The position numbers were made by a program, and so were the translations under genes. This document shows, piece after piece, positions 1-62,929 of a DNA stretch of 62,929 bases; the stretch's first letter is position 1, and the number at the start of each line of letters is the position of its first letter. This DNA comes from a bacterium (GTDB taxonomy: Bacteria; Armatimonadota; UBA5829). Location of the stretch: the NCBI GenBank assembly GCA_021373255.1, contig JAJFTD010000047.1, forward strand, positions 1 to 62,929. Reading direction: 5' to 3'. The notes under the pieces are model-generated. The model saw only the letters and a program-made list of their open reading frames with translations. It searched no databases and was not told where the DNA came from.

Positions 1-42
1 CGAAAACGCGAAATTTTATTTTAGTAGTGTTGTAAAAAGGTT

Positions 43-68
43 GTTTCGGGACGCCCCCGTCCCGAAAC
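43..68. repeat. REP-like palindrome 1 (GTTTCGGGAC family)
   Basis: Perfect 10-bp inverted repeat: GTTTCGGGAC at 43-52 and GTCCCGAAAC at 59-68, separated by 6 bases. Related palindromes occur at 7006-7078, 38525-38548 and 61401-61426, always between genes. It lies just upstream of the first gene. It is not followed by a T-run, so it is better read as a dispersed REP-like element than as a terminator. Confidence 0.6.
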
Positions 69-92
69 CCCTCCGAATTTAAGGAGACAGAA

Positions 93-872
93 ATGATAGA
101 TATAAGGTTGGCAAAATCTGAAGATGCGTCGGGAATAGTGAATGTTGTCAGGAGTTTGTTTGATCAGAACCTGCTTAATACTTTCATCTATGGTGCTTCG
201 GGGATTACTCAGTATATAGCCGATCAGATATCTATTCGGGATTGCGGCAGCGATACCGTGTATGTGGTCGCCTTGGATGATGGGATAGTCATAGGGATGG
301 CGGAAATGCGCGGTGTCGGCGAATTGATGTTCTTGAACTACATCGGAATACTGCCGGAGTATCAGGCACAGGGGATCGGCAGACAACTTATGAAAACAGG
401 CGTCAACGCGCTTGGTAGAAATGGGTTTGAAAGGATCATACTCGATGTGCTGACGAGCAATATGTCAGCCAGAGGTTGGTACGACAGGATCGGCTTTCAG
501 CCTCAGTATTACATGACGTGGTGGGATATAGCTTTGCAGCAGACGGATGCCGATGGCGGGATAATCATAGGTTACCCGCAGGCGCGAGTGTGTTATGACA
601 ACTTTGGCTTCGCACAGTTCAGGGTAGCGACACCAAGCGGTGATTATGCGGTTGGGCTGATGTGTCAGGAGTGGTATCGTATAACCCAAGTCCCCGCACT
701 TATAGACCCTGTGCTTCCCAGTGTATTGCGAAAGTTCGATGCGTCACGCCGAATTCTTGCAATATTGCAGGATGATCACATGCCTGACCATGCACAGGAT
801 CAGGCACGTCCTATTGCTAGTTCCGTAAGACTTGCAGCGAATCCAGATGATCTGATAGAGCGATTGTCCTAA
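93..872 (+). CDS. GNAT-family N-acetyltransferase
   Basis: A 259-residue protein whose first 150 residues are a GNAT acyltransferase domain. The acetyl-CoA pyrophosphate-binding motif QAQGIG is at residues 91-96, preceded by the usual beta-strand (FLNYIGILPEY). A GWYDRIGF segment after the motif is typical of the family C-terminal half. The last 110 residues are not recognisable to me and could be a substrate-binding extension. The ATG start is supported by AAGGAG at 81-86, six bases upstream. The acceptor substrate cannot be told from sequence. The next two genes (FemAB-like, DegT aminotransferase) point to amino-sugar or envelope polymer modification, but this is inference from position. 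Confidence 0.85.
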   Translation: MIDIRLAKSEDASGIVNVVRSLFDQNLLNTFIYGASGITQYIADQISIRDCGSDTVYVVALDDGIVIGMAEMRGVGELMFLNYIGILPEYQAQGIGRQLMKTGVNALGRNGFERIILDVLTSNMSARGWYDRIGFQPQYYMTWWDIALQQTDADGGIIIGYPQARVCYDNFGFAQFRVATPSGDYAVGLMCQEWYRITQVPALIDPVLPSVLRKFDASRRILAILQDDHMPDHAQDQARPIASSVRLAANPDDLIERLS

Positions 873-953
873 CCAGGAGATGGGTATAGAAGGTAGGCTT
901 GGACATTATTATTACTCTCTCCAGCCATCAGCTCTGCAGAAGGAGGTCCATTG

Positions 954-2063
954 GTGACTGCGCGCAATCAACTAGACATACTTACAACGGCCGAATCAGA
1001 TAACTGGCAGAACACCCTGGCAGAGATAGGCACCTATGACACATATCATATGCCATCTTACCACAAAATCGCTGAAGAGTGTGGCGAGGGAAAAGCCATG
1101 CTGCTGGTTTACAGGCAAAACGACTATATCATAGCATTCCCGATGCTCATTCGAGATATTAAAATACCCCGAACGCATGCTTTAACAGGTCTGAAAGATA
1201 CTACATCGGCTTATGGCTACGGTGGGCCAGTGGCGAATAGAGAGGTGCCGGCAGAGGTACTAATGAAGTTCAACGCCGCACTCCATGACTTCTACACATC
1301 TAACAATGTGGTCTCAGCATTCGCCAGGTTCCACCCGCTTCTTATGAACTCTGACATACTCTTCGGCTACGGCGAAGTGGCGGAAATAGGCGCAACCATT
1401 TCCATCGACCTCACTCCCTCGCCCGATGAGCAGTATGCCAATTATCGGCGTGCCCACCGCCGGACAATGGAGAAGCTTTGGAGAGCAGGGTTCACGGTGC
1501 GGAAAGCCAGCCACGAAGAACTTGATGAGTTTATCTATATCTATTATCAGACTATGGCTCGCAACGATGCGGACGATTATTACTACTTTGACAAGTTTTA
1601 CTTCCATCGGCTCTTTGAAGAAATGCCCGGTGTGCCACAGCTCTTCTTCTGCGATGATGAGGATGTAGCCGTAAGCTCGTGCATAGCGTTCCAATGCAAT
1701 GGAATTGTCCAGGGGCACCTTGGCGGCACACTCAACAACTATCTGCCACTAGCCCCGATGAAGCTGGTTCTGGACTGTGTCAGAGAATGGGGAAACGAGA
1801 TCGGTGCGCACACATTCCACCTCGGAGGCGGCGTAGGCTGCCGGCGAGATTCACTGTTTGAGTTCAAAAGAGGCTTCAGCAGGCGGGAGCATGTCTGTCA
1901 CGTTTGGAGGAACATTGTGGATCAAGATGCCTATGATGATCTCTGTCACGAGGCAGTCCACGCAACCGGCGTGCATCCTGACGATGACTTCTTCCCAATG
2001 TACAGGCATCCAGCGTTTGAACCATCAAGAGAACTGAATGCGGAGGCAGCGGCGGCGCTATAG
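954..2063 (+). CDS. FemAB-like / GNAT-fold acyltransferase of a polysaccharide locus
   Basis: A protein of about 369 residues resembling the FemAB/BioF2-like acetyltransferase family (double GNAT fold), whose members add amino acids to lipid II or acyl groups to exopolysaccharide sugars. The segment around RRAHRRTMEKLWRAGF at mid-protein and the C-terminal FHLGGGVGCRRDSLFEFKRG block are characteristic of the family. No signal peptide or membrane segment is seen, so it should act in the cytoplasm. AAGGAGGT at 940-947 lies three bases before a TTG at 951 and six before a GTG at 954; the spacing favours the GTG. The DegT-type aminotransferase downstream suggests that this enzyme modifies the amino group which that enzyme creates. 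The exact substrate is unknown. Confidence 0.8.
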   Translation: MTARNQLDILTTAESDNWQNTLAEIGTYDTYHMPSYHKIAEECGEGKAMLLVYRQNDYIIAFPMLIRDIKIPRTHALTGLKDTTSAYGYGGPVANREVPAEVLMKFNAALHDFYTSNNVVSAFARFHPLLMNSDILFGYGEVAEIGATISIDLTPSPDEQYANYRRAHRRTMEKLWRAGFTVRKASHEELDEFIYIYYQTMARNDADDYYYFDKFYFHRLFEEMPGVPQLFFCDDEDVAVSSCIAFQCNGIVQGHLGGTLNNYLPLAPMKLVLDCVREWGNEIGAHTFHLGGGVGCRRDSLFEFKRGFSRREHVCHVWRNIVDQDAYDDLCHEAVHATGVHPDDDFFPMYRHPAFEPSRELNAEAAAAL

Positions 2064-2110
2064 CGATGCTGACCGTATTGACGCGTTTAATGTCGAGAAG
2101 GAGGTAATCA

Positions 2111-3274
2111 TTGGTAGCTACGATTACTAGACAGTCAACTTACTCTATCGTCTGCCCTACTCTGCCCGACGCTGGCGAGATCATTGGTGATATCAGGGCG
2201 GTATTTGAGTCCGGTCGCGTGACCGTAGGTGAAAATGTGGCAGCGCTAGAGGGAGATAACTGCGCACACTCCGGTGTTCGGCATACCATAGCCGTCTCTT
2301 CGGGCACCAGCGGCCTCATACTGCTATTGCGTGCACTAAATCTACCCAGAGGGAGCGAGGTCATTACCCCGAGCTTCACATTTGCTGCCACCAGCCACGC
2401 ACTCATCTGGAACGGCCTGAAGACGGTGTTTTGTGACAGTGAGCCGGATAGCTTCACAATGGATGTTTCCAAAGCGGAAGCACTTATTAATGAAAACACT
2501 TCGGCGATATACCCAGTATGTATCTTCGGTGTGCCAGGTGATCTTGATGCATACGAAAAACTGGCCAGTAAATATGGCTTGGCATTGCTGTTCGACAGTG
2601 CGCAAGGGCTGGGAAGCACATATAAGGGCACTGGCCTGGGCAACTTTGGAAACGGTGAAGTGTTCAGCCTAAGCCCCACCAAGGTCATCACGGCAATGGA
2701 GGGCGGGCTGGTAACCACTAACGATGATGAGTTGGCTCGCGTGATCCGGCAGATGCGCGATTATGGTAAAGCCCCCGATGGCGAAGATATGGGCTGGCTG
2801 GGGCTATCAGCCAGGATGCCTGAGATTAATGCTATTGTGGCAAGGTGGTCACTTGCCCGAATGGACGAGTGGGTGGCCCGCAGGATCTCTATTATGGACA
2901 GTTACCGCAGTTGGCTTGGTGATCTTCCCGGAGTAAGTTTCCAAAAAATACCTGATTATTGCACATCAACGCGCAATTATTTTGTGATGTTGCTAAACCC
3001 GGATATGTGCCCGGTTTCACGAGACGAACTCTACCATGCTCTAAAAATAAAGGGCGTGCAGACGAAGCGTTATTTCTATCCTGCCCTGCACAACCAAACT
3101 CTTTACAAGGACACTGATCCAGAGTGCAGAGCACGCCTGCCTGTGGCGGAGCGTATAGCGGCTCGAAGTCTGGCGCTTCCAATGTATTCGCATATGTCGC
3201 TGGATGCAGTCGACGATATATGCGAGCGCATCATGAGCTGCTTTACCTCTGCAACAATACGTCCCGCTATGTGA
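2111..3274 (+). CDS. DegT/DnrJ/EryC1/StrS-family sugar aminotransferase
   Basis: A PLP-dependent aminotransferase of 387 residues, the usual family length, expected to convert a nucleotide-linked keto-sugar into an amino-sugar. The pyridine-nitrogen aspartate is in FDSAQGLG (D162). The Schiff-base lysine is in the SLSPTKVITAMEGG block (K191), the classic position. GTSGLILLLRAL near residue 65 is the phosphate-binding region. The start is a TTG at 2111, supported by AAGGAGGT at 2098-2105 five bases away; no better in-frame start is nearby. It follows the FemAB-like gene with a 47-base gap, so the two are probably one operon. Role in surface polysaccharide or glycan synthesis is inferred from the neighbouring wza and wzc genes. 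Confidence 0.9.
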   Translation: MVATITRQSTYSIVCPTLPDAGEIIGDIRAVFESGRVTVGENVAALEGDNCAHSGVRHTIAVSSGTSGLILLLRALNLPRGSEVITPSFTFAATSHALIWNGLKTVFCDSEPDSFTMDVSKAEALINENTSAIYPVCIFGVPGDLDAYEKLASKYGLALLFDSAQGLGSTYKGTGLGNFGNGEVFSLSPTKVITAMEGGLVTTNDDELARVIRQMRDYGKAPDGEDMGWLGLSARMPEINAIVARWSLARMDEWVARRISIMDSYRSWLGDLPGVSFQKIPDYCTSTRNYFVMLLNPDMCPVSRDELYHALKIKGVQTKRYFYPALHNQTLYKDTDPECRARLPVAERIAARSLALPMYSHMSLDAVDDICERIMSCFTSATIRPAM

Positions 3275-3287
3275 CATATCTGATGAG

Positions 3288-3329
3288 CCCACGCACTTCT
3301 GTCAATGTTTATTGACAAGAGTGCGTGGG
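3288..3329 (+). terminator. Long hairpin after the aminotransferase gene
   Basis: CCCACGCACT at 3288-3297 pairs perfectly with AGTGCGTGGG at 3320-3329, and the enclosed bases add a second stem (TGTCAA with TTGACA). It begins 14 bases after the aminotransferase stop codon. There is no T-run downstream, so it may act as a weak terminator or an mRNA-stabilising hairpin. Confidence 0.55.
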
Positions 3330-3454
3330 AAGAATCACTGCAGCCTGCACGGTACTTTAGCCCGGATTATTCGTTAATGAATAGCGGTCTCAGAATCCTT
3401 ACCTATTAGCCGCTGTATTGAATGATCCGGGTGAATGAAATGGAGATACTGACC

Positions 3455-4651
3455 ATGATGCGCACTCTTATACCTTGGGCACACGTTAGCATGCGGCCCC
3501 TATATCTGATTGCCGCATTCGTCGTGGTTACGGCACTCGCGCTGCCGTGCGTGGGACTCTCTGACGAACAATGCCCAGCATATACAATCGGACCTGAGGA
3601 CGTGGTATCCGTCACTGTGACACGGCATCCAGAGTTTTCAGGCGATTTTTTAGTGCCTGCGGACGGCAACATCAACATTCCAGCCATTGGCACACTGGCA
3701 GCCTCTGGCAAATCACTGTGTGACCTTGCCGCGGATGTAAAAAAGCGACTAAAACCACGTCTGCGCGATCCTGAAGTGGCTGTTGCCCTGAAATCCGCCC
3801 GTCCACAGAGGGTATATGTGCTGGGCGCAGTGGATAAACCTGGAGCTTACGATGCTAAGCCGGGGTGGAGAATCACCGAGGCGATGGCGGCTGCAGGTGG
3901 ACTGACGCAGGGTACCGAAGCGTCGGACTGCTGCGTGACAGTGCTTCGGGCCGGAACCCAAAAGCAGGATACTTTCCAACTTCCTGATGTTATGAAAGGC
4001 TCGCTCGATGCTAATACGGCTGTAGCGAGTGGAGATGTGATAACAGTCAGGTCGCAGGAGACGATCCCGATATATGTGATGGGCAAGGTGAAGACTCCTG
4101 GTTTATACAGACTGCGAAAAGACAATTCCGGGGTGATGGCTGCGCTTAGCGTTGCAGGTGGAACGCTGGACGAAGCAGCGTTGAGTAAAGTGACGATCAG
4201 CCGCACCAGCGGCTCTACTGAGAAAGTTGATCTTGCGCCTGCAGTTCTAAAAGGGGGTCAGGAACCCAAAATATTGCTGGAGCCTGGAGACACAGTCCTG
4301 GTGCCTGCGGAAACCAGCCGCATCGCTGTAATGGGATATGTCAACAAACCCGGATTCTTCCCTTTAAGCAGTGATCAGACAGTGTCGGTAATTGACGCGC
4401 TAGGAATGGCTGGGGGAATAGAAAACAAGAGGGGCAATCTCGGAGCGGTGGCGATTCTGCGCACAGTCAATGGTAAGCAAGAGCGGATCAACGTAGATGT
4501 GCAGAATTTCCTTAAGAGTGGAAACCCGGCGTCCAACCCGCCCGTGCAACCCGGTGACATAGTATATGTCCCACAGACATCCAAGCCTGATTGGGACTTC
4601 GTTGTCCGATCGCTGACAGCCGTAGGGATTATGATCAATCCATTTTTCTAA
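3455..4651 (+). CDS. Wza-type polysaccharide export protein (SLBB domains)
   Basis: A secreted protein of about 398 residues. After a signal peptide (hydrophobic core LIAAFVVVTALAL, cleavage near residue 38) comes a Poly_export domain (YTIGPEDVVSVTV) followed by repeated SLBB domains seen as VYVLGAVDKPGAY, IYVMGKVKTPGLY and IAVMGYVNKPGFF. This is the outer-membrane or periplasmic channel component of Wzy-type capsule export. A good lipobox is missing (ALPC), so it may not be lipidated as Wza is. ATG at 3422 has no ribosome site, whereas GGAG at 3442-3445 precedes ATG 3455 by nine bases, so the later start is preferred. It is followed after 54 bases by the tyrosine-kinase gene, its usual partner. 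Confidence 0.85.
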   Translation: MMRTLIPWAHVSMRPLYLIAAFVVVTALALPCVGLSDEQCPAYTIGPEDVVSVTVTRHPEFSGDFLVPADGNINIPAIGTLAASGKSLCDLAADVKKRLKPRLRDPEVAVALKSARPQRVYVLGAVDKPGAYDAKPGWRITEAMAAAGGLTQGTEASDCCVTVLRAGTQKQDTFQLPDVMKGSLDANTAVASGDVITVRSQETIPIYVMGKVKTPGLYRLRKDNSGVMAALSVAGGTLDEAALSKVTISRTSGSTEKVDLAPAVLKGGQEPKILLEPGDTVLVPAETSRIAVMGYVNKPGFFPLSSDQTVSVIDALGMAGGIENKRGNLGAVAILRTVNGKQERINVDVQNFLKSGNPASNPPVQPGDIVYVPQTSKPDWDFVVRSLTAVGIMINPFF

Positions 4652-4705
4652 ATCTTAAGATCGTGAATGGACAAAAACATCCCATTTTCAAGGAGTGTGA
4701 GACCC

Positions 4706-6937
4706 ATGACCCGGCGGGAGCAGGAAAATATTCAAATTCGGCAAGGCCCATCGCTGGACACTTATATCCCCGATGTATCCATATCCAGTGAGCCGCCGTT
4801 GATCGATTTTCAAAAGTACTCGACCATACTGACGCGCAGGCGGTGGGTTATTATTGCAACCGCTCTGATTGTGTTCTTCCTGGGGATGGCTTATACCATG
4901 ACCAGGAAGCACATATATGAATCTACCGCCGGGGTAGTGGTGCTCACAAACAGCAGCGTGACACCGTCTTCCGGTGATGATATTCCGCTGATGAACGACC
5001 TGCAAGGTCTCACCCGCAGCCGATCCATCGACACTCAAGTAGAGCTGATTTCCAGCCCAGATGTCGCCTCGGAAGCGTTCAGCAATCTGGATGCATCGAT
5101 GCGCATCGATGGCTTTGGAAGCGACAGTGTGCCGGGATGGGCTTACAGAGTGGGTACGAAGAAAGGCACGGATATCATCAACGTGACGGGACGGGCGTAT
5201 ACCCCTGAAGCAGCGGCGCGACTGGCTAACACGATGGTCGCGACTTACTTCAGCCATGATCTCAAGCAGAACAGTCAGGCTACTCGACAGGCGCGCAAAT
5301 ACACAGAAGAACAGTTGGACAAGACCAAGAAAGAGCTTGCCAAGGCAAATACCGAGCTGTCGAAATTCAAGCAGTCCTCGGGTTTGATTTCGCCAACTAC
5401 TCAGCTCAACAGAATGGCCGAGCAGATGGTGCAGCTTTCTGCTGATTATGACAGGTCAAGTGCGGAGATGGCTGCGGCGGAGCGCCAGGCGGATTCGCTG
5501 CGCGAAGAGCTGTCCAATGAGAGCCAGGATGTGGCGTCCAGCACAACCGTTGCCCGAAACCCACGGTTCGATGCCAGTCTCGGAAGAATCGACTCTCTAA
5601 CTAGTGAAAGAGCAAGGCTGCTGCAGGAATACACACCGCAAGCACGTGAGGTCAAGGCACTGGATGATCAGATCAAACGTGAGGAAGCACAGTTAAAGAA
5701 AGTGGCGCAGAATGTTGTGACCGCTAAGGTGCAGTCACGCAACCCTGTTCATGACACCCTGCTCACGGACTATGCCACCCAGGTAGCGGCGGCAGCGGCT
5801 GCATCCGCGAGAGCATCCGCTCTGCAAGCGGCGCTTATGGCAAGGCAGGACGAGGCAAAGAGTCTACCCCAGGCAGAGCAGGGTTACACGGACCGCATGC
5901 AAAAGGTTACGCTGCTGCAGCATGCGTTTGAGACGCTCTCCAACAAGTATTACGCTCTTCTCCTGCGAGAGCAGGCGACAATTCCCAGTGGTATGCTGGT
6001 ATCCAAAGCGGAACCGGCGGCTGCGCCATCTTATCCCAGCGTAAAGAGCAGTGGTGTATTCTACTTACTGTTTGGCCTGATGCTTGGAATAGCTATGGCG
6101 GTTCTAGCTGAATGGCGAGATAACAGGGTGCATGATCAGTCGGCAACTGAAGGCATTACCCGCCTGTCTACATTATCAGTGGTGCCTGAAGTGTCAACTC
6201 GCTCCCCACAGCTCCTGGGCAAGGGTGGGCAACATGATGGGGCGTTGCTTGAAAGTTTCCGAATCCTTAGAAACAACATTCTGCTCTCTGGCACCGAGGA
6301 CGGAATGAAACTGATCGCTGTGACGAGCCCCAGCCGGGGTGACGGCAAGTCCACAGTTGCAATTAACCTTGCAGTGGCAATGGCGATGGAGAAAAAGAAA
6401 ATCCTTTTGGTGGACGCTGACATGCGCAGGCCATCGATTCACAAGTATCTGAACCTGTCACGCGAACATGGGCTTACAACGCTTATCACAGGCAAATCCA
6501 ACATCGACCAGGCTGTACAGCGAGTGGAAACGGAGAACCTTTTCGTCCTGCCCGCAGGCACTCCCCCACCCAACCCGCCGGAGATGCTCAACTCCGCCGC
6601 GTGCAGAGATATGTTCAAAAAGCTGGCTGAGATATACGACGCAGTAGTCATCGACTGCCCGCCGGCTACCGGTTTGAGCGATATGCAGGTTATTTCCACT
6701 ATTGCTGATGGAGTCGTTCTGGTAGTATCGATGAACCGGACTCCCAAGCCGCATCTGCAGGTCACGATGCGGTCGCTAAATCAAACCGGTGCGCCGCTCA
6801 TCGGCATGCTACTGAACCGCATAGACGTCAACCTCAAGGGCTGTGGGTATTACGACTATTGCGACTCTTCGCAACACATGGGCACTCCAAAGCGCCAACG
6901 ACGCGAGGCAAAGGGTGTGGAGACGAAGAAAGTATAG
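4706..6937 (+). CDS. Wzc-type polysaccharide co-polymerase with BY-kinase domain
   Basis: A 743-residue inner-membrane protein with two membrane segments (near residues 47-66 and 450-470) flanking a large periplasmic coiled-coil Wzz/GNVR region. The C-terminal cytoplasmic bacterial tyrosine kinase has Walker A GDGKST (residues 545-550), Walker A' VDADMRRP (D570, D572) and Walker B VVIDCPP (D650). The tail carries a small cluster of tyrosines (CGYYDYC, 713-719) suited to autophosphorylation. The protein controls chain length and export of surface polysaccharide together with the Wza-like channel. An upstream ATG at 4667 exists, but AAGGAG at 4690-4695 serves the ATG at 4706. No glycosyltransferase, flippase or polymerase genes are near, so the rest of the capsule pathway must be elsewhere. 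Confidence 0.9.
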   Translation: MTRREQENIQIRQGPSLDTYIPDVSISSEPPLIDFQKYSTILTRRRWVIIATALIVFFLGMAYTMTRKHIYESTAGVVVLTNSSVTPSSGDDIPLMNDLQGLTRSRSIDTQVELISSPDVASEAFSNLDASMRIDGFGSDSVPGWAYRVGTKKGTDIINVTGRAYTPEAAARLANTMVATYFSHDLKQNSQATRQARKYTEEQLDKTKKELAKANTELSKFKQSSGLISPTTQLNRMAEQMVQLSADYDRSSAEMAAAERQADSLREELSNESQDVASSTTVARNPRFDASLGRIDSLTSERARLLQEYTPQAREVKALDDQIKREEAQLKKVAQNVVTAKVQSRNPVHDTLLTDYATQVAAAAAASARASALQAALMARQDEAKSLPQAEQGYTDRMQKVTLLQHAFETLSNKYYALLLREQATIPSGMLVSKAEPAAAPSYPSVKSSGVFYLLFGLMLGIAMAVLAEWRDNRVHDQSATEGITRLSTLSVVPEVSTRSPQLLGKGGQHDGALLESFRILRNNILLSGTEDGMKLIAVTSPSRGDGKSTVAINLAVAMAMEKKKILLVDADMRRPSIHKYLNLSREHGLTTLITGKSNIDQAVQRVETENLFVLPAGTPPPNPPEMLNSAACRDMFKKLAEIYDAVVIDCPPATGLSDMQVISTIADGVVLVVSMNRTPKPHLQVTMRSLNQTGAPLIGMLLNRIDVNLKGCGYYDYCDSSQHMGTPKRQRREAKGVETKKV

Positions 6938-6947
6938 CAATCTCAGA

Positions 6948-6988
6948 TGAGGTGAGCATCCTCTATAGGAACTCGGATGCTCACCTCA
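6948..6988. terminator. 14-bp perfect inverted repeat after the Wzc-type gene
   Basis: TGAGGTGAGCATCC at 6948-6961 is matched exactly by its reverse complement at 6975-6988, with a 13-base loop. It starts 10 bases after the kinase stop codon, so it probably ends or protects the polysaccharide operon mRNA. No T-run follows it. Confidence 0.55.
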
Positions 6989-7005
6989 GAGAAAATCCTC
7001 ACGAT

Positions 7006-7078
7006 ACTTCGGGACAAGTTTTTCGTCCCGAAGTCCCGGCTCTTCGAAGTGCTTCGGGACGAAAAGCAGTCCCGAAGC
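7006..7078. repeat. REP-like palindromes 2 and 3 in tandem
   Basis: Two perfect 10-bp palindromes side by side: ACTTCGGGAC at 7006-7015 with its complement at 7025-7034, and GCTTCGGGAC at 7051-7060 with its complement at 7069-7078. They share the TTCGGGAC core with the elements at 43, 38525 and 61401 but have ACTT or GCTT in place of GTTT. Apart from these and the hairpin at 6948, the gap 6938-7203 holds nothing else I can recognise. Confidence 0.6.
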
Positions 7079-7203
7079 ATAAAAGCATAAAAGGACAAGA
7101 TCGACAACATCGTGCCCGCAGCATAGCCACACATCCACCCCACATTAGCAACTCGCTTGGATAAACCATCACAAAATGTGTCTGAAAAAGTCAGCCAGCT
7201 TCC

Positions 7204-7232
7204 TTTACTTTGTGGGGCAGAGTTGATAGAAT
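7204..7232 (+). promoter_or_regulatory. Sigma-70-type promoter of the HAD gene
   Basis: TTTACT (7204-7209), a 17-base spacer and TAGAAT (7227-7232). The -10 box ends eight bases before the GTG at 7241, so the transcript would start at or within a few bases of the start codon, and no ribosome site is visible. This implies a leaderless or nearly leaderless mRNA. Confidence 0.5.
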
Positions 7233-7240
7233 GAGTACCC

Positions 7241-8056
7241 GTGATGGAGTTAAGAAATGAGGCCGGTCTGAACCGGCTGACTTACGTATTTGACCTCGAC
7301 GGTGTTATCTATCGCGGGTATGAGTTGCAGCCTCATGCGCGGGAGGTAATCCTGACCCTCAGAAACCAGGGGCACGCCGTCCGCTTCTACACCAATAACT
7401 CCGCAAAGTCCAGACAATCCTACGTTCTCAAACTTGATTCACTTGGTATTCCCACACCTATTGAAGACATTATGACTTCGTCTTATGCGACGGCCCTGTA
7501 TTTCATCGAGCAAAACGCCGTGGGCAAGACTGTGTACCGAATCGGAGAGCGCGGGATGGTTGAGGAGTTTGAGGCGGTTGGAATGAAGGTCATTTATGGC
7601 GATGAGGACCCTGATGCGCACATTGACTACGTAGTTGTGGGCATTGACAGAGACTTCACTTATCGGAAACTCGCGCGGGCGCAGCAGGCTATCTTGCAGG
7701 GTGCAGAGTTTATTGCTACGAACAGAGACGCCACATTTCCTATCGAGGGCGGGAGCATATTGCCTGGAGCCGGGCCATTGATAGCGGCTGTCGTGATAGC
7801 CACTGGCCAGGAACCGTTTGTGGTGGGCAAGCCGGAGACTTACGCGTTCAACAAAATATTGGAGTTGACAGGCACTCCGCCTGAGCGAGCGACAATGGTT
7901 GGAGACAGGTTGGATACAGATATATTAGTTGGAAACCGGGCGGGAGCGCACAGTGTATTGGTACTCACAGGGATATCGTCCCGCGAGGAAGCCGAAAATG
8001 CCGCTGATGGGCTGAAACCTGAACGGATAATATCCACGCTGGGAGAGTTGCTTTAA
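7241..8056 (+). CDS. HAD-IIA family sugar/phosphoglycolate-type phosphatase
   Basis: A 271-residue HAD hydrolase of the NagD/4-nitrophenylphosphatase subfamily. Motif I is FDLDGVIYRG (D18 nucleophile, D20), motif II lies in RFYTNNSAKS, and motifs III-IV include VVGKPETYAF and MVGDRLDTDILVGNRAG for Mg2+ binding. Such enzymes dephosphorylate small sugar phosphates or phosphoglycolate; the real substrate cannot be assigned. The gene begins GTG-ATG (7241/7244), so either codon could start translation. Its stop overlaps the start of thiD by one base (TAATG), which suggests translational coupling. Confidence 0.85.
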   Translation: MMELRNEAGLNRLTYVFDLDGVIYRGYELQPHAREVILTLRNQGHAVRFYTNNSAKSRQSYVLKLDSLGIPTPIEDIMTSSYATALYFIEQNAVGKTVYRIGERGMVEEFEAVGMKVIYGDEDPDAHIDYVVVGIDRDFTYRKLARAQQAILQGAEFIATNRDATFPIEGGSILPGAGPLIAAVVIATGQEPFVVGKPETYAFNKILELTGTPPERATMVGDRLDTDILVGNRAGAHSVLVLTGISSREEAENAADGLKPERIISTLGELL

Positions 8057-8826
8057 TGGTCACCGCCATCACAATTGCAGCATCGGATTGCAGCAGTGGA
8101 GCCGGAGTGCAAGCGGACTTGGCCGTGATGAGGGACCTGGGGGTCTACGGCTTTTGTGCAGTGACAAATGTGACGGTTCAAAACTCGCAGGGTGTCCACA
8201 AGGTCTGCAAGGTACCGCCGAAGATTGTGGCTCAGCAGATCGATGCCGTTACACGCGACTTTGGGGTGGCGGCTTGCAAGGTTGGAATGCTTTACTCGCC
8301 TACGGTGCTTGATTTGGTTTCCGAGCGCATTCACAGGCGCGAGATACCGAACGTGGTCCTGGACCCTGTGATGAATGCCAAGCATGGCGAAGTGCTCCTG
8401 ATGCCGCCTGCTATTAAACGGATGAAGCGGTGGCTTATACCCAAGGTCACGGTGATAACGCCGAACGCTGATGAAGCACAAAGGCTGACGGGCATAGAAG
8501 TGCACGACATCGCCGGAGCGAAAGACGCAGCGAAGGCGCTTACGGATATGGGAGCGAAATACGCACTCGTAAAGGGCGGGCACATTTCCGGTGAGCCGGT
8601 AGATGTGCTTTATGACAGGCAGAATTTCACCGAATTCCCTGGAAAGCGACAGGACAAAAACATGCACGGCACAGGATGTGTGCTGAGCGCGGCAATAGCC
8701 GCAAGGCTTGCGCTTGGAGACAGCATGGTCGACGCCGTCCACTTCGCAAAGGAATACGTAGCAAAAGCCATAGAGCACTCAGTAAGGATGGGCAAGGGAA
8801 AACTGGACTACTTCTTTCAAATATGA
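8056..8826 (+). CDS. thiD: Hydroxymethylpyrimidine/phosphomethylpyrimidine kinase
   Basis: A 256-residue ribokinase-fold kinase that phosphorylates HMP and HMP-P for thiamine diphosphate synthesis. Diagnostic features are ASDCSSGAGVQADL at the substrate site near the N-terminus, LDPVMNAKHG at the phosphate and metal region, VITPNADEAQRL, and the anion-hole motif HGTGC near residue 200. The length fits a stand-alone ThiD with no ThiE or TenA fusion. It shares the TAATG junction with the HAD phosphatase gene. No other thiamine genes or TPP riboswitch are visible nearby, so it may instead serve salvage. Confidence 0.93.
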   Translation: MVTAITIAASDCSSGAGVQADLAVMRDLGVYGFCAVTNVTVQNSQGVHKVCKVPPKIVAQQIDAVTRDFGVAACKVGMLYSPTVLDLVSERIHRREIPNVVLDPVMNAKHGEVLLMPPAIKRMKRWLIPKVTVITPNADEAQRLTGIEVHDIAGAKDAAKALTDMGAKYALVKGGHISGEPVDVLYDRQNFTEFPGKRQDKNMHGTGCVLSAAIAARLALGDSMVDAVHFAKEYVAKAIEHSVRMGKGKLDYFFQI

Positions 8827-10512
<1,686 letters not shown>

Positions 10513-10516
10513 CACA

Positions 10517-11434
10517 TTGGCTTTACAGAACACTCTGACAACCATTTTGTCCATATTCCTGCTTCTGTTGGTAGGCTACGGAGCGAAGAAGTTCCGTGTG
10601 CTGGGTGTCAACGATGCCGGTGTGGTTAATTCCATTGTGGTCTATTTAACCATGCCGGCTCTCATATTCCTGTCCGTGCACTCCAAGCCTATCACAATGG
10701 CGGTTGTAAAAGCGCCGTTTTTGGCGTTTGTCGTAGAGATTGTAGTTATGGGGGCGGCTTATGCAGTCGCCCGCCTGCTCAAATTGGACCGCCGGACCAC
10801 AGGCAGCCTTATTCTCGTTTCAGCTTTCGGTAATACTGGATTTTTAGGTTACCCAATGGTAAGCGCGGCGTTTGGGCATGATAACCGGGCTATGCTCACC
10901 GCTGTAATGATCGATGAGTTCGCTATGTCGCTGGTGTTGAACTCACTTGGAGTGGCGATAGCAGCGACGTTTGCAGGATCGAGATTTGAGTGGAAGAGCA
11001 TGTTGGAACTCCTCCGCTCGCCACTCTTTATTGCGACGATAATCGCACTCCTGCTGCGCAATACTCACATGCCCGACCTCGTTATGTTTACAATGGGCTT
11101 CCTTGCAGCCGCGACTGTGCCCTTGGCTATGATATCCGTAGGGATCAGCCTCAGTACTAGATCGGCTAAACAGTACCCGGCTGCGCTATTCGCCGCAATC
11201 ACTTTGAAGATGCTTCTGCTTCCTGCTATTACTTTTTTCGTCTTGCCGTTCGTGGGAATCACCGGAACTGTGGCCAAAGTTATCATGCTTGAAATGGCCG
11301 TGCCGGCAGCCGTGATCTCAGGTGTTATAGCCAGTGAATACGATGCTAATGGTGCATTTGCCGCTGGGGCGATTGCCCTGGGGACATTGGTCAGCGTCCT
11401 TTGGATTCCTGCTGTGTTGATGTTTGTTCATTAG
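10517..11434 (+). CDS. AEC-family (auxin efflux carrier-like) transporter
   Basis: A 305-residue integral membrane protein with about ten hydrophobic segments in two five-helix halves, typical of the AEC/PIN-like secondary transporter family. GFLGYPMVSAAFG in the first half is the conserved family region. Bacterial members export small organic acids or amino-acid derivatives; the substrate is not predictable. The start is TTG at 10517, only four bases after the pyrG stop, and no Shine-Dalgarno sequence is seen, so translation may depend on termination of pyrG. Confidence 0.85.
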   Translation: MALQNTLTTILSIFLLLLVGYGAKKFRVLGVNDAGVVNSIVVYLTMPALIFLSVHSKPITMAVVKAPFLAFVVEIVVMGAAYAVARLLKLDRRTTGSLILVSAFGNTGFLGYPMVSAAFGHDNRAMLTAVMIDEFAMSLVLNSLGVAIAATFAGSRFEWKSMLELLRSPLFIATIIALLLRNTHMPDLVMFTMGFLAAATVPLAMISVGISLSTRSAKQYPAALFAAITLKMLLLPAITFFVLPFVGITGTVAKVIMLEMAVPAAVISGVIASEYDANGAFAAGAIALGTLVSVLWIPAVLMFVH

Positions 11435-11465
11435 CCCTGTAAGCCTCCCATCTCATGCTCCTAAC

Positions 11466-11474
11466 TGGTATAAT
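11466..11474 (+). promoter_or_regulatory. Extended -10 promoter of the helicase gene
   Basis: TGGTATAAT, a consensus extended -10 element, ends nine bases before the ATG at 11484. No clear -35 box or ribosome site is visible, so the mRNA should be leaderless or nearly so. Confidence 0.55.
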
Positions 11475-11483
11475 AGTGTAGTT

Positions 11484-13643
11484 ATGGATTCTAATATACT
11501 TGATACTTTGAATGAACAGCAGAGGGCTGCTGTTGAACATACTGATGGACCGGTTCTCGTATTTGCGGGCGCGGGAAGCGGCAAGACACGGGTGCTGACT
11601 ATTCGCATCGCCAACCTCATCCAAACCCACGGGGTGAAGCCATGGAACATCCTCGCGGTAACATTTACTAATAAAGCCGCTAACGAGATGAAAGAGCGCA
11701 TTGAGCAGCTTTTGGGCAAGGGTGCGGAGAGGATGTGGGCAGGGACGTTCCACGGTATTTGCGCGCGGATTCTACGTGAGAAGGGTGAGGAGATCGGCCT
11801 GGACCGCAACTTCACCATCTTTGATGACGGCGACCAATTAGCGGTTATCAAAGAAGCGATGGAAACTCTCAATCTTGACCCCAAGCGTTATGCGCCACGT
11901 GAGATTCTCAGCCTGATATCTCGCGCAAAAGAGCAGCTTGTAATGCCGGATGAGTTTGGTATGAGGTTCGTGGGGCACAAAGAGAGCGTCGCGGGCAGGG
12001 TATACGGGGTTTACCAAAAGAAACTGGCGGCAAACCGGGCGTTGGACTTCGACGATTTGATCATGTACGCCGTGCTGTTGCTCAAAAACCGGCCAGCGGT
12101 GTTGGAGCACTACCAAAACAGGTTCAAGTATATCCTCGTCGACGAATATCAGGACATCAACTATTCTCAATACCAGCTCGTAAGGAGCCTGGCGGAGAAG
12201 CACCATAACATATTCTGCGTCGGTGATGACGACCAGTCCATCTACAGGTGGCGCGGGGCCGATGTGGGGATTATTCTGCAGTTTGAGTCGGATTACCCTG
12301 AGTCTACTGTTTATAAGCTGGAGCAGAATTATCGTTCCACAAAGAAGATCCTTGAAGCGGCGCATCACGTGGTCAAACGCAATCGTGGGCGCGCAAACAA
12401 GAAGTTGTGGACTGAAAACGATGAAGGCTGCGACATCGAGATCATCGAGAGCGCCAATGATGTAGACGAGGCGAGCAACATCGCACGAGCTATTTTTGAA
12501 TACACCGAAATAGGAAACCGCAACTATTCAGACATCGCAATACTTTATCGAATGAACGCGCAGTCGCGTGTATTTGAAGAGGCGATGATCAACAGGCGGA
12601 TACCGTATAAGATTGTCGGCTCACTGCGGTTCTATGAGCGCAAGGAGATCAAGGACATTCTCGCATACCTCCGGCTGGCTATGAACCCGCACGAGAGCGT
12701 GAGCTTGAAGCGCGTAATTAACGTGCCTACACGTGGGATTGGGCAGACGTCGATGTCGCGCCTGGAAATGTTCGCGATAAATAATGACATCACCCTGTTC
12801 CAAGCTATGCGGAGAGTGGAAGAAGCGACTGATGTGCCCAAAAAGGCGCGCGCGGCTATCGCTAAGTTTGCTGAGATGATCAATCACCTGCATGAGATGT
12901 CCTCCACGGTATCAGTCCGGCGGCTAACAGAAGAAGCACTGCTGCTGTCGGGTTACGTTGATGCCTTGCGAGTAGACCGCAGCATGGAAAACCAGGCGCG
13001 AATTGAGAACGTAGAAGAGTTTTTGTCAGTTACCGAGCAGTTTGAGTTGGGCAACGAGGACTCCAGCCTGCCGGCATTTCTGGAGCAGGTGGCGTTGATA
13101 TCAGACATCGACACCTACGACGACTCCGGCAACGCAGTCACCTTAATGACCCTCCACGCAGCGAAGGGTCTGGAGTTCCCAATAGTATTTATGACCGGTA
13201 TGGAAGAGGGAATCTTCCCGCACAGGCGGTCTGCTGATGACAGGGAAGAGCTTGAGGAAGAACGGCGGTTGTGTTATGTGGGAATGACCCGTGCACGCGA
13301 AGAGTTGAAGTTCAGCTTCGCCCATCAGAGGATGGTAATGGGGCAAATTCAACGATCGGAGATGTCCAGATTCCTTGGCGAGATACCTGAGGAGCTTTTT
13401 GCCGAAACACTGCCACGCAGGCGTAGAACGGCTGAGGCAAGTTGGCGGACTGAGTTCAAGCCCATCAGGCCTACCGGAACAGCATCATACAGGCCGGGAC
13501 AGAAGATCGAGCATGAGACATTTGGTAGAGGAATTGTGCTCAACTCCACCGGCAGTGGCGAAGATGAGACGGTAACTATAGCATTCGACGGCCAGGGGAT
13601 CAAAAAACTAAAGGCATCGCTGGCCAACCTTCAAAAGGTTTAG
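11484..13643 (+). CDS. pcrA: UvrD/PcrA-type superfamily 1 DNA helicase
   Basis: A 719-residue 3'-5' helicase for repair and replication restart. Motif Q and Walker A are near the N-terminus (LNEQQRAAVEH, GAGSGKTR). Motif II reads VDEYQDINYSQY and motif III DDQSIYRWRGAD. Motif IV-VI elements include LEQNYRST, TLHAAKGLEFPIVF and RLCYVGMTRAREEL. The C-terminus has the basic RPGQKIEHETFGRG segment (Tudor-like, RNA polymerase-binding region in PcrA). An in-frame ATG at 11424 would extend it into the transporter gene; the ATG at 11484 gives the canonical N-terminus (MDSNILDTLNEQQ) and sits behind a consensus -10 box. Confidence 0.95.
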   Translation: MDSNILDTLNEQQRAAVEHTDGPVLVFAGAGSGKTRVLTIRIANLIQTHGVKPWNILAVTFTNKAANEMKERIEQLLGKGAERMWAGTFHGICARILREKGEEIGLDRNFTIFDDGDQLAVIKEAMETLNLDPKRYAPREILSLISRAKEQLVMPDEFGMRFVGHKESVAGRVYGVYQKKLAANRALDFDDLIMYAVLLLKNRPAVLEHYQNRFKYILVDEYQDINYSQYQLVRSLAEKHHNIFCVGDDDQSIYRWRGADVGIILQFESDYPESTVYKLEQNYRSTKKILEAAHHVVKRNRGRANKKLWTENDEGCDIEIIESANDVDEASNIARAIFEYTEIGNRNYSDIAILYRMNAQSRVFEEAMINRRIPYKIVGSLRFYERKEIKDILAYLRLAMNPHESVSLKRVINVPTRGIGQTSMSRLEMFAINNDITLFQAMRRVEEATDVPKKARAAIAKFAEMINHLHEMSSTVSVRRLTEEALLLSGYVDALRVDRSMENQARIENVEEFLSVTEQFELGNEDSSLPAFLEQVALISDIDTYDDSGNAVTLMTLHAAKGLEFPIVFMTGMEEGIFPHRRSADDREELEEERRLCYVGMTRAREELKFSFAHQRMVMGQIQRSEMSRFLGEIPEELFAETLPRRRRTAEASWRTEFKPIRPTGTASYRPGQKIEHETFGRGIVLNSTGSGEDETVTIAFDGQGIKKLKASLANLQKV

Positions 13644-13690
13644 CGCGAATTTGGGCAAGGGGAAAATGAATGTGAGGGAGTTAATCCCCG

Positions 13691-13722
13691 GCCCGCATTA
13701 TTCTATATAGAATGATGCAGGC
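13691..13722. other. Near-perfect palindrome before the zinc-ribbon gene
   Basis: The 32 bases around ATTCTATATAGAAT (13700-13713) form an inverted repeat with outer arms GCCCGCAT and ATGCAGGC. TATAGAAT inside it could be a -10 element for the gene at 13750. It might be a dimeric regulator site, a promoter, or a weak terminator after the helicase gene; the sequence alone does not decide. Confidence 0.35.
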
Positions 13723-13749
13723 AATTGGCGCGCAAAGAAGGTTGAGATC

Positions 13750-14055
13750 ATGGAGTGGTATGAACGAGGTCCTGACAGCCTCGGTGGATACACCGAGCGG
13801 GACTTCAAAGTCTGTGACCTTTGTGGCGCGCTGAACCCGGTGTCGAACCACGAATGCTTCGTCTGTGGCTGGTCAGGTCAGTTCAGGACAGACGGTGAGT
13901 CGGTAAGACTCGCGATGGAGGCACTGGAAAGCGAATACGGCAGCCTTGATGAGTCGATATTTGAAGAAGAAGTGGTCCCGAGCACCCCACCAAGGCCAAC
14001 GTTCTGGTCTGATTTCTGGGGGAACTTAAAAAGGCTGTTAATAGGCCGGGAATAG
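13750..14055 (+). CDS. Small zinc-ribbon protein of unknown function
   Basis: A 101-residue acidic protein with one zinc-ribbon: CDLCGA and CFVCGW give a four-cysteine CxxC-x14-CxxC site (residues 25-45). The rest is a helical acidic stretch and a tryptophan-rich tail (FWSDFWGNLKRLL). No enzyme motif, signal peptide or membrane segment is seen. It could be a nucleic-acid or RNA-polymerase-associated factor, but I cannot assign a function. It is followed by a strong hairpin at 14088-14115, which ends this plus-strand block. ATG is the only reasonable start. Confidence 0.7.
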   Translation: MEWYERGPDSLGGYTERDFKVCDLCGALNPVSNHECFVCGWSGQFRTDGESVRLAMEALESEYGSLDESIFEEEVVPSTPPRPTFWSDFWGNLKRLLIGRE

Positions 14056-14087
14056 TGCGCCGCGGCCGCGGCTATGATAGTCCTATA

Positions 14088-14115
14088 GCGGGTTTGCCTT
14101 TCGAGGCAAACCCGC
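14088..14115 (+). terminator. Intrinsic terminator between convergent genes
   Basis: GCGGGTTTGCC at 14088-14098 pairs with GGCAAACCCGC at 14105-14115 around a six-base loop and is followed by TTTGTGCGTTT. It separates the convergent zinc-ribbon gene and mscS and may work for both. Confidence 0.8.
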
Positions 14116-14124
14116 TTTGTGCGT

Positions 14125-15006
14125 TTACGCCAATTGCACGCCATTCTCTTCAAACGCGAGGCGGATTCGGCGATTCAACTCCATAGTGACTGCGTCCTGA
14201 TGAACGGCGGATACACCGCCTGTGATCCTTACAGTGACCGCGGCAGCAGTTACTTGGGAGATACCGTCGTATTTGAAAGGCTCCTTGACCTTGCCGGCCA
14301 GGTCATCGATCAGCGCGCATCCTACTTCGTTGAGCACCCGGGCTGCAAGTTCCAGATCAGTGGAGGCCTGCAGGGCGATATCCTGCGAAACTCGAAGCGT
14401 GCCTCGGGAATGGTTGCAGACCTGGGTGATATCACCATTCGATATAATAAAGAGCTTGCCGGAGCGCTCCCTGATGCACGTGGTGCGCATTCCCAGTTCT
14501 TCTACAGTGCCAGTCGCCAGGCCGATGGTCACATAGTCACCCACCCCATACTGGTCTTCGGCAAGGATAAAAAAACCGGATATGACATCACGCACCAGCT
14601 TTTGAGCTCCGAAGCCGATAGCAAGTCCGGCAACGCTGGCGGTTGTGAGAAGCGGGACTATGTTCAGCCCAGCGGCTTGCAAGATCATAATGCCCGCGAC
14701 GAAAGCGAGCACGAATCCTGTCACGCTCCTGAGCACTGTCTGCAGCGCGCGAATCCTGGCTGCCCGCACACCTGACAAGCCGTGCATCGCCTTTTTTGAG
14801 GGAGCACGCACAAGGCGGCTTATGAGTTGGAAAGCCAAAAACCGGGCGATCCCGTATGCAAGCAATATGAATACGATCCTGCCCAACGCTCCAATGACAT
14901 CATCACCGTGGTTAGTCCACAGAGTAACCCAATACCCCGTGCTTCCCATTTTCGCTACGTTAACGTCCAATAGACTCCCCAATGCAATCAGAGCCGGGAG
15001 AAGCAA
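14125..15006 (-). CDS. MscS-family mechanosensitive ion channel
   Basis: A 293-residue small-conductance mechanosensitive channel that vents solutes on osmotic down-shock. There is an N-terminal pair of membrane helices, the pore helix rich in Gly and Ala (TASVAGLAIGFGAQKLVRDV), then the MscS beta domain (YGVGDYVTIGLATGTVEELGM) and C-terminal alpha/beta domain. The annotated start is a TTG directly against GGGGGGAG at the 5' side, which is too close; an in-frame ATG at 14949 is an alternative. It is 49 bases downstream of ftsZ and likely shares its transcript. Confidence 0.9.
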   Translation of the reverse strand: MLLPALIALGSLLDVNVAKMGSTGYWVTLWTNHGDDVIGALGRIVFILLAYGIARFLAFQLISRLVRAPSKKAMHGLSGVRAARIRALQTVLRSVTGFVLAFVAGIMILQAAGLNIVPLLTTASVAGLAIGFGAQKLVRDVISGFFILAEDQYGVGDYVTIGLATGTVEELGMRTTCIRERSGKLFIISNGDITQVCNHSRGTLRVSQDIALQASTDLELAARVLNEVGCALIDDLAGKVKEPFKYDGISQVTAAAVTVRITGGVSAVHQDAVTMELNRRIRLAFEENGVQLA

Positions 15007-15055
15007 CTCCCCCCGGCTCGAACTATTTCGTTATCTAGTTAAGGCTCTCGCCTGA

Positions 15056-16153
15056 TCATCTTCTCCGCAGGAAAGCGGGGATGTCAAGTTCGCCATCGGG
15101 TATCATAGCCGGCTCCGGCATCTCTAGCGCAGAAGACGGGGTTGGTGGCACACCCTCACCCACAGCAGCCGCAGCTCTGGCTTCCACACTGTGTAGCGTC
15201 GGAATCTCATCGAAACCAGTCGCCAGAACGGTGATGCGGACCTCGTTGTGCATGCTCTCGTCGATAACGGTACCGAAGATCACATTCACGCTCTCCGAGT
15301 CGCATGCCTTGTAGACGATCTCAGCGGCTTCGTAGACTTCGTTGAGTGTAAGATCAGGACCACCAGTGATGTTGATCAGCACACCGCGTGCACCGTCGAT
15401 GGTGGTCTCAAGCAGCGGGCTAGCGCATGCCATCTTAGCGGCGCTCTGAGCCTTCTGCTCACCACTGCCGCTGCCGATTCCCATCAGCGCGCTGCCCTGG
15501 TTCTGCATAATAGCCTTGACGTCGGCGAAGTCCACGTTGATCATACCAGGAATTGTGATGATGTCGGAAATGCCCTGCACGCCCTGCCTTACCACATCGT
15601 CAGCGATTTTGAACGCATCCACAAGGCTGGTCTTCTTTTCGACCACGTCCAGCAATCGATCGTTAGGAATAGTGATCAGTGTATCGACACGATCGCGAAG
15701 TTCCATAACACCGGCGTCTGCGCCTCTTGCCCGGCGCGGGCCTTCAAAGCCGAACGGTCTGGTCACAACAGCAACCGTAAGCGCGCCCATCTCCTTGGAC
15801 ATCTCAGCGATCACAGGAGCAGCACCAGTTCCGGTTCCGCCCCCCATGCCTGCCGCTATGAACACCATATCAGCGCCCTCAAGCAGCCTGCGAATTTCGG
15901 GCCTGCTCTCTTCAGCAGACGCGCGGCCGATCTCGGGATTGCCTCCGGCACCCAGACCCCTGGTCAGGTTGGAACCCAACTGCAATTTAGTCTTTGCGCC
16001 AGACCTCTCCAAAACCTGAGTATCTGTATTCATTGCGAGAAAATCAACGCCAACCAAACCGGCGGATATCATACGGTCAACGGCATTCATCCCGCCGCCG
16101 CCGACACCTATCACTTTAATCTTGGCATAATAATCGCCACAATTATTGCTCAT
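15056..16153 (-). CDS. ftsZ: Cell division GTPase FtsZ
   Basis: A 365-residue tubulin homologue that forms the cytokinetic ring. The GTP-binding signature GGGTGTG is at residues 104-110, and the T7 synergy loop is in [11 protein letters not shown]. The conserved C-terminal peptide [10 protein letters not shown] ends the protein and should bind FtsA. The linker is short and proline-rich. A good AGGAG site precedes the ATG. It is the last division gene of the cluster, 87 bases after ftsA. Confidence 0.98.
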
Positions 16154-16240
16154 ACGACCAAGCTCCTCTCGTCGTCAGAAAATATGAAAAATACTACAGC
16201 CCTTATCAGGCAAACCCGGGTTTACGGGTGGTTTATCTAC

Positions 16241-17476
16241 TTAGCGCGGCGCTCTGCGCCACTTGAAAATATCAAGCAAACTCTGTTTAAGTGTAGCGCC
16301 TTTTTCCTCTGCCCGCAAGTCCGCATGCTGCTTAGCGGCATACAAAACAAGACCGACCGCGGTGGTGTAAATCGGGCTTTGAACGGTATCGTTAAGCCCA
16401 CCTACGCTGCGGGGGAGGCCGAGTCTCACGGGCATCTCAAGCGTCTTTTCGGCAAGCTCCAAGGTCCCCGGCATCATCGCGCCGCCACCAGTGAGCACCG
16501 CTCCGGCAGGTAGCAGTTCCATGTAGCCCGACTTGATCAGTTCCTCGCGTGCCATCTGCAGAATTTCCTGCATTCTGGGTTCTATGATCCTCGCAAGAAT
16601 CTCGCGAGGCAGTTCTCTTGGGGCATCAGCGCCAAGGCTCAGAATCTCGAAGGACTCATCTTCGGCCACCATATCCACAGTCGCACAGCCATAGGCAATC
16701 TTTGCCTTTTCGGCCTCTTCCTGCGCGGCACGCAAGCCGACTGCAATGTCTTTGCTCACGTGATTCCCGCCTACCGGCAGCACAGCAGTGTAGTAGATCT
16801 CACCGTTAGCAAAAACGGCAACATCAGTGGTCCCTCCACCGATATCAATAAGTGCAACCCCGAGGTCTTTCTCAGCGGGTATAACGGCGGACTCAGCGGT
16901 CGCGAGCGGTTCGAGCACGGTAATGTCTATCTCAAGACCCGCGCGCTGCACGCATTTGACCACGTTATCCAGGAACGAACTGGACCCGGTCACGATATGA
17001 GTCTCGACCTCAAGCCGGCTCCCGGACATCCCAAGCGGGTCCTTGATACCGTCCTGACCGTCCACAGTGAATCCCCTCGGTATCGAGTGTATGATCTCGC
17101 GCTCAGGTGGGAGAACGATCACTTTGGACGCTTCGATGACTCTATCGATATCCGACTGGCGGACCTCGCGGTCTTCGCCAGTAATGGCGATCACCCCTCG
17201 GCTGTTAAGCGAGGATATATGTTCGCCCGTAACTCCAACGACAACCGACCGTATGGATACCGTACCAGCCATACGCTGGGCCTTGTCGGTGGCGGTTTGG
17301 ATAGCCTGGGTGGTGGCGTCAAGATCGACTACCACTCCCTTGCGTATTCCATTAGATGGTGTAAGTCCAACGCCGACAATGTCAGCGCTCATATTATCAA
17401 GATCAACGTCCGCAAGAACGCAGGCGGTCTTTGTTGTTCCTATATCAAGACCTGCTATAAATTCTTTTCGGCTCAA
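16241..17476 (-). CDS. ftsA: Cell division protein FtsA
   Basis: A 411-residue actin-like ATPase that anchors FtsZ filaments to the membrane. The N-terminus has the phosphate-1 motif GLDIGTTKTACVLAD; the phosphate-2 region is ALIDIGGGTTDVAVF and the adenosine motif is VLTGGGAMMPG. The protein ends in a basic tail (LLDIFKWRRAPR) consistent with a membrane-targeting amphipathic helix. The start codon is TTG at 17476 with GGAG upstream. It lies between sbp and ftsZ in the standard order. Confidence 0.97.
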   Translation of the reverse strand: MSRKEFIAGLDIGTTKTACVLADVDLDNMSADIVGVGLTPSNGIRKGVVVDLDATTQAIQTATDKAQRMAGTVSIRSVVVGVTGEHISSLNSRGVIAITGEDREVRQSDIDRVIEASKVIVLPPEREIIHSIPRGFTVDGQDGIKDPLGMSGSRLEVETHIVTGSSSFLDNVVKCVQRAGLEIDITVLEPLATAESAVIPAEKDLGVALIDIGGGTTDVAVFANGEIYYTAVLPVGGNHVSKDIAVGLRAAQEEAEKAKIAYGCATVDMVAEDESFEILSLGADAPRELPREILARIIEPRMQEILQMAREELIKSGYMELLPAGAVLTGGGAMMPGTLELAEKTLEMPVRLGLPRSVGGLNDTVQSPIYTTAVGLVLYAAKQHADLRAEEKGATLKQSLLDIFKWRRAPR

Positions 17477-17511
17477 TGCTCAGTCTCCGTCTTTTATGTT
17501 GGGCACAGGTG

Positions 17512-17880
17512 CTACGCGCCGTCACTCATACGCTTCTTCATGCTGGTTTGGGTCAGCCAATAACGGCGGATCAGCGACAGGTTAAGGAATATTCTCCCAC
17601 CCAGTACAACAACCGCCGCAAGGAACAGGTCAACTCCAATTTGATCTCCCAAGAAAGCCAGCATCGCTGCCAGAATCGTGTTTACGGCAAAACCCGAGAG
17701 AAATATATCGTCATGAAACTTGCCTTCGATCCCGGCTCTAATTCCGCCGAAGATCGAATCGAGCCCCGCCAGCGTCGCCAGCGACAGATACGCCGACCAG
17801 TCTGATGGCAATTGGATCGGCACGATCCAATACGTAACCATAAAGCCAACTGCAAGGCCCATCAAAGGAAGCCAAATCAT
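17512..17880 (-). CDS. sbp: Small basic protein (DUF1290)
   Basis: A 122-residue membrane protein with three to four hydrophobic segments and the family core SLATLAGLDSIFGGIRAG near residues 35-52. In Firmicutes and related phyla this gene sits between the DUF881 gene and ftsA, as here. Function is unknown, though the context links it to division. It follows the DUF881 gene by 14 bases, so they are one transcript. Confidence 0.85.
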   Translation of the reverse strand: MIWLPLMGLAVGFMVTYWIVPIQLPSDWSAYLSLATLAGLDSIFGGIRAGIEGKFHDDIFLSGFAVNTILAAMLAFLGDQIGVDLFLAAVVVLGGRIFLNLSLIRRYWLTQTSMKKRMSDGA

Positions 17881-17894
17881 CTATCTCTCCGAGT

Positions 17895-18653
17895 TTAATG
17901 TCCTTTTCTCGTCTGAATCACCGGCCGCGCAACTCCAAACCGTGTGCTGCCCGCGAATGCCGGTACGAGAATATTAGACACTTTCTTGACCTCGATCATA
18001 TCCAACAAGAACAGTGCATCAGCAACTCCGCCTGGAAGCGTAAGTGCCTTTTCCAGCACGTCTGCCTTACCTATCGCCTTTATCACATAAGGCGGGGCGA
18101 GTTGCACCGAGTTCACAAGAACCACCGGTCCCACGCACCTGACCGATGAGTTCGCAATCAATCTCTGGTCATTTATGGCAATCGCCTCGGCTCCCGAGGC
18201 GAAAAGCTCATCGATTATAGCCCTTATGTCATAATCATGTACGACATAATTGGATATAACATCCTGCCGGGTTTCAGATGGGTCTTTCTTTGGACTATCA
18301 TTCAAAGTAACGATAACCCCGGTGCCCGATGCCGCAACAGTCCCCGCGAGCAGCTTAGCCTCATTGAGCGCCTGCTCAAGACTTTTTGAGCTGCTCACGC
18401 CATTGGCCTGCTGACGTGCCAATTCTTCATTACGGTCTTTATACTCCGCCAGTTCCTTTTGGAGTTTAATATTGTCTTGTTTAGTAATTCTGAACGCGGC
18501 GCGGAGCGCGGGTAATCTATTTGGCACACCCTCATTTGCAGCCTGACGCTGTGTCTTCAGCGACAGCGCAAGCAGCATACCAAGGACTATAGATAGTGCA
18601 GTGACCTGAAAGACCCACGACCTACCTCGAACAGACGGCGGAATAATTGACAT
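17895..18653 (-). CDS. DUF881 family protein (YlxW/YlxX-like)
   Basis: A 252-residue bitopic membrane protein: a short cytoplasmic N-terminus, one membrane helix (VTALSIVLGMLLALSL), a coiled coil (about residues 50-75) and an extracytoplasmic DUF881 domain recognised by GVIVTLNDSP and the NELFASGAEAIAINDQR-like segment. DUF881 genes occur next to ftsQ/divIB and sbp in Gram-positive division clusters. Their biochemical role is unknown. It sits nine bases after ftsQ. Confidence 0.85.
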   Translation of the reverse strand: MSIIPPSVRGRSWVFQVTALSIVLGMLLALSLKTQRQAANEGVPNRLPALRAAFRITKQDNIKLQKELAEYKDRNEELARQQANGVSSSKSLEQALNEAKLLAGTVAASGTGVIVTLNDSPKKDPSETRQDVISNYVVHDYDIRAIIDELFASGAEAIAINDQRLIANSSVRCVGPVVLVNSVQLAPPYVIKAIGKADVLEKALTLPGGVADALFLLDMIEVKKVSNILVPAFAGSTRFGVARPVIQTRKGH

Positions 18654-18662
18654 GATAATTCG

Positions 18663-19475
18663 TCACTGTGTATCGCGCAGATTCTGGACATACTGCCTCG
18701 GCATCCAGACCGTTGATCTTGGACAACTTACGTCCATATATAACGCATCCCGAGCAATTGATGGCCTGTATGTTAGAGCCTGTCGCAATCGTGACATTTT
18801 CCTCGCAATATCATCAGGCTGACCCAGCTTGACGTAAAAACCACTCCTCATATTTAAGCATATATCAAGCCCATGGTCAATTGAAATTTTACTTAATGCC
18901 AGCTTGGCTGCCCTGGCATCCTTAAGTGTTTCAAGACCGTATTTCACCGCTGCCGACGTGGCTATCTTGCCCGCCTTAAGTGGTTCACACTTGTCCACAT
19001 CTATCACTGGAACACCAGGAACAGGACCACCGACTTTGTGGAACATCAGTCCATCAGACTGAATCATGAAGAAGTTGGAACCATCCGTGACAACCGCGTC
19101 CGGCTTGCGTTCAGCAACCTTTACCCACACCTTATCAGGCAAGCAGCGGCCAATTTTTACATCACGAACTTCACTCAACGAGGTTATCCTACTCACAACC
19201 GGTCCCTTGCGTAAAAGCAGGATATTTTTACGAAGCATAGACCTTGCGACATTTTGCACAGTAGCTTTGTCCGCCAGTCGTACGCCTTCGACCTTGACTT
19301 CAGACACATCAAGCCCCGGCGTACGGAGTGCATAAGTTATCACGCCCGACATAAAAGTCGATGCAAAAAGTATAAAGAACAGAAACCTGTAGTTCGGCTT
19401 AGCTTTATTACGTGATGATCTTTTTGCCGAACGAGTTGCGCGTCGAACACTTCCCCTGTTTGAGGCGCGTCTCAC
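18663..19475 (-). CDS. ftsQ: Cell division protein FtsQ/DivIB
   Basis: A 270-residue bitopic division protein. A very basic N-terminus is followed by one membrane helix (residues 28-46), a POTRA domain starting LDVSEVKVEGVRLADK, and the beta domain. It scaffolds the septal complex with FtsL and FtsB. The start is GTG at 19475, whose last bases overlap the ddl stop codon by four bases. No ftsB is visible in the cluster. Confidence 0.88.
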   Translation of the reverse strand: MRRASNRGSVRRATRSAKRSSRNKAKPNYRFLFFILFASTFMSGVITYALRTPGLDVSEVKVEGVRLADKATVQNVARSMLRKNILLLRKGPVVSRITSLSEVRDVKIGRCLPDKVWVKVAERKPDAVVTDGSNFFMIQSDGLMFHKVGGPVPGVPVIDVDKCEPLKAGKIATSAAVKYGLETLKDARAAKLALSKISIDHGLDICLNMRSGFYVKLGQPDDIARKMSRLRQALTYRPSIARDALYMDVSCPRSTVWMPRQYVQNLRDTQ

Positions 19476-20533
19476 CTGTCGGTTCCCTCCTCCAGTGCGA
19501 ATTCGATCAGCATGTCCAGCAGTTTATCAAACGAAATCCCTGCCGCTTTGGCAGCTTGCGGTAGAAGACTGGTGGGAGTCATGCCCGGAATCGTGTTGAC
19601 TTCCAGAACATACATACCGTCTTCGGCTACGATGATATCCGTCCTCGACACACCCCTGCATCCCAAGGACATATGAGACCTGACCGCCATATCCTGCGCC
19701 ATCGCCGTAGCCTCAGGGCTAATCCTCGCCGGGACTATCTCTTCGGTGGCGCCTGGTGTGTATTTCGCCTCGTAATCATAAAATCCCGTAGAAGGGACAA
19801 TCTCGATTACCGGCAGCGCAAACGGCTCATCGTTGCCCAACACCCCGATAGTCAGCTCAGTGCCCACCACAAACTTTTCGATGATAATCTGCTTATCGTA
19901 GCAAACAGCCTCTCTAATAGCATTATTCAACTCGCCAGGCCCATTCACCTTCGTCATTCCAATAGTTGATCCCTGACGACTTGGTTTTACTATTACAGGG
20001 TAGCCCATCGCGGCTACGGAATCTGCAACGGCTGCCTCATCCCACGTGCCATTAATGCAAATAAGGTCAACTGACGGCGGAACCCGCACTCCATCAGCAG
20101 CAAGAACTTTTTTTGCCATAGCTTTGTCCATAGCCAGCGCGCTGGCGAGTACACCGGAGCCGGTGTAGGGGATTCCGAGAAGCTCAAGCAGCCCCTGCAC
20201 AGTGCCGTCTTCGCCATAACGGCCATGCAGGGCTATCATCACAACATCAGGTCTGAGATCAGACTCAGTGCCTGCGATTTCCTGTACAGAAACAAGGCTA
20301 TTACTACCGGATATCTCATCACACGCTTTCTCAAGCGCTTTTATAGATTGACCGGCATTCACACACCGGCGATTAGTGCCCGGCAATAACGCCGCATCTA
20401 CACCGATTGCCTCATATTTTTCGGCATTCAGTGACTCAAGTATCTGTTTTCCTGTTGACAGTGAGACTTCACGCTCGGAGGAAAAGCCCCCCATCATAAC
20501 TGCAACTCTGATCTTCCCGTTCCGCTCTACCAT
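19472..20533 (-). CDS. ddl: D-alanine--D-alanine ligase
   Basis: A 353-residue ATP-grasp ligase that makes the D-Ala-D-Ala terminus of the peptidoglycan stem. Recognisable are MMGGFSSEREVSLSTG at the N-terminus, ALHGRYGEDGTVQGLLELLG, VKPSRQGSTIGMTKV, and VLEVNTIPGMTPTSLLPQ near the C-terminus with the Mg2+ ligands. It overlaps murB by seven bases and ftsQ by four, so it is tightly coupled in the operon. Confidence 0.96.
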   Translation of the reverse strand: MVERNGKIRVAVMMGGFSSEREVSLSTGKQILESLNAEKYEAIGVDAALLPGTNRRCVNAGQSIKALEKACDEISGSNSLVSVQEIAGTESDLRPDVVMIALHGRYGEDGTVQGLLELLGIPYTGSGVLASALAMDKAMAKKVLAADGVRVPPSVDLICINGTWDEAAVADSVAAMGYPVIVKPSRQGSTIGMTKVNGPGELNNAIREAVCYDKQIIIEKFVVGTELTIGVLGNDEPFALPVIEIVPSTGFYDYEAKYTPGATEEIVPARISPEATAMAQDMAVRSHMSLGCRGVSRTDIIVAEDGMYVLEVNTIPGMTPTSLLPQAAKAAGISFDKLLDMLIEFALEEGTDR

Positions 20534-21429
20534 TCGCCTATCAGTCTAACCTCGTATTCAAGTTCGATTCCGTGGACTTCGCGCACCTGATCCCGAACCC
20601 GCTCAGCGAGCATATAAAGGTCCGTGGCGGTCGCGTTGTCTGCGTTCATAATAAAATTGCCGTGGATGCCGGATACAACAGCCCCACCCTCGCGCCAGCC
20701 CTTGCAGCCGGCGCCTTCGATCAGCTTGCCCGCGCTCAGGCCGGTGGGATTCTTGAAGAAACATCCCGCGCTCTTTCCCTGGGGCTGAGTCTCGGCACGG
20801 TGCTTGCGGACGCTGTCCAGATGCTCCTGGATAGCCGCGCCATCGCCCCTGCGCATATTGAAGACAGCGTAGGTGATGATCATCGTGCGGTCCCATTGGA
20901 AGCGGCTGTTGCGGTAGGTAAACCCACACTCGGCCTTGGAGAGCACTCGTTTCTCACCCGTATACGTGACCACTCTCACGCTGTGCGTGACCTCGTCTAT
21001 GTAGCCTCTGTGCGTGCCAGCGTTCATCACAATTGCACCGCCGACGCTGCCGGGGACGGTCCCCACACCCTCAAGGCCGCTCAAATCGTTCTTTGCGGCA
21101 ACATCGGCTACCTTGGAGATGCGAGCGGAAGAGCCCGCAGTGATCCGCATGCCGTCCACTTCTATCTTGGAGAACTCCTCACCCAGGCGAATCACGATGC
21201 CGCGAATCCCCTTGTCGGAGATCAGCAAGTTGGCACCGTCGCCAATGATCATCCACTCCAGCCCGTTTTCGGTAACATACTTCATCAGCGATGAGAGTTC
21301 GTCCTCACTCATCACTTCGACGAAATAATCAGCAGGTCCGCCTACTCCAAGAGTGGTGTAGCCCGCCATCGGCTCATCCTGGGCGACGCGCCCGCTCGCA
21401 ATGCGGCGCAGGTCGTCAATGAGGGCCAT
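20527..21429 (-). CDS. murB: UDP-N-acetylenolpyruvoylglucosamine reductase
   Basis: A 300-residue FAD enzyme that reduces UDP-GlcNAc-enolpyruvate to UDP-MurNAc with NADPH. FAD-binding residues lie in YTTLGVGGPADYF and IGDGANLLISDKGI; GTVPGSVGGAIVMNAG is the family signature. The catalytic serine is in the GKSAGCFFKNP segment and the catalytic glutamate in the C-terminal part. The arrangement fits the type II enzymes of about 300 residues. Its ATG shares one base with the murC stop. Confidence 0.96.
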   Translation of the reverse strand: MALIDDLRRIASGRVAQDEPMAGYTTLGVGGPADYFVEVMSEDELSSLMKYVTENGLEWMIIGDGANLLISDKGIRGIVIRLGEEFSKIEVDGMRITAGSSARISKVADVAAKNDLSGLEGVGTVPGSVGGAIVMNAGTHRGYIDEVTHSVRVVTYTGEKRVLSKAECGFTYRNSRFQWDRTMIITYAVFNMRRGDGAAIQEHLDSVRKHRAETQPQGKSAGCFFKNPTGLSAGKLIEGAGCKGWREGGAVVSGIHGNFIMNADNATATDLYMLAERVRDQVREVHGIELEYEVRLIGEW

Positions 21430-22814
21430 TATCCGTTACCTCTTTCTGAAAGTATTGCGGCAAGTCTTTCACCGACAATACGTATATCCCCCGCGCCGAG
21501 GATAATTACTAAGTCTGAGGATTTTACCTCGCGAGCAAGTTGTTCAGGAATCACATCTTTGTCAGGAGCGTATTGAACGGATTGGAAGCCGTTCTCGCGC
21601 ATCTTATCAACGATGCTCTCGGCAGTCACGCCTTCGATAGGCAGCTCACGAGCAGCGTAAATAGACGATACAACAACCTCATCTGCAATGGAAAGAGCCT
21701 CAGCAAACTCGTTTCTAAATGCCCTGGTTCGCGAGTAGAGGTGCGGTTGGAAGACCGCGATGATATGCCGGTCGCCATAGGCTGCACGCGTGCCTGAGAG
21801 GGTAGCTTTGATCTCGGCAGGGTGATGGGCATAGTCATCGACCACCATCGGCCCTCCGGCGTCATAAAGCACTTCAAACCGCCGTCCAGCGCCGTGGAAC
21901 TCCTCAAGTCCTTTACACACCGCTTCGAAATCCGCACCTAACTCGAATGCAACACCAGCGGCAGCGAGGGAATCTGTGACGTTTTGGATACCCGGCACAC
22001 CGAGTGTGACCTCACCCAGCGCCTCACCGTTGCGGACCAGCGTGTAGGTCGGCTCAGGCTTGGTAATGTCTACATCGACTGCACGCAGATCAGAATTACC
22101 GTCCAGACCAAACCAGATAACTCGCCTACCGCAGCCATCGAGCACCTTACGCACCCGTGGGTCATCCCCGCAGGCAATCACGCATCCATCGGCATCCAAC
22201 TGACTCACAAACTTACGAAAAGTGTTCTCTATAGCTTCGATGGTGCCATAGTGGTCGAGGTGGTCGGCGTCGATGTTGGTGATGACGGTGATAGACGGAT
22301 AGAGGTGAAGGAACGAGCTGAATGCCTCGCAGGCCTCGGTGACGAACACGGACCCATTGCCCAGCCTCGCGTTGCCGCCGAGAGACTTGAGATCTCCCCC
22401 AATGAGCACGCTGGCATCGATACCGGCTTGTTCAAGGATCATATCGATCATGGAGGTGGTGGTGGTCTTGCCGTGAGTGCCTGAAACGGCCACACGGTGC
22501 TGATATGGCTCCATCAATCGCCCAAGCATTGCAGGTCGCTCAAGCGTAGGAATGCCTTTGCGAACCGCCTCGACACGCTCGGGATTATCCGGTTTGATAG
22601 CAGCCGAGTAAACGACCACATCGGCCCCGTTGACATTAGCCGCCGAATGACCGATCGACACTTTCACACCAGCGGCTCGAAGCCTCCTGGTAGCATCGTT
22701 CTCCTGCCGGTCTGACCCGCTTACGCTCTCGCCGCGACCGTGGAGAATATGAGCAATGGCGCTCATTCCAGCGCCGCCTATACCTATGAGATGATAATGC
22801 AGTTTAGCAGACAA
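21429..22814 (-). CDS. murC: UDP-N-acetylmuramate--L-alanine ligase
   Basis: A 461-residue Mur ligase that adds L-Ala to UDP-MurNAc. The Rossmann motif GIGGAGMSAIAHIL begins about ten residues in; the ATP loop is SGTHGKTTTTS and the C-terminal domain has DDYAHHPAEI. The open frame extends to 22895, but the extra 27 codons are read from the intergenic repeat at 22837, so a start there is unlikely. AAGGA lies just upstream of a TTG at 22814, which gives the family-typical N-terminus (SAKLHYHLIGIGG). Confidence 0.95.
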   Translation of the reverse strand: MSAKLHYHLIGIGGAGMSAIAHILHGRGESVSGSDRQENDATRRLRAAGVKVSIGHSAANVNGADVVVYSAAIKPDNPERVEAVRKGIPTLERPAMLGRLMEPYQHRVAVSGTHGKTTTTSMIDMILEQAGIDASVLIGGDLKSLGGNARLGNGSVFVTEACEAFSSFLHLYPSITVITNIDADHLDHYGTIEAIENTFRKFVSQLDADGCVIACGDDPRVRKVLDGCGRRVIWFGLDGNSDLRAVDVDITKPEPTYTLVRNGEALGEVTLGVPGIQNVTDSLAAAGVAFELGADFEAVCKGLEEFHGAGRRFEVLYDAGGPMVVDDYAHHPAEIKATLSGTRAAYGDRHIIAVFQPHLYSRTRAFRNEFAEALSIADEVVVSSIYAARELPIEGVTAESIVDKMRENGFQSVQYAPDKDVIPEQLAREVKSSDLVIILGAGDIRIVGERLAAILSERGNG

Positions 22815-22836
22815 AACAGCTTCCTTTGATTTTATA

Positions 22837-23187
22837 AGTTGGTCTGGATCTCTGATCCAGACCCAAAGACCAGATGGCATCTCTGATGCCACCACGTATG
22901 CTCATGAGCTAGGCGTAGTGGGATCAGAGATCCCATTTTGTTTCTTTCGGCGCAGATCAGAGATCAGTAGTGTCGAAAGTTGCTCTTTCCGAGTCCCCGT
23001 AGGGGGACTTTGTGCAGTTGTTGCCGTGACTTTAGTCGCCCGGCGAATAAAGTCGCAGCAACAAAGGCACGAAGTCGACTCGCAGCGACAGCAGGCTCAC
23101 AGAGACTGCGATAGCCTTCGTCGACTGGAAAAGCAGACAGCATAAATGAACCTTCGACATTACTGATCAGAGATCTGCCCGAACACT
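22837..23187. repeat. GATC-hairpin repeat, copy A (interrupted)
   Basis: First of three copies of an intergenic element of about 144 bp (others at 33098 and 42952). Each has four successive hairpins built on GATC-NNN-GATC. Here hairpin 1 is a perfect 10-bp stem (GGTCTGGATC at 22841-22850, loop TCT). The fourth hairpin is split by a 199-bp insertion at 22966-23164; removing it and the duplicated target restores about 141 bp. It fills the murC-murG gap. Confidence 0.8.
22966..23164. mobile_element. MITE-like insertion inside repeat copy A
   Basis: A 199-bp non-coding insert whose ends are imperfect inverted repeats (AGTAGTGTCGAAAGTT at the left; the right end reads AACCTTCGACATTACT). It is flanked by identical 11-bp sequences GATCAGAGATC (22955-22965 and 23165-23175), while the uninterrupted copies B and C have that sequence once. 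Because the target is itself palindromic, the same alignment can be read as a 3-bp duplication (AGA) with longer ends. Inside are further stems, for example GACTTTA with TAAAGTC near 23029-23055. There is no transposase gene, so it would need one in trans. Confidence 0.75.
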
Positions 23188-23193
23188 AGGACT

Positions 23194-24270
23194 TTAAGAT
23201 CGAGCCACCTGCGCAACATGGGCGGCGGCGTTTGGCTTACCCAGCGATTGGCTCGCTGATGCCATAGCTTTTAGCTTCTCAGGAGATGAGCGCAGGTCGT
23301 TGACTATTTTCGCCAGCGATTCGCCTGTGGCTGTGCTCTCCTCGCACATCACTGCGGCACCATGCTTTACCACGTAGTCCGCGTTAAGCCTCTGGTGGTC
23401 GGCATAAGCGTGCGGGTAAGGTATCAGAATTGATGGTAAACCAGCAGCCGTGATCTCAGCTATGGTCGATGCCCCACTCCTGCAGATTACCATGTCCGCT
23501 GCCGCAACCGCTGTGGGCATATCGAGATAAGCCTCTACATGATACATCTCAGACGCCGTCACAGGGTTCGCTCGGCACTGGTCCACATTGCGCTGCCCAA
23601 CCTGGTGAAGGACCTGCGTCCGTCCATCATCCACCAGCGGCCACATATCCATTACGATCTCATTCACTCTTTTCGCACCCTGGCTCCCACCAACGACGAG
23701 AATGGTGAATGCGTCTTCCGCCATGCCCAGCTTGCGTCTGGCTTCGGCTTTGTTCGGCAGTAAAGCAAACTCACGCCGCACGGGCATGCCCGTTACCACG
23801 ACTTTCCCATTAGGAAAAAACGCAGCCGAGCCCTCAAAAGTTACGCATACTTTGTCGGATATTCGCGCAAGCCAACGGTTGGTCCGGCCCGGCACCGCAT
23901 TTTGCTCGTGGATTATTGTTCGCAGGCCAAGGCTTCGCGCCGCGAGCAGGACGGCAGCAGTGGTATAGCCACCGGTCCCTATGACTACATCCGGCCCAAA
24001 CTTCTTTAGAATCCGCCGCGCGCGAAACACGCCCATAAACAGTTTCCAAAGCGCACTCGCACTCCGCAGCGACACGGATTTGGTCAGTGGTGCACTTGGG
24101 ACCGCCTGAAATGGGATCCCAAAACTTTTGGCAATATCACCCTCAGGACCATGCGAACTACCTACAAATAAGAGTTCAGCGTCTGTATCGGCTTCTAGCA
24201 GGGCTTGTCCTACGCTTACGGCCGGATATATGTGCCCGCCTGTCCCGCCGCCCGTCAGTACCGTTTTCAT
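23194..24270 (-). CDS. murG: UDP-GlcNAc:lipid I N-acetylglucosaminyltransferase
   Basis: A 358-residue GT-B glycosyltransferase that converts lipid I to lipid II on the cytoplasmic face. The N-terminal glycine loop GGGTGGHIYPA and second loop IGTGGYTTA are present; the UDP-GlcNAc pocket is in CRSGASTIAEITAAGLPSIL. Its first 95 bases overlap the end of ftsW in another frame, unusually long for this pair. It is separated from murC by the interrupted repeat, about 380 bases. Confidence 0.97.
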   Translation of the reverse strand: MKTVLTGGGTGGHIYPAVSVGQALLEADTDAELLFVGSSHGPEGDIAKSFGIPFQAVPSAPLTKSVSLRSASALWKLFMGVFRARRILKKFGPDVVIGTGGYTTAAVLLAARSLGLRTIIHEQNAVPGRTNRWLARISDKVCVTFEGSAAFFPNGKVVVTGMPVRREFALLPNKAEARRKLGMAEDAFTILVVGGSQGAKRVNEIVMDMWPLVDDGRTQVLHQVGQRNVDQCRANPVTASEMYHVEAYLDMPTAVAAADMVICRSGASTIAEITAAGLPSILIPYPHAYADHQRLNADYVVKHGAAVMCEESTATGESLAKIVNDLRSSPEKLKAMASASQSLGKPNAAAHVAQVARS

Positions 24271-25402
24271 ATAACTCTTTCTCTTCTAGCTCAACATTAA
24301 TCTGTCTTGAAACAGCCAGCAGAATGCCCGCCGCAAGCATCATAGATACAAGCGATGAACCGCCGTAGCTTATGAACGGCAGCGGCACCCCCGTCGCCGG
24401 GATCGATGCACTCACCACAGCCACATTAATAACAGCCTGCAGGCCGATTATCGACGTAACGCCCACTGCAAGCAGGTTGCCATAAGTGCTCTTCGACCGG
24501 CGGGCGATATCCAGTCCTCGGTAAACAAGGAACAGAAACGCGCCGAGAAGAACTACGCCGCCGATCAGCCCTATCTCCTCAGCAAGCGTTGCGAAGATAA
24601 AATCTGTCGAAGCCGCCGGAATATAGAGCTTTTCACGCCCCAAGCACAACCCGACACCAGTCACACCACCCGAACCCAACGCGAACAGCGAGTGTATAAT
24701 CTGGTAACCATCACCGTATGGGTCTCTCCATGGGTTCAACCACACCCAAACGCGCTGCATCCTGTAGGGTTCAAGCAAGACTGCCAACCCTATTAATCCG
24801 CACGCTCCGGTAGCTAAACCGAACAGGTGCCGCTTCATGGCACCTGCCGCCATCAACATGATATACGCAGTGCCTACAATAGTCATAGCCGTGCCCAGAT
24901 CAGGTTCGGCAAAGATAAGGCCGGCAATGCATCCAACAATCACAACAGGCCCCACCCACTCACCGCTTATCCTGCGCACAAGCCTCCTGCGCTTTGAAAA
25001 TAATCCAGCGAGATAGAGTACAGTTGCAAGTTTTGCGATCTCCGACGGCTGCACGCGTATCGGGCCGAGATTAAACCACCTGTAGGCGCCATTGACCGTA
25101 TGGCCGACTCCGGGGATCATAACCGCGAAAAGCATAACTATCGAGATGCAGATAAGCGACAGCGTGATTTTGATCAACCTTGAAAAACGAAAAGTAGAGA
25201 CCCAAGCCATTGCCCCAAGCCCGACTACTGCATAAACCAACTGGCGCTTAGCCATATACCAGGTATCGAAGTTAGCCCACTTAGCGTCGCCTGTTTTGGC
25301 ATAGCTGGCATCGAACACCATCACCACGCCTACAATCAACAGCACGACTACTGCTCCGAGCACACCGACATCCGGTGTCCCAAGTTTGGCTTCCTTCCTC
25401 AT
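24176..25402 (-). CDS. ftsW: Septal peptidoglycan glycosyltransferase FtsW
   Basis: A 408-residue SEDS-family polymerase with about ten membrane helices that polymerises lipid II with its class B PBP partner. Typical segments are AYRWFNLGPIRVQPSEIAKL and FAEPDLGTAMTI in the first half, and the catalytic region ISYGGSSLVSMMLAAG near the C-terminus. The hydrophilic tail of about 40 basic residues is encoded partly in the murG overlap. AGGAG lies upstream of the ATG. Position between murD and murG indicates FtsW rather than RodA. Confidence 0.95.
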   Translation of the reverse strand: MRKEAKLGTPDVGVLGAVVVLLIVGVVMVFDASYAKTGDAKWANFDTWYMAKRQLVYAVVGLGAMAWVSTFRFSRLIKITLSLICISIVMLFAVMIPGVGHTVNGAYRWFNLGPIRVQPSEIAKLATVLYLAGLFSKRRRLVRRISGEWVGPVVIVGCIAGLIFAEPDLGTAMTIVGTAYIMLMAAGAMKRHLFGLATGACGLIGLAVLLEPYRMQRVWVWLNPWRDPYGDGYQIIHSLFALGSGGVTGVGLCLGREKLYIPAASTDFIFATLAEEIGLIGGVVLLGAFLFLVYRGLDIARRSKSTYGNLLAVGVTSIIGLQAVINVAVVSASIPATGVPLPFISYGGSSLVSMMLAAGILLAVSRQINVELEEKELYENGTDGRRDRRAHISGRKRRTSPARSRYRR

Positions 25403-25440
25403 TGGTATCTCCTGTTACGCGTTACGCGTCGTACAGCCTG

Positions 25441-25538
25441 CTCCCTCGCCCAGAGGGAGAGGGCTGGGGTGAGGGCGCAATATTACTCCGAAGATACGTT
25501 CCCCCTCACCCTGACCCTCTCCCGCCAGGGGAGAGGGA
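25441..25538. repeat. GC-rich inverted repeat (GAGGGAGAGGG type)
   Basis: Two similar arms face each other: 25441-25475 (with AGAGGGAGAGGGCTGGGG) and 25501-25538 (with CCCTCACCCTGACCCTCTCC). Elements of this CCCTCTCCC/GGGTGAGGG type are scattered in many bacterial genomes between genes. It lies between murD and ftsW inside the cluster; the remainder of the 172-base gap shows nothing else. Confidence 0.65.
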
Positions 25539-25574
25539 ATAGTTTATCTCCCCCAAGAGAGGAAATGGGTTAGT

Positions 25575-26954
25575 TTATACCCTGCGGTCAGCTAGGGCTT
25601 TTACGGCTCTTTTGAATGTCTGGCCTCTGTCTTCGAATGATGTAAACATATCGAAGCTGGCGCAGCTTGGTGTCAGCACGACTACATCTCCGGGCACAGC
25701 CAGGGTGTGGGCGATCTTTACGGCATCCTGCAGTGAACCGGCTCTGGATATGTCTTCGAAGCCTGCACTTCTGGCGGCGGATTCTAGGATATCTGCATCT
25801 ACACCTATAAGCACTACATGCTTAGCCTTTCGCTTGAATGCTTCGCCCAGCGGCTTGTAGTCCAGGCCCTTGTCCTTGCCTCCGGCTATCACTATCTGAG
25901 GCTCGGATATGGCCTCCACTGAGCGCACAGCGGCTTCTACGTTGGTGCACATGGAGTTGTTGATATACTCAACGCCATCCACTACCCCCACCGGCTCTAA
26001 CCTATGCTCCACAGGCTTAAACTCCCGCACGGCTTTTGCAACGCTTTCGGGCCTGGCTCCCAGTGCAAGGCAGGCACATGCGGCGGCGAGGATGTTCTCG
26101 ACGTTATGCTCACCACGGAGTGGGATGTCCGAACGTGTGCAGACAACCGACTCAACACCATTGATCCTCACAACCAGCTCATCACCACGTACAAATCCGC
26201 CCTCGCTTACCTCGGATTTGCGGGCGAATGGGAGTAGATGGCCTTTGAGTTTGGGAGCGATTGACGCCGTGAACGGGTTCTCCATGTTTATAACAGCAAA
26301 GTCATCTGGCGTCTGATTCTCAAAGATCCGAGCTTTGAGCCCAGCATACTCTTCTATGCTGGCGTGGCGGTCCATGTGGTCGGTGCCGATATTGAGCAAA
26401 GCAGCGGCCTTTGGCTTGAATGTACTGATCCATTCTAGCTGGAATGTGCTGATCTCAGCGACTATTACACCGTTCGCGGAGGCTTTGTGCGCGGCTACAA
26501 TCAGCGGCAGCCTGATGTCACCTGCTACCACGTTGCCCGCGATGTAAGTCTCGCGGCCATCCGCCTGCATTATCCTGCCTGCAAGGACTGTTGTAGTGGT
26601 CTTGCCGTTGGTGCCGGTGATGGCTATGATCGGCGCTTTAGACAGCCTGTAGGCCAGCTCTATCTCGGATATTACCTCAATGCCGCGCTTCTTGGCTTCG
26701 GCAAATACGGCCATTCCGCGCGGGACGCCAGGGCTTGGAACAACGAGATCGACCCTGGTGAGATCGATGTCGTTAGTCCCCACTCGTGTCTCGACGCCGA
26801 TGCGCCTGGCTGAGTCCAGTGCATCTCCAAGCTCCGACTCGCTCTTCTTGTCCCACAAAACCACACGAGCGCCAAGTTCGGTCATCACCTCAGCCACCGC
26901 AAGGCCTGTTCGTGCCATCCCTATAACCGCTATCGACTTATCTTTGAAATCCAA
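25575..26954 (-). CDS. murD: UDP-N-acetylmuramoylalanine--D-glutamate ligase
   Basis: A 459-residue Mur ligase adding D-Glu to UDP-MurNAc-L-Ala. IAVIGMARTGLAVAEVM is the N-terminal domain, ITGTNGKTTTTVL the ATP loop, and VEYINNSMCTNVEA the conserved central-to-C-terminal segment; most families have a DDSKATN motif here, and this protein has NNSMCTN, a variant worth noting. The start is TTG at 26954 with only a weak AGG upstream, seven bases after mraY. Confidence 0.94.
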   Translation of the reverse strand: MDFKDKSIAVIGMARTGLAVAEVMTELGARVVLWDKKSESELGDALDSARRIGVETRVGTNDIDLTRVDLVVPSPGVPRGMAVFAEAKKRGIEVISEIELAYRLSKAPIIAITGTNGKTTTTVLAGRIMQADGRETYIAGNVVAGDIRLPLIVAAHKASANGVIVAEISTFQLEWISTFKPKAAALLNIGTDHMDRHASIEEYAGLKARIFENQTPDDFAVINMENPFTASIAPKLKGHLLPFARKSEVSEGGFVRGDELVVRINGVESVVCTRSDIPLRGEHNVENILAAACACLALGARPESVAKAVREFKPVEHRLEPVGVVDGVEYINNSMCTNVEAAVRSVEAISEPQIVIAGGKDKGLDYKPLGEAFKRKAKHVVLIGVDADILESAARSAGFEDISRAGSLQDAVKIAHTLAVPGDVVVLTPSCASFDMFTSFEDRGQTFKRAVKALADRRV

Positions 26955-26961
26955 CGTATAC

Positions 26962-28020
26962 CTACCAAATCCTAAATGCCGCGCCAGAGAATGCCACCAG
27001 CGCAGCTACTATACCTGTAACCCAAAATCTTACAACAACCGTCTGCTCCGGCCAGCCGCTCATCTCGAAGTGATGATGGACCGGGCTCTTCTTGAACACG
27101 CGCCTGCCGGTGCCGGTCCTGATGCGGGTGTATTTGAATACAGCCCACTGCAGCGCTGTTGAAAGACCATCGAGTATAAACACCATGCCGATGATGATTA
27201 ACAATATTTCACGGTGTGTCAGTATAGCCACGGCAGGCAGGGCAGCGCCAATAGCGAGCGCGCCCGTATCACCCATGAAAACTTTTGCAGGGTTGGCATT
27301 GAACCACAAAAATGCCACACACGCGCCTGATATCGCCGACATAAGACCGTATATGGTTAAATCGGCAGCAGCGCCGGTCCCAGGGATCATTATTGTTGAC
27401 ACAACGAATGTGAGCGCAGCTATGGCTGTGAGTCCAGCTACCAGACCATCCAGGCCATCGGTGATGTTCACGAAATTTGCCATACCAGCGATGAAGACAA
27501 CTGCGAAGATCCAATACAACCAACCCGAAAGTATAGGCACGCCTGCAACTGAGAGTAACGGCATAAATCCAGTCGGCTTGGCAATCGCCAGCCACATTAC
27601 AAATGCAACAGCAATCAGTATCTGCACAGCAGCTTTTGGCTTGCTTGCAATGCCGCGCACTCCGTTTATTGGGTGGATAGTGAGGTAGTCATCAATCATC
27701 CCCAGAAGCCCATATGCGACGGCCAATATGATCACGGGCAGCAAATCGCGGCCTATGCCTGTTTCCGGGGCAATTGAGAGGCCCAGGCTGTCCAAAGCAA
27801 GAGCGGTAACCAACGCGCCTACAAGCACTCCGGCAATTATTATCAGGCCGCCCATAGTGGGAGTGCCTGCTTTCGGCTTATGTGACTCCGGCCCATCGGC
27901 TTGTATGGTCTGACCAATCCTTCGCCGTTTTAGCATATCTATCACGCCGGGACCGAATAACAGTGATACAACAAACGCCACGGCAAACGGCAGCGCGGTC
28001 AGTGCAAACTCAAGCGGCAA
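26962..28020 (-). CDS. mraY: Phospho-N-acetylmuramoyl-pentapeptide transferase
   Basis: A 352-residue membrane enzyme with about ten helices that makes lipid I from UDP-MurNAc-pentapeptide and undecaprenyl phosphate. Diagnostic segments: SHKPKAGTPTMGGL, the catalytic aspartate pair in MIDDYLTI, NFVNITDGLDGL, and KSPVHHHFEMSGWPE (the triple histidine loop). The start is TTG at 28020 with GGAGGGG a few bases upstream, and it overlaps murF by 11 bases. Confidence 0.97.
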   Translation of the reverse strand: MPLEFALTALPFAVAFVVSLLFGPGVIDMLKRRRIGQTIQADGPESHKPKAGTPTMGGLIIIAGVLVGALVTALALDSLGLSIAPETGIGRDLLPVIILAVAYGLLGMIDDYLTIHPINGVRGIASKPKAAVQILIAVAFVMWLAIAKPTGFMPLLSVAGVPILSGWLYWIFAVVFIAGMANFVNITDGLDGLVAGLTAIAALTFVVSTIMIPGTGAAADLTIYGLMSAISGACVAFLWFNANPAKVFMGDTGALAIGAALPAVAILTHREILLIIIGMVFILDGLSTALQWAVFKYTRIRTGTGRRVFKKSPVHHHFEMSGWPEQTVVVRFWVTGIVAALVAFSGAAFRIW

Positions 28021-29380
28021 TTAACCCCTCCACAATTCGTTCCATCTTCATTGCGCGCGAACCCTTTACCAACACCACGTCGCGCTCACGCAGCTTTGCG
28101 GGAATCTCCCGCGCGGCCTGCCAACTGTCCTCATACTCGCTCACCAGGTTCACCGGCATTCCGGCATCGATAGCGCCCCGTGCAATCAGCTTGCCCAGTT
28201 CACCAACCGCGATGAGCATATCCAAGCCCGCCTCTTTCACAGCGCGGCCTGTGTCTACATGTGCATTTAGCGCGTGATCGCCGAGCTCTAGCATATCACC
28301 CAACACGGCAATCTTTCGACCACCCTCCATCATCGCGAGAGTCTTCAGGGCGCTGTTCACCGATGCGGGGCTGGCATTATAGGTATCATCGATTACTACT
28401 ACGCCCCTGCGGGTCGGAACTACATTCGATCTCTTCTCCGGTGGCTTGAACCCCGCCAGGGCATCACGCATGAAATCGTGCGGAATCTCCAACACTTCGC
28501 CCACGGCAATCGCGGCAAGTGCATCCTTTATGTTATGCTCGCCTGGAACGGGCACACGGACATCAAACGAATTCCGAGGCGTCTTTACGTGAAATGCACA
28601 GCAGCCCTTTGAGTCCAAACCAGCCGAGACCGCTCTGATATCCGCCTGCATGCTCTCGCCAAATGCGACTACACGGACGTTGGACCGGCTGCGAAGGTAA
28701 TCGAAATATGCGTCATCGGCGTTCAGAATGGCGGCGCCATCTGAGGGTAGATGGTCCAAAAGCTCGCCCTTTGCATCAGCGATAGCATCCATGCTCCCAA
28801 GCAGTTCGATGTGCGACATGTGAATGTTGGTGATAACGCCTATTGAGGGCTTAGCCATCCGCGCGAGATACTCGATCTGCCCCGGCCCACGCATCGCCAT
28901 CTCAACAACGGCTGTAGTATGCTTGGGCGCAAGTTCGAGGAGAGTGAGCGGGACGCCTATCTCGTTGTTAAAATTGCCTGCGCTCTTGAGGACCGGTCCC
29001 CTCTGCGCGACTACAGCTGCGATCATTTCTCTGGTGGTGGTCTTTCCGACACTGCCTGTGACACCGATCACCACGGGATTAAACTTGGAGCGATAATACG
29101 CCGCCAGATCACCCAGCGCGATTAACGTGTCTTCCACGCGAATCGCCAAACGCCTGGCCTCAACCTTTCGGGACACAACAACCCCCGAAGCGCCTTTGGC
29201 AAGAGCGTCCGCAAGGAATTTATGCCCATCCGAGCTTTCACCTGTAAGCGCAAAGAACAGATCGCCCGGTTTTAGGGTGCGGGTATCGGTGCTAACACCG
29301 GTGATCTTTACATCCGGCGCGCCGGACAATAGCTCGCCACGGCAGGCCTTTAAGATTTCTTCAACCTTGATGACTTGCAT
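28010..29380 (-). CDS. murF: UDP-MurNAc-tripeptide--D-Ala-D-Ala ligase
   Basis: A 456-residue Mur ligase that attaches the D-Ala-D-Ala dipeptide made by Ddl. Domains follow the family order: N-terminal uridine-binding domain, the ATP loop GVTGSVGKTTTREM, and the C-terminal DDTYNASPAS motif typical of MurF. It starts with ATG two bases after the murE stop and overlaps mraY by 11 bases. Confidence 0.96.
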   Translation of the reverse strand: MQVIKVEEILKACRGELLSGAPDVKITGVSTDTRTLKPGDLFFALTGESSDGHKFLADALAKGASGVVVSRKVEARRLAIRVEDTLIALGDLAAYYRSKFNPVVIGVTGSVGKTTTREMIAAVVAQRGPVLKSAGNFNNEIGVPLTLLELAPKHTTAVVEMAMRGPGQIEYLARMAKPSIGVITNIHMSHIELLGSMDAIADAKGELLDHLPSDGAAILNADDAYFDYLRSRSNVRVVAFGESMQADIRAVSAGLDSKGCCAFHVKTPRNSFDVRVPVPGEHNIKDALAAIAVGEVLEIPHDFMRDALAGFKPPEKRSNVVPTRRGVVVIDDTYNASPASVNSALKTLAMMEGGRKIAVLGDMLELGDHALNAHVDTGRAVKEAGLDMLIAVGELGKLIARGAIDAGMPVNLVSEYEDSWQAAREIPAKLRERDVVLVKGSRAMKMERIVEGLIAA

Positions 29381-29382
29381 AT

Positions 29383-30861
29383 CTAACTCAGCTCCGTAAG
29401 GATTTCTCTCGCCACTTCTCGGTCGTCGAAATGGATAGTCCTATCGGCAAAGATTTGATAGTCCTCATGACCTTTACCCGCAATCACGACGATGTCTCCA
29501 CTTTCAGCCATCTTGATTGCCTCGCGAATCGCTTCTTTGCGGTCTACCTGCACTGTTACCCTGGGCATAGCATCAGCGGGAATCCCCGCAAGTATGTCAT
29601 CAATAATAGCTTTAGGCTCCTCTTTACGAGGGTTGTCGGATGTGATGACCGCAAGATCAGCAAGATCAACGCCCAACTTACCCATAATGGGGCGCTTACC
29701 TTTGTCACGATTACCCCCGCAGCCAAAGACCGCTATCAGCCGCTTGGATGTAAGGGTCTTAGCAGTCTTGAGAACGTTTTCGATCTCATCGGGTGTATGG
29801 GCATAATCCACCAGAACGCCAAAGTCCTGCCCGCACTCCACCGACTCAAACCTGCCCGGCACCGCGTGCGCGGCGGCTAGCCCCTTGGCGATTGTGTTCA
29901 TATCCAAACCCAAAGCTATACCCGCGGCAGCAGCGGAGAGGGCATTATATACATTGAACGCTCCGCCTATGCTCATTCTGATGGGCACACTCTTGCCTTG
30001 ATAACGCATATTAAAGGATACGGATTTTTCAGTCACAACGGCGTCAACAGCAGTGACATCAGCAGGTGAATCTACAGCGAACGTGATGACATCACCTTTG
30101 GTAGCCGCTTTCACCTGCTCGGCAGCCGGGTCATCGGCGTTGATTACAGCGTGAAACTGTTTCTCAGACGTCATCGGGTGATCCCGGAAAAGTATCAGCT
30201 TAGCGTCGAGGTATGCTTCTACAGTTTTGTGGAAATCGAGGTGGTCGCGAGCGATGTTGGTGAACACGCCACAGTCGAACTCACAGCCCAGCGAGCGGCC
30301 TTGATATAGCCCGTGTGAACTCACTTCCATAGCAACAGCCTGCGCGCCCTTTTCCACCATCTTGGCAAGAATCGCCTGCAGGTCCACGGACTCCGGCGTT
30401 GTGTGCTTTGTCTCGATGAACTCGCTGTCTACCTTAGCTCCCAAAGTACCGACAAGCCCAGCTTTGAGCCCGGCAGCACTAAAAATGGATTGAAGCAGAT
30501 GGGTAACAGTGGTTTTGCCACTGGTGCCCGTAACCCCTACCATCTTCATCTTTCTACAGGGGAAGCCATAGAACGGCGCGGAGATTTGGCCCATCGCAAT
30601 ACGGCCATTAGGGACGACTACATATGGCACACCGCGCTCCACAGCCTCGGGCACTTCACGCTCAGCTACAATCGCCACTGCGCCTGCGTCGAGTGCTGTA
30701 TTAATGAAACCGTGGCCATCAAACGACCCGCCTTCCATCGCCACAAACACCCAGCCAGGCTGAACCTTGTGGCTATCGTAGGTGATTCCAGCAACTTCGG
30801 TATCCGAAGTATTGATCACGCTGCTATCTTTAAGGTATTTGTTCAGCTCTGAAAACCACAT
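29383..30861 (-). CDS. murE: UDP-MurNAc-tripeptide synthetase, meso-DAP type
   Basis: A 492-residue Mur ligase adding the third stem residue. The ATP loop is GVTGTSGKTTVTHLL. The specificity loop reads SDNPRKEEP, and DNPR is the established mark of enzymes that use meso-diaminopimelate rather than L-lysine. The C-terminal AGKGHEDYQ segment is also typical. The frame is open to 30900, but the ATG at 30861 gives the usual start (MWFSELNKYL) and lies eight bases after a TATAAT box, so the shorter form is chosen. Confidence 0.95.
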   Translation of the reverse strand: MWFSELNKYLKDSSVINTSDTEVAGITYDSHKVQPGWVFVAMEGGSFDGHGFINTALDAGAVAIVAEREVPEAVERGVPYVVVPNGRIAMGQISAPFYGFPCRKMKMVGVTGTSGKTTVTHLLQSIFSAAGLKAGLVGTLGAKVDSEFIETKHTTPESVDLQAILAKMVEKGAQAVAMEVSSHGLYQGRSLGCEFDCGVFTNIARDHLDFHKTVEAYLDAKLILFRDHPMTSEKQFHAVINADDPAAEQVKAATKGDVITFAVDSPADVTAVDAVVTEKSVSFNMRYQGKSVPIRMSIGGAFNVYNALSAAAAGIALGLDMNTIAKGLAAAHAVPGRFESVECGQDFGVLVDYAHTPDEIENVLKTAKTLTSKRLIAVFGCGGNRDKGKRPIMGKLGVDLADLAVITSDNPRKEEPKAIIDDILAGIPADAMPRVTVQVDRKEAIREAIKMAESGDIVVIAGKGHEDYQIFADRTIHFDDREVAREILTELS

Positions 30862-30868
30862 ATCTCTT

Positions 30869-30874
30869 ATTATA
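30869..30874 (-). promoter_or_regulatory. -10 box of murE
   Basis: TATAAT on the minus strand (30874-30869), seven bases before the ATG at 30861. The -35 region is weak (TTGTGC at a 20-base spacing). No ribosome site fits between, so transcripts from here should be leaderless. It lets murE and downstream genes be expressed independently of ftsI, whose transcript meets a terminator at 31081-31010. Confidence 0.5.
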
Positions 30875-30978
30875 ACGTCCTTGCTCCCGTAATGGCACAA
30901 CTGATTGTAGATTGTTGAAGATTAAGGTGAGGGAGAGATAGTGCGCATGTCAAATAATGTATCGTATGGCAACCAATA

Positions 30979-31006
30979 AATCTACAATCTGCAATCTACA
31001 ATCTAA
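30979..31006. repeat. 7-bp tandem repeat (AATCTAC x4)
   Basis: Four copies of a 7-bp unit, AATCTAC, AATCTGC, AATCTAC, AATCTAA. An inverted partner, GATTGTAGATTGT, lies at 30903-30915. It is part of the gap between murE and ftsI. Simple-sequence in character; no function visible. Confidence 0.6.
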
Positions 31007-31009
31007 AAT

Positions 31010-31081
31010 AAAAAAAACGGGGTTGCGTCGAACTGCACAAGAATCGCCCAATCATCTTGTGTTACATCCGAACACAACCCC
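31010..31081 (-). terminator. Composite terminator between ftsI and murE
   Basis: On the minus strand a two-tier stem ends in a run of Ts: outer arms GGGGTTG (31019-31025 on plus) and CAACCCC (31075-31081), inner arms CACAAGA (31036-31042) and TCTTGTG (31055-31061). The plus-strand A-run 31010-31017 gives U8 immediately downstream. This should end the ftsI transcript, with murE served by its own promoter. Confidence 0.7.
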
Positions 31082-31120
31082 CCTGACTAGTATTCGATCA
31101 ATCGGCTTGACCAAATACCG

Positions 31121-31160
31121 GCTCTTCGCCGAAAATATTCGCCCAAAAGAGGCGAAGAGC
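31121..31160 (-). other. Perfect 10-bp hairpin just after ftsI
   Basis: GCTCTTCGCC at 31121-31130 pairs exactly with GGCGAAGAGC at 31151-31160, with a 20-base loop. It begins eight bases after the ftsI stop and precedes the composite terminator, so it could stabilise the 3' end or act in termination. Confidence 0.5.
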
Positions 31161-31167
31161 AAAACTG

Positions 31168-32961
31168 TTACCCTGCAAAACCTTTTATACTTCGATCAGC
31201 AAGACGTTTGCGCTCGTTTTCTTGCCTGCGCATTTCCTCGTTGGACGGCGTGTCCGACGGGACTTTTAAATACCACAGCGATTTTTCGCCTATCTCCCGA
31301 AACACAGGAGCCGCTACCGTAGCGCCCCAGTGTGATCCCTGCGGGCGATTTACCACCACCGCTATGACTAGCCTGGGGCTCATCACCGGAGCAAAGCCCA
31401 TAAACGAAGCGATAAACGTGCCGTTTTCGTATCCCCGCCCGTTTTCCTTTGCTACCTGAGCACTGCCGGTCTTGCCTGCCACTGTGCGCCCGTCAATTTT
31501 CCCAGGCTTACCAGTGCCGACATCCACACAACTCTTGAGCAATCGCATCGTGGACATCGCCGCGTCTTTGGATATAACCCGGGTCGCTTTGCCTGGTTTG
31601 AAGGCCCTAAAGGTTGTTCCGTCGCGGTTTTTGATCTCACGAACTATCTGCGGCTCCACACGAACACCGCCGTTCGCGATCGTGGCGTAAACACCAGTCA
31701 TCTGCAATGGTGTCACAGCCATACCCTGTCCAAACCCGATATTTGCCAATCTGATCGGCCGCCACTGGTCAGGTTTGTCCATATAACCAACAGCTTCACA
31801 CCCAAACCCGGCATGAGGCTTATCCAAAAGCCCGAAAGCCTTTTCGTAAGAATAAAGCTTCTTCGCACCCAGCCTGAGTGCCAAATGTGCGGCACCTATG
31901 TTGCAGGACTGCTGGATCATCTTGAGCATGTCCACTCCACCGTGCCCATTCTGGAATGGGTGGTGCAAGGTGCAGCTCACTCTGCCTCCAGCTATCTTCT
32001 CCCGGCCCGTGCAATGTGCAATGACCTGATAAGGAGATATCCCCTCATTCAAAGCAGCAGCAGCAGTGACTGTTTTGAGTGTGCTGCCAGGCTCATAAAG
32101 ATCAGCAACAGCACGGTTCCGCCAAAGTGCGCTCTTTGTCTTGCGAGCATTGTTCGGATCGTATGTTGGATAGTTCGCAAGGGCTAAAATCTCGCCGGTG
32201 CGCGGGTCCATTACAACTGCACATGCGCTGCGGGGGTGATACTTTTCAGCCAACTCAGCCAGCGCCTGTTCGGTAATGTGCTGAATTGTCATATCAATGG
32301 TCAGATATACATCTCTGCCATCCTCGGCGTTTTTGAGAACATGCCGCGTTTCCGGTATGACCCTGCGCTCACTATCGAGTTCAGCAGTAAACTTACCATT
32401 CTTGCCCTGTAGCTGTGAGTTTAGAACTCTCTCAAGCCCCTCAGCACCCTGGTTTTCATAATTCGTGAATCCCACAATTTGCGCTGCAAGCGCCCCAGCA
32501 GGATAGATACGTTTTGTATCTCGCTGCATACCGACACCAGGCAGCTTGTTGCGTTCGTTCCATATCCTATCGCCTATGCGCGCATCGAGCTGTCGTCCAA
32601 GCCATACAAAATGGCGTGTGCCATTGAGTTTTTCTTCGATAACGTTAGTGTCCTGGTCAAGCAGGGCAGCTACTCGCACAGACGTTTTCGATATATCACG
32701 AATATCTCGAGTGTTTGCGAACACAGACGCAGTGTCGATGTTAACCGCCAGCGCGCGGCCGTTGCGGTCATAAATTGTGCCTCTCGTTGCGCGCACAGGA
32801 TAAGTACGCTCTCTTACACGCTCCGCTTTTGCCTTGTAGTAGTCGCGTTTGATGACCTGCAGATACACCAATCTGCCCGCAACCGCCACGTAAAGCAGCG
32901 AAAACAGGAGGAAGAGCCATGTAGTTCTCTTCTTAACAAGTCCTCTTTGTCGCGATGCCAT
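31168..32961 (-). CDS. ftsI: Class B penicillin-binding protein (septal transpeptidase)
   Basis: A 597-residue bitopic transpeptidase: one N-terminal membrane helix (residues 13-32), the class B dimerisation domain (RATRGTIYDRNGRALA), then the transpeptidase domain with the catalytic motif S293-T-L-K296, S352-C-N354 and K497-T-G499. No PASTA domains follow, so it is closer in layout to FtsI/PBP3 than to SpoVD. It cross-links septal peptidoglycan with FtsW. ATG with a close AGGAG upstream. About 440 bases, including repeat copy B, separate it from ftsL. Confidence 0.95.
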   Translation of the reverse strand: MASRQRGLVKKRTTWLFLLFSLLYVAVAGRLVYLQVIKRDYYKAKAERVRERTYPVRATRGTIYDRNGRALAVNIDTASVFANTRDIRDISKTSVRVAALLDQDTNVIEEKLNGTRHFVWLGRQLDARIGDRIWNERNKLPGVGMQRDTKRIYPAGALAAQIVGFTNYENQGAEGLERVLNSQLQGKNGKFTAELDSERRVIPETRHVLKNAEDGRDVYLTIDMTIQHITEQALAELAEKYHPRSACAVVMDPRTGEILALANYPTYDPNNARKTKSALWRNRAVADLYEPGSTLKTVTAAAALNEGISPYQVIAHCTGREKIAGGRVSCTLHHPFQNGHGGVDMLKMIQQSCNIGAAHLALRLGAKKLYSYEKAFGLLDKPHAGFGCEAVGYMDKPDQWRPIRLANIGFGQGMAVTPLQMTGVYATIANGGVRVEPQIVREIKNRDGTTFRAFKPGKATRVISKDAAMSTMRLLKSCVDVGTGKPGKIDGRTVAGKTGSAQVAKENGRGYENGTFIASFMGFAPVMSPRLVIAVVVNRPQGSHWGATVAAPVFREIGEKSLWYLKVPSDTPSNEEMRRQENERKRLADRSIKGFAG

Positions 32962-33032
32962 GTCTCCTGCGCCTTTACGAAACGATATGTTAGTCCCACT
33001 ACTTTTTACTTATCTTTTACGAAAGACCTTTT

Positions 33033-33071
33033 TAATCGCGAAAACGCGAAAGGACGAAAATACGAAAAGGG
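33033..33071. repeat. GCGAAAACGCGAAAG-type tract
   Basis: A stretch of degenerate GCGAAAA/ACGAAAA units. A close match is at 42894-42930, also about 30-60 bases before a GATC-hairpin repeat, and a partial one is at 1-13. An inverted relative (TTCGCGCTTTCGCG) lies at 33354-33367. Function unknown. Confidence 0.4.
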
Positions 33072-33097
33072 ACAAAGAGATAACAGGCAATGACATA

Positions 33098-33241
33098 AGT
33101 TGGGCCGGATCTCTGATCCGGGCCCTATGAGCCAAGTGGCATCTCTGATGCCATAACGTGTGCCTATAAGCTAAACGTGGTGGGATCAGGAGATCCCATT
33201 TGGCCCTTTTCGGCGCAGATCAGAGATCTGCCCGAACATTA
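33098..33241. repeat. GATC-hairpin repeat, copy B
   Basis: Intact 144-bp copy in the ftsI-ftsL gap. Four hairpins in order: GGATC-TCT-GATCC, GGCATC-TCT-GATGCC, GGGATCaggaGATCCC, and GCAGATC-AGA-GATCTGC. Compared with copy A, paired positions in hairpin 1 change on both sides (T-A to C-G), keeping the stem. The rest of 32962-33401 contains the tract at 33033, an imperfect REP-like GTTTCGGGA at 33294 and no gene. Confidence 0.8.
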
Positions 33242-33401
33242 GTAATTGATTACTTGCATCCTGATGCCGAAGCCGCCGAACGCACTATGTTAGGTTGTTT
33301 CGGGAAACCCTTTTCCAGAAACGATATCAATTCCCTTTTCGCGCTTTCTGAATTTCGCGCTTTCGCGATAAAATCCCTTTCCCTTCGATTATGGGGCAAG
33401 A

Positions 33402-33788
33402 TTAGCGAGCGGCGCTGGCGACTGCCTGCGGGCCATGGATGTAGTCATATTGAGCCGCGTAGACCATTCCTGATCTTTCGGCGGCTGCAACCACGTTGTG
33501 GGGGCTCGATAGCGAGTCCCACTGAACCTTGAGCCTCTGGTTCTTCAAACGTTCTTCCCGGCAAAGGTCAGTAAGCCTGCTGCGATTATAGCCCGTAACA
33601 GTGATGCGCGCATGCACGCTCACCCAGCCGAACAGCATCGCTATCGCCACGGCGAACGTAAAACACTTGAGAGCGTTCCTGAACTTGTAGTTGGGTCGCC
33701 TTCTGGACCTTGTCCGCCTCGGCGCCTGGGTACTGTGGGTTACACGTGGTGTCTGCACAGCATTACTGCGTTGGGCAACAGCAGCCAT
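33402..33788 (-). CDS. ftsL: FtsL-like septum protein
   Basis: A 128-residue bitopic protein: about 40 basic cytoplasmic residues (RRTRSRRRPNYKF), one membrane helix (residues 42-62, FTFAVAIAMLFGWVSVHA) and an extracytoplasmic leucine-zipper-like coiled coil (CREERLKNQRLKVQWDSL). Sequence identity in FtsL is low everywhere, so the call rests on size, topology and position between rsmH and ftsI. AGGGAGGG lies upstream of the ATG. Confidence 0.75.
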   Translation of the reverse strand: MAAVAQRSNAVQTPRVTHSTQAPRRTRSRRRPNYKFRNALKCFTFAVAIAMLFGWVSVHARITVTGYNRSRLTDLCREERLKNQRLKVQWDSLSSPHNVVAAAERSGMVYAAQYDYIHGPQAVASAAR

Positions 33789-33924
33789 TCTCTTTTAACC
33801 CTCCCTAAACCCGCATCGTTCTCGTCTTATCGCGTTTGTGAATTATGCGGGCCAAATCGCGACATCGCACTGCCTCCGCCTGTGGATAATGCGATAGTTG
33901 TGCCTGCCAGCACTTAAAAAGTGT

Positions 33925-34863
33925 TTACGCTAGCCTTTCAGCGCAGCGGAGCTTTGCGCTCCTGCTTCTGGGGTTCTCCCCAATCTCGTCTTCTCCCGGA
34001 ATAACTGGTTTGCGAGTGATGATTTCTACCATCTTGCGCGCACCGCAGACGCATTCCAGAAGCCTAGGCGGGCATTCGCACCGCCCTGCATAACGTCTAA
34101 AAACTGTCTTAATAATCCGGTCCTCAAGACTGTGAAAGCTGATAACACAAATCCTGCCACCCGGCTTAAGCATCTCAATCGCCGCTGGAACTCCTGTCTC
34201 CACAGACTCAAGTTCACTGTTAACGGCTATCCGAATCCCTTGAAACGACCGGGTAGCTGGATGGATGTCTCCCCATCGATGCTTGCCCGGAATCGCAGCG
34301 GTGATTACATCCGCCAAGTCCTTCGTCGTCGTAAAAGGCTTGCTCCCGCGCCGCTGGACAATCGCCCGTGCAATCCTGCGAGAGTAGCGCTCTTCACCAT
34401 ATCTCCAGATAATATCTGCGAGATCATGCTCGCTGTATGAGTTCACAATGTCCGCAGCAGTCGGTATATCTTCACTCCGCGACATCCTCATATCCAGCTC
34501 TTCGTCACGTGTAAAACTGAACCCACGGTCCGCATTGAGTTGATGAGATGACACGCCAAGGTCAAACACTGCCCCATCAAGCTCATTTATACCAAGCGAA
34601 CCGAGTATCGCCCGCAGATCGCGAAAATTGCCCTGCACGAGCTTCACCCGGTCACCATAATCTTTGAGCCGCTGCCTGGTGTATTCCAGGGCTTCTGCGT
34701 CCCGGTCAATTCCTACAAGGATGGCCTCTGGACCGATGCGCTCGAGCAGTTCAGCCGCGTGGCCACCACCGCCCACTGTTGCATCAAGAAAAACGCCACT
34801 CTCCCGCGGGTTGAGCAGCGATAAGGTTTCATCTAGCAGGACCGGTTTGTGATATTCCGGCAT
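33925..34863 (-). CDS. rsmH: 16S rRNA (cytosine-1402-N4)-methyltransferase
   Basis: A 312-residue SAM-dependent methyltransferase (MraW). HKPVLLDETLSLL opens the domain, FLDATVGGGGHAAELLER is the SAM loop, and AVFDLGVSSHQLNADRGFSF and ICVISFHSLEDRIIK are family signatures. The frame is open to 34920, but the ATG at 34863 gives the canonical MPEYHKPVLL start with GGAG upstream; it overlaps mraZ by 35 bases. Confidence 0.96.
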   Translation of the reverse strand: MPEYHKPVLLDETLSLLNPRESGVFLDATVGGGGHAAELLERIGPEAILVGIDRDAEALEYTRQRLKDYGDRVKLVQGNFRDLRAILGSLGINELDGAVFDLGVSSHQLNADRGFSFTRDEELDMRMSRSEDIPTAADIVNSYSEHDLADIIWRYGEERYSRRIARAIVQRRGSKPFTTTKDLADVITAAIPGKHRWGDIHPATRSFQGIRIAVNSELESVETGVPAAIEMLKPGGRICVISFHSLEDRIIKTVFRRYAGRCECPPRLLECVCGARKMVEIITRKPVIPGEDEIGENPRSRSAKLRCAERLA

Positions 34864-35332
34864 CCTGTTCTCCAAGCCCCCGGTTAATTGGCACAGCAAG
34901 CAGCGCCGTTCCGGAAGCAATCAAATCTGCTATCCCATCGTTTTCAGACTGGTACTGCGCGAGTGCCTCAGGCGACCACAGCTCAATGCACATCCCCCTG
35001 CCGACGATCACAACTTCTTCAGTGATCCCCGCATAGCGCCTGTGCTCAGGCGTGAGCATAACTCTGAACTGGCTGTCCGTGCTAGCCGTCACCATCTCGC
35101 CAAAGAAATGACGATGCAGGCGCGTTATGTGCGGATTCAGCAGCAGTTCCAGAGGACTGCCCAGGCTATTGAGCTGCGCTTCAAGCTTGTTTTTCCACTC
35201 GACAGGAAACACACACAGACAGCCCAATCCCCTGGTTATGATGAACTCTTCGCCCAGTTCATAACGGAGTTTCTTGGGCAGGACAAACCTGCCGGCCGAA
35301 TCAAGGCTGTGAGTGTAGGACCCACCGAACAT
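34829..35332 (-). CDS. mraZ: Transcriptional regulator MraZ
   Basis: A 167-residue member of the MraZ/AbrB-like family that heads most division clusters and binds its own operon leader. MFGGSYTHSLDSAGRFVLPKK is split over residues 1-21 and matches the family N-terminus; the repeated SDSAGR-type DNA-binding hairpin recurs as TDSQFRVML. A longer open frame reaches 35485, but those 51 residues do not resemble MraZ, so the ATG at 35332 is used. The C-terminal 25 residues extend beyond typical MraZ. Confidence 0.9.
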   Translation of the reverse strand: MFGGSYTHSLDSAGRFVLPKKLRYELGEEFIITRGLGCLCVFPVEWKNKLEAQLNSLGSPLELLLNPHITRLHRHFFGEMVTASTDSQFRVMLTPEHRRYAGITEEVVIVGRGMCIELWSPEALAQYQSENDGIADLIASGTALLAVPINRGLGEQDAGISQTGPAR

Positions 35333-35373
35333 GGCTGTCGCGTCTCCCACGCTTATACCACCAACACACCGCC

Positions 35374-35402
35374 GGATCTCCATAATCTTTCCATAATCCA
35401 CC
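35374..35402 (-). promoter_or_regulatory. Candidate MraZ-binding repeats in the mraZ leader
   Basis: On the minus strand three GG(T/A)-rich units recur at 10-11 base steps (GGTGGATTATG, then GAAAGATTATG, then GAGATCC). MraZ of other bacteria binds short tandem direct repeats between the promoter and its gene; this is the only such array in the leader. The match to a known consensus is only approximate. Confidence 0.4.
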
Positions 35403-35469
35403 AAATTTCCCTCAAAAGGGCCGTGAATTAGGAACCAACCAACCATGAAGACTCCAACACGATGTAGAG

Positions 35470-35498
35470 AGTTTACCTCACCCATGGCCGCTTGTCAA
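35470..35498 (-). promoter_or_regulatory. Promoter of the division and cell-wall cluster
   Basis: Consensus -35 TTGACA (35498-35493), 17-base spacer and -10 TAAACT (35475-35470) on the minus strand. The start of transcription would be near 35463, giving a leader of about 130 bases before mraZ that contains the repeats at 35374-35402. Confidence 0.65.
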
Positions 35499-35552
35499 GG
35501 GGTAATGTAAATTTATGGCAGCCTTGCTTATAAATAGAGGAGATGCAGAGAC

Positions 35553-35581
35553 AAAAAGAGCCGCCCCGGGGATGGGGCGGC
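35553..35581 (-). terminator. Intrinsic terminator after the UPF0182 gene
   Basis: GCCGCCCC (35560-35567) pairs with GGGGCGGC (35574-35581); on the minus strand it is followed by UCUUUUUG. It lies 30 bases after the stop codon and insulates the mraZ promoter. Confidence 0.85.
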
Positions 35582-35610
35582 GTAGATTAGTATAGATTGA
35601 TTCGATCAGT

Positions 35611-38406
35611 CTACTGAGACTTGGCCTTGAGTTCGTTCAGGGCTTGTTTCATTGCCTTGATATGCTCACCGTAGGCGGCCCAGTCGCCATTTTTCTGCGC
35701 CTGCTCGGCTTTTTCATATTCTGATGCGGCCTTGTTTACCAGGCGTGTGATCTCCAAACTAGGAACTTCTCCCGAGGCTTTGGGACGCGCAGGACCTTTA
35801 GGCCCGGTAGCATTGCCCACCACTGCCGGTGCAGAAACTTGTCCACCAACCACATCCGCCAAAGCCTGCTCAAGTGTGGGCTGCATAGAGAGTTTATCAC
35901 CCAGAGCGACTATCACCCGCTTAAGTTCGGGGATCTGAGTGCTGGTCGAGACCAGATACACAGGCATTACGTATAGCAGCGATGATTCTATCGGAATTAC
36001 CAACAGATTCCCGCTGCCGACCTTGGAGCCCTGCTGGTTCCACAAGCTGAGCTGCTGGGATATGGTGGTGTCTTGTGTGGCACGCCCGGCGATCTGCTGA
36101 GGACCGTAGACATTCTTATTCTCAGGGAACTGGTATAACACCAGCCGCCCGTAGTCCGGCTCATCACACTTCGCGCATATCCACGAAACCATGTTCTTCC
36201 TACCGGCGCGGGTGTAGGGAGTCATCAGAATGAACTCCTCGCTGTCGCCGTTAGGGAGCTTCATAATGTTGTAATAGGGTTCCATTGGGTTAGCCTGCTC
36301 AGAATCCATCCCCGTAAGGTCCGCGCGGTCAGGGATTCTCCAGAAGTCACTATTCGTATAGAATCCATCCGGGTCTTTCTTGGAATAATGCCAGCGGGCA
36401 TAAACCATAGTTTGAATTCGGAATAGATCCTCCGGGTAACGGGTATGGTCGCGCAAGTCGGCAGGCATACTCGATATATTCTTAAAAATACCTGGGAATA
36501 TCTTCTCATAAGACCGGATAATGGGGTCCTTGAGCGGTTTTTCAATAATATAAGCATCCAAATGGCCCGTATATGCGTCTACCACAACCTTTACGGAGTT
36601 CCTGATGTAGTTGATATCGTTGCCCCACACGCCCTCGTGCTTGGAGTATGGATAGGCATCAGTCGTGGTGTAGCCGTCACGCATCCAATAGAGCTTGCCG
36701 CCGGCAGTCACCAGGTAAGGGTCTTGATCGAACTGTAAGAATGGGAGCAGGGTTTGAATCCTGTCCGTAACTTCTCTGCGGAACATTATCCGGCTCTCGG
36801 ACTTGATATTCTGATTGAGCAGGATGTTGAGATCGGACATCCTCGCCGCGAAGAGCAACTTGCGGAAGAACCCTCCCACAGGAACTCCGTTGTTGCCTTT
36901 GTAGTTCGTGGTTTTATTGCCTTCACCCGTTGGATAATCAAACTCCGCCGCATCTGTTTTGTTGAAGACGTAGTTGTCCGTCATCTCGCCGAAGTATACT
37001 CCCGGCACACTTGTCGCGATATCAGCAGTTGTCTTCGGCGGAATATCGTAAACCAGGAAGCTCGGTAAGCCTTCCTGGCTGACCTCATTAACCGGGCTCA
37101 TGGCTAATCCATAACCGTGCGTATACTGCAGGTGCTGGTTGATCCACGTCTGCGACCTATCCGGCAGGCGCGATTGGTCGAGTTCGCGAGCCGATAGCCA
37201 TACTTGCCTGTAGCTCTTCTGACCTGTCTGCGGGTCAGTGATCCAATAGCGGTCCACATCAACATCACTGAAGTGGTAATATTGCTGGATAGTTTGAATC
37301 TGATTATAAGCCGCCTGCAAGTGATCTTTGTCCCAGAGCCTGATATTCTCAATGGTTGCATTGTTTGCAGAGATCTGATCCGGTGTCAGGCCCGTATCTG
37401 CGGAGAACGGCTTAGCAATCACTTCAGATAGCCCATACGCCTGCTGTGTAGCGGCGATAGCACGCTTGATGTAGGGCCTTTCCTTGTCTTTTTCATTCGG
37501 GGTAACGCTGAACTGCTGCACCATTGCGGGATAGATGCTCCCGATAAGAATCGAGGCTGCGACAAGGCCGATAAGCCCGGTTGCTGCCAGGGTGATACCT
37601 CTGCGAGAAATGTTGAGCAGCACCAGCACGCCGCCAATAATGGCAATTACCAGTAATATCCATAACACTGGTACGCGAGCATGCATATCAGCATAACCGG
37701 CGCCATCGAACAGACTGCCCCTGGACAGGACGACGTTATACATCGCCAGCCTGTAGCCCCATGCCTTGAGGAAGAACATCAACGCAATTAGCACGCCGAT
37801 ATGAGCTTTCACGCCAGGCGCGAACTGCACCCGGCCGGCGTAGGTCTCTATGGCCTCATCAGCGTAGTGTATGGCAATCGCGGCAATTGTGGAAACTGCA
37901 AGCGCGAAAAACAGCCAACTATAGATGTAGCTAAGGAACGGCAGTTTGAAAACGTAGAATGATATGTCCCGCGCGAACACAGGGTCGGTCGTGCCAAATG
38001 ACACCGGGTTAGCAAACTTCAGCCACTGCTCCCAGTGCGTGGCAGCCTCCAAGCCGACCATAAATGACACGATCACGCTCGCGCCGAAAATCACCACACC
38101 GATTCCGCGGCGAGCCAGGCGTCCCAAGCGCTCTATGAGTTGAGCCTCCAGCCCCATCGGCGAAGGAGGCGGGGCAATTCTGCGGGCGTACCAGAGGTTG
38201 CCGTATATCACCGCGAAGAACAGCAGCCCGAGGACAAGGCCCAATTTCAATTTTGTAAGAATGATTGTGGAGAAGACTGTGCCGAACCCGAGGTTCTTGA
38301 ACCACAACCAGTCAGTGTACATCGCCACCAGTGCTCCACTAAATATGAGAAGCAAGACCGCAACTGCGATCACCACTGGCCAGAAGAAAGTCCGTATTTT
38401 CTGCAT
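35611..38406 (-). CDS. UPF0182 (COG1615) family membrane protein
   Basis: A 931-residue protein of a widespread uncharacterised family found in Actinobacteria, Cyanobacteria and others. The first 310 residues hold about seven membrane helices; the remaining 600 form a large, probably extracytoplasmic domain with family blocks such as RPYIKRAIAATQQAYGL and HGYGLAMSPVNEV. The C-terminus is Lys/Glu-rich and coiled-coil-like (EYEKAEQAQKNGDWAAYGEH). No function is known. It is a single-gene unit with its own terminator; the promoter is not obvious. Confidence 0.9.
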   Translation of the reverse strand: MQKIRTFFWPVVIAVAVLLLIFSGALVAMYTDWLWFKNLGFGTVFSTIILTKLKLGLVLGLLFFAVIYGNLWYARRIAPPPSPMGLEAQLIERLGRLARRGIGVVIFGASVIVSFMVGLEAATHWEQWLKFANPVSFGTTDPVFARDISFYVFKLPFLSYIYSWLFFALAVSTIAAIAIHYADEAIETYAGRVQFAPGVKAHIGVLIALMFFLKAWGYRLAMYNVVLSRGSLFDGAGYADMHARVPVLWILLVIAIIGGVLVLLNISRRGITLAATGLIGLVAASILIGSIYPAMVQQFSVTPNEKDKERPYIKRAIAATQQAYGLSEVIAKPFSADTGLTPDQISANNATIENIRLWDKDHLQAAYNQIQTIQQYYHFSDVDVDRYWITDPQTGQKSYRQVWLSARELDQSRLPDRSQTWINQHLQYTHGYGLAMSPVNEVSQEGLPSFLVYDIPPKTTADIATSVPGVYFGEMTDNYVFNKTDAAEFDYPTGEGNKTTNYKGNNGVPVGGFFRKLLFAARMSDLNILLNQNIKSESRIMFRREVTDRIQTLLPFLQFDQDPYLVTAGGKLYWMRDGYTTTDAYPYSKHEGVWGNDINYIRNSVKVVVDAYTGHLDAYIIEKPLKDPIIRSYEKIFPGIFKNISSMPADLRDHTRYPEDLFRIQTMVYARWHYSKKDPDGFYTNSDFWRIPDRADLTGMDSEQANPMEPYYNIMKLPNGDSEEFILMTPYTRAGRKNMVSWICAKCDEPDYGRLVLYQFPENKNVYGPQQIAGRATQDTTISQQLSLWNQQGSKVGSGNLLVIPIESSLLYVMPVYLVSTSTQIPELKRVIVALGDKLSMQPTLEQALADVVGGQVSAPAVVGNATGPKGPARPKASGEVPSLEITRLVNKAASEYEKAEQAQKNGDWAAYGEHIKAMKQALNELKAKSQ

Positions 38407-38524
38407 TTTTCTATGCCTCCATCCGCGGGATTATATCATTTACCCAACCTAAGAGCAAGGCTGCCATATCTACTCGCATTATTCACCTTAGCTGAATACT
38501 CTTAAGCGCGACAGCGCGTCTCTT

Positions 38525-38548
38525 GTTTCGGGAACAAGTTCCCGAAAC
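38525..38548. repeat. REP-like palindrome 4
   Basis: Perfect 11-bp inverted repeat, GTTTCGGGAAC at 38525-38535 and its complement at 38538-38548, with a two-base loop. It is followed by CCGCA...TGCGGTATTCC (38550-38572), which shares sequence with the hairpin at 57877. It lies between divergent genes. Confidence 0.6.
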
Positions 38549-38679
38549 ACCGCAGGTTTTAATGCGGTATTCCATCTCATCAGGAATAATGTGGGTATAG
38601 TAGTAGACCCATCAAGCCGATAATTCCATCAAGCGACCCAGTAATTTTGCGGGCCATATTAGAAGAGGAGCGACTCCTT

Positions 38680-39816
38680 ATGCAGGCAATTATCCTGGCG
38701 GGTGGGAAGGGAACCAGGCTACACCCACTTACTACGGACTTTCCCAAACCTATGGTTCCGCTGTTCGACCGACCCGTAATGGAACACACAATCGAACTCC
38801 TGAGCAAGCACGGCATCAGCGATATTATTGTCACCGTATCCTACCTGGCACGCGATATTATGGACTACTTCGGCGACGGTTCGCGCTGGGGGGTAAGGAT
38901 ACGTTATTCCGTCGAGCACGAGCCGTTGGGAACCGCGGGAGCAGTGAAACTGGTTCGAGAGATGATCGACGACACTTTCCTCGTGGTATCAGGGGACGCA
39001 GTAACCGATTTCGACCTTTCGGCTGCAATATCTCGTCATCGGAGAGCATCTGCAATAGCAACCATGCTCCTCTACCAGGTGGATGAGCCGACCCAGTTCG
39101 GACTGGTGCAGCACGACGAGGCGGGCAAAGTAACCCGATTCCTTGAAAAGCCGCGATCAAGCGAAGTTTTTACGGATACGGTCAACACGGGAATTTATAT
39201 ACTGGAGCCTGACGTGCTGAGTTGCATTCCCTACGACCAACCCTGCGATTTCGCCCGGCAGATTTTTCCCGCTATGCTCAACAATCGCGAACCGATCTAT
39301 GGATTCTCCATGCCCGGTTATTGGTGCGATGTAGGAAACCTTGGGCAGTATAGAAGTGTTCACTTTGATGCTCTCACAAGGAAAGTAGAGCTCGACCTAC
39401 CAGCTACCCATATCGGTGAGGGTATATGGATTGGCGAGCGTGTTGCAGTCGACCCGTCGGTGGAAATCGCTGGACCTGTATATATTGGTGAAGGCACGAC
39501 TGTCCATCGGGGTGCGATATTAGGCGAACGGGCTATAATTGGCTCCGAGTCTACTATTGAGGAAAACGCACGAATCCGACGCAGCGTAGTGGGCAGCCGG
39601 AGCATGATCGGCAAGGGGGCTCAGATCAGTGACTGCATAATCGGCGATGGTTACAACCTGGCTGACAGCGAGTCTGTTTCCGACCGCACGCTGGTATCTC
39701 ATGTGAAATATCAGAAGCCAACAATGCCGTCCGCGCCTGCCACAGTCGTTTCACGATCACGAACCCTACCACAGGTCGCGCACGAGAGTGTTCACAGCGA
39801 GAAAGCTGCTGCATAG
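38680..39816 (+). CDS. Sugar-phosphate nucleotidyltransferase with left-handed beta-helix
   Basis: A 378-residue NDP-sugar pyrophosphorylase. The N-terminal Rossmann-like domain starts AIILAGGKGTRLHPLT with the nucleotide loop and lysine FPKPMVPL, has VVSGDAVTDFD for metal binding, and GYWCDVGN. Hexapeptide repeats follow (about residues 245-345; GPVYIGEGTTVHRGA and similar). It resembles mannose-1-phosphate guanylyltransferase or glucose-1-phosphate enzymes; the base and sugar cannot be fixed. An upstream ATG at 38647 exists, but GAGGAG serves the ATG at 38680. It may supply nucleotide sugar for the polysaccharide block at 1-7000. Confidence 0.9.
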   Translation: MQAIILAGGKGTRLHPLTTDFPKPMVPLFDRPVMEHTIELLSKHGISDIIVTVSYLARDIMDYFGDGSRWGVRIRYSVEHEPLGTAGAVKLVREMIDDTFLVVSGDAVTDFDLSAAISRHRRASAIATMLLYQVDEPTQFGLVQHDEAGKVTRFLEKPRSSEVFTDTVNTGIYILEPDVLSCIPYDQPCDFARQIFPAMLNNREPIYGFSMPGYWCDVGNLGQYRSVHFDALTRKVELDLPATHIGEGIWIGERVAVDPSVEIAGPVYIGEGTTVHRGAILGERAIIGSESTIEENARIRRSVVGSRSMIGKGAQISDCIIGDGYNLADSESVSDRTLVSHVKYQKPTMPSAPATVVSRSRTLPQVAHESVHSEKAAA

Positions 39817-39844
39817 GGTTTGAAAGTTATAAGGTCATAAACTT

Positions 39845-39878
39845 CAAGGGCGGGATACTTAATGTGATCCTGCCCTTG
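39845..39878. terminator. Hairpin terminator between convergent genes
   Basis: CAAGGGCGGGAT (39845-39856) pairs with ATCCTGCCCTTG (39867-39878), 12 pairs with one G-U. It is followed by TGTTCATTATTG on the plus strand and separates the nucleotidyltransferase from the FKBP gene. Confidence 0.7.
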
Positions 39879-39904
39879 TGTTCATTATTGTAACAGTGGA
39901 TTTC

Positions 39905-40333
39905 TTAAGCTACTTCAACCAACTCCACATCGAAAGTTAGGTCTTCGCCTGCTAGAGGGTGGTTTCCATCCAGTGTCACGCTCTGGTCATTTGCCTCGGT
40001 GACGGTGACCACTGCGGACATTCCGTCAGGTTGGCGAAGCTGGAGTTGATCACCAACCTCGGGTTTGATATCTTCAGGGAACTGGTCACGGCCTACTTCA
40101 AGCACCAGATCATCACGACGCGCACCATACGCTCTGGTCGCGGGAATTTGGACAGTCTTTTTGTCGCCGGGATTCATTCCAACTAAAGCACTCTCAAAGT
40201 CAGGAATTACTTGTCCCCCACCGATTGTGAACTCCAACGGTTCACGGCCATCCGAGCTGTCAAATATAGTGCCATCCTGCAGCTTACCTGTGTAATCGAC
40301 CTTAACGCGGTCGCCTTGTTTCGCCTCTGCCAT
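39905..40333 (-). CDS. FKBP-type peptidyl-prolyl isomerase, SlyD-like
   Basis: A 142-residue cytoplasmic FKBP with the SlyD layout: VKVDYTGKLQDGTIFDSS at the FKBP N-terminus, an inserted flap domain (ATRAYGARRDDLVLEV to the DQLQL strand) and NHPLAGEDLTFDVELVEV closing the fold. It lacks the histidine/cysteine metal-binding tail of E. coli SlyD. The frame is open further upstream to 40393, but AGGAGGA before the ATG at 40333 fixes the start. Chaperone and prolyl isomerase activity is expected. Confidence 0.92.
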   Translation of the reverse strand: MAEAKQGDRVKVDYTGKLQDGTIFDSSDGREPLEFTIGGGQVIPDFESALVGMNPGDKKTVQIPATRAYGARRDDLVLEVGRDQFPEDIKPEVGDQLQLRQPDGMSAVVTVTEANDQSVTLDGNHPLAGEDLTFDVELVEVA

Positions 40334-40345
40334 TTGTGTGAGTCC

Positions 40346-40381
40346 TCCTGGTGTTTTGTAGATATTACCCTCACACCAGGA
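40346..40381 (-). promoter_or_regulatory. Hairpin overlapping the FKBP ribosome site
   Basis: TCCTGGTGT (40346-40354) and ACACCAGGA (40373-40381) form a perfect 9-bp stem with an 18-base loop. On the mRNA its 3' arm includes the first bases of the AGGAGGA ribosome site, so folding would partly mask it. This could be a thermosensor-like control or coincidence. Confidence 0.35.
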
Positions 40382-40426
40382 AATGTCCTTCACATGTGCA
40401 AAAAAAAGACCTTGCTGAAGAGATTA

Positions 40427-41023
40427 TTACGCAGGAACAGGCGTCGCAGCAGCGCGGCCAATTTCGTAGGCTTTCAAGTTGAGTTCCAGGAACCTGGGCT
40501 TGACCAGCGCGGTTATCGCCTCTCGCCACACTTCATCAACAATTTCGAGATGCTTGGAAAGGGCACCGATCATTACCACGTTCACAGCTCGCACGTTGCC
40601 GAGTTCGCGGGCCATATCCAGAGCAGGAACAAGCTCCAGCTTGCTAAACGTAGAACGCAGCTTGCCGTCCAGATCCTCAGGCCACTCAGATTGGCCGGTG
40701 GATACGGTTACAGGGCGAATCTCTTGGTCGTTAACCATAGCAATGCCATCGGGCGCGAGGAAGTGGGCGAAACGAAGCGCCTCGACCTTTTCAAATGCCA
40801 TAAGTATATCCGTCTCACCAACAGCGATCAGCGGCGAGTGGACTTTATTCCCCACCCTAACCTGGCTGACAACACTGCCACCGCGCTGGGCCATACCATG
40901 AACTTCGCTTTTCTTCACGTCTTTACCGCTCAACAGCCCCACATGGCACAAAATTTCGCTAGCAAGCAGCGTGCCCTGCCCACCAACGCCGACTAGGGAT
41001 ATATTTAGAATGTCTTTCTTCAT
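40427..41023 (-). CDS. iorB: Indolepyruvate ferredoxin oxidoreductase, beta subunit
   Basis: A 198-residue gamma-domain subunit of a 2-oxoacid:acceptor oxidoreductase. NISLVGVGGQGTLLASEIL is the conserved nucleotide/CoA-side motif and SEVHGMAQRGGSVVSQVRVG the family signature. With IorA it oxidises arylpyruvates (from aromatic amino acids) to aryl-acetyl-CoA with reduction of ferredoxin. Its ATG overlaps the iorA stop by one base, indicating coupled translation. Confidence 0.93.
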   Translation of the reverse strand: MKKDILNISLVGVGGQGTLLASEILCHVGLLSGKDVKKSEVHGMAQRGGSVVSQVRVGNKVHSPLIAVGETDILMAFEKVEALRFAHFLAPDGIAMVNDQEIRPVTVSTGQSEWPEDLDGKLRSTFSKLELVPALDMARELGNVRAVNVVMIGALSKHLEIVDEVWREAITALVKPRFLELNLKAYEIGRAAATPVPA

Positions 41024-42807
41024 TACAGCTTAATCTCCTTGATCGCATCAAACTTGCACACTTGGACGCACATTCCGCAGCCTGTGCAGAGGACGGGGTT
41101 GATGCGGGCTTTGCGGCGTTTGGAGTCGGTGTCTTCGCTGTCGGCTACTTCGAGTGCGGGGCATCCGAGTTTGAGGCACGCTCCACAGGCTTTGCATGCT
41201 TCAGAATCGACATCAAATTGTCTGGTGACCTTGATCTTTGCGCCGAGAACACAGGGCCGCTTTGCTACGACTACAGAGGGTTCGTCGGAGTCGAGTTCTT
41301 CCTTTAGGACATTCATTGTCTCGTCGAGGTTATAGGGATCGATCACTCTTACGCGTTTCACGCCTAAACCCTTGGCGATGTCTTCTACTCGCGTCTCTAC
41401 AGTTTCTTTGCCCATCAGGGTGCGGCCTGTGCCGGGGTTGTCCTGGTGGCCGGTCATGGCTGTGGTGCGGTTGTCGAGAACAACAATCGTGCTCGCGCCA
41501 CGATTATAGACTATATTCAGCAGCCCGGTTATTCCGGAATGGAAGAACGTGCTGTCACCGAGAACTGCGGCAATCCGGCCGCCCTGGTTAGCTTTTTCAA
41601 GACCGTGAGCATTACCTATGCTGGCACCCATGCACACAATGGTATCCATTGCTGAAAGCGGGGCGAATGTGCCAAGACTGTAGCAACCGATATCACCCGT
41701 AACAAGAGCCTTGAGGCGGTTAAGGGCGTAGAAAACGCCTCTGTGAGAGCAGCCGGGACACAGGACCGGAGGCCTTGCAGGCAGATCACCGATAGCTTGC
41801 GCGGGCTTGAGCGGTTCTTGATTATTGACTTCAGCGGCAAGCCTGGTTATGCGATCAGGGCTGAGTTCACCTATGCGCAGGCTGATCTCGGGCTGGGTAA
41901 TTTTTATGCCCATCGCGAGGATTTGCTCTTCGAGGTATGGGTCGCCCTCTTCAATCACGTAAAGTTTCTCAACCGACGCCGCGAAGTCGCGAATCATATT
42001 CTTTGGAATCGGGAAGGTCATTCCGAGCTTGAGTATGGATGCCTCGGGGAATGCCTCCCGTGCGTATTGGTAACTAATGCCGGATGTGATAATCCCGACT
42101 TTACCGTTGCCGGGCTCCAGCTTTTGCATTGGACTGTGCTCGGAGTATTCAGCCAGGCCAGCCAGCTTTTCATCAAGGACAACCCTCATCCGCCGGGCAA
42201 ACAGCGGCACAGGGACAGTTTTTGTGATGTCCTTTTCGTATTTCTTATCGCTGCGGCCCTTAAGCTCAAAGCTGGTCAAGTCCACTATACCTGAAGAGTG
42301 AGACACTCTAGTGGTGGTGCGCAGAAGCACGGGAGTTTTGAACTCTTCTGAAATGTCCAGCGCAGCCTGAACCATGTCGTAGCACTCCTGGCTATCAGAG
42401 GGCTCCAGCATAGGTATCTTGGCGAACTTGGCCACGTTGCGATTATCTTGCTCGTTCTGCGAGCTGTGCATACCGGGGTCATCGGCTGAAATGACTACCA
42501 TTCCACCATTGGCTCCAAGATACGCAAAAGTCATGAGCGGGTCCATTGCCACGTTTAGCCCGACGTGCTTCATCGCCGTGAGTGATCTGGACCCGGCGAA
42601 CGATGCGCCGATCACGACTTCCATCCCAACTTTCTCGTTCACAGCCCACTCACAGTAGATTTCGGGGAACTTACTCACGTTCTCCAGAATCTCCGTACTT
42701 GGGGTGCCCGGATAAGCGGACGCCACCTCCACCCCACCGGCAAATGCGCCGTGGGCTATGGCTTCGTTTCCTGAAAGAATCTTTTTGTTTGTTGCGACAG
42801 TCTGCAT
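41023..42807 (-). CDS. iorA: Indolepyruvate ferredoxin oxidoreductase, alpha subunit
   Basis: A 594-residue TPP-dependent subunit. The N-terminal PP domain begins LSGNEAIAHGAFAGG; the TPP-binding domain has the GDIGCYSLGTFAP and GDSTFFHSGITGLLN blocks. The C-terminal 60 residues carry two [4Fe-4S] clusters, with CKACGACLKLGCP and CTGCGMCVQVCK. Aromatic amino-acid catabolism linked to ferredoxin suggests anaerobic or microaerobic capacity. TTGCTT and a TATACC-like box near 42863-42890 could be its promoter; GAGG is upstream of the ATG. Confidence 0.95.
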   Translation of the reverse strand: MQTVATNKKILSGNEAIAHGAFAGGVEVASAYPGTPSTEILENVSKFPEIYCEWAVNEKVGMEVVIGASFAGSRSLTAMKHVGLNVAMDPLMTFAYLGANGGMVVISADDPGMHSSQNEQDNRNVAKFAKIPMLEPSDSQECYDMVQAALDISEEFKTPVLLRTTTRVSHSSGIVDLTSFELKGRSDKKYEKDITKTVPVPLFARRMRVVLDEKLAGLAEYSEHSPMQKLEPGNGKVGIITSGISYQYAREAFPEASILKLGMTFPIPKNMIRDFAASVEKLYVIEEGDPYLEEQILAMGIKITQPEISLRIGELSPDRITRLAAEVNNQEPLKPAQAIGDLPARPPVLCPGCSHRGVFYALNRLKALVTGDIGCYSLGTFAPLSAMDTIVCMGASIGNAHGLEKANQGGRIAAVLGDSTFFHSGITGLLNIVYNRGASTIVVLDNRTTAMTGHQDNPGTGRTLMGKETVETRVEDIAKGLGVKRVRVIDPYNLDETMNVLKEELDSDEPSVVVAKRPCVLGAKIKVTRQFDVDSEACKACGACLKLGCPALEVADSEDTDSKRRKARINPVLCTGCGMCVQVCKFDAIKEIKL

Positions 42808-42893
42808 TTCAACCTCAGCTCAAGCCTCATGTAGAGGCATAAAAACACGATCAAGCGCCTGGTATAGTTTAGTATCCTAAGCAAGAGGACTTA

Positions 42894-42930
42894 TAATCGC
42901 GAAAACGCGAAGGGGCGAAAGCGCGAAAGC
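42894..42930. repeat. GCGAAAACGCGAAAG-type tract, second copy
   Basis: Resembles the tract at 33033-33071 and likewise precedes a GATC-hairpin repeat (here at 42952). See that entry. Confidence 0.4.
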
Positions 42931-42951
42931 AGGATTAAAATGTACATATGG

Positions 42952-43095
42952 AGTTGGGCCGGATCTCTGATCCGGGCCCTAAAGGCCAAATGGCATCTCT
43001 GATGCCATAACGTATGCTCGTGAGTAAAACGTGGTGGGATCAGGAGATCCCATTTTATCCCTTTCGGCGCAGATCAGAGATCTGCCCGAACATTA
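42952..43095. repeat. GATC-hairpin repeat, copy C
   Basis: Intact 144-bp copy in the divergent gap between iorA and the rhomboid gene. It has the same four hairpins in the same order and plus-strand orientation as copies A and B, ending with TCTGCCCGAACATTA. The hairpin stems are the best conserved parts and the spacers vary. Confidence 0.8.
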
Positions 43096-43103
43096 TTTAT
43101 TTC

Positions 43104-43167
43104 CTAACTTTTTTGACTTCATGACCTTTTGACTTTCTAACTCCCGAACCTTATGACTTTCAAATCC
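43104..43167. repeat. Degenerate 8-9 bp tandem repeat
   Basis: On the minus strand units of the form GT(C/T)A followed by a run of A/G recur (GTTAGAAA, GTCAAAAG, GTCATGAA, GTCAAAAAA, GTTAGGAA). It follows repeat copy C directly. The remaining part of the 42808-43359 gap holds only the promoter below. Confidence 0.45.
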
Positions 43168-43293
43168 TATAACGCTCCGCAATAGAAATCCCTTTGATCA
43201 ACGGATTAGTATAAACTCTACCTATTTTATATCACGCTTACAGGGGTTCTGGCAATAGCTCGAGTGAATGTCGCAAGCGTATCGGCTGCACTC

Positions 43294-43323
43294 TTCCCGA
43301 TCACGACTAGCTTGTGGTAAAAT
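43294..43323 (+). promoter_or_regulatory. Possible promoter of the rhomboid gene
   Basis: TTCCCG, an 18-base spacer and TAAAAT (43318-43323), 37 bases before the ATG. Match to consensus is moderate. Confidence 0.35.
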
Positions 43324-43359
43324 TGTGCGGGCTTGTAGAGCCACGGAGATTGCTGATTT

Positions 43360-44124
43360 ATGATCCCACTTGCAGATGACAACCCATCAAGGAGCACGCC
43401 CTATATTGTCTATGGGCTAATAGTGGCGAATATTATCATATATGCCATAGACCGTATCCACGCAATGGGGCCTATCGGCTCTCTGTGGAACTGGTCTTTG
43501 GTACCTGAGTATCTTATGTTCGGCCATCCGGTAACTAAAGTCTTCCCGGTAGTGTATCAGGGGATGGCACGGCAGATGCAGGTGACGTATACCGGGCTGA
43601 ACCCGAGGTGGCTTACGGTGCTTACTTCGATGTTCATGCACGGTGGCCTGCTCCACATCGGCGGCAATATGCTTTATTTGTGGATATTCGGAAACAACAT
43701 CGAGGATGCACTGGGGCATGTCAAGTTCTTTATTTTCTACCTCGTGTGCGGGGTTGCGGCGGCGATGTCACATGTGCTGATAAATGTGCACTCCGAGACT
43801 CCGCTGGTGGGAGCGAGCGGCGCTATTGCGGGGGTTTTGGGAGCTTATCTTTACTTGTTCCCACGCAACACAGTGCGAACGCTGGTGTTTCTCGGGTTCT
43901 TTTGGACGTTCGTTGATATTCCAGCAATGATCGTGCTTGGGGCATGGTTTGTTATTCAACTCACCAATATTGCAGGTAGCGGCGGAACCCTTGGCGGTGG
44001 TGTCGCGTATTGGGCCCATGTAGGTGGTTTTGTCTCAGGTATAATAATCATTCTTTTGCTCGGCGGCAGAAAGTCTCTGCAGCGCGGCAGGCGCTACAAT
44101 CATCGTCCCTATACATGGGAATAA
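43360..44124 (+). CDS. Rhomboid-family intramembrane serine protease
   Basis: A 254-residue polytopic protein with about six helices. The catalytic serine is S153 in GASGAIAG and the catalytic histidine is H220 in YWAHVGGF; the HGGLLHIGGNMLYLWIFG segment (residues 94-111) is the conserved loop region. It should cleave membrane-spanning substrates within the bilayer. Downstream the DUF5693 gene starts 30 bases away, so co-expression is likely. Confidence 0.92.
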   Translation: MIPLADDNPSRSTPYIVYGLIVANIIIYAIDRIHAMGPIGSLWNWSLVPEYLMFGHPVTKVFPVVYQGMARQMQVTYTGLNPRWLTVLTSMFMHGGLLHIGGNMLYLWIFGNNIEDALGHVKFFIFYLVCGVAAAMSHVLINVHSETPLVGASGAIAGVLGAYLYLFPRNTVRTLVFLGFFWTFVDIPAMIVLGAWFVIQLTNIAGSGGTLGGGVAYWAHVGGFVSGIIIILLLGGRKSLQRGRRYNHRPYTWE

Positions 44125-44154
44125 CGTCGAGCAGTTTCCCCAAGGAGGGGTCCA

Positions 44155-46065
44155 TTGAGCATTGGTAGACGTATATTCATCCTCGCAGCGTTGATCATCG
44201 GCCTTGCGGCTTCGTTTTATGTTGCTGGGCAAAGGGCCCGCGTGGAGTCAAGGAACAAGGCCGTCCAAATGGTCCTGGATTATGGCGAGATGCAGGGCAT
44301 TGCCGCATCTACCGGGAACAGCGTGGTTGATGTGATGCGCAAGTTCAAGGACGCGGGCGCGACGAGTGTGGCGATTGATGAAGAAACAGTCGGAAGTGCC
44401 ATTGATGATAGGCTGATTATACCTGTTTCTGACCGCAAGTTCGCAATACCGGGCAACGGAGCTGTGCAGCTTACTGCAGAGTTGCTAAAGGCTGTGCCGA
44501 ATCTCCGAGGCAAGATCACCGCGATTCCCCTCCCTGCAAAACCAAAAGGAAGCCCCGACAGCCAGTTCAGCTATATAATGCTGCGTGATAGCATACCGAC
44601 AGCGTATATCAACCAGCTTCCAATCGGGCTTCCGGCAGATGCTGTAAAGGCGGCGCGTAATGCAGGGCTCGAACCTGTTGCAAGACTACTTAACTATACA
44701 GGTGCAAGCCTGCGCTCCATTGGTGCAATTTTCCATGATGTAAAGACGCTTGGTGTGGAGAAAATTATCTTCCAGGGAGACCAGGTGCTCGGGTTTAAGG
44801 GTGCGGTGAAGGCCAGTGGAAGACTGTTGGCTAAAAACGATCTGGACTTCGGGCGCGTAGAGTTTTCAAAGCAAAAGGGTGAGTTCACCCTGGCGCAAAA
44901 GACCCCTGCCAACCAGATCATAGTCCACAGCATCACCCAGGCTGAGATGCCGACGCTTGATGAACCGAGCATCGTTGACAGATTCCAAAAAGCAGTGCGT
45001 GAGCGCGGCGTCAGAATCATATATGTCAGGATGTATGACACTGCATCCAGCAATGTGTTGGTAGATAATTTTGATTACGTGCGAGCTATTGGTCGCGCAG
45101 TTGAGAAGGCGGGCTATACGCTCACTTCCGCTCACCCATCTGAAGAGATCGCTATCTCCAGGGGTGTGCGTGCAATTGTAGGCGCGGGAGTTGCTGCAGG
45201 AGCGTTACTTCTTATTCTGGCGCTGGTGGATCTCAGCACGATTGGGATGGTATTGTGGTCGCTCGCGCTGTTGATTGGATGCGTTGGACTGGCGTGGCTG
45301 GGAGTGACAGGACAAAAGGCAGTCGCGTTGCTGTCAGCAATGGTATTCCCCACCTTTGCTGCAGTGAACGCCACTCGCAATACGCCCGATCTGCCAAAAC
45401 CCACTCCTCTGCCTGTAATGCGCACGCTGGGTCGATTCGTCGTAGCTGTGGCTACTGTTGCTGCTGGGGGCATGCTGATAGTTGGGCTGCTCAGCCAGAG
45501 AACGTTTATGCTTCGCATTGACCAGTTCGCCGGGGTGAAGATGGCACACCTGATGCCTGTGCTGGTGTTGGCTGTGCTCTACGGTGCAAGGACGGCATGG
45601 TCCAGCGCGGCATGGGATGTTCAGAAGGCAAGGTTCACCAAGCGGATCAGAGAGATATCATCTAACCCAATACTGCTCTGGCAGGCGTTGGGGATGGTGT
45701 TTGTGCTGGCGGTGGTCGCGGTGATGGTAGCCAGGTCGGGCAACGACTCCGGCGTTGGCGTAAGTCCACTGGAGCTCAAGTTCAGGTCGATATTGGACAA
45801 AGTGCTCTATGTAAGACCCCGGACAAAAGAATTTCTTATCGGTTACCCGGCGTTGATACTCGGAATCGCATCGGCATTGAGAGGCAGGCGCACGTGGGCT
45901 GCGCCGCTTATGGTTATCGGTTCAATCGGGCTGGTTTCCGCACTTAATACGTTCTGTCACATCCACACACCTCTGGCTCTGAGCGTACTCAGGGTCGTGA
46001 ATGGAGCTGTGGTCGGTGGATTGCTGGGAACGGTGCTGCTGTTGATCGCCAGGCGTCGTGGCTGA
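44155..46065 (+). CDS. DUF5693 family membrane protein
   Basis: A 636-residue protein with an N-terminal membrane helix (residues 6-26), a soluble domain of about 300 residues (starting GEMQGIAASTGNSVVDVMRKFKDAG over residues 43-67) and then about eight to nine membrane helices to the C-terminus. Members of DUF5693 commonly lie directly before csaB, as here, and the genes overlap or abut. Function is unknown; a part in wall-polymer assembly is inferred from that linkage. The start is TTG at 44155 with AAGGAGGG five bases upstream. Confidence 0.8.
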   Translation: MSIGRRIFILAALIIGLAASFYVAGQRARVESRNKAVQMVLDYGEMQGIAASTGNSVVDVMRKFKDAGATSVAIDEETVGSAIDDRLIIPVSDRKFAIPGNGAVQLTAELLKAVPNLRGKITAIPLPAKPKGSPDSQFSYIMLRDSIPTAYINQLPIGLPADAVKAARNAGLEPVARLLNYTGASLRSIGAIFHDVKTLGVEKIIFQGDQVLGFKGAVKASGRLLAKNDLDFGRVEFSKQKGEFTLAQKTPANQIIVHSITQAEMPTLDEPSIVDRFQKAVRERGVRIIYVRMYDTASSNVLVDNFDYVRAIGRAVEKAGYTLTSAHPSEEIAISRGVRAIVGAGVAAGALLLILALVDLSTIGMVLWSLALLIGCVGLAWLGVTGQKAVALLSAMVFPTFAAVNATRNTPDLPKPTPLPVMRTLGRFVVAVATVAAGGMLIVGLLSQRTFMLRIDQFAGVKMAHLMPVLVLAVLYGARTAWSSAAWDVQKARFTKRIREISSNPILLWQALGMVFVLAVVAVMVARSGNDSGVGVSPLELKFRSILDKVLYVRPRTKEFLIGYPALILGIASALRGRRTWAAPLMVIGSIGLVSALNTFCHIHTPLALSVLRVVNGAVVGGLLGTVLLLIARRRG

Positions 46066-46069
46066 TATT

Positions 46070-47158
46070 ATGCGCAAACGGATTGTTCTCTCGGGATATT
46101 ATGGGTTCGGCAACACCGGCGATGAGGCTGTGCTGGCTGGTATACTTGCCACGTTCGAGCAGATCGGGCTTGACGCGGAGGTGACTGTGCTCTCCGCTGA
46201 TCCCGCACGCACTATGGCCCAACACCCTGGGGTCAAGGCAGTGCATCGCTACAAGCCCGCTCAACTGCTGTGTGCAATCGCCGGAGCGGATTTGTTTATC
46301 AGCGGCGGTGGAAGTCTTCTGCAGGACGCCACGAGCGCACGCTCGGCGCAGTATTATCTGTTCATCATCCGGCTTGCGCGGTTGCTCAGGCGCAAGACTA
46401 TGATCTATGCTCAAGGGATCGGGCCGATCAACAGAGATAGCATCCGCAAGTCCGTAGCCAGCGTCATCAACGGCATGGACATAATCACTGTGCGCGATCC
46501 CGACTCCAAGACATTATTAGAAGACATAGGTGTCCACAAGCCGGTGGAGGTAGTCGCAGACCCCGCGTTTCTTGTAAAACCAGACCTTGATGCTGCTGAT
46601 CGAGTGCTTGTTGATTATGGCGTCAAGGGCAAGGATATAATCACTGTGTGCCTGCGGTCTTGGGGCGAGGACTCTGAGTGGCTACCAGCCGCTGCTGAAG
46701 GCATCAGGGCTGCGTGTGAGGAAATCGGTGCAGTGCCGGTGATGGTGCCTATGCAGGAGCCTGATGATGTCGCTGTTTCGCAGTCCGTCACAGGAGGCGT
46801 GGTGCTTCGTGGCTTAGATGATGTGAGAGTCGTCAAAGGAGTGATCGCACGGAGCCGGCTTGTGGTGGGGATGAGACTGCACTCACTTATTTTCGCAGCC
46901 AGTGAGGCGACGCCTTTTGTCCCACTGGTTTATGACCCCAAAGTAGCATCGTTCGCTTCGATTGCCGGCGAAGACGGCTTGCGTGTGCCGGACCTGCACT
47001 CGCTCTCGGCTGAGTCAGTCAAAAGTGCCATTGCGCAGATATGGGCTCGACGGGACGATATAGCAAACCGGATAAAAGAAAAAGCACCTGCGCTCATAGA
47101 AGCAGCTACAATACCAGCCAAGCAGGCTGCACATCTTTTGGGTTTCCAGGACACTTGA
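46070..47158 (+). CDS. csaB: CsaB-type polysaccharide pyruvyl transferase
   Basis: A 362-residue pyruvyl transferase: IVLSGYYGFGNTGDEAVLAGI at the N-terminus is split over the first 25 residues and is typical, as are FISGGGSLLQDATS, YAQGIGPI and VGMRLHSLIFAA. CsaB proteins ketal-pyruvylate secondary wall polysaccharides, which then bind SLH-domain proteins. A GTG at 46058 overlapping the previous stop codon is an alternative start; the ATG at 46070 is preferred because it matches the family N-terminus. Confidence 0.9.
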   Translation: MRKRIVLSGYYGFGNTGDEAVLAGILATFEQIGLDAEVTVLSADPARTMAQHPGVKAVHRYKPAQLLCAIAGADLFISGGGSLLQDATSARSAQYYLFIIRLARLLRRKTMIYAQGIGPINRDSIRKSVASVINGMDIITVRDPDSKTLLEDIGVHKPVEVVADPAFLVKPDLDAADRVLVDYGVKGKDIITVCLRSWGEDSEWLPAAAEGIRAACEEIGAVPVMVPMQEPDDVAVSQSVTGGVVLRGLDDVRVVKGVIARSRLVVGMRLHSLIFAASEATPFVPLVYDPKVASFASIAGEDGLRVPDLHSLSAESVKSAIAQIWARRDDIANRIKEKAPALIEAATIPAKQAAHLLGFQDT

Positions 47159-47267
47159 GATTATGGGATTTATTTCCATTCAACTACATGAACTGTTATT
47201 TGACTAAGGAACATTAACGAGAAAAGCTCGGTCAAAAACAAGTAGAACTACAGGTTTGTTTGTGTAC

Positions 47268-47297
47268 TTGCCGATTAGTGGCAAGGTCGGGTATAAT
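47268..47297 (+). promoter_or_regulatory. Promoter of the lipoprotein gene
   Basis: TTGCCG (47268-47273), an 18-base spacer and consensus TATAAT (47292-47297). The transcript would begin near 47304, about 33 bases before the ATG, with a GAGGAG ribosome site. Confidence 0.65.
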
Positions 47298-47336
47298 TGT
47301 CCAGGTCATCCTGGCAGCACTGAGGAGAAGTTGGTA

Positions 47337-48272
47337 ATGAGAAGATTCTTCGCGCATCTCTCGATCGTGGCGCTTGCAGCTACAGTCACTTTGGCTGGCT
47401 GTGGCGGTGGTGGCGGTGGAAGCAGTTCCGGTGGAAGCAATTCCGGCGGCAACAATCCACCTCCAGTTGATACGACACAGCGTACGATCACTGGTACAGT
47501 AGTAAACGACGATACGGGCTCACCCGGTGTTGCAGGCGTTACAGTCTCGATGACCGGGGATACGGTCAGTGTGATCGATATAACCGACGCCAGTGGCAAG
47601 TTCGAGTTGAAGATGCCTGCAGGGAGCACAGAAGTGCCACCGTATCTGGAGGTAGACACATCTGCGGCTGGATCGGGTTACTCCAAGACATACGGCATAT
47701 CCTACAGAAGTCAAAGATATCTAGCTTCGCAAGTTGATATACCTGTTGACGTGCGAAACGGTGTGACGAATGACATTGGAACAATAACTGTTGTCCATTC
47801 TGAAGATAGTGATACCCCGCCTGCGCCAGCTTATCGCGTATGTAACACAGTTATCACTGGGCGTATCGTGCGGTCTGATACCAGCGCGGGAATTTCGGGC
47901 GTAAGCGTTACATTCGGCGCTAACCCGTCTAGAACAGTAACAACCGGTAAGTATGGTTATTTCGCCATTGATCTCGGATACGACGTGCCGGTTCTGCCAG
48001 TACTCGGCGGTTTACAAACGTTCTCTATCGATACATCAACCGCCAGCAGCACAACATATCCCCGTACCAGATCAGTATGGTATGGAGGCACGGTATCATT
48101 ACAGAGCGCTGTACCTATTCCGGTTCAGGTGCAAACGGATATGGATAATACCGATCTCGGCACTATCAGTATTATTATGACTTCGTCCAGTGGTGGCGAC
48201 TCCGGTGGTGATGATGGTGGTGATGATGGTGGTGGTGATGGTGTGATCCCACCCCCGGATTGGCCTTTCTAG
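47337..48272 (+). CDS. Lipoprotein with carboxypeptidase-regulatory-like repeats
   Basis: A 311-residue secreted lipoprotein: signal peptide RRFFAHLSIVALAATVTLAG with lipobox LAGC near residue 22, followed by a Gly/Ser/Asn linker and two tandem beta-sandwich units (TGTVVNDDTGSPGVAGVTVS and TGRIVRSDTSAGISGVSVT), each starting with the same G-x-V pattern. The C-terminus is Gly/Asp-rich (GGDDGGDDGGGDG). Such domains bind or present surface polymers; function unknown. An upstream ATG-like frame reaches 47256, but the lipobox and promoter place the start at 47337. Confidence 0.75.
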   Translation: MRRFFAHLSIVALAATVTLAGCGGGGGGSSSGGSNSGGNNPPPVDTTQRTITGTVVNDDTGSPGVAGVTVSMTGDTVSVIDITDASGKFELKMPAGSTEVPPYLEVDTSAAGSGYSKTYGISYRSQRYLASQVDIPVDVRNGVTNDIGTITVVHSEDSDTPPAPAYRVCNTVITGRIVRSDTSAGISGVSVTFGANPSRTVTTGKYGYFAIDLGYDVPVLPVLGGLQTFSIDTSTASSTTYPRTRSVWYGGTVSLQSAVPIPVQVQTDMDNTDLGTISIIMTSSSGGDSGGDDGGDDGGGDGVIPPPDWPF

Positions 48273-48288
48273 AAAAAACAAAACACAT

Positions 48289-48322
48289 CTCCCCCGGGCT
48301 AAATCCGCCTGGGGGAGTTTTT
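48289..48322 (+). terminator. Intrinsic terminator after the lipoprotein gene
   Basis: CTCCCCC (48289-48295) pairs with GGGGGAG (48311-48317), followed by TTTTT. It ends a few bases before the start of the lptC-like gene. Confidence 0.85.
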
Positions 48323-48326
48323 GCGT

Positions 48327-48932
48327 ATGCGACATAACAGGATTCCAAAGTACTTCGTGCTTGCCGCAGTGGCAGCCGCAATACTCATCGCCAGCGTGAT
48401 AGCGTTCCAACGCTACCTGCCGTATAGCCCACGCACGCTTAACCCCACACGTCCCCCTGCTGTTGTGCTTGCTATGGAGGACGTTTACATGGTCGGGCTC
48501 GGACACCAGGGGAAACTTTGGAGCGCGCAAGCAGATAAGGTGGAGATTGGCCGCGGACGTGGAACCGCCAAGCTCACAAATATCCACGACGGCAAGATCC
48601 TCGAAGGCGGCAAGCCCGTGCTCAATATCCGTGCCCACAGCGCAATGTTCGATACCTACCGAAAAGACCTGATGCTATATGGCGGAGTGCGGATCGACGG
48701 TATGGACGGCCAGCAGTTAACTGGCAAGGGCGCTACTTGGAACTCTTCCACAGGGACACTGCGTAGCATTGGACAGGTAACATTCAAGAGTAAAGAGAGC
48801 AATGTAACAACAGATAAGCTCCTTGTGGATGTCCGCAATAAGGAGCTGAGTATGTGGAAAGTACGGATGGAAATAAGTGTGCCTGAACTCGAGGGGCGGT
48901 TGAATCGGGAGGCTGGTCATAATGCGCAATAA
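48327..48932 (+). CDS. LptC-like LPS transport protein
   Basis: A 201-residue bitopic protein with an N-terminal helix (FVLAAVAAAILIASVIAFQ) and a periplasmic OstA/LptC-type beta-jellyroll (ADKVEIGRGRGTAKLTNIHDG). LptC relays lipopolysaccharide from the LptB2FG transporter to LptA. Identity to known LptC is low, so the call relies on fold pattern, size and the adjacent lptA-like gene, which it overlaps by 11 bases. The start is ATG at 48327 right after the terminator, so its own promoter must lie in or before that hairpin, or read-through occurs. Confidence 0.7.
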   Translation: MRHNRIPKYFVLAAVAAAILIASVIAFQRYLPYSPRTLNPTRPPAVVLAMEDVYMVGLGHQGKLWSAQADKVEIGRGRGTAKLTNIHDGKILEGGKPVLNIRAHSAMFDTYRKDLMLYGGVRIDGMDGQQLTGKGATWNSSTGTLRSIGQVTFKSKESNVTTDKLLVDVRNKELSMWKVRMEISVPELEGRLNREAGHNAQ

Positions 48933-49677
48933 GATTACGGCGGTGCTCGGGGCTGTGACTGTACTGGTTATGGCAATTTCGTTTGCTAATGTTTCTGCAC
49001 AACAGGCGCCTAAAACGGCTACTGCAAAGGCAGCCAAGCAAAAGGACACAGTGATCGGCAAGGCCGACATGTTGAAAAGTCACTGGGGCGACAACAAGAC
49101 CACGCTCATGAAAGGTAATGTGTCGTTCACCCACGGAGACACCGTGATTGCATCCGATCAGGTAGAATATGACGAGACCTCAAAGTCCGCTGTATCTCCC
49201 GGAGCCCTCACCATTACTGATCCCGAGTGCGATATCAGTGGAGATAAGGGCTCGGCGTATTTCAAGAAAAAGTTGAGCATAGTGGAGGGCAACGTGGTTA
49301 TGCACGTAAAGCCCAAGCTCACGGAGCAAGAGAAATCTGCCCAGAAAGACAAAGACTCCAAGGATGTCAAGGCCAAGCTCAAAGAGCCAACAATGATCAC
49401 CTGCAAGCGCCTTGAATATCTTTACAAAGACAAAGTCGCCACAGCTATAGGTGGAGTTTTCTTCAAACAACCCAAGCGCACCGCCAGCGCGGACAGAGCC
49501 ATCTACGATGAAAAAGACGAACTCCTGACACTCATCGGCAACGTCAAAGGCACTGATGAGGAAGGCCAAACATTCGCCGCACCCGAGAAAGTAGTCATCT
49601 CTCTCAAGAAAGGTGACGAGTGGATGGAAGCACCCCATGCCAACGCTACATTCAAGATTGATCTGGATGAAGAGTGA
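48922..49677 (+). CDS. LptA/OstA-like periplasmic LPS transport protein
   Basis: A 251-residue periplasmic protein with a signal peptide (cleavage after VSA near residue 27) and an OstA beta-jellyroll: LKSHWGDNKTTLMKGNVSFTH and SADRAIYDEKDELLTLIGNVKG are the typical repeated strands. It would form the LptA bridge across the periplasm. A Lys-rich insertion (SAQKDKDSKDVKAKLKEP) occurs in the middle and is not standard. It shares a transcript with the lptC-like gene. Confidence 0.75.
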   Translation: MRNKITAVLGAVTVLVMAISFANVSAQQAPKTATAKAAKQKDTVIGKADMLKSHWGDNKTTLMKGNVSFTHGDTVIASDQVEYDETSKSAVSPGALTITDPECDISGDKGSAYFKKKLSIVEGNVVMHVKPKLTEQEKSAQKDKDSKDVKAKLKEPTMITCKRLEYLYKDKVATAIGGVFFKQPKRTASADRAIYDEKDELLTLIGNVKGTDEEGQTFAAPEKVVISLKKGDEWMEAPHANATFKIDLDEE

Positions 49678-49679
49678 AA

Positions 49680-49717
49680 AAACACAGCGCCATCCGAGAT
49701 CGGATAACGCTGTGTTT
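49680..49717. terminator. Bidirectional terminator between convergent genes
   Basis: AAACACAGCG (49680-49689) with CGCTGTGTTT (49708-49717), enclosing a second stem ATCCGA/TCGGAT. It sits between lptA and the giant surface-protein gene and can serve both strands. Confidence 0.75.
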
Positions 49718-49743
49718 GATTGAAGATATACCAGATATATCGA

Positions 49744-52700
49744 TTATCTGGAAGTCTTGAATGCGTAGAGCTTCCCACCATCAGCGCGTGTGGTGATGAA
49801 CACCCATCTACTATTATCTACGCCTGTGTTATAGGTGATTGCTGGACTTGAGCATATATGTCCGGGAGTTTGGATCGTGTTATCATAGTATCCATCCAAT
49901 ATTATCGGCGTTAAGTCATCGGCATTTAAAGCATAAAAGTGTCCATTATCATTACCCGTATAGACAATGCCACCAGTAGTATGTGCCGCTGAGCCTACGA
50001 AAAAATTTGTTATCGTAGGTGGTGTAGGTGAACCTGGCATAGAAAAAATAAATTTATGACTAAAAACAGCCAGCTGATCAAGATATTCTCCTGTAGCATT
50101 AGCATCCAGTTTAAAGAACTCATGCCCAGTATCAACACCAGCATAGGCAAAGTCATACGCAAGACTGACGCATGCACGTGTCTCTTGGCCACTATCATCA
50201 CCAACTTGCCAACTCGTTACTTCTTCAAAAGGCTCAATTTGTACCCGCCGGATATTTTTTCCATAAAATACGCTAACTCCAACATAAGCATAATTTCCAG
50301 ACACACTTGGTGAGGATTCCACACAGCCACCCATAAAGAGCTGATCACCACTTCCTGGACTCACGAGACTCCCATCTGCATTTATTGCTAGTCTATACAG
50401 CCACCCATCGTCACAACCGATAAGCAGATAGGTATTCGAGCCAACCGTAGCAATTGCGGGAGACGATGCGCCACAGATATTCTGTTGGTCGACATCGGTT
50501 ACCCCGTTTCCATAGTCTCCATGGCCGGATTGTTCAATGGGCAGCACGATAGGGTTACCAATAGGCGTACCATTTACATCTGCAGTAAAGGCATACACTT
50601 TGGATGCTTCATTCGTGATATAGACTACGCCATTGTGCACAATCGGAGAGGATAAGATTTTGCTGCTTGCCGGTGTGGCGCTTCGATCTGTAGTCTCTCG
50701 TGCCCATACCTGAGAACCGTCGGACAAGTTGAGACAGTAAAGATATCCGTTAGCCGTACCGACATAAACTCTACCGTCTAAAATGCATGGAGTTGAAGCA
50801 ACCCCTCCCATTGAAGGATTATACGTTACCTGAGACCAGACAGACTGTCCTTTATTAGCCCCATCAATATAAAATGCCTTTACACTTCCTGTAGATGACA
50901 AATAATCACCACTATTGTCCCATGTGCCTACAACCACCTTGTTTCCTACAGCAACCGGACTTGAATCAATAAATGGATGTTCGAATATGAAGGTATCAGT
51001 GCCGGTAACGGTCCAACCAGGATTGGGATGACAGGCGTTACCAACAAACCACTGAGTATCAGCATGGTTCCTAGCATATGTACAAGTTGGCACATCAGCA
51101 ACCCACTCAGGATCTGCCAACGTCTCACTAGAAATGTCCCAAGTCTTGCTCATACCTGTATGCCGTTCATCGTGCATATACATCGGCCAGTCATCAGCTG
51201 CTGTGTCGAAGAACCATACATCAAGCGTTTGCGTCACCCGAGTTGCACTGGACCAGTATTCATATGCCGTTATTGTTACCTTGCCCTCTGAGGAACGTGT
51301 AATGACAGCCGTAGCATTACCTGAGCTATCGGTACGAGCATAACCCAATGTTGGTGAAACCAAGTTTCCGCCGGTCTGGGAGAAATATACACTCCTGTTT
51401 GCGATATTGTTACCCGAAGAATCTTTGATATTAGCAGTAACCGTTACACACTCATTCTGCCCGATTTTACCCGCTTTAGGGTCAGCCGTAAGAGTCATGG
51501 TATCTATAGGTATGGCAGCATTTGTGTATTCATGCGCTCCAGTATCAACCTGTGCATCACCAGGTATAATATCAACTTTTCGCAGCTGTCCGTCGATATC
51601 GGTCCAAGATGTGCCTACTATAACATCGTTGCCCATATCTATACAGGAAGAATCAGATGTCAAGTGATAGCCATCCAAGTCAAAGCCAGGATCATTAAAG
51701 ATTGTATCGATAGTGCCATTAGCTGGCGTTATGTTATAGTCTGTGGAATTGTTATAGAAGCAGTTTCGATAGGAGTAGTAGGGGTATCCAGAAGAGACAT
51801 ATAGACCATATCCGATGCCAGTGTTATTGGCAATAATATTGTTGTATAAACCTACTGGAACAGAAGAAGGATTTACGTATATTGTACAAGCAGTTCCTCC
51901 ACCAAGGCCGCCGATATTATTTACAACAGTATTATTGGCGAATATTGAGGAAGACGAGAATGCACCTATATATACTCCACCAGCAGTACTTCTGGAAGTA
52001 TTGTCCTTAATGACATTACAATATATCTTATTAGTAGAACTAGAATACGCTCCAGTATAAATACCGCCGCCACAGCCTACAGCATAGCTAGAAGAATAAC
52101 CTGCTTGATTGCCTGTTATGTTATTTCCAAATATGACGCATGTATTATCTGCGTCGTAGATTCCTCCACCACTACCCCTCCATGTTTTATTGTTGCTAAT
52201 CTCACACATTGAAATTGTGCATGAAGAACCATTAGAATAGATACCGCCGCCAAAATCCTGGCTATAAGGGGAAAATTGATCATTGACTTTATTTCCAGAT
52301 ATTACACAACCAGAAATAGAGCAGTTAACCCCCATATATATAGATATACCTCCACCATGTCTTGATGCGGTATTATTGGTCACATTGCAGTCTCTAATAT
52401 TGCATCCACTCGAAAAGATACCGCCACCTTCCCACGCTGAATTATTTGATATATCATTATTAGAAAAGTCTATATATGTACTACCGGATAAATAAACACC
52501 GCCACCACAACCATTATTAGAACCAAAAAATTTTGTATTCGAACTGATAGTATTATACCTAAAGACCAACATACCCCCAATATAGCTTGCAATATAGACT
52601 CCGCAACCTGAGCCTGAAATATTCGAAGAGATATTGTTGTGGATACAGGTTCCGTTATAGATATAAAGGCCGCCACCATTAAAAGGAGTTGAGTTGGATG

Positions 52701-53277
52701 TAATCGCACAGTATTCTATGTCCGGCGCTGAGCTTGAGTCTGCGTATATACCGCCGCCATAGTCAGCAGCATTGTTGCGAATATTGCAATGGCTAATAGT
52801 CGGTGATGCATTCGTACAATAAATACCTCCACCGTATCTATTACTAGTAACCAGCCTGCCAAAGCCGTCTCTAATAGTACAGTATTCGATAACGGCTGAT
52901 CTGTTTATACCACTTGGAACATACACAACACAATCATTCTTATTGAGCCCTGAGATGGTCGTGATAATGCTTGGATTATCGCCGAGATCACGATCTTCTC
53001 CGATTCCTGTATATCCACCCTTAATAGACACGCCATTTTTGAGTGCAATCTTTTGATTGTAAACTGTACTACCATCAGAGTAACCTTGAATCCAAACCTC
53101 ATCTCCAGATGATGAATAATCTATAGCTGTCTGAATATTGCTATACGCATTACTCCAGCTATCGCCATCATCACTATCAGTGCCTGGCCCGTTAACAGAA
53201 ACCCGACGCACAGCCGCTTGACAAGAAGTTACCAACACAACAAGACAAATCATTATAAGACTTATATGACGTTTCAT
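49744..53277 (-). CDS. Giant secreted beta-helix / Big_1 / beta-propeller protein
   Basis: A 1177-residue exported protein. The signal sequence ends in VTSC, a plausible lipobox (C near residue 19). Residues 30-590 form a right-handed parallel beta-helix, with many short GGGIY and NNT-type turns (residues 150-480). Residues 592-690 look like a bacterial Ig-like (Big_1) domain (VTVTANIKDSSGNNIANRSV). From about 696 to the end is a PQQ-like seven-bladed propeller (WPMYMHDERHTGMS, GNKVVVGTWDNS, YVGTANGYLYCLN). Function is unknown; an adhesive or polysaccharide-binding surface role is a guess. The gene is AT-richer than its neighbours. An extended -10 box (TGCTATAAT, near 53505 on the minus strand) would give a 220-base leader. 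Confidence 0.75.
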   Translation of the reverse strand: MKRHISLIMICLVVLVTSCQAAVRRVSVNGPGTDSDDGDSWSNAYSNIQTAIDYSSSGDEVWIQGYSDGSTVYNQKIALKNGVSIKGGYTGIGEDRDLGDNPSIITTISGLNKNDCVVYVPSGINRSAVIEYCTIRDGFGRLVTSNRYGGGIYCTNASPTISHCNIRNNAADYGGGIYADSSSAPDIEYCAITSNSTPFNGGGLYIYNGTCIHNNISSNISGSGCGVYIASYIGGMLVFRYNTISSNTKFFGSNNGCGGGVYLSGSTYIDFSNNDISNNSAWEGGGIFSSGCNIRDCNVTNNTASRHGGGISIYMGVNCSISGCVISGNKVNDQFSPYSQDFGGGIYSNGSSCTISMCEISNNKTWRGSGGGIYDADNTCVIFGNNITGNQAGYSSSYAVGCGGGIYTGAYSSSTNKIYCNVIKDNTSRSTAGGVYIGAFSSSSIFANNTVVNNIGGLGGGTACTIYVNPSSVPVGLYNNIIANNTGIGYGLYVSSGYPYYSYRNCFYNNSTDYNITPANGTIDTIFNDPGFDLDGYHLTSDSSCIDMGNDVIVGTSWTDIDGQLRKVDIIPGDAQVDTGAHEYTNAAIPIDTMTLTADPKAGKIGQNECVTVTANIKDSSGNNIANRSVYFSQTGGNLVSPTLGYARTDSSGNATAVITRSSEGKVTITAYEYWSSATRVTQTLDVWFFDTAADDWPMYMHDERHTGMSKTWDISSETLADPEWVADVPTCTYARNHADTQWFVGNACHPNPGWTVTGTDTFIFEHPFIDSSPVAVGNKVVVGTWDNSGDYLSSTGSVKAFYIDGANKGQSVWSQVTYNPSMGGVASTPCILDGRVYVGTANGYLYCLNLSDGSQVWARETTDRSATPASSKILSSPIVHNGVVYITNEASKVYAFTADVNGTPIGNPIVLPIEQSGHGDYGNGVTDVDQQNICGASSPAIATVGSNTYLLIGCDDGWLYRLAINADGSLVSPGSGDQLFMGGCVESSPSVSGNYAYVGVSVFYGKNIRRVQIEPFEEVTSWQVGDDSGQETRACVSLAYDFAYAGVDTGHEFFKLDANATGEYLDQLAVFSHKFIFSMPGSPTPPTITNFFVGSAAHTTGGIVYTGNDNGHFYALNADDLTPIILDGYYDNTIQTPGHICSSPAITYNTGVDNSRWVFITTRADGGKLYAFKTSR

Positions 53278-53818
53278 TTCTGTGTTACCTCCAATAAAGT
53301 ATCTGCTTGTACAGCTTTCACGATAGTGGGATCAACCCTGAGCTTTGTCATTTAACAATACTCTCAGTATTTGCCGCATTAATGTAACATAGTACGAGGA
53401 GTTCTTCCTTTTTTATTCGTAGCGATCATCCTGACTTCATTATCATTTTATGTCGCCATATTCGTACCCCCTTATTTGCTATTAAATGAATATCTGTGGA
53501 TGCATTATAGCAGAGCAAACATACAATTAGCTGTGATTATATGAGTATATATTACTTATTAACACGACACATTAAGTGCTATAATGATGATCTAGTTTGA
53601 CAAACTGCAACAAGATCATTGCCTGGTACTAAAGTGTTGGGCTACTTCTAGAGATTAACCTACATATCATGCATTTGCAGGCTTACTGTGAGGTTTGGGT
53701 AGAGGCAGGTCAAGAAAGTCCGGGCTGGGCAAATTGCTAAGAGATTGGCTTAACAATTCTAACGAGCGAGGGAATACGTGACCCTTTCAGCCACCCACAT
53801 CCCTTCCTAATTCATAAT
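53278..53818. other. 541-bp gap holding the long leader of the surface-protein gene
   Basis: The minus strand has an extended -10 TGCTATAAT at about 53513-53505 and GGAGG near 53285 next to the ATG, so much of the left half is probably a 5' leader. The right half contains AT-rich sequence. A stretch at 53708-53726 resembles the conserved AAAGTCCGGGCT block of RNase P RNA, but the rest of that RNA is missing. I see no other gene here. Confidence 0.4.
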
Positions 53819-55948
53819 TTATAACTTCCCCACGGCTGTCAGGCTGCCGTCGGTGCCGTTTATGTAGGCGGTGCCGGATGATGCGGTGATGCTGGAGAGG
53901 ACGTAGGAAGATGGGGTGGCTTGGTAGTGCCAGAGGATGGTGCCGTCGGTGGCTGAAACGGCTGTAGTGAGGCCGTGCTTGGAGCATACGTAGACTACTC
54001 CGTCGGATTCCACTGGTGGGGCTGGGACATCGTCCATCGAGACATCGACTGACCAGAGAACGGTGCCGGAGGGTTCGATCTTCTTGAGCTTTCTATCGGT
54101 GCCGCGAAGGTAGATGTAACTGGTGTCGGCGGAGAGCGCTACGGCTGATATGTTGTTCACGAATGTGAGTAACTTGCCTGTAGAAGCATCGATGATGGAC
54201 ATTCGGTATTTGCGATCAGGGGCAAAGACTTTGCCTCCGGTAACTACAGGGCCGCAGTCGGCGGGGCTGTAGCGTGCTGCATCTATGCCCTCGGCGCTGC
54301 CTTGACCCTCACACTTCCACTTGAGCTTACCGGTAGTTGCGTCCAGGCAGTATACGAATTTGTCCCATGCGCCGAAATAGATATTTCCATTTGCCAGAAA
54401 CGGCTTGGACTCGATGTTATAGGTGGCGGCAGTGGATCTCCATTCCCTCCTGCCCCACACCGAATCTATGGAGTAAAACGCCCCGCTGCGACAGCCGAAG
54501 TATACGGATGATCCGTCGGAAACGGGCGAAGAATATATGGGATCGCCAGCGTCGAAACGCCAGAGAATGGTGCCGCTAGCAGCAGATACACAATACAGAA
54601 AGCCGTCTTCGCATCCTGCGTAAATTCTATCATCGATCACCAGCGGCTCACCAGCCACCGCCCCACCCGTGCGGCACACCCACCGCATTGCACCGTTATT
54701 GAGAGAATAGGCAAGGAGAGAGTTGTCGTTGGTGCCAACATAAACCGAATCCGCTGTGACCGCTGGTGTAGACTTGCTGGCTGCTGACGTGAATGCACGC
54801 CAATGTACAACTGGGAAACCAAAGTCGACATAGAAGCTGCGCGAGCGGTTGTAAACCTCACCATCGGCATCGACGAAACTGACACGCAGGTAGTGAGCGC
54901 CAGGTGTGAGTTTTATAGTCGGTATGCTCGCAGACCAGCCGTCAACGCCCTGGGCTAGATTGGTTTTGTCCCTGCCATCAATTTCCACATAGGCTGATGT
55001 GATATTTCGGCCCTCTGCTGCAATGGTACAGCTCACCATTACAGGTCCGGTAATGGTTGAGCGCTCGATAGGGTTGGTGATCTCTATAACGGGATAGCGT
55101 TTAGCAGGCGTTAAGGGCTTTTGCAGCATCGCGGTTTCGGCGGCTTTTTGACCACGGCGTTTGTATGCGATGCTCAGTATGCCGTTATTTATTGATACCA
55201 CCTGGTAGCCCGGGTTTACGCTCCACGTTGAGCCACTTTCCACCATATCAACACCCGAATAGCGCTGATACTTTGCAACATGACCGTGTCCGACAAGCAA
55301 TGCAGCTATGTTGTATGGGCGAAGCATATCCAACAAACGGTCGGTTTCGTATCGACTGGAATATTCGCTGCTGTTCAGTGGATGGTGGATCATCACAAAT
55401 ACGGGGGTATCAGTCCCAATCAACCCAAGATCGCTTATTAACCACTCCAGCATTTCGGGAGCAATAATGGGGCGAGGATCTTGCAGGCCGGTGGAATTTA
55501 GCACCACGAAGTGCATAGCGGAGTTGTTAAAAGAATAATATGGCGCGCGGTAACAGTGTGTGAACTCGGGAGTTATTGCGCCCCAGGTTTGATCGTGATT
55601 ACCCAGGGCCAAGTAATATGGTACCGGCACCGGGGCGTGGAGCTTGATCAAAGCAGCCCAAGAGTTGCCCTTAGCGCCAAAATCGGTAATGTCACCCGTG
55701 CTCATCACAAACGATGGCGGGGGCGCGGTCACTCCATAAGGTTTCAGGAGAATGCTTTTGGGCTTATAAAGTTCCTTAATTGTGGCTGAAGTGCCGCGGC
55801 GCGGAACGTGCTCATCAGATATTTGAATGAATGAGAAGCTGCCCGTGCTGGCAGGCTTGGGTTGCGCAAGAGATGGGGATATGATCGCCATGGCCATGAT
55901 AGCAATGGCTATTAAAGCCTTGGTAAATTTATTGAATGGCAAGGTCAA
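53819..55948 (-). CDS. Secreted metallophosphatase fused to a beta-propeller
   Basis: A 709-residue secreted protein. After a signal peptide (cleavage after SLA, near residue 28) comes a calcineurin-like phosphoesterase with D45-x-H47, G85-D86-x-x-D89, G116-N-H-D119, IHHPL and VGHGHV motifs. A beta-sandwich (about residues 290-375) connects to a PQQ-like propeller (SVYVGTNDNSLLAYSLNNG and several similar blades) that runs to the C-terminus. It should hydrolyse phosphoester or nucleotide substrates outside the inner membrane. It lies 21 bases after the HExxH gene and is the last gene of that operon. Confidence 0.8.
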   Translation of the reverse strand: MTLPFNKFTKALIAIAIMAMAIISPSLAQPKPASTGSFSFIQISDEHVPRRGTSATIKELYKPKSILLKPYGVTAPPPSFVMSTGDITDFGAKGNSWAALIKLHAPVPVPYYLALGNHDQTWGAITPEFTHCYRAPYYSFNNSAMHFVVLNSTGLQDPRPIIAPEMLEWLISDLGLIGTDTPVFVMIHHPLNSSEYSSRYETDRLLDMLRPYNIAALLVGHGHVAKYQRYSGVDMVESGSTWSVNPGYQVVSINNGILSIAYKRRGQKAAETAMLQKPLTPAKRYPVIEITNPIERSTITGPVMVSCTIAAEGRNITSAYVEIDGRDKTNLAQGVDGWSASIPTIKLTPGAHYLRVSFVDADGEVYNRSRSFYVDFGFPVVHWRAFTSAASKSTPAVTADSVYVGTNDNSLLAYSLNNGAMRWVCRTGGAVAGEPLVIDDRIYAGCEDGFLYCVSAASGTILWRFDAGDPIYSSPVSDGSSVYFGCRSGAFYSIDSVWGRREWRSTAATYNIESKPFLANGNIYFGAWDKFVYCLDATTGKLKWKCEGQGSAEGIDAARYSPADCGPVVTGGKVFAPDRKYRMSIIDASTGKLLTFVNNISAVALSADTSYIYLRGTDRKLKKIEPSGTVLWSVDVSMDDVPAPPVESDGVVYVCSKHGLTTAVSATDGTILWHYQATPSSYVLSSITASSGTAYINGTDGSLTAVGKL

Positions 55949-55969
55949 TTACCCCTTTCCATTAGCTGC

Positions 55970-56425
55970 TCATTTCCTGGCAATAACTTCCAGCTTTTCC
56001 AGCATCGACACGGCGAATTTATCGGCTTTGGTCTGTTTATAGCGACCGTTGAGCCCCTCGATGTGATCGAGATAATGGGAGAATTCGTGCAAGAAGATGG
56101 CCAGGATCAGGTCTTCCGGCGTTTGGAACTTCTCCACGCGCATCTTCTGATATACCGAAATCTGCCCTTTTACATTCTTCTTTTCATAGTCCGATGTCTT
56201 GAAGGGCACAGCAATGGGGTAGCGGTTGGCTCTGTTGATCCTCAACCGAATCAGTTTACCGTTCTCAAAGTTGGTCGCCCTTCGGTAATACGTGCCGGAG
56301 ATGTAGCGGCGGGAACCCATAGGGCTGTATTTGAGCTCGATAATTAACCCATCCGTAGGATAATCCGCCACTGCCTCCTTGAGCGCGGTGCTCATACTGA
56401 AACGCGTGTTGTTCTTGATGATCAT
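55970..56425 (-). CDS. HExxH-motif putative zinc metallopeptidase
   Basis: A 151-residue soluble protein with HEFSH at residues 113-117 and a possible third ligand in KADKFA (D135). The layout resembles small gluzincin/SprT-like enzymes, but I do not recognise the family. The preceding half has strands rich in Arg/Tyr (GTYYRRATNFENG). No signal peptide. Its ATG overlaps the stop codon of the membrane-protein gene by four bases (ATGA), so translation is coupled and a functional link is likely. A longer frame to 56530 is rejected because it overlaps that upstream gene deeply. Confidence 0.6.
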   Translation of the reverse strand: MIIKNNTRFSMSTALKEAVADYPTDGLIIELKYSPMGSRRYISGTYYRRATNFENGKLIRLRINRANRYPIAVPFKTSDYEKKNVKGQISVYQKMRVEKFQTPEDLILAIFLHEFSHYLDHIEGLNGRYKQTKADKFAVSMLEKLEVIARK

Positions 56426-57699
56426 AAGGCCGGAAATCCGCCGCGCCTGATGACATATAATCTGTGCATAATAAATGCCCCTATGAAGGCAGATATGAAT
56501 ACTCCGAGGAACGAAGCAGCCAGCAGCCACCCGATGTCCATTGAGACAGAAATATGAGTCGATGCCAGAGATTCACTTACCCGCAGGCTAATTGAACACA
56601 GGTATATAAGAGCTGTAAGGTAAACAGTATGTATAAATGCAATCCGTGCGCCCGTGGGGACCGAGCCATCACGTGAACCCCATCGCACTGCCAGCGCGCC
56701 TGATATTAATGCTCCTAGACAAACAATCAGAGCACCTACCCACGCGTGTGGAATGGTGGTTTGAGTAGTGGTTCCCCGATCGGTCTTCTTCACACCGGTG
56801 TAGAGATTTGCGTTTGCGGTGAATGGCTTGTTAACTCCCGCGCTGCCCATCTTGGACTCAATCCCGGCGCTCAAGGTGGAGCCGTTCATCACAGTATAGG
56901 CGACTCCCGTTATAGTTGGCATCATCTTCACCATGTGAGTTTCTACAGAGCCTGCGACTTTATCGGAGCGTACATCAGACATCAGCCAGACCTCCACCGC
57001 CCCAGCCATCAACAACTGCATAACCAGCACCACGACTACCACACTCTTGCCACACGCCCACCATTTGCTCGGGTATCGCGTGGCTGATGTGCCTCGCACA
57101 GCGATATGTGCACCAATCGCTGAAAACACCGCACCGAACAATGCGGCTGATGAAAACACACTCGCCGCAGCAGGTTTGAATGCTACGTCCGGCGGGTTGA
57201 ACTCCCATGCCTTGATCGACGGCAGGGATGTGGGGTCTATATGGCATTTGAACAGGCCACTGACCAGCGCAAGTATCCCCGCATATAGTATCCCCCCGAT
57301 AACCGCAGGAAGGATAGCCAGCCACCTATTACTCCCCGCTCGAATCTTTCCGGCGGCATATCCTCCAACAATCAATGCAATCACAGGAATAATAGCCCAT
57401 AAGGTGAGTGGTAGAAGAATACCTGCCTGAACTTTGACCGAGCTTCCTAGTGCATCGCGCATGGTACCCGAAGCCGACAGCACTGTATGTTGAACAGCAC
57501 AAAGGTTCATTCCCGCCCTGGCAAGAGTTGCCGGGCCATGGTCGGGTGTGCTCCCAGGTGACGTGATATTCGCCACTCCAAAACGTGTAAGAAAGTAACT
57601 CAGGCCATAAGCCAGCACAAGGGCTACAATGGCTCCCCAGAATGCCGATAATACAGGACTTCCTGTTCTACTGCTCTCGTAATGATCACCGACTTTCAC
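56422..57699 (-). CDS. Polytopic membrane protein of unknown function
   Basis: A 425-residue integral membrane protein with about eight hydrophobic helices (first at SAFWGAIVALVLAYGLSYFL). Between helices 4 and 7 are long hydrophilic loops; the C-terminus ends in a helix and a short basic tail (RRGGFPAL). I recognise no family. Frames open to GTG 57720, but GGAGGGG lies nine bases before the GTG at 57699, which I prefer. It heads an operon with the HExxH and metallophosphatase genes. Confidence 0.55.
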   Translation of the reverse strand: MKVGDHYESSRTGSPVLSAFWGAIVALVLAYGLSYFLTRFGVANITSPGSTPDHGPATLARAGMNLCAVQHTVLSASGTMRDALGSSVKVQAGILLPLTLWAIIPVIALIVGGYAAGKIRAGSNRWLAILPAVIGGILYAGILALVSGLFKCHIDPTSLPSIKAWEFNPPDVAFKPAAASVFSSAALFGAVFSAIGAHIAVRGTSATRYPSKWWACGKSVVVVVLVMQLLMAGAVEVWLMSDVRSDKVAGSVETHMVKMMPTITGVAYTVMNGSTLSAGIESKMGSAGVNKPFTANANLYTGVKKTDRGTTTQTTIPHAWVGALIVCLGALISGALAVRWGSRDGSVPTGARIAFIHTVYLTALIYLCSISLRVSESLASTHISVSMDIGWLLAASFLGVFISAFIGAFIMHRLYVIRRGGFPAL

Positions 57700-57876
57700 G
57701 ACTGCGCTCCCCTCCCGCACTGCCCACCAACTCCGTTATCGGCCAGCGCAAACGGAAGTTGCACAAAGACCACTGCGGGCTTTACTGTTGCGCTTATGTC
57801 ATCCATGACTACGCGCATTTGCTACATTATCATTCCCGCTCAGGCGGGCCTCAACCCGCATTATTCAGACTAGACT

Positions 57877-57904
57877 GAATACCGCATTACTACCTGCGGT
57901 ATTC
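57877..57904. repeat. Hairpin repeat (GAATACCGCA type)
   Basis: GAATACCGCA (57877-57886) pairs perfectly with TGCGGTATTC (57895-57904), eight-base loop. The sequence TGCGGTATTC and a nearby AATAATG(C/T)GGGT recur at 38563-38595, so it is a dispersed element. It lies in the divergent gap 57700-58162, which otherwise holds only the uvrC promoter. Confidence 0.5.
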
Positions 57905-58097
57905 GATTAATGTGAATAATGCTAGCTAATTCATGAGTTAGTTCCTAACAATCATTCATCCTTCTTTGCATACTCAACTATGTGCCCAGTAGGAGGTTGT
58001 TTGTCGCAATTTGGACTACATCGACAGTATTCTTAATCGCTGAGGCACTGAATGGATATGAAAGATGAGCGATTCTGAAAGCACACCCCCTGATCGC

Positions 58098-58126
58098 TTG
58101 TATCAGACTGCGTGGGGTGTTAGAAT
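58098..58126 (+). promoter_or_regulatory. uvrC promoter
   Basis: TTGTAT (58098-58103), 17-base spacer, TAGAAT (58121-58126). The leader before the ATG at 58163 is about 30 bases and carries AAGGAGGT. Confidence 0.65.
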
Positions 58127-58162
58127 TCTAAAAGGGAAATAGGAAAGGAGGTGATGCTGGAG

Positions 58163-60130
58163 ATGGATGAACAAGTCTCGCCGGCGGCTCTGCCGAACGT
58201 AGAACTCGACTCGCTCGATTGGGCGGTCTTAGAAAGTAAGTATTCTGTGACAGTTAGAGAGAAGTTAACTACCCTGCCTAACGCGCCCGGGTGTTACCTT
58301 ATGAAAAATGCCGACGGGCAAATTATCTACATTGGTAAGGCGAAGATTCTCAAAAACAGGGTAAGGCAGTATTTCCAGAAGGGCGCGGATCACACCCGGC
58401 GTATCCGTAGGATGATAAGCGAGATATCGGATCTGGATTGGATCATAACCGATACCGAGCTTGAAGCCCTGATACTGGAATCCAACCTCATCAAGAAGCA
58501 TCACCCCAACTATAACGTACGCCTGCGTGATGACAAGAGCTACCCCTACATCGCCGTCACACTGAGCGAAGAGTGGCCCAGGGTCGCCTTTATGCGCAAA
58601 CTCCGTATGTCACCAAAGGAGACCGACAAGTATTTCGGTCCATATACGGACTCAGAGGCGGTGCGTGAAACGCTGCGGTTGATCCGGCGGGTGTTCAGAA
58701 TTCCGTGCGGCTACAGGCACCCGGAGCAGTCCAAGGGCAAGGCGTGCATGTATTATCACATCAACCAATGCACAGGAGTCTGCGCGGGCAAGATCAGCAA
58801 GGAAGACTACATGGCCGTGATCGAGGACGTGATGCAGTTCCTCTCCGGTCGCAACGAGCAACTGGTTGACAGGCTCTTGCAGCAGATGGAAGAAGCTGCT
58901 GAGAACCTGGAGTTCGAGCGAGCCGCGCGACTGCGGGACCAGGTGCAGGCTATCCAAACGTTGGTGGCGCGGCAGAAGGTAGTTACCAAAGCGTTGGAAG
59001 ATCAGGACGTTATAGCACTGGTTACCGACAACGGCAACACCTGCGCTGAGATGTTCTTTATACGCGGCGGGAAGCTCATCGGGCAGGAGCACTTCATGCT
59101 GGAGAATGCGTCCACCGATGACCTCTCCGACAGCCTCACAGAGTTTATCAAGCAATATTACGATACTGCGCCTTATGTGCCGAGGGAAGTGCTGTTGAAC
59201 GCGGATATCGACGAAATGGATATCATCGAGAGTTGGCTCAAGCAGAAGCGTGGGACAAGAGTCACGATTCACAGTCCTAAGCGTGGTGAGCGTAAGCAAC
59301 TCGTGGATATGGCGAAAAAGAACGCTGACCTGGTATTGAAGCAGATCAAGCTGAAGATGGCAACCGATGAAAATCGTGTGGCTGAAGAGTTGGGTACCTT
59401 GCAGCAGGCGATAGGCTCCCCCACTCTGCCGCGAAGAATCGAGGCTTACGACATCTCCAATATTCAAGGGCACTTCACTGTGGCATCACTGGTAGTGTTC
59501 GAGAACGGTCAGCCGAAAAAGGCGCATTATCGGAAGTTTAAGATAAAACGTCCTGACGGTCAGCCGGATGACTATGCATCGATGAAGGAAGTCCTCACTC
59601 GCAGGCTCACGGGCTCACTCAGGCACAGTGAAGCATTCAGAGAATTGCCCGATATGATCTTGATTGATGGAGGCAAGGGCCAGCTCAATGCGGCGTTGGA
59701 AGTGATTACGGCTGTTAAGTCGCAGGCGCTGCAGTCTGAAGACGGGGACTTGGGAGATACATTCGAGAAAACGGCGATAATCGGCCTGGCGAAGCAGAAC
59801 GAGGAAATCTACAAGCCCGGACGAATGGACCCGATCATTCTCCCTCGCCACTCAAGAGGCTTGTATGTAATCCAGCGCATCCGTGATGAAGCACACCGCT
59901 TCGCCATCACATATCACCGCAACCTGCGCGGCAAGACCATGAGGGCATCGACCTTGAACCAGATCCCAGGCATAGGCGCGGCAAGGCGCAAGGCGCTGAT
60001 CAAGCACTTTGGAACCATCGAAAAGATCAGAAATGCATCCATCGAGGAGCTAGCCGCAGCCCCCACAATGCACAGAGCCGCAGCAGAAGCAGTGCACGGG
60101 TTCTTTGCACAAGCAAACGCAGAAGAATAG
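58163..60130 (+). CDS. uvrC: Excinuclease ABC subunit C
   Basis: A 655-residue nucleotide-excision-repair nuclease. GIY-YIG domain: NAPGCYLMKNADGQIIYIGK near residues 33-52; the UVR domain has LEFERAARLRDQVQAI; the RNase H-like 5'-nuclease has IEAYDISNIQGHFTVAS and LIDGGKGQLNAAL; two helix-hairpin-helix motifs are at the C-terminus (NQIPGIGAARRKALIKHFG). Upstream GTG and ATG at 58151/58154 lie within or touching the AAGGAGGT site, so ATG 58163 is the start. Confidence 0.96.
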   Translation: MDEQVSPAALPNVELDSLDWAVLESKYSVTVREKLTTLPNAPGCYLMKNADGQIIYIGKAKILKNRVRQYFQKGADHTRRIRRMISEISDLDWIITDTELEALILESNLIKKHHPNYNVRLRDDKSYPYIAVTLSEEWPRVAFMRKLRMSPKETDKYFGPYTDSEAVRETLRLIRRVFRIPCGYRHPEQSKGKACMYYHINQCTGVCAGKISKEDYMAVIEDVMQFLSGRNEQLVDRLLQQMEEAAENLEFERAARLRDQVQAIQTLVARQKVVTKALEDQDVIALVTDNGNTCAEMFFIRGGKLIGQEHFMLENASTDDLSDSLTEFIKQYYDTAPYVPREVLLNADIDEMDIIESWLKQKRGTRVTIHSPKRGERKQLVDMAKKNADLVLKQIKLKMATDENRVAEELGTLQQAIGSPTLPRRIEAYDISNIQGHFTVASLVVFENGQPKKAHYRKFKIKRPDGQPDDYASMKEVLTRRLTGSLRHSEAFRELPDMILIDGGKGQLNAALEVITAVKSQALQSEDGDLGDTFEKTAIIGLAKQNEEIYKPGRMDPIILPRHSRGLYVIQRIRDEAHRFAITYHRNLRGKTMRASTLNQIPGIGAARRKALIKHFGTIEKIRNASIEELAAAPTMHRAAAEAVHGFFAQANAEE

Positions 60131-60163
60131 TCCGGTTGCTATATATAAAGGAATGGAGTTGAA

Positions 60164-61288
60164 ATGGGAAGACAATATCAAGTAGGAGTCTACTATTTTC
60201 CAAACTATCATGTTGACTCTCGAAATGAAGCTGTGCATGGTAAAGGCTGGACTGAATGGGAGTTGGTTAAGCGGGGTGAGCCTAAGTTTCCCGGACATCA
60301 GCAGCCGAAGGTCCCTCTGTGGGGTTATGAGGATGAGTCCGATCCGACAGTCTTTGCAAAGAAAATAGATGCCGCCGCAGATCATGGCATCAATCACTTT
60401 ATATTCGATTGGTACCACTACGAGAATGGGCCATTCTTGAACGGATGCCTCGACCGGGGATATTTGAATGCGCCAAACAACGACAGGCTAAAGTTCTGCC
60501 TGATGTGGGCAAACCATGCCTGGCAAGACATACATCCTGCCAAGGCTAATCAAGAACCTAAGTTGCTTTACCCTGGTGAGGTTGGCCCGGATGCTTTTGA
60601 CCGTATCAGCAGCATGATAGTCGAAAAGTATTTCAAGCACCCATCGTATTGGGCAATAGACGGCTGCCCCTACTTCTCCATATATGACTTAACTTCTTTG
60701 ATTCGTGGGCTGGGTGGGCTTGAGCAGGCTCACCAGGCAATGCAGGCATTCAGAGAGAAAGTAAAGGCTGCTGGTTTTCCGGATTTGCACTTGAACGCAG
60801 TTATTTTTGGAAATGTAGTTCTCCCATCGGAAGAGGTCATCGAAAACCACGCCGATGTTCTCTCTGCCATCGGTTTTGACAGCGGCACATCGTATGTGTG
60901 GGTCCATCACGGTGGGCTGGAGCACTATCCTACGACGGATTACAAAGTAACTGAAGAATGCTATTTCCAATACTGTAAAACCGCTGGCGAGAAAATCGGC
61001 TTGCCCTATTATCCCAACATCACAATGGGTTGGGATTCCAGCCCAAGAACATGCCAATCTGATATTTACTCAAACATCGGATATCCTTTTACTCCGATGA
61101 TCATCGGTAATACACCGCAGGCATTCAAGCAGGCGCTACAGAGAGTCAAGTCGTTCATCGACGAGCAGTGCAGCCACAACATTTTGAATATAAACTCATG
61201 GAATGAATGGACTGAGGGAAGTTACATTGAGCCGGATGCGGTGAATGGCATGGCCTATCTTGAGGCAGTGAAGGAAGTTTTTGGTTAA
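60164..61288 (+). CDS. WbsX-like (GH99-type) glycan-associated protein
   Basis: A 374-residue protein with the WbsX / glycosyl hydrolase 99-like fold: VGVYYFPNYH at the N-terminus, GKGWTEWELV, FDWYHYENGPFLNG and INSWNEWTEGSYIEPD near the C-terminus. WbsX-type proteins are linked to lipopolysaccharide or capsule clusters; GH99 enzymes cleave alpha-mannosides, but the catalytic pair is not certain here. No signal peptide is seen, so it acts in the cytoplasm unless exported otherwise. GGAG precedes the ATG, 33 bases after uvrC. Confidence 0.8.
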   Translation: MGRQYQVGVYYFPNYHVDSRNEAVHGKGWTEWELVKRGEPKFPGHQQPKVPLWGYEDESDPTVFAKKIDAAADHGINHFIFDWYHYENGPFLNGCLDRGYLNAPNNDRLKFCLMWANHAWQDIHPAKANQEPKLLYPGEVGPDAFDRISSMIVEKYFKHPSYWAIDGCPYFSIYDLTSLIRGLGGLEQAHQAMQAFREKVKAAGFPDLHLNAVIFGNVVLPSEEVIENHADVLSAIGFDSGTSYVWVHHGGLEHYPTTDYKVTEECYFQYCKTAGEKIGLPYYPNITMGWDSSPRTCQSDIYSNIGYPFTPMIIGNTPQAFKQALQRVKSFIDEQCSHNILNINSWNEWTEGSYIEPDAVNGMAYLEAVKEVFG

Positions 61289-61301
61289 TAAATAGGCTGA
61301 G

Positions 61302-61350
61302 ACGCTGAAGGGAAAACGACGTGACCGGCGTCAGCCCTTCAGCGTTTCAA
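61302..61350 (+). terminator. Intrinsic terminator after the WbsX-like gene
   Basis: ACGCTGAAGGG (61302-61312) pairs with CCCTTCAGCGT (61335-61345), an inner GACG/CGTC stem lies within the loop, and the tail is TTCAATTT. It ends the uvrC transcript unit. Confidence 0.8.
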
Positions 61351-61400
61351 TTTATTCATCTCTTCAGTGATTCTGGGAACGCGACATAGTGCGTTCGGAG

Positions 61401-61426
61401 GTTTCGGGAAGAGGGCTTCCCGAAAC
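61401..61426. repeat. REP-like palindrome 5
   Basis: GTTTCGGGAAG (61401-61411) and its exact complement (61416-61426), four-base loop. Same family as the element at 38525. The gap 61351-61490 shows nothing else. Confidence 0.6.
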
Positions 61427-61490
61427 AACCTGCGTTATCTCTTCGTCCCATTTTCGCGTTATAGCGACTAAAAAGTCTCCCGCTTACGCG

Positions 61491-61784
61491 TTAATATGCG
61501 AAGCGTTTTGCTCGTGGGGCTGTGTTTTCGATTATGTGTGAACCTGCCAGTTCCACCTCACAGACTACATCACGAATGCCTGGCCTTTGTTTTAGGAGCT
61601 TAACGATAGACATTAATTCCTGGTGGAGATTTGTATCGTCGTAATAGCCCCTGATCTTATCTAGCCGCCCGTGAAGATAGACGACACCGCGCGATACATG
61701 GACATCCAGGCCGCTCAGATCCAGCGGTCGCTTGGATATATCCCTGATTACCTCGCGCGTCATGGATGCATCAACAACTGACAT
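61491..61784 (-). CDS. BON-domain protein
   Basis: A 97-residue protein with the alpha-beta BON fold: a first strand GLDVHVSRGVVYLHGRLD and second-half segment RPGIRDVVCEVELAG. BON domains bind phospholipid or interact with membranes. There is no signal peptide, so its location is uncertain. AGGAGG lies upstream of the ATG. A single-gene unit between two REP-like/terminator regions and the RNA gene. Confidence 0.7.
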   Translation of the reverse strand: MSVVDASMTREVIRDISKRPLDLSGLDVHVSRGVVYLHGRLDKIRGYYDDTNLHQELMSIVKLLKQRPGIRDVVCEVELAGSHIIENTAPRAKRFAY

Positions 61785-61933
61785 CTTCCCGCCTCCTCTA
61801 CAGATCCTGCCAAACCTGCTAGGAACACTGAAATGTACAATACCTGACGCTAGGGCCTATCTATACCAGGTAGTATATCATGTAATGTAAAAAATGAGAC
61901 TAATGCTGGTGAAATAGTTACGCGAGAAGCTGG

Positions 61934-61963
61934 TTGACATCGAGCAAGATGTGTTGGTAGAAT
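61934..61963 (+). promoter_or_regulatory. Promoter of the structured RNA gene
   Basis: TTGACA (61934-61939), 18-base spacer, TAGAAT (61958-61963). Transcription should start near 61970, exactly where the closing helix of the RNA begins. Confidence 0.7.
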
Positions 61964-61969
61964 AAGAAT

Positions 61970-62195
61970 GTTGGTATAAAGCTGCCCACAGAGCGGCTTT
62001 GAAAGGCGTGTGCGTGATGGAAGTTCGAACGGTAATAACCTGTTCGCGAATAACTCACCTGGCCGGCGGATCCAGGGCACACAGTCTGCGCATGCTGGAA
62101 GATGGCATGTGCCTGGACTACCAATGCCAACACGACCCGCAGAGTCAATTATTACGAGTAAGCCCACTGTGATATTGTGTCATAGTGGGCTTTTT
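61970..62195 (+). ncRNA. Structured non-coding RNA of unassigned family
   Basis: A transcription unit of about 226 bases between its own promoter and an intrinsic terminator, with no convincing reading frame. Stems seen directly: GTTGGTAT (61970-61977) closes with ATGCCAAC (62123-62130), one G-U pair; AAAGCTGC (61978-61985) with GCGGCTTT (61993-62000), loop CCACAGA; CGAACGGT (62026-62033) with ACCTGTTCG (62038-62046), AATA loop; TCCAGGGCACA (62071-62081) with TGTGCCTGGA (62108-62117), one bulge. GTAATAA (62032-62038) can pair with TTATTAC (62149-62155), a possible pseudoknot. I find no match to tmRNA, RNase P, SRP or a common riboswitch. An unusual 6S RNA is possible. Confidence 0.6.
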
Positions 62196-62196
62196 C
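62161..62196 (+). terminator. Intrinsic terminator of the structured RNA
   Basis: AGCCCACT (62161-62168) and AGTGGGCT (62184-62191) form an 8-bp stem followed by TTTTTCTG. It lies 17 bases before the HNH gene, so it could also attenuate that gene. Confidence 0.8.
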
Positions 62197-62212
62197 TGTA
62201 TCTGGTGGTGCT

Positions 62213-62782
62213 ATGAGCCAAGAAGTACTAGTATTGAATAGCGATTATGAACCTCTGAACATCTGCAACATGAGACGTGCGATTGCACTCGTCTTCCTGG
62301 GAAAAGTAGATGTCCTGCACGAGGACGGCCATTCGTTCCACACGGTGTCCAGCATATATACTGCACCGTCGGTGGTAAGGCTGAGGAATCACGTGAGGCG
62401 GCCGACGCCGCAGCTTAAGTTGTCACGGCGAAGTGTGCTTGCGCGAGATAATCACACATGCCAATACTGCGGCTACAGGGGTACCGACCTGACGGTTGAC
62501 CACGTCATCCCCAAGCGTCTCGGAGGAAAAAACACCTGGGATAATCTGGTGGCCTGTTGCAAGAAATGCAACTCAAAGAAGAGTGACAAGACCCTTGCCC
62601 AGTTCGGACATCCTTTACTGCACACCCCGAGGAAACCGAAGTATGTGCCGTTTATCAGCTTCACGAAGTTCGTAAATGGGTCACGCAACTTAATATGGCG
62701 AGATTATTTGCCCGTATTCCAAGAGACTAACCCTGAGTTTGTGACTGCTGAGAGAGAATCTATGGCGAACGCGGCAGGCTGA
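62213..62782 (+). CDS. HNH endonuclease family protein
   Basis: A 189-residue protein of the small HNH family common in Cyanobacteria, Actinobacteria and Chloroflexi. It has a characteristic N-terminal segment (VLNSDYEPLNICNMRRAI) and an HNH domain: two zinc-binding pairs (CQYCG and CKKC) flank DLTVDHVIPKRLGGK and NTWDNLVACC. The physiological role of the family is unknown. It carries no RuvC or REC-like domains, so it is not IscB. A ribosome site is weak (GGTGG). The region 62783-62837 holds nothing. Confidence 0.85.
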   Translation: MSQEVLVLNSDYEPLNICNMRRAIALVFLGKVDVLHEDGHSFHTVSSIYTAPSVVRLRNHVRRPTPQLKLSRRSVLARDNHTCQYCGYRGTDLTVDHVIPKRLGGKNTWDNLVACCKKCNSKKSDKTLAQFGHPLLHTPRKPKYVPFISFTKFVNGSRNLIWRDYLPVFQETNPEFVTAERESMANAAG

Positions 62783-62837
62783 TCCGTACGTCTTCTCGCT
62801 CTTTCGAGCCAGCTCAACATTATGCTTGGCAAAATCA

Positions 62838-62866
62838 TTGACGCAGAGTGTAATATCTGATAGAAT
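62838..62866 (+). promoter_or_regulatory. Promoter of the tRNA gene
   Basis: TTGACG (62838-62843), 17-base spacer, TAGAAT (62861-62866), eleven bases before the mature 5' end. Confidence 0.65.
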
Positions 62867-62877
62867 GTTCTTGCTGT

Positions 62878-62929
62878 GGCGGAGTACCTCAGTTGGTTAG
62901 AGGACCCGGCTCATACCCGGGGCGTCGTC
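62878..62929 (+). tRNA. tRNA with CAU anticodon, partial at the window end
   Basis: Acceptor 5' strand GGCGGAG, D-arm CCTC...GAGG, anticodon stem CCCGG/CCGGG and loop CTCATAC, so the anticodon is CAU. The 3' half (T-arm, acceptor) is cut by the window edge. It looks like an elongator tRNA-Met; a tRNA-Ile that is read after lysidine modification is the alternative. Confidence 0.85.

Follow-up and report, generated by a model that had tools for sequence, protein, structure and literature searches.

The window analyzed here, a 62,929-nt stretch of an Armatimonadota genome (contig JAJFTD010000047.1), carries a short segment with its own promoter and terminator just ahead of an HNH endonuclease gene, which raises the question of whether this segment encodes an RNA in its own right or belongs to the nuclease gene that follows. 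A first-pass annotation had favored the former, describing a structured RNA gene of a new class. From comparison of the corresponding sequences in relatives, we conclude that 61934-62196, composed of a promoter, a short coding ORF and an intrinsic terminator, serves the HNH nuclease gene as its 5′ leader and is not a structured RNA gene. We propose that promoter, leader ORF, terminator and HNH gene together form a translation-coupled transcription attenuator of the pyrBI type, whose leader peptide is often His-rich, an assignment that the sequence comparisons make probable.

Results

Organization of the HNH upstream region

The features of the locus are given in Table 1. A single sigma-70-type promoter match and a single terminator are present between 61800 and 62260; both had been recognized in the first-pass annotation, the latter as a hairpin followed by a U-run. 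The terminator stem is conserved, with compensatory changes across seven genomes in an RNAalifold alignment. In the window, the HNH ATG follows the T-run after only 17 nt, too little for a promoter, and HNH transcription must therefore cross the terminator. The 5′ leader holds a promoter, a short coding ORF and an intrinsic terminator, and the downstream gene has no second promoter within 61800-62260; the locus has the layout of a leader-peptide attenuator in the general sense.

Table 1. Features of the HNH leader unit in the window.
Feature	Position	Strand	Basis
Sigma-70 promoter, TTGACA-18-TAGAAT, extended -10 TG	61934-61963	+	11/12 consensus match
Predicted transcript start	about 61970	+	From promoter position
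Shine-Dalgarno-like GAAAGG, 10 nt before leader ORF start	62001-62006	+	Sequence; inferred
Leader ORF, 51 aa, ATG start, MEVRTVITCSRITHLAGGSRAHSLRMLEDGMCLDYQCQHDPQSQLLRVSPL	62017-62172	+	Homologues, codon-position pattern
Intrinsic terminator, presumed attenuator	62160-62195 (stem 62160-62192, 15 pairs; T-run to 62195)	+	Compensatory changes
HNH endonuclease gene, PF14279 HNH_5 and PF01844 HNH, presumed controlled gene	62213-62782	+	Pfam

The HNH protein has a homologue in 252 of the 291 Armatimonadota genomes. Compared with IscB, Cas9, PtuB, PDC-M01B and candidate defence families, it has only the HNH domain in common with them, below NCBIfam cut-offs, and we rejected its assignment as a known defence effector, the similarity to PtuB, PDC-M01B and IscB being confined to the HNH domain. 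As for the neighbors, a WbsX-type gene (60164-61288; PF14307, weakly GH99) lies upstream of the unit on the same strand, and a 97-aa ORF on the minus strand (61491-61784), divergent to the unit, gives a sub-threshold match to the BON domain (PF04972). No tRNA or tmRNA was found in the window; at the contig end (62879-62929), an apparent tRNA gene is broken off shortly after the anticodon arm (CTCATACC; CAT anticodon, Met type), and it is absent from the ARAGORN output, presumably since the gene is incomplete.

The conserved part of the leader is a coding frame

Comparison with relatives at the DNA level revealed a short conserved block upstream of HNH in three other genomes of the family, which, read in frame, is a peptide. 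The annotation had seen no open frame with a believable start in this region; the ATG-initiated leader ORF, preceded by GAAAGG, is nevertheless conserved. Its peptide is present in all four other genomes of the genus (E 4e-8 to 6e-7), always just upstream of HNH, and weak homologues occupy the same place in two further genomes of the family. A profile HMM iterated on the upstream ORFs of 95 loci retrieved 17 loci at E < 0.01; each of them lies at the corresponding place on the plus strand, and the minus strand gave no match. The conserved core reads GGSRAHSLRxLEDGxC, and its changes in relatives fall mostly on third positions, with 53, 34 and 86 pairwise differences at codon positions 1, 2 and 3, respectively, over the five genomes of the genus. 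The in-frame amino-acid identity amounts to 0.85, compared with 0.58-0.73 in the other five frames, a value reached by none of 5000 column permutations.

Among order-level relatives, the LRxLEDGxC core and the LEDGxC..H motif display strong amino-acid conservation, which suggests that the nascent leader peptide itself may matter. The peptide has no match to a protein family in Pfam, NCBIfam or PADLOC. A search of 121 genomes for copies away from HNH gave weak matches only, none of them convincing, and a wider regulon of the leader peptide was rejected on this basis. We also note a weak hairpin, GGCACA/UGUGCC, inside the coding core (window about 62076-62108, alignment A2 columns 128-167), with a few compensatory changes; it may serve to pause RNA polymerase or reflect constraint on the coding sequence.

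The apparent RNA structure is mainly the terminator

In favor of a new class of structured noncoding RNA or riboswitch, the whole 226-nt unit does fold better than its shuffles (z = -3.34). When the terminator is left out (61971-62159), however, z falls to -0.80 and 35 of 200 shuffles fold equally well; most of the apparent structure thus comes from the terminator. Across the leaders in general, folding without the terminator is slightly better than that of shuffles (mean z -0.81 ± 0.19), in favor of some structure. Yet in an alignment of the window with six relatives that carry the promoter-leader-terminator-HNH unit, the letters forming the 8-bp closing helix and the first stem (helices 1-2) are found in this genome only, and the partners of the proposed GTAATAA/TTATTAC pseudoknot are not preserved. 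Taking all helices of this type together, 66% of the alignment cells pair, with a covariation close to that of shuffles. RNAalifold, applied to relatives, recovers the terminator with its compensatory changes, plus weaker helices that overlap the coding core, leaving the terminator as the only structure clearly common to them.

At gathering thresholds, the Rfam covariance models found nothing in the window, and up to E 10 their matches were at chance level only. A known Rfam ncRNA such as 6S was rejected on this basis. Given that the reading as a new RNA class is also largely contradicted by the coding pattern of the ORF, we consider it extremely improbable.

The end of the leader ORF is tied to the terminator across Armatimonadota

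Upstream DNA was taken from 90 of the 252 HNH-carrying Armatimonadota genomes and from five named loci, giving 92 loci after duplicate removal. A sigma-70 promoter matching the consensus at 10 or more of 12 positions occurs at the corresponding place in 74 of these 92 loci, many with a perfect TTGACA-17/18-TATAAT, and a terminator precedes HNH in most of the loci examined.

In the window, the leader stop TGA (62170-62172) sits within the 5′ arm of the terminator. Related genomes enter all our statistical comparisons (shuffle, binomial, Fisher) as independent. On this footing, 62 of the 74 promoter loci have an ORF of 35 aa or more whose end falls from -15 to +30 of the terminator (shuffled leaders: mean 13.1, maximum 21, 200 shuffles), and in 28 of the 74 the stop lies exactly at the base of the stem (shuffled: mean 2.2, maximum 8). 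Ordinary genes, taken from about 290 Kbp of this genome, have their stop at the stem base in only 1 of 37 cases, with a median stop-to-terminator distance of 29 nt; the difference in stem-base stops between leader loci and ordinary genes gives a Fisher p = 2e-5, again with related genomes counted as independent.

While the leader sequences differ greatly between families, their geometry relative to the terminator persists. The leader accompanies HNH even though the neighboring genes differ between genera, and five genomes of the same family that have no HNH have no leader either. Among the loci examined in other phyla (Cyanobacteria, Chloroflexota and others), there is no consistent terminator upstream of HNH, and the presence of the same leader there was rejected for this reason. 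Overall, these comparisons indicate that the HNH leader unit is kept across almost the whole phylum Armatimonadota. The suggestion that the terminator may control HNH is well supported by this: the order promoter, leader ORF, terminator and HNH is maintained through the phylum, and in the window HNH lacks the space for a separate promoter.

Some leaders read through the terminator

Stop codons at the stem base are not the only arrangement. In two loci from another genus of the same family (L044 in G007 and L047 in G011), the leader ORF (MSDDD...) extends across the terminator, and its stop codon overlaps the HNH start in an ATGA; this pyrBI-like layout occurs beside relatives with a stem-base stop. 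Another 30 loci were sampled, mostly from families f16 and f32, which are probably Fimbriimonadales, to judge in part from a named Fimbriimonadaceae locus. Of these 30, 21 carry different leaders, marked by the motifs PPxWxDTIIR or RWSTGSWFGTRGR (L190-L201, L229-L248; families f16, f32 and f33). The leader frame crosses the terminator in all 20 of these 21 loci with a detected terminator, and 18 of the 21 leaders stop within 25 nt of the HNH start; note that the motif itself served to choose the frame, so that these counts support the layout and are not an unbiased test of it. In the PPxWxDTIIR leaders, PP precedes W, and their translation could be EF-P dependent.

These variants bear on the reading of the ORF as a separate gene, with a promoter and a terminator of its own, for a small protein such as an inhibitor or partner of HNH, with HNH expressed via incomplete termination. 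The strong amino-acid conservation among order-level relatives and the occurrence only beside HNH (121 genomes, weak matches elsewhere) would suit such a gene. However, its peptide sequence would have turned over between families while the terminator geometry was kept, the read-through leaders end close to the HNH start, and the median distance of 29 nt found for ordinary genes is not what the leaders display; this reading appears quite unlikely.

His-rich leader ends and the search for an antiterminator

Over the 25 C-terminal residues of the leaders, histidine accounts for 9.7% compared with 2.4% in ordinary ORF ends, and at least two His occur in the last 25 residues in 41 of 57 leader loci compared with 10% of ordinary ORF ends, related genomes being counted as independent in these tests. 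The leader of the window itself has fewer His residues than many others.

His-rich ends, together with the LEDGxC..H motif, recall a classic leader-peptide attenuator of the trp, his or whiB7 type, in which stalling at His or Cys codons, or nascent-chain arrest, would allow an antiterminator to form and turn HNH on under starvation or translation stress. The pairing of a strong promoter with a strong terminator, as in the whiB7 and ilvB1 leaders (PMC11550727, PMC13236596), also speaks for it. Against this, duplex energies over 57 loci, compared with shuffles, revealed no common antiterminator that would pair with the 5′ arm of the terminator (mean z -0.20 ± 0.15), and because of this, classic amino-acid-sensing attenuation lacks one of its parts; nor do the read-through leaders fit. 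We regard this type as unlikely here.

Discussion

A proposed translation-coupled attenuator ahead of HNH

Of the readings considered, attenuation of the pyrBI type is the one we favor: the leader ORF abuts or overlaps the terminator such that a close ribosome could mask the hairpin. In E. coli, shortening the distance between stop codon and terminator from 28 to 5 bp reduced termination from about 90% to less than 10%, and did so only when translation was coupled; the hairpin can fold fully only if 10-15 nt or more of RNA are free ahead of the A site (PMC4824070). Tight transcription-translation coupling underlies the action of the pyrBI leader (PMC5021804). From the stop-distance result and pyrBI coupling, we infer the direction of regulation, namely that a close ribosome would mask the hairpin and switch HNH on, and that a lagging ribosome would lead to termination.

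A ribosome following close behind RNA polymerase would cover the 5′ arm of the terminator on reaching the leader stop codon, or, in the read-through variants, run across the hairpin itself; the masked hairpin could not form and HNH would be transcribed. If leader translation lagged, for instance at the conserved LEDGxC or at a His-rich stretch, the hairpin would form and transcription would end after about 226 nt, yielding the short RNA that had been taken for a gene product. The unit would then report the translation state, perhaps the supply of His-tRNA or Cys-tRNA or a nascent-peptide effect, to the nuclease gene. Some observations speak against this model: the conserved LRxLEDGxC residues exceed the needs of simple hairpin masking, and the peptide may thus have a function of its own; leader sequences diverge strongly between families; and the leader of the window is poorer in His than many others.

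Relation to known attenuators

The his operon leader peptide HisL carries many His codons before an intrinsic terminator. The HNH leader peptides resemble it in being often His-rich and in preceding an intrinsic terminator, but their target is a nuclease and not histidine synthesis, their His residues are interspersed and form no run, and no alternative hairpins were found. At the E. coli rph-pyrE attenuator, the upstream ORF stops near the terminator stem and ribosome coupling decides on readthrough. The stop of the HNH-leader ORF lies near the stem in the same manner, whereas the upstream ORF is a short leader of about 37-85 aa instead of an enzyme gene.

The likeness to E. coli pyrBI lies in its leader ORF, pyrL, which overlaps the intrinsic terminator before the structural gene; the read-through variants have this layout. 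In pyrBI, a close ribosome suppresses termination (PMC5021804, PMC4824070). The HNH unit differs in its target, a nuclease gene instead of pyrimidine synthesis, in the position of the leader stop, at the stem base in most families, and in its conserved, often His-rich peptide. In Actinobacteria, the leader of the single gene whiB7/wblC has a uORF and a Rho-independent terminator and is widely conserved (PMC11550727, PMC13236596). The HNH unit likewise has a uORF and a terminator before one gene; unlike the HNH leaders, in which no antiterminator was detected, whiB7 has one and turns on when uORF translation is disrupted.

We found no earlier account of an HNH leader peptide, an HNH attenuator or Armatimonadota leader peptides in the open-access literature, and the HNH-leader attenuator is apparently new.

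Significance

With the present analysis, a supposed new RNA class proves to be a false candidate, and its place is taken by a probable attenuator, apparently undescribed and widespread in Armatimonadota. The leaders, whose stops lie at the stem base, within the stem or beyond it, form a natural series in which the effect of ribosome position on intrinsic termination can be studied, and the attenuator offers a testable handle on a widespread HNH family. It is conceivable, if doubtful, that throughout the phylum the ribosome itself switches a chromosomal nuclease gene, the conserved His/Cys- or PPxW-containing leaders sensing, via the nascent chain or via codons, a specific translation signal (charging of His-tRNA, stalling that depends on EF-P, or inhibition of the ribosome) and coupling it to DNA cleavage or defence; if true, this would be a previously undescribed translation-state-sensing nuclease system. 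A near-consensus promoter combined with a putative gate set by leader translation would imply that the cell ties production of the nuclease to a particular translational state.
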